This document shows positions 1-24,830 of a DNA stretch of 24,830 bases, in pieces (positions within the stretch are counted from its first letter, which is position 1; the number at the start of each line of letters is the position of its first letter). Made by a program: the position numbers and the translations under genes. Origin of the DNA: Nanobdellota archaeon. GTDB lineage: Archaea; Nanobdellota; Nanobdellia; Parvarchaeales; Parvarchaeaceae. The notes below the pieces were generated by a model. It had not been told where the DNA came from. It made no database searches and saw nothing but the letters and a program-made list of their open reading frames with translations. The DNA lies in NCBI GenBank assembly GCA_021818905.1, contig JAKASS010000013.1:1-24830 (forward strand), read 5' to 3'.

Positions 1-428
1 GAATGCTTGGTAAACACCTTTCTACGCAGTTCTTCCCCTATTCTCCACAGGTAGTGATAGGAAGCATTGCGTTCATCGTATCCAGTGGAGTCTATGGCGG
101 CGTCCATTCTTCTTATCCCGAACAGTCCGAACGCCAAGGACAGCATCGCATCCCATACTCGCATCGGTATCCTCCTAAAGAACTTCTGCAGTGTCGTATA
201 ATGGGGGACATTATCGAAGTCAAACAACCCTTTAAGCTCTTCCAGCTCGTCTACGACGTCCCGATAAGGCTTCCTTTCGTGTTTCATCAGGCAGATGCAC
301 GCAGCAAGCTGTGGCTGCGTGTATGTCTTCTTGGAGAACTTGTTCGAGAAGGGCGACAACGCCCTTCTCGCTATGCCCAATACGATGGACGCAAATCTTT
401 TATAGTAAGACTCCCTTCTCTTTTTCAT
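1..428 (-). CDS. DDE transposase (IS4/IS5-like), N-terminal part, cut by window edge
   Basis: Reading leftward from the ATG at 428, an uninterrupted frame of 142 codons runs off the left edge. The start is Lys/Arg-rich (MKKRRESYYKRF). A region ending KPYRDVVDELEEL and HYTTLQKFFRR matches the helical N-terminal domain of IS4/IS5-type transposases. Near residue 110 the stretch DAAIDSTGYDERNASYHY has the form of the first catalytic Asp of a DDE domain, followed by the usual D-x-T/S-G. The other catalytic residues lie outside the window. A GAGGTG Shine-Dalgarno-like sequence precedes the ATG and is part of a perfect inverted repeat (428-437 with 467-476). The family is judged from motifs only, so the exact IS group is uncertain. 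Confidence 0.72.
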   Translation of the reverse strand, partial: MKKRRESYYKRFASIVLGIARRALSPFSNKFSKKTYTQPQLAACICLMKHERKPYRDVVDELEELKGLFDFDNVPHYTTLQKFFRRIPMRVWDAMLSLAFGLFGIRRMDAAIDSTGYDERNASYHYLWRIGEELRRKVFTKH

Positions 429-476
429 AAGCACCTCTTTTTCGTTTATTTCTTATAATCATCAAGGAGGTGCTTA
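428..476 (-). repeat. Inverted repeat that can sequester the transposase ribosome binding site
   Basis: TAAGCACCTC at 428-437 and GAGGTGCTTA at 467-476 are perfect 10-base complements separated by 29 bases. In the minus-strand transcript the 3' arm holds the GAGGTG ribosome binding site and the first base of the ATG. Folding would therefore hide the start. It may also be part of the IS end; the matching outer end lies outside the window. Confidence 0.6.
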
Positions 477-535
477 CTTTAGAGGATTTCTACAGAGCCT
501 ATAGCAGCCAATAGTATTTAAAGGTCTAAGAAAAA

Positions 536-1309
536 CTATCGCAAGTCCTTTTCTTCTATACTGTGACCTAGTTTGTCTGCTTTCGCTCTAAGGTGTTCTT
601 CCACGGTTTTATTCGCCGGCTTTATGTGTATGCCGTAAGGTTTGACGTTTATGCCTTCAGAAACTAGACCGTTAATCTTATTCGGGTTGTTTGTCATTAG
701 TCTCACAGATCTTATATCAAAGCGTTTTAGGATTTCAGCCGCTATCGTAAAGTCTCTATTCTCCGTTTTGTAACCTTTCTTTGTATATCCATCGTATACG
801 CTGACGGGTTTGCCGCTATTTTGGTCCAATCGCGTGACGATCTCGGCCCCTTTCCATTCAAAAGTATCTTTATATGCAGAAAGTTTTGCGCGTATACCGT
901 TGCCTGCACCTTCTTGATTTAAGTATAATACTACCCCTTTCTTTTCCTTTCCCATCGTTTTCATAGCAAGGTCTAGTTCTTCACGGCATTCGCAGTTTGA
1001 TGCATGGAATAGCTCGCTGCTTCTACAGGAGGAATGTATCCTAACTAATGGCTCACCATAGTCTTTTAGCTTTTCTTCTGCGATTTTACCGAAAATTATC
1101 ACATCATGTTCTTTTCCGGAGGTGTAATCCCCGAAAACGAAGTAAGTAACGTCTCCGTATTCTGTCGGCAACGGCGTTCTTCCGATCTCTCTCAACAGAG
1201 GTTTATTGTCACTTTTTAGAAAATCTCTCAGTTCTTTTTCCGTTTCCCAGGGCCGATCCCATTCTTTATCTCTATAAGCGATCAATCTCAGCACCTCATC
1301 TCTATCCAT
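536..1309 (-). CDS. GTP cyclohydrolase II homologue (RibA-like)
   Basis: A 257-residue single-domain protein. GTP cyclohydrolase II opens GTP, releasing formate and pyrophosphate, as the first step of riboflavin synthesis. The zinc-binding set is visible: RIHSSC with Cys95, then the NCEC pair Cys106 and Cys108, in the family spacing of 11 and 2. YLNQEG (129-134), AY (145-146) and ENRDFT (183-188) supply the usual active-site Gln/Glu, Tyr and Arg. LMTNNPNK and the C-terminal HLRAKADKLGH also match RibA. Two points are odd: the family EGRGIG loop reads EGAGNG, and about 20 extra residues (roughly 155-182) precede RDFT. The N-terminal 50 residues are not typical either. A formyl-retaining or altered GTP cyclohydrolase activity is possible. 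A TATA-like box 26 bases upstream suggests a leaderless transcript. No other riboflavin gene is in the window. Confidence 0.85.
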   Translation of the reverse strand: MDRDEVLRLIAYRDKEWDRPWETEKELRDFLKSDNKPLLREIGRTPLPTEYGDVTYFVFGDYTSGKEHDVIIFGKIAEEKLKDYGEPLVRIHSSCRSSELFHASNCECREELDLAMKTMGKEKKGVVLYLNQEGAGNGIRAKLSAYKDTFEWKGAEIVTRLDQNSGKPVSVYDGYTKKGYKTENRDFTIAAEILKRFDIRSVRLMTNNPNKINGLVSEGINVKPYGIHIKPANKTVEEHLRAKADKLGHSIEEKDLR

Positions 1310-1330
1310 ATCGGAAAGAAGACTTTAAAA

Positions 1331-1338
1331 TTTAAATA
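1331..1338 (-). promoter_or_regulatory. TATA-like box of the GTP cyclohydrolase II gene
   Basis: On the minus strand this reads TATTTAAA, centred about 26 bases before the ATG at 1309, the archaeal spacing for a leaderless transcript. Confidence 0.5.
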
Positions 1339-1414
1339 CGCGATTTGACGGATTTATTACCGAAACTATGTCGCTTCCAGGATTCAAAGTCGAATACATT
1401 TTTCGTGCCAAGTC

Positions 1415-1672
1415 CTAAGAATCACGTGGCGAAAACAGGTAGCCCGTATCGTCGTCAACCTGTTCCAGCATACCACAGCATTTTGAAACAATGGGTACAC
1501 GCCCGCAAGCCATAGCTTCCATAACTGCCATAGAAAATCCTCCCCAGTATACGAGGGTAAGTATAATGTTGATAATTTCCTTTATTTCGTTCTTTTCCTC
1601 TGTCGCCGTACTAGTATTTAGGCTTCGTATTTTTAAAGGTTTTAAGTGATTAAAGAACTGCCACAGCCATTT
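1415..1672 (-). pseudogene. GT4-family glycosyltransferase, C-terminal relic
   Basis: The minus-strand frame ending at TAG 1415-1417 is open back to a stop at 1673-1675. It encodes, with no good start, a stretch containing GGFSMAVMEAMACGRVPIVS followed by GMLEQVDDDTGYLF. This is the signature of the GT4 glycosyltransferase donor-binding half: E-x7-E equivalent, then the E-x-V-x-D-x-x-T-G-Y-L-F turn. The normal enzyme is about 350-400 residues; only the last quarter is left and the protein stops soon after the Gly-Tyr-Leu-Phe turn. The upstream part (about 1560-1672) is less clearly related. This is the dead end of a cell-surface or glycan glycosyltransferase gene and fills most of the gap between its neighbours. 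The remainder (1673-1793) shows nothing recognisable. Confidence 0.7.
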
Positions 1673-1793
1673 TTACAGACAAATTGGTTTCTCGCCTATC
1701 TTTAGAAATATTATTTCTACCATTATATTATTTGGTCAATCTTCATTAACTTTGTAGACAATTTTGGTATGATTTTAAACAGTTTAGTCTCAA

Positions 1794-3584
1794 TTAAGTT
1801 GCAACGACTTGCGTTACTGCATGAGCACCGCTTGCGCCAAACAGGTTTACAGTGTAGGCATCACCAGAAATCAATACTGCGAAAGGCGGCTCTATAGTTA
1901 TGCCACTCGCACCCCCTGCAGCATTTGCTTGCACCTGCGGCGCTGGTCCTAAAAGAAGCTGGCCGCTTAAAGTAAATGTAAATGATGCACCAGCAGCAAG
2001 TACATAACCTGGAGGAATAACTTCATTTTTAGGTATTTGTGCCGTAAAATTTGATGCTCCGTTTGTAACCAACCTAGATGCAGCATTATTGATGGCTGTA
2101 GTTCCATTACCTGGAGCTCCTTGATTTGGCGCACCGGCCGGCCCTGAGTTTGATATTAGTGAAATTGGCGGGAACCCAAGTGTACCATTTGACAGTATTA
2201 AACGACCTATAAGCATTTGTTGTGCTTGATTAGTCGGTAGCGTGGGCGGTTTAGGCGGCGAAATGCCTGGTGGGAATTGAACATAAAGAGTTGTACCGGC
2301 AGGCAGAACTATCGTAGTAGAACCTGCTGGAATGGTGATGTTTATCGGTCCTCTTTGCGAGCCGGAATTCGGCTGAGACGGCATCGGCAATGTCGATGTT
2401 TCTATTACTTCTTCTCCACCTACATTCAATAAGGCGCCGGTGGAATTTATTGATATTGCATAAGCGGGATTCACGAGATCTAATAAATAAAATGTGCCGG
2501 TTTGCGATATGCTACCTGGTGGAGGCACTGTACCATTAGTGACATTTTGAGGGAGAGGGAGCGGCCGCGGGTTTTGCATATTAAATGTGCCAGTGGTATT
2601 CATTATAGTCCCATTAAGAAAAGTTATAATAAACTTTGGTGGGGGATTAACCCCCGAAGGCAATTGACCGTTTGGCGGCAATATCGGCATAGGAAATACA
2701 CTCGGTGGCATATGGAATAGCAGACTTGTTGGCGGGGCAGGGAAATATACATTCTTTGAACCGTTTATCATGATGCCATTTAATTCCACGCTTGCATTTC
2801 CAGTGTTTTCAACGGTTATGCTGAAACTTGTATCATTGCCATTGACTGTTATAGAGGCTGAAGTTATTTTGATCGTAGGAGTGACTGATTTAAATATATT
2901 CGATAAATTAGTATTTTTAGTGAAATTTATTCTCCTACCTACTGGTGGAAGAGAAGATGGACTTCCAGACACGTTGGAAGATTGCCCAGTAAACACATTA
3001 TTTGGCGTTATTACTGCCCTCACAGAAGGAGTAAGTACATATATGGTCTTATCAACAGTCTGTATCGAAGTAACAGAAGGCACTAGATCGATAACTGCTG
3101 TTGTGGTGCCAGCAACGCTGTTTCCGCTGGTTATATTAGCTTTTACGGTTCCTTCGCCTATGACAACCGTAGAATTAACACCGTTGATGGTTATAATCGT
3201 GCTCGTTATGTTTACTTCAATTTGTATTATTTTTGATCCGTTTGAGAGATGCATCGCCCCAAGAACCAAGAAGGCATTTTGTAAATCAAGCACATTTACA
3301 GTTCCTGTCCCGCCCGGAAGCGAAACTGTACTCAGCGTGCCATTAGAAGAGACAAGGAGCTGTACATCGGAGTAGGTTATAAAAAGAGCCGTTGTGCCTA
3401 CGGGTACTGTTGCGGGGTCTGTAAGGCTTAAGTAAACATTGTTAGCTGGCGTGGTGGAAGTTTTAGTTAGTGAAGTTGCTGGAAGAACGAAACTAAAAAC
3501 AGCGTATCCCGCGATTGCTACTACGACCACACCGATAACGATATATAAAAGGAAATGCTTTCCTCCTTTCTGAGAAGAAGCCAT
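1794..3584 (-). CDS. Cell-surface anchored protein with DUF4382-like domain
   Basis: A 596-residue protein. Residues about 11-35 (FLLYIVIGVVVVAIAGYAVF) form one N-terminal membrane helix after a Lys-containing start, so the rest should lie outside the cell as an anchored protein. Residues about 48-190 (VYLSLTDPATVPVGTTALFI, then a strand-rich region with the pattern INLxxL...G...I.v) resemble the DUF4382 domain found in archaeal and bacterial envelope proteins. The middle is rich in Pro, Gly, Asn and Thr, with many N-x-S/T sequons suggesting dense N-glycosylation. The C-terminus is Gly/Ala-rich and beta-strand-like (SGDAYTVNLFGASG). No catalytic motif was seen. A structural envelope or S-layer-associated role is inferred. 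It has its own TATA box inside an inverted repeat. Readings in other frames here are shadows. Confidence 0.7.
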   Translation of the reverse strand: MASSQKGGKHFLLYIVIGVVVVAIAGYAVFSFVLPATSLTKTSTTPANNVYLSLTDPATVPVGTTALFITYSDVQLLVSSNGTLSTVSLPGGTGTVNVLDLQNAFLVLGAMHLSNGSKIIQIEVNITSTIITINGVNSTVVIGEGTVKANITSGNSVAGTTTAVIDLVPSVTSIQTVDKTIYVLTPSVRAVITPNNVFTGQSSNVSGSPSSLPPVGRRINFTKNTNLSNIFKSVTPTIKITSASITVNGNDTSFSITVENTGNASVELNGIMINGSKNVYFPAPPTSLLFHMPPSVFPMPILPPNGQLPSGVNPPPKFIITFLNGTIMNTTGTFNMQNPRPLPLPQNVTNGTVPPPGSISQTGTFYLLDLVNPAYAISINSTGALLNVGGEEVIETSTLPMPSQPNSGSQRGPINITIPAGSTTIVLPAGTTLYVQFPPGISPPKPPTLPTNQAQQMLIGRLILSNGTLGFPPISLISNSGPAGAPNQGAPGNGTTAINNAASRLVTNGASNFTAQIPKNEVIPPGYVLAAGASFTFTLSGQLLLGPAPQVQANAAGGASGITIEPPFAVLISGDAYTVNLFGASGAHAVTQVVAT

Positions 3585-3594
3585 AATTTTCTAT

Positions 3595-3617
3595 GGCGTT
3601 TCTTATTTATAAACGCC
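3595..3617 (-). promoter_or_regulatory. TATA box flanked by an inverted repeat (promoter/operator)
   Basis: On the minus strand TTTATAAATA lies about 25 bases before the ATG at 3584. It is enclosed by GGCGTTT (3595-3601) and AAACGCC (3611-3617), a perfect 7-base inverted repeat with a 9-base spacer. Such symmetry over the TATA box would suit a dimeric repressor. Confidence 0.5.
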
Positions 3618-3781
3618 TCGACATGACTGTAACTTCAGTTGAAAATTATGTTTCCGCCGAAAATACTGACTTTGTAACTAAATGGACGTTTTTAACTAAC
3701 TTCTAAATAGCATAAAAACAAATGCTTATAAAAGTCAAAGCTAAGTTGTGGGAGAATCCTTCTAAAACTCGATCCCGTAAC

Positions 3782-4954
3782 TTAATCATGCAGTGTAAGT
3801 GCGACCGGCACAAGGATTATGAACGCGGCTCCTGCAAGCATGAATGCCGGCCCTATGCTTATCATACCTATCATCCACCCGCCAATTAAAGGACCAATCG
3901 TATAGCCGGCGTCCTTTATCGTCGCTATCGGCCCCATTAACGTTATGCCTTCTTGCTTGATAAGGTCAGACATACGTGAATAAAGAGCTATAAATATCGT
4001 GGTGTAACTGATAGTGAACGCAAGTATGAAAGCAGTGATATACAATATATTACTTGATAGAGTGAATAAGAAACCAGTAGCAGCAGTAAGTATTGCAGCT
4101 AATGACAGCACTTTCTTAACACCGTACTTGTCGACTAGATTCCCTATTGGTACTTCCAACGCTACTGCAGGTAATAAAGTGACGGTCAGTATCACACCTA
4201 TGTAAAATATGGATATGCCCTCAGAATTTAAGAATATGGCGATAAACGAATAAAAAATATTTATCAGGGCATAGAATATGACCACTAAGAACATCGTCTT
4301 CATGAAGTTCAATTTCTTCATGTTTCTAAGGAGAGCTGCAAGTTGGTTGCCAAAAGAGACCTTTTTAATCTTAGGAGAACTATGCACGAATAGCGATATT
4401 ACTATAAACGCAATGAAGCTGGCCATCGCCAAAATGTAGAAAGGAAAAAGAAAAGCTACCAATGTCGCGAAACCTCCTATTAGCGGCGCCACCCCAGAAG
4501 CAAAGTCGTTCATGCTAGAAAAAAATCCGCTTTCTTTTCCACGTACTTTCTTGCTTGCAAAAGCAAAAACATAAGCCCATGAAGTCAACCAAAGAAAGGA
4601 TGATGCGACGCCCCTTGCTATGCTTACAAGCACTAATGAAACCGTATTGTTTGCCATAGGATACAAAAGAGCAAAACCTACGTATGCTAAAAGCACTATC
4701 TGAAGCACGCGTTTCATGTTAAGCCGGTCTATTATGAGCATAAATGGAATGTTTAGAAGCACGCCGAAAAGAGTCGTTATAGAAAGTATCACGCCCGTAA
4801 TAAGCACGTCTTTTGTTATGCCGTTGACAAATATGGAGAACATCGGTGAGACTACCCCCCACCCAAAAGTATAGACAAAGAAAGCTATTGAGATTGGCAG
4901 TATAACCTTCGGAAAGTTCTTGAAGTGCCTTAAGTCACTGATCTCTTTGAACAT
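3782..4954 (-). CDS. MFS transporter
   Basis: A 390-residue protein with about 12 hydrophobic segments. It begins ILPISIAFFVYTFGWGVVSP and has a charged loop after helix 2, MLIIDRLNMKRVL, which corresponds to the MFS motif A (G-x-L-x-D-R-x-x-x-K/R). The second half repeats this as VPIGNLVDKYGVKKVL between helices 8 and 9, as expected from the internal duplication of MFS carriers. The last helices (IGPLIGGWMIGMISIGPAF) are also typical. Substrate cannot be told; proton-coupled drug or metabolite export or uptake are the usual roles. It stands alone on the minus strand with a TATA-like box (ATATTAAA region, about 4976-4983) 25 bases ahead of the ATG. Length is normal, so it appears intact. Confidence 0.88.
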   Translation of the reverse strand: MFKEISDLRHFKNFPKVILPISIAFFVYTFGWGVVSPMFSIFVNGITKDVLITGVILSITTLFGVLLNIPFMLIIDRLNMKRVLQIVLLAYVGFALLYPMANNTVSLVLVSIARGVASSFLWLTSWAYVFAFASKKVRGKESGFFSSMNDFASGVAPLIGGFATLVAFLFPFYILAMASFIAFIVISLFVHSSPKIKKVSFGNQLAALLRNMKKLNFMKTMFLVVIFYALINIFYSFIAIFLNSEGISIFYIGVILTVTLLPAVALEVPIGNLVDKYGVKKVLSLAAILTAATGFLFTLSSNILYITAFILAFTISYTTIFIALYSRMSDLIKQEGITLMGPIATIKDAGYTIGPLIGGWMIGMISIGPAFMLAGAAFIILVPVALTLHD

Positions 4955-5033
4955 AATGCAATTATATGATTTATGATATTAAACTTTTCGGTTAGAGGAC
5001 ATCGAAATAACCTAAAAAGCATGTGCAATAAAC

Positions 5034-5468
5034 TTACTCGTTAAGCTTATCTAACTTCTTGATAAGCAACTTTACACGTTTCTCTATCTCATTCCTCACG
5101 CCCCTATGAAACTCCGGGTCAATGGAACCGCGCATGTCTCGAACAGTCCAGTATTCTGTTTTCTTAGAGTTTGAGATGTAGCTTGGAAGACAAGTTCTTG
5201 CTTCGTCTTTTTGCATAAGTACGATTACTTTATCAACGTATTCTACCATTTTAGGAGTCACTTGTTTTCTTTTACAAGCGGATATATCAAGACCGACCTC
5301 TTCCAATGCAGTTATTACTCTTTCGTCTGGTGGCGATCCAGTCATGCCTTCATCTTTGACATTCGAGCCTGCACTCGTCGCCTTATGCTTATTTGTCAGC
5401 GAATTAAAAATTGCTTCAGCCATCTGGCTTCTTCCAGCATTAGCTCTGCAAATGAATAAGACTTTCAT
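5034..5468 (-). CDS. Low-molecular-weight protein tyrosine phosphatase / arsenate reductase-like protein
   Basis: A 144-residue protein starting MKVLFICRANAGRSQMAEAI. This is the P-loop C-x5-R-S of the LMW-PTP superfamily, with nucleophile Cys7 and Arg13, and it includes the Asn and Gln-Met-Ala-Glu typical of the arsenate reductase branch. A late VRDMRGSIDPEFH segment is where the general-acid Asp and the Asp-Pro lie. A single extra cysteine (near residue 85, in EARTCLP) could take part in redox relay as in thioredoxin-linked ArsC, although the canonical Cys pair spacing is not obvious. It could dephosphorylate tyrosine-phosphate proteins or reduce arsenate; the sequence does not decide. No ars repressor or pump is adjacent. 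Confidence 0.85.
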   Translation of the reverse strand: MKVLFICRANAGRSQMAEAIFNSLTNKHKATSAGSNVKDEGMTGSPPDERVITALEEVGLDISACKRKQVTPKMVEYVDKVIVLMQKDEARTCLPSYISNSKKTEYWTVRDMRGSIDPEFHRGVRNEIEKRVKLLIKKLDKLNE

Positions 5469-5558
5469 ATCTAATAATTCTTATTTTTACTCTTTTCTTA
5501 TAATCAACCTAATACTATAAAGGGGCTTTGCTAATTATAGCAATCCTCGAAAGTAATC

Positions 5559-6011
5559 CTACACTCCATCCTTTAATATCTTTCTGAGCGGATTGAGCGA
5601 GCAGACGCTCATCACTTCTTCCGAAGACACGGACTTGACGAACCTCGCCATCGCAATGGCGAATGCGAGCTGTTTCTTAAGATCGGCTTCGGCGTACTCG
5701 TGGACGGCTTTGACGTAGTGTCCTCCCATGGAGGACAGCGTCCTCCTTATCGTCTCTCTGGACACCGAGACTCCTTTTCTGTCAAGGTAAAACTGGAGGC
5801 TTTTCGTGTCCCACATCGTGACATCGTAGCCGTGCTTTGAAGAATCGTTCTCCTCTATCAGCTTCTTTATATCTTTCTTCTCCTTCTCTCCAAAGGATGG
5901 CGGCCTGCCTTCCTTGGACTTGTCCGACAGCGTCTTCTCGTGTTTCCACTGCATGATCCAGTCGTACACCGTAGAACGGTCGACCATGCAGAATCTGGCC
6001 GCCTCACATAA
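5559..6011 (-). pseudogene. IS630-type transposase, N-terminal HTH fragment
   Basis: From the ATG at 5987 a 142-residue frame encodes a helix-turn-helix (AARFCMVDRSTVYDWIMQWK, whose first part lies in the same frame before the ATG), then GRPPSF and a second winged-helix-like part (GVSVSRETIRRTLSSMGGHY). This order is that of IS630/Tc1-like transposases. The frame stays open upstream to 6032 without a start, so the gene has lost its first residues. Downstream, where the catalytic DDE domain should begin, the protein ends in an unrelated-looking tail (SLNPLRKILKDGV). Both ends are therefore missing and no transposition activity is expected. The 5' break lies next to the palindrome at 6021-6037. 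Confidence 0.68.
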
Positions 6012-6020
6012 AAAGCAAAA

Positions 6021-6037
6021 GTTGATATAATATCAAC
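6021..6037. promoter_or_regulatory. 17-bp palindrome ahead of the antitoxin promoter (putative operator)
   Basis: GTTGATAT-A-ATATCAAC is a perfect 8-base inverted repeat around one central base. It ends four bases before a TATA-like element (TATTATAA, 6041-6048), which is itself about 25 bases before the ATG at 6070. A dimeric antitoxin or wHTH regulator bound here would cover the BRE/TATA region. Autoregulation is an inference from the position. Confidence 0.55.
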
Positions 6038-6069
6038 TGATATTATAAGTATTAAAGAGAGAAAGAGAT

Positions 6070-6375
6070 ATGGGAGACGAAACTAAAAACGTTGAAAGGG
6101 TCATTAACAGAAGACCGAGTGAATTTGCCAGGTCTCCAACGCTGCAGACGGTACTTATGGTAGAGAGATTTATCGACGAAAATAGCGGAGAATATAAGAA
6201 AACGGAACTTTTCCGTAAACTGCCGCACAAGGTAATGTGGCAGACTTTTCAGGTAATAATGGATTATCTTGAAAGTATCAATAAAATAGCTTATGACAAA
6301 AATGGATATGTAATATATATCTGGAACCCCGCTTTCTTTGATAAGATGAAAAATAGACCCGATATAAAACTATGA
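6070..6375 (+). CDS. Small winged-helix protein, probable antitoxin of a RelE-type pair
   Basis: A 101-residue soluble protein. The core (TVLMVERFIDENSGEYKKTE, then LPHKVMWQTFQVIMDYLE and a beta hairpin NKIAYDKNGYVIYIWNP) has the helix-helix-helix-wing order of a winged HTH domain, with no other motif. Its stop overlaps the start of the next gene in ATGA, so the two are translationally coupled. That next gene is a RelE-like toxin, and the palindromic site just upstream fits autorepression, so antitoxin or repressor is the best guess. The spacing of the TATA-like element suggests a leaderless transcript. The antitoxin role rests on context; the fold is judged from the pattern of the sequence only. 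Confidence 0.65.
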   Translation: MGDETKNVERVINRRPSEFARSPTLQTVLMVERFIDENSGEYKKTELFRKLPHKVMWQTFQVIMDYLESINKIAYDKNGYVIYIWNPAFFDKMKNRPDIKL

Positions 6376-6695
6376 AACGTAGCAGGGTAAAATTCGTAGA
6401 CCAGAACCTTGAGAATAGTTTTAATTCTTTGTCCGAAAAGGACCCTATAAAACGAGGCATAAAGAGAGCGATAGGCTTCATAAAAGAAGATGCTTTTTGC
6501 GGCAGGAATGTAAGGAAAAGATTAATCCCAAAAAAGCTCGTAGAAAAATACAAAATAAACAATCTTTGGATATACAACTTGCCAAATGGATAGAGGCTTT
6601 TGTATTCAATTACGTCAAATGGAGAAATAGAACTGATTGTAGCGGTCCTAGATTGGATGGATCACAAAGACTACGAAAGACTGTTTGGGTTTTGA
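6372..6695 (+). pseudogene. RelE/ParE-like toxin interrupted by an in-frame amber codon
   Basis: The frame opened at ATG 6372 encodes 73 residues (RVKFVDQNLENSFNSL, a basic helix with KRLIPKKLVEKYKINNLW, then YNLPNG) and stops at TAG 6591-6593. The same frame then continues RLLYSITSNGEIELIVAVLD and WMDHKDYERLFGF to TGA 6693-6695. Read through, this gives a 107-residue protein with the RelE/ParE/YafQ order: helical hairpin, then strands with the x-L-P-x-G-W-R-L-x-Y signature and a C-terminal D-H-K-x-Y-E. The position of the stop is normally a Trp or Tyr, so a single TGG-to-TAG change explains it. The truncated product lacks the catalytic sheet and should be inactive. Genes nearby use TAG as a true stop, so recoding is unlikely. 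Confidence 0.72.
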
Positions 6696-6714
6696 AATAA
6701 ACTTAGCGCAACCA

Positions 6715-6873
6715 CTAGAACGGTCTCGCCTTCTTCGCATTCTTTGGCCGCCACCAGTAAGGAGACTTGCACCTGGGGCAGACAACAGGCACGATCTTCT
6801 CGCTTCTTCGGATCCATTCGTGCCCGCAGCGTTCGCATTTGAGTCCCTTCTTCTTGATGTCTATAAAACTCAT
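6715..6873 (-). CDS. Small zinc ribbon protein (52 residues)
   Basis: On the minus strand, ATG 6873 to TAG 6715-6717 encodes a 52-residue protein. It has two Cys pairs, KCERCGHEW (Cys13, Cys16) and VCPRCKSPYW (Cys32, Cys35), 15 residues apart, which form a complete rubredoxin-type zinc ribbon. The tail is Lys/Arg-rich. Many archaea carry such one-domain ribbons, often near toxin-antitoxin genes or transcription factors, where nucleic-acid or protein binding is assumed. It converges on the broken toxin gene. A symmetric TATA-like element (ATATATA, about 6891-6899) lies some 23 bases before the ATG. The gene is easily missed because of its length. Confidence 0.75.
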   Translation of the reverse strand: MSFIDIKKKGLKCERCGHEWIRRSEKIVPVVCPRCKSPYWWRPKNAKKARPF

Positions 6874-6980
6874 AATAATTGCTTACTTTACTAATATATA
6901 ACTCTCTAATCTGATACACTATCTCATCGTGCACAGCAATTGCCAGACGAGTCACCTATCACATATGTTGTCATAATCAT

Positions 6981-7084
6981 CCGCGAGTCTTGGGTTCCCC
7001 AAGAGTCGTCAGCTCGCCGGCTAAAGCCGGTTGCCTGTGCCGGTTTCATTTTTGGACGACTCAATTTATTGGGCGATTTTTTTT
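6981..7084 (+). ncRNA. Structured element, possible small RNA or IS605-type right-end/omega-RNA relic
   Basis: Three stems are visible. CTTGGG/CCCAAG (6989-6994, 6998-7003) has a 3-base loop. GAGTCGTC/GACGACTC (7003-7010, 7055-7062) is a long-range 8-bp stem that encloses CCGGC-TAAA-GCCGG (7017-7021, 7026-7030). On the plus strand eight Ts (7077-7084) follow, like an archaeal terminator. On the minus strand the inner hairpin reads CCGGCTTTAGCCGG, the GGCTTTAGCC type common at the right ends of IS200/IS605 elements and in the RNA transcribed with tnpB. No tnpB remains beside it. Strand and identity are uncertain. The rest of the gap 6874-7218 is AT-rich with nothing else seen. Confidence 0.42.
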
Positions 7085-7218
7085 AGGAAGTTAATATCGC
7101 CAAACGACAATCATCCATCCACTCAAAAATATAGAATAAGCGCCCATATTTAAATTTTTCGCGATTGTCTTTTTTAGAGATTTTATAAATTTATGAGTTT
7201 AGATTCTCTTCACTTATT

Positions 7219-7485
7219 TTATCCTTTATTTTTTCTAATTTTATTTTGAAGGATTTTCTTTGCCAATTCGAGTTCTTTGCGCCTGCCCGCTGAAAGATTT
7301 TTCCCAGACCGGTTAATGAAATATTGCACCATACGTATCGCAGACCCAGTTCCCTTAGGTGAGACGTCTTTTCTTGCCATTATACGCGCGATTTCCTCCC
7401 CGGATTTTGCAAAAGTGCCCTCTGGAGGATATGTAGAAATAGTATTTACCTCCTTGACCCAGTATTTTTTGGCAGGCCTTCTCAT
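7219..7485 (-). CDS. DUF3175 family protein
   Basis: An 88-residue basic protein when started at the ATG at 7485. Six more codons back to a TTG at 7503 are open, but the TATA-like element at 7506-7513 sits 25 bases before the ATG and would overlap the TTG, so the ATG is chosen. The sequence matches DUF3175 along its length: KKYWVKEVNTIS at the start, GTFAKSGEEIARIMARK in the middle, and AIRMVQYFINRSGKNLSAGR with a final E-L-x-x-A-K helix. The function of the family is unknown. It is a small, soluble, Lys/Arg-rich protein seen widely in bacteria and archaea. The next gene on the same strand lies upstream about 50 bases away, but each seems to have its own promoter. Confidence 0.8.
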   Translation of the reverse strand: MRRPAKKYWVKEVNTISTYPPEGTFAKSGEEIARIMARKDVSPKGTGSAIRMVQYFINRSGKNLSAGRRKELELAKKILQNKIRKNKG

Positions 7486-7505
7486 ATAAGATAAGATCGT
7501 CAACG

Positions 7506-7513
7506 ATATTTAT
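7506..7513 (-). promoter_or_regulatory. TATA-like box of the DUF3175 gene
   Basis: Reads ATAAATAT on the minus strand, centred about 25 bases before the ATG at 7485. This is the reason for preferring that start. Confidence 0.4.
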
Positions 7514-7534
7514 CCTTAGAGCCCGTGTACGCTA

Positions 7535-8149
7535 TCATTTCTGTCGTTTTGACTTTAGATAATAGTGTCGTGCGGTCGCTGCTACCGCGACTAGCGGAAG
7601 AACATTTAGAAGCGGCAGGAAATCGGACAGGTAATTCTGGAACGCCTGTATCGACTGGTTTGAGATGGCGTTCGCCACAAAGTAATTGTTTATCGATACC
7701 ACCGCCTCGACTGCTGCGTATGAGTAGAGTCCGGCTTTTACAAGCGAGTTTCTAGGCAGGTATCTCTTGTTGTCTATAGAAGCGGTGCTTGCCGCCGTTT
7801 CCAGTAACTTGCCCAACCCGCCATAGCAAAGCAGGTACAACACGCCAGTCGCTATCATAGACGGGACTTCTCCGAACAGCTTCATGCCCAATGCAGCTAT
7901 CGGATTCGCTTCGTAGCCATTGCCATTCTGCAGGAACTGGTATGTCAAAACCCGGTCCATCGTCATGCCAGCAACAGCAGCCGCTATCGGCGCTTTTAGC
8001 TCATACAAGGAACATCCCAATGATTTCGCTCTGTACATGATAGAGCCGAGCCCTTCTCTTAGGGTGCTGTTTTTTGGCGCTATAAACCCGAGGATATCGT
8101 CGAGTTTTCTCCTTACATCTGATTTAAAAAGATCAATGTCTTTAGCCAT
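7535..8149 (-). CDS. Small multi-pass membrane protein, DUF5658-like
   Basis: A 204-residue protein. The first 45 residues are charged and helical (DLFKSDVRRKLDDILGF). Four to five hydrophobic segments follow. The first holds GMTMDRVLTYQFLQNGNGYE and then ANPIA, matching the D-x-x-x-T...L...G...E-A-N-P pattern of DUF5658-type membrane domains, whose role is unknown. Others are at about 95-115 (MIATGVLYLLCYGGLG), 140-165 and 180-195, and a basic tail KSKRQK follows. It has no transporter or enzyme motif that I recognise. The TATA-like element (about 8171-8179) and a 14-base start-proximal sequence shared with the surface protein gene at 10248 mark its promoter. Confidence 0.6.
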   Translation of the reverse strand: MAKDIDLFKSDVRRKLDDILGFIAPKNSTLREGLGSIMYRAKSLGCSLYELKAPIAAAVAGMTMDRVLTYQFLQNGNGYEANPIAALGMKLFGEVPSMIATGVLYLLCYGGLGKLLETAASTASIDNKRYLPRNSLVKAGLYSYAAVEAVVSINNYFVANAISNQSIQAFQNYLSDFLPLLNVLPLVAVAATARHYYLKSKRQK

Positions 8150-8159
8150 ATAATCTAAT
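8146..8159 (-). promoter_or_regulatory. Start-proximal element ATTAGATTATATGG, copy 1
   Basis: On the minus strand ATTAGATTAT directly abuts ATGG of the gene at 8149. The same 14 bases occur at the start of the gene at 10248. In both, a TATA-like box lies about 26-28 bases before the ATG, so the shared bases fall in the initiator region. Confidence 0.35.
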
Positions 8160-8218
8160 CGTCTTTCCTTATTTTATCCTTTAGTTTTACTATCGATTCA
8201 AGTCAAAGGTAGTAAAAA

Positions 8219-8226
8219 TTATATAT
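8219..8226 (+). promoter_or_regulatory. TATA box of the NUDIX gene
   Basis: TTATATAT centred about 26 bases before the ATG at 8249; no ribosome binding site is seen, which fits a leaderless transcript. Confidence 0.5.
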
Positions 8227-8248
8227 CTTCAAACAGCCATTAAAGATA

Positions 8249-8755
8249 ATGAAAGTTTTCTCCGGCAGGCGTTTCGATGTAGAAAAAAAGAAAGTGAAAT
8301 TGCCAAATGGCAATATGATGAACCTGGAAATGGTACATTCTAGAGAAGTTGTGATTGTTCTACCTGTCTTGAACAGGAATACGATAATAATGTTAAAGCA
8401 ATTTAGGCCGGTTATTGGAAGGTGGCAATATGAATTTCCGGCAGGCTTGGTAGACAAAGGAGAAAAACCGATAGAGTCGGCAAAAAGAGAGCTTAAAGAA
8501 GAGACAGGCTTCGCATGTGGGGTGATAAGGGAGTTAACAAGTATATTTTCTACACCCGGATTTTCTGACGAAATAGTCCACGTTTTTGTGGCGAGTAAAC
8601 TCAAAGAAGGTGAACAGGAACTCGAACCTGCAGAAAATCTAAAGGTGCTTCAAATCAATTTGGAGAAAGTTTTGGAAATGGCGAAATCTGGTTTGATAAA
8701 AGATGCGCACTCCATCGCTACGCTGCTTCTTTTTGACAGCCTTAGAAAGAAATGA
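8249..8755 (+). CDS. NUDIX hydrolase, ADP-ribose/ADP-sugar pyrophosphatase type
   Basis: A 168-residue protein with a complete NUDIX box at residues 66-88, from Gly66 through Glu72 to REL-x-EE-x-G-F (80-88), which binds the divalent metal. Before it are the strands VVIVLPVLN and IIMLKQFRPVIGRWQYEFPA, where QFR and the E-F-P-A-G turn match ADP-ribose pyrophosphatases. After the box, FSTPGFSDEIVHVFVA is the ADPR-type P-G-x-x-x-E substrate loop. It would split ADP-ribose or ADP-sugars into AMP and sugar phosphate in the cytoplasm. A TATA-like element TTATATAT (8219-8226) 26 bases upstream supports a leaderless start at the ATG. Confidence 0.92.
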   Translation: MKVFSGRRFDVEKKKVKLPNGNMMNLEMVHSREVVIVLPVLNRNTIIMLKQFRPVIGRWQYEFPAGLVDKGEKPIESAKRELKEETGFACGVIRELTSIFSTPGFSDEIVHVFVASKLKEGEQELEPAENLKVLQINLEKVLEMAKSGLIKDAHSIATLLLFDSLRKK

Positions 8756-8835
8756 AAACTAGACTTATCACATTGGATAGTGTGCCTGCGTAACCGAGTG
8801 TAGTACAAGAAGAGCTGGTCTTCTCATTAAGATGA

Positions 8836-9020
8836 GCTCAGGAACACCTTAGGGATACTTTTGTTAATTTAAATGTCTACGCCGTTCCAAAGCCGGAAGT
8901 TTTAGTCACTTTCGGCGATGATAAGATAAAGAACGGTGTGTTTGTAGACGAGCCGACAAAGGCGCAAATGAAAAACTGATTGATGTCCTCGTTGCAGTTA
9001 CAATGAAGATGAAGAAATAG
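8836..9020 (+). pseudogene. NADPH-dependent FMN reductase, decayed C-terminal part
   Basis: After a TGA at 8833-8835 the plus frame reads AQEHLRDTFVNLNVYAVPKP, EVLVTFGDDKIKNGVFVDEP and TKAQMKN, then stops at 8977-8979. Shifting by one base in the A-run at 8971-8975 continues KLIDVLVAVTMKMKK to TAG 9018-9020. The order R-A-Q-x-H-L-R...V-x-P-K-P-E-V-L...F-x-D...G...D-E-x-T is that of the C-terminal third of the SsuE/ArsH/chromate-reductase-like flavodoxin-fold FMN reductases (normally about 180-190 residues). The flavin-binding N-terminal two thirds are gone; 8756-8835 shows nothing recognisable. It lies between the NUDIX gene and a surface protein and is not expected to be expressed. Confidence 0.65.
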
Positions 9021-9036
9021 AACTTATCCTAAATTA

Positions 9037-10248
9037 TTAAGAACTCGGCATTAATTCTACGAATGCACCGCTATTGCTGCAAGAAGCACCGGTAGCGTTG
9101 GTTTTTAGATAGACCTCATATGTATTCGGTGGGAAGTAATGCGACTCCGTCTCAGTTATGCAAGATTTACCGTTTTGGGTTTCGTGCAAGGTGTATATGT
9201 TTTTAGAAGGCGCGGTTGAATTAACCCAAGTGGAAATTCCTTCAAAGTTCCCTTCATTACTAACAACAGTCAGGTTTCCGCCGTTCCAAGTGCATTCAGC
9301 AGATTTGCTAGTACTAGCGGTGTCTTCCGAAAAAGTAAAGTTTGCGCAAGGAACTCCCTTCAGTTCGTGCTCTTCTACCAGTATGTATAAAGGACCCGTG
9401 TATGGAGTTGTTGGAGTTTCCACCGTTATTTCAACCGCCGTCTTTGCCCCGGGGTTAACTCTTAGTGGAAGACTATAATTCTCATTTACAACAGAAAAAT
9501 TCGCGCTGTTAGAAACTATTTCGGTGACTTGATACGAAGAGGTCCAGTTATCTGTTAATGTAATTTCGTATGGAAAAGTGCTCGCGTTTCTATAAAGCCC
9601 GCCCCTAGAAGTTGTAATCCCAGATGAAATTGAGCCGTCAGTTTGAATGAAACTGATCGTTAAGCTGATTTTTGTCATGTTTATGTTTTTAACGCTACCG
9701 CTTACATTAGAACTATTTTTAGTTGGAGAAGAATTGGCAGGTCTTAAAACTGTCCCCACAGGCTTAAAGTCCAAAGGCCCAGAATAAGCAGTTTGTGGAT
9801 TTCTAATGTAAATTTTTAGATTTAGTTCGGAACCATTAGTAATGTTATACGGCAATTTTGGCGTTGTGTTGATGACTGAAAATCCTGAAGTTTCCGGATC
9901 GATATATTCCAATAAGAAAGTACCCCCGCCATCATAATCCGAAAGGTTCCAATAAAACGAGCTTGTAGAATTTGAAGCAGCATTAAAACCATGTTGGGAA
10001 TAGTCGACCGGCTGGGTCCCCAACGTTCCACTTACCGTTATCGAAGTTAAATTTACGTAAGTTAAACTTACGATTTGGTGCTTTGGAGTAAACGCAGCGG
10101 AAAGAAGGGAAAAGTTTGTTATTACTACTATTGAAACAACAACTGCGACTACAAGCAATAAAGCTATTGCGAGACGATGCGACTTTTTAATTGGTCCGGC
10201 CGGACTAGAACTAAGTAAAGTAAGGTTAGTGTTGTTTGGCTCATCCAT
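9037..10248 (-). CDS. Cell-surface anchored protein with duplicated beta-rich module
   Basis: A 403-residue protein. A polar, Lys-ending N-terminus is followed by one membrane helix (about residues 26-47, LAIALLLVVAVVVSIVVITN). The rest is rich in Asn, Ser and Thr with over twenty N-x-S/T sequons, suggesting an extracellular glycosylated domain. Two halves resemble each other: ETSGFSVINTT...LPYNIT then NPQTAYSGPL, and NSANFSVVNENYSLPLRVNP then PTTPYTGPL. This points to two tandem Ig-like or S-layer-like modules. Four cysteines in the last quarter (VPCANF, ECTW, SCITE, ASCSN) may form disulfides outside the cell. No enzyme motif was seen, and no known family is recognised. It shares a promoter element with the gene at 8149. 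Confidence 0.65.
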   Translation of the reverse strand: MDEPNNTNLTLLSSSPAGPIKKSHRLAIALLLVVAVVVSIVVITNFSLLSAAFTPKHQIVSLTYVNLTSITVSGTLGTQPVDYSQHGFNAASNSTSSFYWNLSDYDGGGTFLLEYIDPETSGFSVINTTPKLPYNITNGSELNLKIYIRNPQTAYSGPLDFKPVGTVLRPANSSPTKNSSNVSGSVKNINMTKISLTISFIQTDGSISSGITTSRGGLYRNASTFPYEITLTDNWTSSYQVTEIVSNSANFSVVNENYSLPLRVNPGAKTAVEITVETPTTPYTGPLYILVEEHELKGVPCANFTFSEDTASTSKSAECTWNGGNLTVVSNEGNFEGISTWVNSTAPSKNIYTLHETQNGKSCITETESHYFPPNTYEVYLKTNATGASCSNSGAFVELMPSS

Positions 10249-10258
10249 ATAATCTAAT
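10245..10258 (-). promoter_or_regulatory. Start-proximal element ATTAGATTATATGG, copy 2
   Basis: Identical to 8146-8159 on the same strand, again ending in the gene's start ATG plus G. A TATA-like CTATAAAA lies about 28 bases before the ATG. Confidence 0.35.
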
Positions 10259-10324
10259 TATCTTACCCTTTTTTATAGTCTTTTGTTGTGGGTGAACAAA
10301 AGGTTCTGTCGGCGGATAATAAGG

Positions 10325-10332
10325 TATAAAAG
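10325..10332 (+). promoter_or_regulatory. TATA box of the HAD gene
   Basis: TATAAAAG centred about 26 bases before the ATG at 10354; divergent from the surface protein promoter. Confidence 0.5.
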
Positions 10333-10353
10333 AAAGGAAGAGAAACTAAACTT

Positions 10354-10959
10354 ATGCCTCAACACAGGTTAGACTCGAGCAAGCTTAAAACGGTTTTGTC
10401 TTCGAATAAAAAGAAAACCGCAAAGACTTTGGCCATATTCGATTTCGACGAGACATTGTTTTTCATTTCCAAAAGTGTGCGCCTTGCAGCTCTGGAAGTC
10501 ATGGGTAAGGAACTCTCAAGGGATCAGGTGAGGGGCCTTCCCGAAGAGCACAGGGTTAAAGTGTACAGCACCGCATTCACCAAATACGACACCGCTTTGG
10601 AGCCGAACTTTTACGCGATAGCTAGATACATCGATCTACAGCGTCGCGGTCACGACGTTTACGTGATAAGCGCGAGGGGAGAAGACCTTAGGGAACATAC
10701 TAAAAGAGCCCTGGATAGGATTTATGCGGCGCGAAGCCCGAAGCTGATTCTCAGGGCAGACGCTGTGCTAGGCCAAGAAAAGACCCCAAGTGATAGAGAC
10801 TGGAAAGTAGCAGAGATCCAAAATACGTTTACGGGCTATGAAAAAGTCATTATATTCGACGATAGGACCGATGTATTAGACAAGCTTAAACAAAACAACG
10901 GGTTTAAAGGCCAGATAAAGTATTTTTTAGTGGAAAAGAACCGGGTAAGGGACTATTAG
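10354..10959 (+). CDS. HAD-superfamily phosphatase
   Basis: A 201-residue soluble protein with all four HAD motifs. Motif I is LAIFDFDETLF (nucleophile Asp30, Asp32), motif II VYVISARGED (Ser106), motif III DRDWKVAEIQ (Lys151), and motif IV VIIFDDRTDV (Asp169, Asp170). A short helical cap lies between motifs I and II. The I-S-A-R-G and F-D-D-R spacing resembles the polynucleotide 3'-phosphatase/HAD_SAK-like group, so a nucleic-acid-end or nucleotide phosphate is a plausible substrate, but this is not certain. The next gene begins three bases after the stop, so the two form an operon. Confidence 0.85.
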   Translation: MPQHRLDSSKLKTVLSSNKKKTAKTLAIFDFDETLFFISKSVRLAALEVMGKELSRDQVRGLPEEHRVKVYSTAFTKYDTALEPNFYAIARYIDLQRRGHDVYVISARGEDLREHTKRALDRIYAARSPKLILRADAVLGQEKTPSDRDWKVAEIQNTFTGYEKVIIFDDRTDVLDKLKQNNGFKGQIKYFLVEKNRVRDY

Positions 10960-10962
10960 GAT

Positions 10963-11340
10963 ATGACTAGCAACGTCAAAGAACCAAATATTCTTAAAAT
11001 TTCAGGGGATAAAGACGTGCTAGAATACTTGGAGAGAAATTTAAGCAAAAATGATGTCAAGTTTCAATCGTTTTCGTCCGATCAATACGAGTACAAAGTT
11101 TTTTCAGTTGGTGGCTTCTTTATTCCCGTTTCCCTAATTGTCGTACTTATAAAAAACCCAGCAACATTGTATTTTATCTATAAAATGGTCGAAAAGGCGG
11201 TTATAAAAAAGTCTAAGCGTGGTGATAAAATAAATATTAAAATTGAGGTTCTTGATCACGTTTTAACGATTAGATCCCCAGGCGATCTTAAAAAACTTAA
11301 GATAGCGCTAAAAAAGGCATCTCCAAAAAAGGACGACTAG
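10963..11340 (+). CDS. Small protein with central hydrophobic segment, unknown function
   Basis: A 125-residue protein in an operon with the HAD gene (3-base gap). An N-terminal strand and helix (ILKISGDKDVLEYLERNLSK) lead to a hydrophobic stretch (about 48-75, VGGFFIPVSLIVVLIKNPAT and on) that could cross or lie on the membrane. A Lys-rich helix follows, then the strand pair INIKIEVLDHVLTIRSPGDL and a final Lys-rich helix. The strand-helix, hydrophobic middle, strand-strand-helix order faintly recalls the small effector-associated EACC1 type proteins, but I cannot confirm that. No catalytic residues stand out. Role unknown; its coupling to a phosphatase is the only functional clue. Confidence 0.6.
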   Translation: MTSNVKEPNILKISGDKDVLEYLERNLSKNDVKFQSFSSDQYEYKVFSVGGFFIPVSLIVVLIKNPATLYFIYKMVEKAVIKKSKRGDKINIKIEVLDHVLTIRSPGDLKKLKIALKKASPKKDD

Positions 11341-11350
11341 CCAGTTTTTC

Positions 11351-11704
11351 GTGTTAGTCAGCGTTTTTGTTTGGTTCTTCTTGTTTTATCATGGATTTCT
11401 ATCGCCTAAGCATTTATCCGACACAGAATTTGACAGCTGGAAGAATCTCTTTCAAACTTCACATACAATGGCACAGTATCTGTCATCTTCAATACCGGCG
11501 AACCTCACTGCCGTAGTTTCATCGGTTTTAAGCGCACCACGTTTCTTCGCCAATCTCGTTGGCTCTTCATTTATAGAAGGGTTCAGGACCGTAACTTACA
11601 TCTCAACGGTTTTGCTTGTGCTTGCCGCGGCAGTGTCATTTTTAAGGAGTGGAGAGCGAAGACAGAAGTTGTTTAGTGATAAAAAACAAAGTAATAGTTT
11701 TTAA
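11351..11704 (+). pseudogene. C-terminal fragment of an MFS (DHA2-type) exporter
   Basis: The frame from a GTG at 11351 encodes 117 residues. It starts directly in a hydrophobic helix (VSVFVWFFLFYHGFL). A loop follows with SSSIPANLTAVVSSVLSAPR, then SSFIEGFRTVTYISTVLLVL and AAAVSFLRSGE. The S-S-S-x-P...F-x-x-G-F-R-x-x-x-Y-x-S pattern with a last helix and a short basic tail is that of the end of 14-helix drug/proton antiporters. The preceding 350 or so residues are absent; the frame continues open a little upstream, over the end of the previous gene, without resemblance. It is either a decayed remnant or a small orphan two-helix protein. No promoter was seen. Confidence 0.5.
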
Positions 11705-11748
11705 TCGCAGGAGCTAAATTACCGTATAAATCGTCTACAAAACCGAAA

Positions 11749-12405
11749 CTAAAATCCCAAATCATTAAGGAGTGATGTATCTACGTCATTATCGTCATCT
11801 TTATCATCATCTTGGCTTGAGGATGTAGACTGCTGGCCATTATCGTCATCGTCGTCTTGATCGTAGGCATATGGGTAAACAAAGTTGACCTCTTGGGAGT
11901 ACATATCCTTGCTTACGTTATATTGCGCTACAGAATAGACTAGTCTTACCTTCTCCAAAACGTCATTGTCGTCTATGTGAAACTCTACGGTCCTTGAGCT
12001 TGTAACGCCGCCCGGAAGCTGCCTGTTGTCGATTTTTACCCTATACAGATTATTGTTGACTTTTTGGATATTGGATTTGTAATTATAAAATGTCCACCTC
12101 GGGTCATTAGCCAGCAAACCCATAAGCAAGTCTTTAGTGAGCGGGTCGGACATATTCTGGGTAAGATCGTGCGTTCTTAACCATGAAACAGAAAACATAG
12201 TCGGTTGGTATTTGCTATCAAGGTCTACGTCATAATTAGTCCCATTGTATTCTGACTGTAAAAATGTTGCCGGGACGCTTTGGTCAGCCGGCGCGTAAAC
12301 TGTGTCAAAGTCAGCGATAGGTGCGCCAGAAGGAGAAAAGGTAGTGCCTTCACCTTCGACTTCTTCTTTTTCAAAATCTTGGATTATTTGATCCAACGTT
12401 TTCAT
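11749..12405 (-). CDS. Acidic protein with Asp-rich C-terminal tail, unknown function
   Basis: A 218-residue protein with no signal peptide or membrane helix. It starts with an acidic helix (TLDQIIQDFEKEEVEGEG). A middle of mixed strands (FSVSWLRTHDLTQNM, then LYRVKIDNRQLPGGVTSSRT and VEFHIDDNDVLEKVRLVYSV) looks like a small alpha/beta fold. The last 45 residues are low-complexity, with runs of Asp encoded by repeated GAT/GAC triplets around 11780-11860. Such a tail may bind cations or a basic partner. I do not recognise the family. A weak TATA-like element at about 12432-12438 lies 30 bases upstream. Confidence 0.6.
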   Translation of the reverse strand: MKTLDQIIQDFEKEEVEGEGTTFSPSGAPIADFDTVYAPADQSVPATFLQSEYNGTNYDVDLDSKYQPTMFSVSWLRTHDLTQNMSDPLTKDLLMGLLANDPRWTFYNYKSNIQKVNNNLYRVKIDNRQLPGGVTSSRTVEFHIDDNDVLEKVRLVYSVAQYNVSKDMYSQEVNFVYPYAYDQDDDDDNGQQSTSSSQDDDKDDDNDVDTSLLNDLGF

Positions 12406-12732
12406 AGTTATTTCGGTGCTTTGACTAAAGCCTATATCAGAATAATGTTTGGAGGGGTTTATATAATTAATAAAATCCAGAGTTGCATTGTTTAAGCTAT
12501 TTATTAGAGTACCCTTCTATACATTCTTGCAACTTATCCTATGCAGGATACGGGGGTAAAATATGTGCGACAATGTGGGGTCCAGATAAGATATTACGAG
12601 CCAAAGGGTTGGAAGAGTTTGATTCTAGCATCTTTATATAGTCGTGCTCTTCATAAGGGATAGTGATTGGTTTAAAGTCTGTAACCGTTCTCGTGTCACA
12701 ACATAATACGGCAGACCAGATAGATTTTGATT
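12406..12732. other. Intergenic stretch with no convincing gene
   Basis: This AT-rich region separates divergent genes. It holds TATA-like sequences (about 12432-12438 and 12459-12466, leftward; 12702-12708, rightward). One 40-codon frame (12541-12663) begins ATG and reads YVRQCGVQIRYYEPKGW in its middle, but it has no partner motif, ribosome site or recognisable family. Confidence 0.35.
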
Positions 12733-13020
12733 ATGAAAGTTACGCATACTGAAGGAAAATTTTCTGCTAGTACGCCGAATGGCGAATCCGAATTGCTCTA
12801 CATAAATAGAGATAATACCGCTCTCAGGATTTATCGTACTTTCACGCCGGACAAAGACGAGGGAAATGGCGTCATCGAAAGTCTCACTATCGCCGCGTTT
12901 AATTTCGCCAGAAAAAGCAAGTTAAAGGTCAGGCCAGATTGTCCTGCCATAATAACGTTCTTAGAAAAACACAAGGAATTCGAAAAACTGCTTGTTGCAG
13001 ACAAGAGCGCTAGAAGCTGA
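12733..13020 (+). CDS. Small GNAT acetyltransferase (YjdJ/Acetyltransf_CG type)
   Basis: A 95-residue protein started at ATG 12733; a TTG six bases earlier is open but weaker, and a TATA-like element lies about 28 bases before the ATG. It follows the short single-domain GNAT family closely: an opening H-T-E-G-K-F, strands SELLYI and ALRIYRTFTPDKDEGNGVIE, then SLTIAAFNFARKSKLKVRPD, CPAIITFLEKH and a final KEFEKLL. The acetyl-CoA loop, usually R-G-R-G-I-A, reads EGNGVI, so cofactor binding could be weaker or altered. The substrate is unknown; these proteins are often assigned to stress or RNA/protein acetylation without proof. Confidence 0.82.
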   Translation: MKVTHTEGKFSASTPNGESELLYINRDNTALRIYRTFTPDKDEGNGVIESLTIAAFNFARKSKLKVRPDCPAIITFLEKHKEFEKLLVADKSARS

Positions 13021-13028
13021 GATGTAGG

Positions 13029-13036
13029 TATAAATA
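13029..13036 (+). promoter_or_regulatory. TATA box of the gene at 13059
   Basis: TATAAATA centred about 26 bases before the ATG; leaderless. Confidence 0.5.
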
Positions 13037-13058
13037 TCAGTTCTTTTCATACTATAGA

Positions 13059-13658
13059 ATGACTCTTAAAGAAATCCTTGGGATAAAAGAAACCGGCGAA
13101 GAAAGATTGAATCGATTGAGCAAACGCCTGAATAAATACATTCTCCAAGCCAAGCGCTATGCTTGGAGCAATTATTCTGGAAAGCACAAAATTGAAGGCC
13201 ACGGTATCGAGCCGAAGGTTGATGAATTCTATTATTTGCTGGAAAAGAGACTTGACAGAGGGCACGAATACAAGGACCTCAGGGAAGACGATATAGTCTA
13301 CTTATTGGAGAATGCCAAGGGGGCATCTGAAAGGCACGACTGGTATTTGGGTGCTACTTACATCAGCGACGTTACACTAGCTCTGCTCAACGTTAACGCC
13401 AGAGATAGATTGTATTTTACGAAGGAGTCACTGCAAAAATTATCCAACGATAAACACTTAGGATTCGCGCCACACTTTTTAAAGCATGGTAAATGGATAT
13501 ACCAAGAAAACACCGGCTCTGAATTACAGGTTGTGGATAAATATTATCGCGAAGAAAATTTCTATGGGGAAATGAGACTTGATAATTTTTTCCCAGATTT
13601 TGGAAGATGGGTAACCCCCAGCAACCCGATTTATAAGGGGTATGTCAGACGGAGCTAG
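13059..13658 (+). CDS. Hypothetical soluble protein, 199 residues
   Basis: Not recognised. It begins with a helical, Lys/Arg-rich region (LKEILGIKETGEERLNRL, then SKRLNKYILQAKRYAW). More helices follow (VDEFYYLLEKRLDRG, DIVYLLENAKGASERHDWYL) and a C-terminal part rich in aromatic residues (YREENFYGEMRLDNFFPDF, GRWVTPSNP). The single-residue pattern shows no membrane segment, signal peptide, P-loop or Cys pair. Its codon use and leaderless promoter match the neighbouring genes, and the frame is intact, so I take it as a real gene. His/Asp/Trp in GASERHDWYLGATYISDV form the only stretch that looks conserved-like. Lineage-specific protein is likely. Confidence 0.6.
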   Translation: MTLKEILGIKETGEERLNRLSKRLNKYILQAKRYAWSNYSGKHKIEGHGIEPKVDEFYYLLEKRLDRGHEYKDLREDDIVYLLENAKGASERHDWYLGATYISDVTLALLNVNARDRLYFTKESLQKLSNDKHLGFAPHFLKHGKWIYQENTGSELQVVDKYYREENFYGEMRLDNFFPDFGRWVTPSNPIYKGYVRRS

Positions 13659-13713
13659 GCTTATTTAAGGGACTTATGCACACGCGTATAAATCATAAAC
13701 ACCTATAAAAATA

Positions 13714-14952
13714 ATGATGGGTGCTGTAACCGAAACTTTTTTAATAGCAGCTTTTATAATATTGCTCGGTTTCGCGGGCAACGAGATCTTCGAGAGAAAA
13801 GGGCTGCCACCTTATCTTTTTCTTATAGCTGCAGGCATAGTGTTGGGTCCAGTTTTAGGGATTATCAACGGAGTTTCACTTTTACCTATACTTGGTATCG
13901 TCGCTGAGCTTACGCTTATGATGGTCCTGTTGTACAGCGGCTTTGACATAAATATATTTAAGGAGGAAGGCATAAGCCTTAGAACAACACTTCAGGTACT
14001 CCTGTATGTATCATTAAGCATTATAATTATAACTGCGGCCTTTAAATTTATTTTGGGATGGACGTTTTTAGAAGCGTTAATTTTGGGTTCTATAGTTGGC
14101 GGTGAAACTACTGCGGTAGTCATAGTATCTTTGTCCAAGTCATTAAAAATTGGAAAAGACCCGACGACTTTTATAAGATTGGAATCGGCTTTAAACTCCG
14201 TATTACTAGTGGTGCTTTTTCTTACTTTCACATCCGTAAACAGCGTGGGAGGAATAGATTTAACTACTGTAATATACCGCATATTTTCGGAATTTTCCGT
14301 TGCAATAGTAATTGGGGTAATACTTTCTCTATTATGGCTTTTCATTTTGAATAAAGTGAAGGAAAGACCATATAATTATGTCCTTACGTTAGGTTTTGCT
14401 CTTCTAACGTTTGCAATAACCGATTTAGTCGGCGGTAATCCTTTGCTCGCCGTGCTTTCTTTTGGTATAATCCTAGGAAACGGTAAAACGGTGGCCAAGC
14501 TCTTTAATCAGAATTTTGATCCAAAAATTAAAACACATTTAAACATGTTCCAAACTGAATTTAATTTTATTTTAGTTACGTTTTTCTTTGTATTCTTAGG
14601 CCTTATTCTGGTGCTTTCCTGGCAGAATGTGATAGAGGGCGCAGGAATGGCCGCGCTTATAATTGTAATATTATTGGCAGCCAGATATTTGTCATTAGCT
14701 ATCTCGACTTATAAGGCAAAGATAGCAAAATATAGGCCCCTTTTCCTTGTCATGTGCGCACAAGGAGTCACTCCCGCAACGCTTGCAGTATTAGCATTCA
14801 CAGAGGGCCTGCCGATGTCAGTGTTGTACCTTAATATTGTCACTTATGTAATAATTTTCACGAACGTTATAACGACTATCGGTGTTTTCGTTTTGGTAAG
14901 ACGAGGCAGCATTTCTACAAAGATGAGCACACAAGGACAATCGAATACGTGA
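13714..14952 (+). CDS. Cation/proton antiporter, CPA (NhaP/KefB-like) family
   Basis: A 412-residue protein with about 12 membrane helices. It follows the CPA1/CPA2 fold: FAGNEIFERKGLPPYLFLIA (start of the first helical repeat), GIVLGPVLG, ELTLMMVLLYSGFDIN, then GSIVGGETTAVVIVSL (126-140), LESALNSVLLVVLFL (156-170) and PLLAVLSFGIILGNG. It would exchange Na+ or K+ for protons across the membrane. The ion-binding places usually carry T-D or N-D pairs; here the first reads GGETTAVV and the second ESALNS, so the conventional Asp residues are absent, with Glu131 and Glu157 nearby. Coupling may therefore be unusual. Two ATGs (13714, 13717) compete; TATAAATC at 13687-13694 fits either. Confidence 0.87.
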   Translation: MMGAVTETFLIAAFIILLGFAGNEIFERKGLPPYLFLIAAGIVLGPVLGIINGVSLLPILGIVAELTLMMVLLYSGFDINIFKEEGISLRTTLQVLLYVSLSIIIITAAFKFILGWTFLEALILGSIVGGETTAVVIVSLSKSLKIGKDPTTFIRLESALNSVLLVVLFLTFTSVNSVGGIDLTTVIYRIFSEFSVAIVIGVILSLLWLFILNKVKERPYNYVLTLGFALLTFAITDLVGGNPLLAVLSFGIILGNGKTVAKLFNQNFDPKIKTHLNMFQTEFNFILVTFFFVFLGLILVLSWQNVIEGAGMAALIIVILLAARYLSLAISTYKAKIAKYRPLFLVMCAQGVTPATLAVLAFTEGLPMSVLYLNIVTYVIIFTNVITTIGVFVLVRRGSISTKMSTQGQSNT

Positions 14953-15014
14953 TTTAATAAAATAGAAAAAGCATAGTTTTATGAAAAACCAGTATTTCGG
15001 GGATACTAGAGATC

Positions 15015-15024
15015 TTTTTAAATA
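15015..15024 (+). promoter_or_regulatory. TATA-like box stranded upstream of the IS
   Basis: TTTTTAAATA on the plus strand, about 90 bases before the IS insertion point. It probably served the gene now at 16016 before the insertion; no start codon in that frame lies between it and the IS, so this is tentative. Confidence 0.35.
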
Positions 15025-15040
15025 CGATTTAGTAATAATG

Positions 15041-15997
15041 CTAAAAGCAGTAAACACGTAAAATATCCTGAAATAGCTTGGCTATACAAAAATGAATCAA
15101 AATGCGCTTCGATAGTAAGTAAAGGGCACTGTTACTAAATACGGTTGATATATAAGCCAAATAAAAAGAGAGCGAAGCTCTCTCGACCCATCGTTCCCAC
15201 CGTCCGAACCAATCATCGTCTTCGTGATACTTTACAAGTCCCGCTTCTTCGGCGGGGGTCCTGCCGAGGGAAGAATGCGGCCTTATGAAGTCATAGTAGA
15301 ACGTCCATAATCTTACGAACAAGTCTCCAGTGGCGAGCTTCTTGAAGCCGCGAAGCTCGTGAGTATTGGCACGATAGGGATCGTCCCGTCTTTCCATGGG
15401 ATCATTGTCCTTCTTGTCCTCGAAGGAAGCGCAGCGGTGATAGTGGCGGTGGTAATACCACAAGCCTTTTAAGTCTTTTATTATGGATCCGTATCCGAAG
15501 GCTCCGTCCGTGGTGATGTTCATGGCTGGCGGGGACTCCTTCATCAGCAGTCTGGCGTTCTTCTTCGTCCTGTCGGAAGCGAGAAAAGCCGTGGCAAATC
15601 TGTTCTCCCTGCAGATGGAAGCCCATACGTAAAAGGACTTCCCGCGCATCTTTACGGACATCTCGTCCATGTGAAGCCTTTCCGCCCTGAAAGGCTTCAT
15701 GTCCTTTACGTATCCTATGATCATCTTTCCGTATTCCAGGAACCACCTGAATACGGAATCAACGGACACGGAAAGGAACTTCGCGGCTTCCCTAAGCGAC
15801 GATCCTATCAGATGGAGGTGAATACTGCCGATCATGGTGCGTTTCGCATGGTGTTTCTACCTGAAACCGCCGTTTTCCACGAACGTCTTACCGCAGGACA
15901 TACAGCGGTATCTCTGTACGTTTCCCCTCCTTTTTGTCTTTCTAAAGCCATTTAAATCCACACTGCTGCTTTTACAATAATTACATCGGTTTTCCAT
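15041..15997 (-). pseudogene. IS6-like transposase with in-frame amber codon and no stop inside the IS
   Basis: From ATG 15997 the frame encodes a zinc ribbon (CNYCKSSSVDLNGF, then RYRCMSCGKTF), as in several archaeal IS6/IS1-like transposases. It meets TAG at 15857-15859 (codon 47) and continues in the same frame. An ATG at 15835 could start the remaining 264 residues: an HTH (SLREAAKFLSVSVDSVFRWF) and the DDE core, HMDEMSVKMRGKSFYVWA with the first Asp, TTDGAFGY with the second, and Glu within THELRGFKK before FIRPHSSLGRTPAEE. The stop, at 15041-15043, lies 82 bases beyond the IS end, so the tail (after about TVFSNSA) is read from host DNA. Without the zinc ribbon the product is probably inactive or less active. 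Confidence 0.72.
15117..15124. repeat. Target-site duplication, left copy (AAGTAAAG)
   Basis: Eight bases directly outside the left inverted repeat of the IS. They are repeated exactly at 16066-16073 outside the right end, as expected for an 8-bp duplication on insertion. Confidence 0.85.
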
Positions 15998-16065
15998 TTT
16001 TTACCTTAAATAAAGATGGCAGCCGATGTAATTAACATTCACCAACCGTATTTGGTAACAGTGCC
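15125..16065 (-). mobile_element. Complete IS6-like insertion sequence, 941 bp
   Basis: The ends are 23-base inverted repeats (15125-15147 and 16043-16065) that begin GGCACTGTTA and differ at one position (15136 versus 16054). Both ends are flanked by the same 8 bases AAGTAAAG, which fits the 8-bp target duplication of the IS6 family. One transposase gene fills the element on the minus strand, with an amber codon near its start. The exact duplication and near-identical ends mean the insertion is recent on a mutational time scale. It has inserted just upstream of, or inside, the gene at 16016 and separates it from a strong TATA-like sequence at 15015-15024. The family is inferred from the transposase motifs and duplication length. 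Confidence 0.85.
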
Positions 16066-16894
16066 AAGTAAAGAGGCAGGCAATACGACGGCAGCAAAAG
16101 CAAAAATGCCGCAGTCGGATCTTAAGAGTGGCGGCAAGAAAGCGGCCGCATTCGGCGCTTCGGCCGTTGGCTTGGGAGCTTATGATGCCTTACACCCGAC
16201 GAGCTGGAACTCTTATTTCACAAAGGCGGGGCAGTGGCTTGGAAAATACATGCCAAAGGTCCTGCAGTTCCTTTTGCCCATACCTACCCAGCTTTATCAA
16301 GTTGCACTTATAGGCGGCAGTGTCGGGGCCAGCGCAGGGATACTATACAATAAAAACTGGTCAAAAAAGAGAAACCTCTCAAATCTAATGACGGTCTCGA
16401 CGAACGCCGTCGCAGCGGATTATGCTTCTGCGACTATAGCTGCAAAGAGACCCCCGTATCCACTACCGAAAGCAGATTACGGCTGGAGGATACCCGCCTT
16501 TAAACATACTATATGGGGTGGATTAGCACAATTGATAAATTCGCCTTCGTTTATACCAGGAATTTTAACCGGCTATGTTTTGGGTATGGCTTCGTTGGGA
16601 GCATACTTTGCAGTCCAGGGAGGTTATCTCCTGTACAAAAACTACGCGAAAGTAAAAGCCTGGGCAAAGAAAACCGGCGCACGCATCTACGACAGCATGG
16701 ATAGATTTGCAACTTCGCTTAAAGATAAAGCGGTAGGGGGTTACACACACCTAACTAGTAAATTGAAAAACGGGTATATGCATGTAGCCGAAAGACTAAA
16801 AGGCTTTGCGCATAGAATAATCTCTGAAATGCCTTCGCTTAATCCTATTCCAGTAAGCGCGAAAGGCAACAGTCTTTTGTTAAACTCAGGATAA
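16016..16894 (+). CDS. Multi-pass membrane protein of unknown function; 5' end supplied by the IS
   Basis: A 292-residue frame. Its first 50 bases (16016-16065) are the right end of the insertion sequence, so residues 1-17 (MAADVINIHQPYLVTVP) are not original. An internal ATG at 16106 (residue 31) is the first start outside the IS, giving a 262-residue protein. Hydrophobic segments lie at about 43-60 (AAAFGASAVGLGAYDALHP), 88-115 (VLQFLLPIPTQLYQVALIGG and on) and 177-210 (FIPGILTGYVLGMASLGAYF). They are followed by a basic amphipathic C-terminal region (KVKAWAKKTGARIYDSMDRF). No family is recognised. A good TATA-like sequence (15015-15024) lies on the far side of the IS, so the gene may have been cut off from its promoter. 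Confidence 0.6.
   Translation: MAADVINIHQPYLVTVPSKEAGNTTAAKAKMPQSDLKSGGKKAAAFGASAVGLGAYDALHPTSWNSYFTKAGQWLGKYMPKVLQFLLPIPTQLYQVALIGGSVGASAGILYNKNWSKKRNLSNLMTVSTNAVAADYASATIAAKRPPYPLPKADYGWRIPAFKHTIWGGLAQLINSPSFIPGILTGYVLGMASLGAYFAVQGGYLLYKNYAKVKAWAKKTGARIYDSMDRFATSLKDKAVGGYTHLTSKLKNGYMHVAERLKGFAHRIISEMPSLNPIPVSAKGNSLLLNSG
16066..16073. repeat. Target-site duplication, right copy (AAGTAAAG)
   Basis: Exact match to 15117-15124, immediately outside the right inverted repeat. It falls at codons 17-20 of the open frame that starts at 16016. Confidence 0.85.
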
Positions 16895-16932
16895 AATATC
16901 CGTAGAGTGCGAAGATATTAAAATTTTCCTTG

Positions 16933-17343
16933 CTATCTTAAGCCTAGACGATATTTAAGAAGATAAAGTTTGCCTTCTAGCTCGTATCTATCAAGTTTTG
17001 GATGATAGCGTATTTCTTGGCCCCCAAGTTTTGTACCAGAGGCTTTCTCAAGGGCGTCATTTACGGCCGCTCTTGCACGCCGCGCGCCGATGTATCTAAT
17101 TATCGCCGTAGGGATTACAGCTGCAAAGCTCGCTTCGCTATTTACAATTGGAAATAAAATACCTGCGTAGATGACACCTTCCATCAAGCCGCCGACAACT
17201 GTGCCGGTAAAACCGGGGTCTTCTGGTGATAATATAGAATAGTCTGGATGTGATTTATTGGTTCCTATTCCTTTCAAGCCAATGTATTTATCATATCTTA
17301 GTACTCTGCTGATTGACCCGAGTAATTTTTCTAACTTTGACAT
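16933..17343 (-). CDS. Small membrane-associated hypothetical protein
   Basis: A 136-residue protein, not recognised. It starts with a helix (SKLEKLLGSISRVLRYDKYI), then a Gly/Pro-rich part (EDPGFTGTVVGGLMEGVIYA) leading into one or two hydrophobic segments (about 50-85, GILFPIVNSEASFAAVIPTA). A basic helix follows (RYIGARRARAAVNDALEKAS), then a strand-rich tail with KLGGQEIRYHPKLDRYELEG. The hydrophobic hairpin followed by an Arg-rich helix suggests a membrane-anchored cytoplasmic domain. It ends convergently with the gene at 16016, 38 bases away. No clear promoter; a TATA-like AGATAAATAA lies about 55 bases upstream, so a leader is possible. Confidence 0.55.
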   Translation of the reverse strand: MSKLEKLLGSISRVLRYDKYIGLKGIGTNKSHPDYSILSPEDPGFTGTVVGGLMEGVIYAGILFPIVNSEASFAAVIPTAIIRYIGARRARAAVNDALEKASGTKLGGQEIRYHPKLDRYELEGKLYLLKYRLGLR

Positions 17344-17456
17344 GCGGATCTTTCTGTTTCTCCGAAGGTATGGAAAGCATGAACTACAGAGTCTTATTTA
17401 TCTCTTCCATGGTCTGGTTGCTGGGCCGGATGGAGCCCTTGGAAGAAATAGTTTAT

Positions 17457-18491
17457 TCAAGAATAATTATATAATACTTTCTTAAGTTTTGTTACTTCTT
17501 TCTGTGCTATCGAGTCCTGCCACTTTTCGTATCCGCCTATCTTTCTGAGTTTTTCTATCAAGTTAATGCTTCTTGTAAGGTGGCCGGTTATATCGCCCAG
17601 TTCGTATCCAAGCCCAGTAAAAAGCTTAGACTGTCTGTCTGACCAATCTCCCGGCTGATCGCAGCCGGGTATGAACTCTGGTAAATAATCCTCTAGCGTG
17701 CTTCTGTCCACTATACTGCCAAGTCTCTTTATCTTGCCATATTTAGAAAAATAGCTTTCATCGACGCCATAAAGTGTCATGTCATAGTTATTGAGGGCTA
17801 ATTCAGTTATATTACCGATAGAGAAAGCATGTAGATTTATGCCATGTTCATTGGCTGTTTTTTTGAGCCATTTCAGCGCCGGCATGGCCATGAAGCCGTA
17901 TAGAACTACGTCCGTTATCTCGGAGCCGCACTTCTTGAATTCATTTAAAGTCTCCGTTATTGACAATACCCCAGAAGCGCCAGTTGCTTCCGTGTCCGGT
18001 TTTATGAGCACCGCTCTCTGGTTTTTTGGTAGTTCAGAAAAGTCCTTGTAAATTACTTTCAATTCTCGGATGGTATGGTTCCGGTAAGATTTTGAAACGT
18101 ACCTTGGTCTTATGAATAACTGTGGAATTGGTTTACCTGGCAAGACAGCTTTAAGTGCAGGAAATAATTTGTAACCTTGCGATGCTCTTAGCACGTTTTC
18201 AAATACCGGACTTACATCCTCTTCTTTCTTAGCTTTGAGTATAATGGAGTTTATGGCCTTTGCCGCTTCCTCCGCAGTTGACGATGCCAATTTATCTAGT
18301 TCTTTACCGACTATGTGCGGATGGCACGCGATATCTCTCCCGCTTGATGTGTCTACTATGTATAGATTATCCGCCAGTTCCGTGCCGTCGACTCGGAATA
18401 TGCGAGTGGCCTTTTGTAAGCCGTCGATGGAAAGAAGCTTTGTGTCATGAACATTTATAGAGTATTCTTCTATTATCTTATCCGCATCCAT
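17457..18491 (-). CDS. Phosphoribosyltransferase-like protein
   Basis: A 344-residue soluble protein. Its centre has the segment RAVLIKPDTEATGASGVLSI (159-178). This resembles the PRPP-binding loop of type I phosphoribosyltransferases (hydrophobic strand, two acidic residues, then A-T-G-x-S/T), here with a Lys-Pro-Asp-Thr-Glu variant. The strand EITDVVLYGFMAMPALKWL follows, as the next Rossmann strand. The N-terminal strands IRPRYVSKSYRNHTIRELKV may be the PRTase hood. The C-terminal half (FIPGCDQPGDWSDRQSKLF, then helical GYELGDITGHLTRSINLIEK) is not part of known PRTases. Substrate unknown. It lies 79 bases downstream of the broken GHKL-peptidase gene on the same strand but has its own TATA box. 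Family assignment is by motif only. Confidence 0.55.
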   Translation of the reverse strand: MDADKIIEEYSINVHDTKLLSIDGLQKATRIFRVDGTELADNLYIVDTSSGRDIACHPHIVGKELDKLASSTAEEAAKAINSIILKAKKEEDVSPVFENVLRASQGYKLFPALKAVLPGKPIPQLFIRPRYVSKSYRNHTIRELKVIYKDFSELPKNQRAVLIKPDTEATGASGVLSITETLNEFKKCGSEITDVVLYGFMAMPALKWLKKTANEHGINLHAFSIGNITELALNNYDMTLYGVDESYFSKYGKIKRLGSIVDRSTLEDYLPEFIPGCDQPGDWSDRQSKLFTGLGYELGDITGHLTRSINLIEKLRKIGGYEKWQDSIAQKEVTKLKKVLYNYS

Positions 18492-18511
18492 CTAAAAGAA
18501 CTAGATAGTTA

Positions 18512-18520
18512 TATTATAAA
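18512..18520 (-). promoter_or_regulatory. TATA box of the PRTase-like gene
   Basis: Reads TTTATAATA on the minus strand, centred 25 bases before the ATG at 18491; leaderless. Confidence 0.5.
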
Positions 18521-18570
18521 AACGTTACTTGAATCGTCTGCATTCTGTATCTGCAAAAGAAGAAAGTCTA

Positions 18571-19059
18571 CTAAATTTTAGAGCCTGCGGGCTCTCTTCT
18601 GTTATAAATTCTGTCAAGCTTAGAAAGGTAGCCGCGTGCTTGGTCATCAAATAGCATCTGCGTTGCCAGCAGGCGTATGCAATCGGCATGCTTTCTGGAC
18701 ATGTCTGCGGTGTTGTAAATCGCGTGTGTGAGTTCTTCGAGTAGAGTATTTACTACGTCTTTACTGCTTCTTAATTGTTCTCGATTTACGGCAATTATTT
18801 TCTTTTCATAGCTGCAGAATCCACCCTCATCTTCTCTTTCTACGCTTAACGGTTTAAATATCTCAAGCTTGTAGTCAGGTGCATATCTGTAGACCAGGCT
18901 GCTGATTATGTCATAAGCGTATAGTTCTTTTTCCGACAGCTCCGATAAGCTTAAAAATAATGCAGGCCCCCGTTCATATTTCCTTAGATTTAATGCGATT
19001 AAATAATCCTCTCCAGTAAGTCTTATCATCCGCATATTGTACCAATAAGTCCAGGGCAC
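18571..19059 (-). CDS. Putative metallopeptidase-like C-terminal part of a frameshifted GHKL protein
   Basis: A 162-residue frame whose first 30 residues overlap the previous part out of frame and look non-native. From about residue 31 (ERGPALFLSLSELSEKELYA) the sequence is protein-like. Residues about 103-135 hold NTLLEELTHAIYNTADMSRK, which resembles the E-E-x-x-H-x...A-D-x-S/T-R signature at the C-terminus of phage-type GHKL ATPase proteins that are thought to carry a zincin-like domain. The first zinc-binding His of HExxH is Glu here. It joins the middle part if one base is skipped near 18977. Independent expression is doubtful. Confidence 0.5.
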   Translation of the reverse strand: MPWTYWYNMRMIRLTGEDYLIALNLRKYERGPALFLSLSELSEKELYAYDIISSLVYRYAPDYKLEIFKPLSVEREDEGGFCSYEKKIIAVNREQLRSSKDVVNTLLEELTHAIYNTADMSRKHADCIRLLATQMLFDDQARGYLSKLDRIYNRREPAGSKI

Positions 19060-19288
19060 TTTTTATGTTAGCAGTATCAATCATATTGCGTCCTTCAGAC
19101 ATCCGTATAAAATCGACCGAGCTCGGGACAGTCTTGCATTGTGCAAGTCTCTTCAGAAGCTGGCTTTTCTTTACTACCTTCCCACCACGGTATTCTATCT
19201 CCCGTGCGAGTTCGTCTTCAACCACGGCATTTGTTCCAAAAACTTCCGTCCATGCATCCCCTATGTTTTTTCTAACAGTTTGTGACAT
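18974..19288 (-). CDS. Middle part of the frameshifted GHKL protein
   Basis: A 104-residue frame. The reading in this frame already makes sense before its ATG: KKKIKEDEVWPFIFDMSQTV continues the N-terminal ATPase part if one A is gained in the run at 19324-19329. It encodes helices (RKNIGDAWTEVFGTNAVVED, then LAREIEYRGGKVVKKSQLLK and SALDLLVQYADDKTYWRG) typical of the linker between the ATPase and C-terminal domain of the phage-type proteins. It ends in TGA 18974-18976, just where the next frame takes over. Not an independent gene in my view. Confidence 0.5.
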   Translation of the reverse strand: MSQTVRKNIGDAWTEVFGTNAVVEDELAREIEYRGGKVVKKSQLLKRLAQCKTVPSSVDFIRMSEGRNMIDTANIKSALDLLVQYADDKTYWRGLFNRIKSKEI

Positions 19289-20031
19289 GTCGAATATGAA
19301 AGGCCAAACTTCGTCTTCCTTGATTTTTTCTTTATGAGCGAGGGACTAAAATTGTAACCCCACGCATAGCCGTCATTGTCGCATACGTACATCCCACCGA
19401 CAAATATGCCTTTTGCATTTAGAGCCTGAATGCTGTCTCCAGAACGCCCCGTGAACGTTGACTGCATTGTCGTTACTATCCGTGCATCGGCAGGGGTTAT
19501 TATTTTTTCTTTAAGGATATCGGATACGTTTTTTATGCCTTTTATTCTAACAATTGTACCGTCTATCTGCGCTTTAGATTTTTCTATGTCTATTCTTAGT
19601 GCGCGTACGCCATCCTGTACATGGACCGAGGACCTTGCGGTATATACTCCAAAACTTATTGTTACGGAATAGCCACTTCGCGCAGCCGCAGCGATAGCTA
19701 TTTTCATTCCTTCAGTAAATCTACCGATGTAACCTTTATCAAGTCCCTTTCCCTGTGAACTACTGCCAAAGTAGAGGTCCCTTATTTCTAGAGAACGGCT
19801 TTTATTGTGCACTTCTAGCGAATCGCCGGAGGCTTTTATCGCTACCTTGTTCCAGTCGCCTTCTTCAGCATCTATCGCATTGGATATGAATTCCCTAGCT
19901 ATGTCCCAATCTCCCCAATATGACCTATAGCCATCTATGTCTATGAGATAGTCGAGAGTCCTTGCAGAAGGTCTTTTCCGTGAAATAAAGTGCAGATGCC
20001 GTTCTAAACTCATTCGATATATAGAAATCAT
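19261..20031 (-). CDS. GHKL (histidine kinase-like) ATPase, N-terminal part of a frameshifted gene
   Basis: The 256-residue frame carries a GHKL ATP-binding fold. The N box is DIAREFISNAIDAEEGDW, with the Glu, Asn and Asp that hold Mg-ATP. Next is VHNKSRSLEIRDLYFGSSSQ, and then GKGLDKGYIGRFTEGMKIAI, the lid and glycine-rich part, as in the G-x-F-G-E-G-x-K of phage-encoded GHKL proteins. Strands SVTISFGVYT and GTIVRIKGIKN close the domain. The last 20 residues are out of frame: true sequence continues in the next frame after the A-run complementary to 19324-19329. The start is more likely the second ATG, at 20013, because TATAATAA at 20036-20043 is 26 bases before it and too close to the first. 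The family acts in phages and plasmids; its role is unknown. Confidence 0.72.
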   Translation of the reverse strand: MISIYRMSLERHLHFISRKRPSARTLDYLIDIDGYRSYWGDWDIAREFISNAIDAEEGDWNKVAIKASGDSLEVHNKSRSLEIRDLYFGSSSQGKGLDKGYIGRFTEGMKIAIAAAARSGYSVTISFGVYTARSSVHVQDGVRALRIDIEKSKAQIDGTIVRIKGIKNVSDILKEKIITPADARIVTTMQSTFTGRSGDSIQALNAKGIFVGGMYVCDNDGYAWGYNFSPSLIKKKSRKTKFGLSYSTCHKLLEKT

Positions 20032-20035
20032 CCCA

Positions 20036-20043
20036 TATAATAA
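20036..20043 (-). promoter_or_regulatory. TATA box of the GHKL gene
   Basis: Centred 26 bases before the ATG at 20013 but only 8 from the ATG at 20031, which favours the downstream start. Confidence 0.45.
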
Positions 20044-20128
20044 CTTTTGTTAGGCGATTGGTAAAATGCAAATAATTTGATTTCTATGTTCAGAAGCTTC
20101 TTTACAGGGGGCACGGGGGCCATAAATA

Positions 20129-21694
20129 TTATTCTTTTATGACTTGTCCATGTACCGCTTCTAACAACAGGACGCGAACCTTGTTTCCATGCCTTAGCCT
20201 GACTTCATATGCCGGTATGAGGACGCGTTTGCATTCAAAAAGAACGCTCGACGGAAATATCGCTTTTATCCAGTCCTTCTCTATGCGTTCGTCTACACGT
20301 GTATTAAGTATAGAAGAGGGGTCCGCATCTACCGCTACAGTTATCGGTTTATCCTGCATTAAATATTTATTATAGCTTATAAGGGAAGCCTCTTTGCCTT
20401 TTGATACCGCTAGTTTTCGCAGTTTTAATCGACTTATGGAATTATGCACAGCTCTTGTCCCCATGCCGAGTTCCCTGCTTATATCATCGACATCCTTCTT
20501 GTGACTTTTGGATAAAGAGGAAAGGACATCGTAGTCTTCGGGCAATAGTTTGCTTTCTCCGATTATAGGTCCCTGGAAGAACGATAATTTGTCATCTAGC
20601 AAGACGAATCGTGACTTGTCATCCAATATCAAATATCCTTCGGTGTATTCGTTTTTATGCTTACTAGGTAACCTGACGCCCGCCAATACAACACTTATGA
20701 ATTTCTTGTTAACGCCGTCTATGGACTCGATCTTTTTACCGAATAGAACGAATTCCTTCTTTTCGTTGCTGAATGCATATCGTCTTATGTACTCTTCGTC
20801 TATTTTTGACTGCAGTGAATATGCGTTAATTAGTTTCTGTTTTGTATTCGTACCTACAAGAGTTACATTGCCTGTCTCCTGCTTCAATTCACTTATTACA
20901 TTTACGAGCTTTTCGCCTGCAACAGTGGGCTTGAGCGAGGGTGTTGCGCCGGCGTGTTCGGTCAGCATTCGCTTTACCTGGACGGCGCTGCTGATTCCTA
21001 ACCCAAAAGAAGAAAATTCTCCAGGGTTATGCGTCGCTATCCTCCTAAGAGCAGCTCTCGAAAAAAATATACTAACGGCATTCATGTCGTTCTCTACGGT
21101 CAGTTTCCCGATAAACCCATATCCGCACTGGGAAAGCACATTTTTGCTTACATTTGCGGGCCTCTGCGAGACGACCAATAGTCCTATCCCTCTCTTGCGT
21201 CCCCTTACTGCTAATTCTTCTATTATTCCTGCCGTGCGGTGCGTCTGTGGCGCGAACTTGTCAGCTTCCTCTACTACTACCAGATACGGCATTTCAAGTT
21301 CTTCTTCAACTAAATACAATTCGGACAGTGCCTTGTTCAGTACCTCATCCTTTTGCATGCTTTCTGATAAATCTAGTATTACTGGCAAATTATTTTGTAT
21401 GCTGCTCTTGAATAACGCATGAAAGTCTATTTCAAGTCCCAAATCACCTTTATTGCCGCCTACAATAATGACCTGAAAGGCGCTTCTCAAAGGATAATAT
21501 TCTCCTTCCGGATCCACAACGCAAAAAGAAAATTTTAACTTACAAAGTTCTTCTAGGAGTACCCCCACTAGATAAGACTTACCGGACCCGCTTTGTCCGA
21601 TAATGCAGCCTCTGCCGGTCATTATATCTTGTGCGGAGAGATTTACATTTTTAGAGAGGTTAATAACGGCACTGCTCATAATAACGATTTGCAT
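20129..21694 (-). CDS. HerA/DUF87-type ATPase with C-terminal helix-turn-helix
   Basis: A 521-residue P-loop ATPase of the HerA-FtsK class. Walker A is GQSGSGKS (33-40); VVDPEGEYYPLR (about 57-68) is the HerA D-P-x-G-E-Y/D signature; Walker B is YLVVVEEADKFAP (about 136-148); LLVVSQRPANVSK is sensor-like, and SRAALRRIATHNPGEF follows. Residues about 390-450 (KKDVDDISRELGMGTRAVHN, then SISRLKLRKLAV) look like a winged HTH. HerA motors form hexamers that translocate DNA, with NurA in repair, or as packaging or defence ATPases. No NurA gene is adjacent. The likely start is the second ATG (21679): the TATA-like TTAAATAC at 21703-21710 is 27 bases before it but only 12 from the first ATG. The start is separated by about 50 bases from the GH15 gene. 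Confidence 0.85.
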   Translation of the reverse strand: MQIVIMSSAVINLSKNVNLSAQDIMTGRGCIIGQSGSGKSYLVGVLLEELCKLKFSFCVVDPEGEYYPLRSAFQVIIVGGNKGDLGLEIDFHALFKSSIQNNLPVILDLSESMQKDEVLNKALSELYLVEEELEMPYLVVVEEADKFAPQTHRTAGIIEELAVRGRKRGIGLLVVSQRPANVSKNVLSQCGYGFIGKLTVENDMNAVSIFFSRAALRRIATHNPGEFSSFGLGISSAVQVKRMLTEHAGATPSLKPTVAGEKLVNVISELKQETGNVTLVGTNTKQKLINAYSLQSKIDEEYIRRYAFSNEKKEFVLFGKKIESIDGVNKKFISVVLAGVRLPSKHKNEYTEGYLILDDKSRFVLLDDKLSFFQGPIIGESKLLPEDYDVLSSLSKSHKKDVDDISRELGMGTRAVHNSISRLKLRKLAVSKGKEASLISYNKYLMQDKPITVAVDADPSSILNTRVDERIEKDWIKAIFPSSVLFECKRVLIPAYEVRLRHGNKVRVLLLEAVHGQVIKE

Positions 21695-21702
21695 GCCTTG
21701 GA

Positions 21703-21710
21703 TTAAATAC
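21703..21710 (-). promoter_or_regulatory. TATA-like box of the HerA-type gene
   Basis: Reads GTATTTAA on the minus strand, 27 bases before the ATG at 21679. Confidence 0.4.
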
Positions 21711-21725
21711 TATTCGGCTAAGCGT

Positions 21726-23219
21726 CTATTTCTGGTCAGATTTTTCGTCTTTGGTTTCTTTTTTTAGTACGGCGTCTATATACATAGAAACTAGCCCAAG
21801 ATAACCTGTTTCGGACCACCACAGGCACCTTATCATCTGGTTACCGTTCTTTTCAAAATAATGCTCTGGATCGTTCCCCTGGCTTGCAGGTTTTATTAGG
21901 CTCTGCTCAGGAATCGAGCCGTCTTCTTCTATTTGTCCTTCGATAAAATCTATTATCTCTTTTACTCTTGCTAAGTCTCCTTTCCCTAGTTTATACATCG
22001 CATATTCTTCTGCGTTAGGATACCAGTTTCCGCCATAGAAATATGTGTCCTTTATATGGTCATGGGCGCCAAAGAATTTGAAGCGTATCGGCAACGGGGA
22101 ATTGTCCATTAGGTGTTTTTCTATTGCTTTGATTGTGTTATCCTCTACTTCGGATCCGATTAGTCTGCCGGGCTTGAACAGTCGGAAGATTTCTACGGCG
22201 CTCGAGTCTACGCTTTTCATCAGTTCTCCGTACTCTATCTTCGATTTGCAAACTATTTTTCCGGATGACGGGTCTATCTCGCCGATAAAATGCTTAATAA
22301 GAAAGTCTTCTACAACTTTTGAGTCGATGTCTTTTGGCGGATCTACTTTTATGAGCTGAGCAAGTTCCTTGGCTTTCTCGATTCCTGCGTAAATAGATGC
22401 GACAGTGTACGAATCTATAGTGCTTCCTACTTCGATTCCGTTTATTTTTTCTCGGCTATAATACAGCTCCCATAGATCGGCGCAGGGGGTATTGTGGTAG
22501 TTAATCATGTAAGTGGCAAGCCAAGGAAGTATCTTTTTGGCGATATCGATAGAATAACCTATATCCGAGGTCCCAAAGCTTTTTATGTACCTCACCGTAG
22601 CCAGTAAAGTCAATGGAATAGAATCATACTGCATTATCCAGCTCCTTAATTCGTTTACTTGGCCCTTATCTGGCTCGCATAGGCTTACGCTCCCATCTTC
22701 GGAAACGTCGAATCTAGCAAGTACGTGATTCTTGCCGAGCCTCGACCGAGAGTCTCGTATATCGCGGATTTCCTGTCCCTTTATATTTTCTTCGAAGAAA
22801 TAAAGAGCTTTCCACATCGTGTTGATTGCTCTTCCAAGACTGGATTCCAATTCACCGTTTTGTATGCCGACCCGTTCGTATAGTCCATATTTGGATAAAA
22901 CATCTGCCGCTTCTAGCATATTCATTATTCCTTTTGCGGAATCGCGTAGCCATTGGTGTCTGTACCAAGGATACTTTAACGAGGCAATAATATGCGCGTC
23001 GGCTTCTCCGCGCGGCAGCGTGTGCTTTTGCTGATGTTCAATGACCCTTTTTATTTTTTCTAGCCTATTATTCTCTAAAAGCGTGCTATTAAGAAGAACT
23101 TTGCGCTTGTCGAAATGAGTATCATGCGAGGTTTCTATAACAAAGACTCCATGTATTATACCTAATTTATGCCTTATAAAATCTAGAGGTCGGTACAGAT
23201 ATATAAAGATAGTACGCAT
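21726..23219 (-). CDS. GH15 glycoside hydrolase (glucoamylase-like)
   Basis: A 497-residue protein with the alpha/alpha-barrel pattern of GH15 archaeal glucoamylases. YPWYRHQWLRDSAKGIMNML (83-102) is the substrate-binding Trp/Arg-Asp region. The general acid sits in CADLWELYYSREKIN (DLWE, Glu251), followed by GSTIDSYTVASIYAGI. FYGGNWYPNAEEYAMYKLGK is the G-x-W-x-x-N-x-E helix, and EEDGSIPEQS holds the catalytic base (Glu438). It would release glucose from alpha-glucans or related disaccharides. No signal peptide is evident and the first 30 residues look hydrophobic but not classical, so it is probably cytoplasmic. The N-terminal super-sandwich domain of bacterial enzymes is absent, and length suits the shorter archaeal type. 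The promoter is weak; nothing else in the cluster is glycan-related. Confidence 0.8.
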   Translation of the reverse strand: MRTIFIYLYRPLDFIRHKLGIIHGVFVIETSHDTHFDKRKVLLNSTLLENNRLEKIKRVIEHQQKHTLPRGEADAHIIASLKYPWYRHQWLRDSAKGIMNMLEAADVLSKYGLYERVGIQNGELESSLGRAINTMWKALYFFEENIKGQEIRDIRDSRSRLGKNHVLARFDVSEDGSVSLCEPDKGQVNELRSWIMQYDSIPLTLLATVRYIKSFGTSDIGYSIDIAKKILPWLATYMINYHNTPCADLWELYYSREKINGIEVGSTIDSYTVASIYAGIEKAKELAQLIKVDPPKDIDSKVVEDFLIKHFIGEIDPSSGKIVCKSKIEYGELMKSVDSSAVEIFRLFKPGRLIGSEVEDNTIKAIEKHLMDNSPLPIRFKFFGAHDHIKDTYFYGGNWYPNAEEYAMYKLGKGDLARVKEIIDFIEGQIEEDGSIPEQSLIKPASQGNDPEHYFEKNGNQMIRCLWWSETGYLGLVSMYIDAVLKKETKDEKSDQK

Positions 23220-23476
23220 GTGCGTAAGTCCTTATTCTAAGTCGTATGGACTAGCGCGATAGGTAGGTGTGCGGCTCCGAGCTTACACCCATAAGGTTTT
23301 TACCTACGATTTGCAGGATTTTTCCATGTAAACCAAGAGAAGGGTGTAAAAATCTTTTCTTTATTGCTTTTGTAATGCTTTGAGTAACTCGCCGAGTGTC
23401 ATATAAATCTTGGAAATCTAGACAAAGCGAAGTTGGCTAATCTTTATAAAGAGTCTTAGATTGTGTGGAAAGTCGC
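23220..23476. other. Intergenic stretch upstream of the GH15 gene
   Basis: The stretch contains a short minus-strand opening (ATG near 23402, MTLGELLKALQKQ, then a stop) that looks like the first codons of a lost gene. There is a possible stem, GTAGGT...ACCTAC, around 23262-23307 with GGTGT...ACACC inside, and a TATA-like TTTATAAAG near 23443. No intact gene or known RNA was recognised. Confidence 0.35.
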
Positions 23477-24093
23477 CTATTTTGGCTTTCTGTAATCTTT
23501 CATTACCTCTTGGAATCCATCGTTTACTTTTACTAATTCTGTGTGATAAGGCGCGGTATAGCAATCGCTGCTCTTTTCGATCTGAATGGCTTCGTATGCG
23601 ATATTGACGCGTCTCTTATATTAGTCTTTTATGTCTTCAAAAACGCCGACGAGCCCGTCATAAATCCAATCCGTATCTGCTTGCTTTGACTTAACCGCCA
23701 ATCTTTCCAGCGCACCCCCAGTCCTTATTAAAGTGCCGCCGTTTGCGAGTATATCCGGTATCTGAATGCTTCTTTCCACTTTCCTTTGTCAACCATTTCC
23801 TGTGGCACGACTTAGATAAGCCGTGTTATAGAATAATTTAATTCGCCATTGAAAGTGGCGTTGTATCCATAGTGCCCGTCTAGTTCATATATAGCTTGAG
23901 CTAATTTCTGCGCGGGTGCCTCTATCACTGTTTTTTGTTCACTAACTAAAGAATATATAGTTTTTGCGGTTTCAACAAACTTTCGCTTGTAAAGAGTCGA
24001 CAACTTGACATGATTTATCGGATCTTTACCCGACAGCGCACTATGATACATGTCTGGAAAGCACCTTAAGTCGGATGCGATAGTGAAAGACAT
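23477..24093 (-). pseudogene. Decayed orphan gene with two stops and a frameshift
   Basis: From ATG 24093 a 93-residue frame (KFVETAKTIYSLVSEQKTVI, then EAPAQKLAQAIYELDGHYGY) stops at TAA 23812-23814. The same frame resumes VVPQEMVDKGKWKEAF, after which a one-base shift gives IPDILANGGTLIRTGGALER, LAVKSKQADTDWIYDGLVGV and FEDIKD, then another in-frame TAA. After that come YKRRVNIAYEAIQIEKSSDC and YHTELVKVNDGFQEVMKDYR, ending at TAG 23477-23479. Together these suggest one protein of about 205 residues, helical and soluble, of unknown family. Its start is divergent from the repeat protein gene. It is not expected to be functional; some of the short intact N-terminal part may still be made. Confidence 0.55.
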
Positions 24094-24126
24094 CGATTTA
24101 ATAAGTAACTACTATAAAATGGAGGG

Positions 24127-24134
24127 TTTATATA
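24127..24134 (+). promoter_or_regulatory. TATA box of the repeat protein gene
   Basis: TTTATATA centred 26 bases before the ATG at 24157; leaderless. Confidence 0.5.
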
Positions 24135-24156
24135 ATAGTTATATCCATGAATATGC

Positions 24157-24830
24157 ATGATGCTTGAAGAGGTATTGCAAGACCCCGTTAGGATAGCCGC
24201 TATAGACCGACTTGGACCGAGTGTCCGGCTCGCGGTAGAAAAAACCATCGGGAGATATGGCGGAGAAGCTGCTGGGACTGTCGCTAATGGATTGGGGAAG
24301 ATCGCTGCGGATATCAAGGATAAAGACGCCGCTGCCGAATGCGCGAGGACCATCGGGAGATATGAGGGAGAAGCTGCTGGGACTGTCGCTAATGGATTGA
24401 GGTATATCGCTTTGGATACTAAGGATAAAGACGCTGTGATAAATGCCGCTAAGATAATGTCGCTTGAGGAGATAGTGGATACCGTTTGGAGATATAGAGG
24501 AGAAGCTGCCGGGGGTGTTGCTTATGGATTGGGGGTAATCGCTCGGGATACCAAGGATAAAAGCACCGTCGTTTCAGCATGCTACATCGTAAACAGAGCC
24601 GGAAGCAATATATTCGATCTATTGGATACGAAGGACTTCATAACCATCCATAAGAAAGGGCTGGATACGCTCATAGAAGGAAAGGAAAGCTTCGATGCGG
24701 TGGCCGCTTACGTCAAGTCAGGGGAAGGACTGCCCATCCCGACCCAAGAGAATATCGCCGATTATCGGAGGATAGCGAACGGATATGTTTCCGTTGAATA
24801 TGGCATAAGCAAAGGACTGGGCATGAACCA
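24157..24830 (+). CDS. Alpha-helical repeat protein (HEAT-like), runs off the right edge
   Basis: An open frame of 224 codons from ATG 24157 (or the next ATG, 24160) with no stop before the window end. After VLQDPVRIAAIDRLGPSVRL it holds three copies of a unit with the pattern T-x-x-R-Y-x-G-E-A-A-G-x-V-A-x-G-L...I-A-x-D-x-K-D-K. The units start near residues 30, 65 and 109 (bases 24244, 24349 and 24481) and are spaced 35 and 44 residues. Each unit makes about two helices, as in HEAT-like solenoids, so a protein-binding scaffold is likely. The first two copies are almost identical in DNA, showing a recent duplication. The section after residue about 150 is less repetitive. Membrane segments and signal peptide are absent. 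Family not recognised beyond the fold. Confidence 0.75.
   Translation, partial: MMLEEVLQDPVRIAAIDRLGPSVRLAVEKTIGRYGGEAAGTVANGLGKIAADIKDKDAAAECARTIGRYEGEAAGTVANGLRYIALDTKDKDAVINAAKIMSLEEIVDTVWRYRGEAAGGVAYGLGVIARDTKDKSTVVSACYIVNRAGSNIFDLLDTKDFITIHKKGLDTLIEGKESFDAVAAYVKSGEGLPIPTQENIADYRRIANGYVSVEYGISKGLGMN
24244..24525 (+). repeat. Tandem coding repeats of 105 and 132 bases
   Basis: The unit beginning ACCATCGGGAGATATG occurs at 24244 and 24349 with only a few differences across its first 50 bases. A third, more diverged copy begins ACCGTTTGGAGATATA at 24481. Spacing is 105 and 132 bases, both whole codons, so the frame is kept. Confidence 0.75.

Follow-up and report, generated by a model that had tools for sequence, protein, structure and literature searches.

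A young IS6-like insertion near the 5' end of an uncharacterised gene in a Nanobdellota archaeon

Affinities of the element

Promoters at the ends of insertion sequences are well described in the bacterial IS6 family (PMC7986276, PMC6807381). Elements of the IS6/IS26 family generate 8-bp target duplications, have ends that start with GGCACTGTT, with G at positions 1, 2 and 7, and encode a transposase with the DDE_Tnp_IS240 domain, usually within 700-890 bp. Long IS6-like elements are known from clostridia (clades h and i of Varani et al.; VII and VIII of Harmer and Hall), in which a zinc finger precedes the HTH and DDE domains; they are 1.2-1.8 kb in length, with a 90-residue extension, and rarely start with GG (PMC6807381). 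In another family, transposases without a stop codon have been described for IS481 elements such as ISRme5, where the transposase frame ends in host DNA and the tail differs from copy to copy (PMC4803752).

The window, that is, the whole stretch of 24,830 nucleotides analysed here, belongs to an archaeal genome of 945 kb in 25 contigs, and contains an element that shares features with all three of these systems. Its main parts are as follows.

15125-16065, minus strand: insertion sequence (IS) of 941 bp, one of nine full copies in the genome, with pairwise identity of about 91-99%
15125-15147: left terminal inverted repeat, 23 bp, on the transposase 3' side
16043-16065: right terminal inverted repeat, on the transposase 5' side, matching the left repeat at 22 of 23 positions
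15117-15124: left copy of the target-site duplication, AAGTAAAG, read directly from the sequence; the single-copy equivalent in the congeneric genome G028 is AAGCAAAG
16066-16073: right copy of the target-site duplication, AAGTAAAG, read in the same way and an exact 8-bp copy of the left one
15125-15997, minus strand: transposase frame, with a zinc-binding N-terminus followed by the DDE_Tnp_IS240 domain and TAG at codon 47; the frame runs on to 15041 in host DNA

The initial annotation read this region as a recent IS insertion with matching ends and an 8-bp duplication. Both the match of the repeats and the exactness of the duplication are confirmed and, together with the few private changes of this copy (see below), they support that reading. 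The ends begin with GG and have G at position 7, in a cTGTt core (GGCACTGTTACC), in agreement with the IS6/IS26 consensus (PMC7986276, PMC6807381), and the 8-bp target duplication of the window copy is also that of IS6/IS26. The transposase matches PF13610 (DDE_Tnp_IS240) at 38.5-39.6 bits, above the cut-off of 27. The best of all models is NF033587 (transpos_IS6), whose 69.8 bits do not reach the curated cut-off of 125, and therefore the element is termed IS6-like here, rather than a certified member of IS6. Its IS1/IS1595-type zinc-binding N-terminus, of about 40 residues, is additional to the DDE_Tnp_IS240 domain. The sole model passed on the IS1 side is that of this N-terminal domain (NF050000, 31.4 versus a cut-off of 28), whereas the IS1 family model NF033558 gives 50.8 bits against a cut-off of 100. 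Thus, the element differs from typical IS6/IS26 members in its model score, the extra N-terminus, its length of 941 bp and its 23-bp ends; the order of its domains is like that of the long clostridial elements, from which its length and its host, archaeal to judge from its TATA and leaderless promoters, set it apart.

Close relatives of the element are nearly limited to the source genome. Among the 32 family genomes, only G017 has close fragments, whose end region is 87% identical over 142 bp. Transposase matches at E-values of 1e-20 or lower occur in 41 of the 371 phylum genomes sampled, the source genome included, and the others are distant; a scripted search around these distant transposases found no clear end repeats with target duplications. 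When genome contigs were searched for named IS relatives, one 30% partial match was obtained, in a Chitinophagales bin, and a search of viral contigs gave no match, so that no close named relative of the IS is present in these two collections.

The transposase frame, the copies and their age

The transposase frame starts at 15997 on the minus strand and has 291 codons within the IS. The frame reported initially (15041-15835) is a real reading frame, but it covers only the C-terminal part: the TAG at codon 47 splits the frame, and consequently only the part from 15835 was visible in the list of open reading frames. The other eight copies all have TGG at this codon, and with this in-frame nonsense the transposase of the window copy is broken. 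Two other copies have TGA at codon 85. Since three copies thus show TGG changed to a stop, recoding of TAG and TGA as tryptophan was considered; it was set aside, as the stops lie at different codons, the copies are otherwise intact and the changes resemble plain G-to-A changes.

It had also been noted that the transposase frame has no stop inside the element and borrows its tail from host DNA. This is borne out, with 27 host codons used here; however, the property is not peculiar to the window insertion, being common to all nine copies, in each of which the frame runs 1 to about 60 codons into host DNA before it stops. In the related fragment of G017, there is one extra T before the end repeat, and the frame stops at a TAA inside the repeat (TTTGGTAACAG). 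Consequently, the loss of the stop in the window lineage looks secondary, and judging from this fragment, the lineage may have lost one base near the 3' end, which would have shifted the transposase frame past the old stop. Given the IS481 precedent, the absence of a transposase stop is not new in kind, although the transposase family is a different one and the loss appears secondary here. Next to this end lies a further feature, which is also seen in the other IS copies inspected.

15166-15184, minus strand: terminator-like hairpin with a downstream T run, located just before the left IS end on the 3' side of the transposase, called from consensus match and fold

Compared with the eight other full copies, the window copy has only three private changes in 941 bp, one of them being the nonsense, which indicates that the window insertion is young. 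The intact target duplication is consistent with this, and the age given by private changes is approximate, as the copies are mosaics of one another, through recombination or assembly. Several fragments of the IS are present in the genome as well. Among the other full copies, the target duplication is exact at L006 and L009 and near-exact at L003, and the remaining five (L002, L004, L005, L007 and L008) are without it, which replicative transposition, recombination among the copies or joins made during assembly would lead one to expect.

Some further observations concern mobile sequences in this genome. By eye, the host ORFs adjoining L003, L005 and L009 resemble other transposases. Two 131-bp fragments of the IS (IS positions 810-941; L010:1501-1631 and L011:1501-1631) share their internal end base beside a TGTGCAT motif, which suggests either that one truncation gave rise to both or that they represent a small derived element. 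The sequence TGTGCATAACTCGA is repeated across the source genome (G000), with 23 sites at up to 2 mismatches and 0 in the reversed control, and is rare in other family genomes; it adjoins several IS copies (L006, L007, L010 and L011) and could mark one end of a different mobile element. Within the window, it occurs as TGTGCATAA at 13674-13682 and 20442-20450 (minus strand). In addition, an ORF at 5559-5987 of the window (minus strand) has HTH_32 and HTH_33 domains and may be what is left of another type of transposase.

The interrupted host gene

Two parts of the host gene are recognised, one on each side of the IS.

16067-16894, plus strand: remaining host gene, 275 native codons plus stop, orthologous to genes of G028 (81%) and G029 (71%)
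15092-15124, plus strand: orphaned native 5' end, with the likely native ATG at 15092, out of frame with the gene

In a DNA search, the orthologs in the congeneric genomes G028 and G029 have no IS. If position 15124 is joined to 16074, the resulting sequence aligns with G028 continuously over about 95 bp, with one target copy, and the 8 nt just before the target match G028 exactly, such a match occurring once in 24,822 window positions. The initial annotation had looked to relatives free of the IS for a possible refutation of its reading; the two orthologs show a single target copy and a native 5' end different from that of the window gene, and the reading stands. The native proteins start with MTTKEKLESIVSKEAG in G028 and MVAANTMESILSKDAS in G029, the insertion falling at the codons for SK. 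The IS therefore sits inside the coding region, about 9-10 codons after the native start, and the suggestion that the gene has been cut from its own start and promoter is supported. An N-terminal motif, [LIM][EQD]x[ILV][LIV], is kept in 13 of the 13 homologs examined and is lost from the window protein. The product has no sequence match in Pfam, NCBIfam or PDB, and the gene has no plasmid match. The gene order differs in contig C19 of G028 (L096:1-560), where relatives of the window ORFs 11351-11704, 12727-13020 and 13059-13658 directly precede the ortholog; the Na+/H+ exchanger of the window (13714-14952) has no match on that contig.

The reading that we consider very probable is that a young IS6-like insertion decapitated this uncharacterised gene, leaving its 275 codons intact, so that any expression would go through a start at the junction, and the gene either has an altered product or is being lost. 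The element has recently transposed into host coding sequence and created the 8-bp target duplication; the promoter and start codon of the native gene, together with its conserved N-terminal motif, are now across the IS from the remaining codons, which are intact. Expression would then require ATG16016 in the IS, GTG16061 at the IS end or the internal ATG16106, and the most likely outcome would be either a product that is truncated or has an altered N-terminus, or the eventual loss of the gene. The decapitation of a gene by an IS is an ordinary type of event.

The gene may, on the other hand, be dead already, inactivated by the insertion or by an earlier 5' frameshift, with the open frame surviving only because the event is young; we put this at somewhat short of an even chance. 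The native start, the promoter and the motif conserved in all homologs examined are gone, the insertion is young, and the orphaned 5' piece is frameshifted, with one base missing in its alignment to the G028 ortholog. The frameshift could be older than the insertion, and the IS would then have struck a gene that was damaged before; or the single-base gap could be an assembly error of the draft genome. The gene also looks dispensable, since the search of 32 family genomes, many of them incomplete, gave no homolog in 23. However, the 275 codons are intact, and the codons changed only in the window lineage, as judged against G028 and the outgroup G029, show 20 synonymous changes and a single nonsynonymous one, an excess indicating that the gene was constrained until recently; nearly all of the constrained period predates the insertion. 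Over the first 100 codons, the synonymous divergence to G028 (window 16067-16894 versus L015) is about 0.1-0.2, and in the last third of the gene it exceeds 1. This gradient suggests recombination with a relative, which blurs the selection tests.

Candidate starts and predicted outward promoters

For the decapitated gene, the following features of the IS bear on a start at the junction.

16016-16065, plus strand: outward frame of 17 codons, MAADVINIHQPYLVTV(P), found in each of the nine copies; only here is it fused in frame to a host gene
16004-16012, plus strand: outward TATA-like box, CCTTAAATA, 7.5 bits, with a predicted RNA start near 16034
15149-15157, minus strand: outward TATA-like box, GCTTATATA, of 7.1 bits, from which RNA is predicted to start at the left IS edge, near 15128

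The promoter model was built from 143 genes of 220 or more codons, drawn from the window together with 240 kb of sequence from the source genome. Real starts have T at -1 in 65% of cases and TATA hexamers concentrated at -29 to -27; that is, the source genome shows leaderless archaeal transcription, with TATA near -30. As initially described, an open frame begins in the IS (plus strand, 16016-16894, 292 aa), with its first 16 codons plus 2 nt derived from the element. It had been proposed that the IS either cut the gene from its promoter or made a new N-terminus. The first part holds, in that the gene is separated from its start and promoter, but the second did not find support, the ATG in the IS having a poor start signature.

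If ATG16016 were used, the gene would have gained a new N-terminus, in which MAADVINIHQPYLVTV(P) replaces the native first residues. The frame is open without a stop from this codon to 16894, and the native start is out of frame; nevertheless, we regard such use as unlikely. ATG16016 falls at the 54th percentile of all ATGs and outscores only 16% of real starts; it has G at -1 and lacks a TATA box at the usual distance, the only strong outward box predicting an RNA that begins downstream of it. Moreover, the same 17-codon frame occurs in all nine copies and is elsewhere unfused.

The box CCTTAAATA is the strongest on the plus strand of the IS and is at or above the 90th percentile of the best boxes at real starts, the background for boxes of similar score being near 0.2-0.5 per kb. 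Shuffles of each AT-rich 90-bp end reach the scores of the two outward boxes in 1-2% of cases (2% for the right end). Since the RNA is predicted to start near 16034, downstream of ATG16016, this box would favour GTG16061 or ATG16106. In the joined empty site, the part of the gene frame that lies between ATG16106 and the TAG upstream of it contains no ATG, GTG or TTG. It is tentatively conceivable, at less than an even chance and below that of the dead gene, that the IS drives the gene in this way, with a slightly shorter protein translated from one of these two codons. The score and position of the box argue for it, as does the leaderless score of GTG16061, which is moderate (87th percentile of random ATGs), and promoters at IS ends are well described in bacterial IS6 elements (PMC7986276). 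The bacterial hybrid promoters, however, use -35/-10 boxes and offer an analogy only; ATG16106 has a poor leaderless score, and both of these predicted starts are without T at -1 or a clear ribosome site. The IS may donate a start to the decapitated gene, its outward TATA box then being a likelier route than its ATG.

Should the outward TATA boxes be functional, archaea would have a counterpart of the promoter donation seen in bacterial IS6 elements, and the locus would be a dated example of how a gene loses its start and perhaps recovers one. In its present state the allele, a clean and young insertion in an archaeon with a small genome, is of use for annotation: 16016 should not be taken as the gene start without evidence, and the transposase should be entered as a broken copy that begins at 15997.

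With outward TATA boxes at both ends and an ATG frame at the right end, the IS lineage might even be a portable start module that re-starts decapitated genes, the window gene being the first example of an IS-derived start in use; we hold this to be very improbable. The mini-frame reads MAADVI(N/K)IHQPYLVTVP in every copy, except that one copy has MAAG and another YLGTVP. Random insertion yields a fusion of 200 or more codons at 2-8% of positions, and with nine copies in the genome, one long fusion is unsurprising and no purpose need be invoked. Judging from this rate, the in-frame fusion of the host gene to the 17-codon frame is probably a chance coincidence of reading frames.
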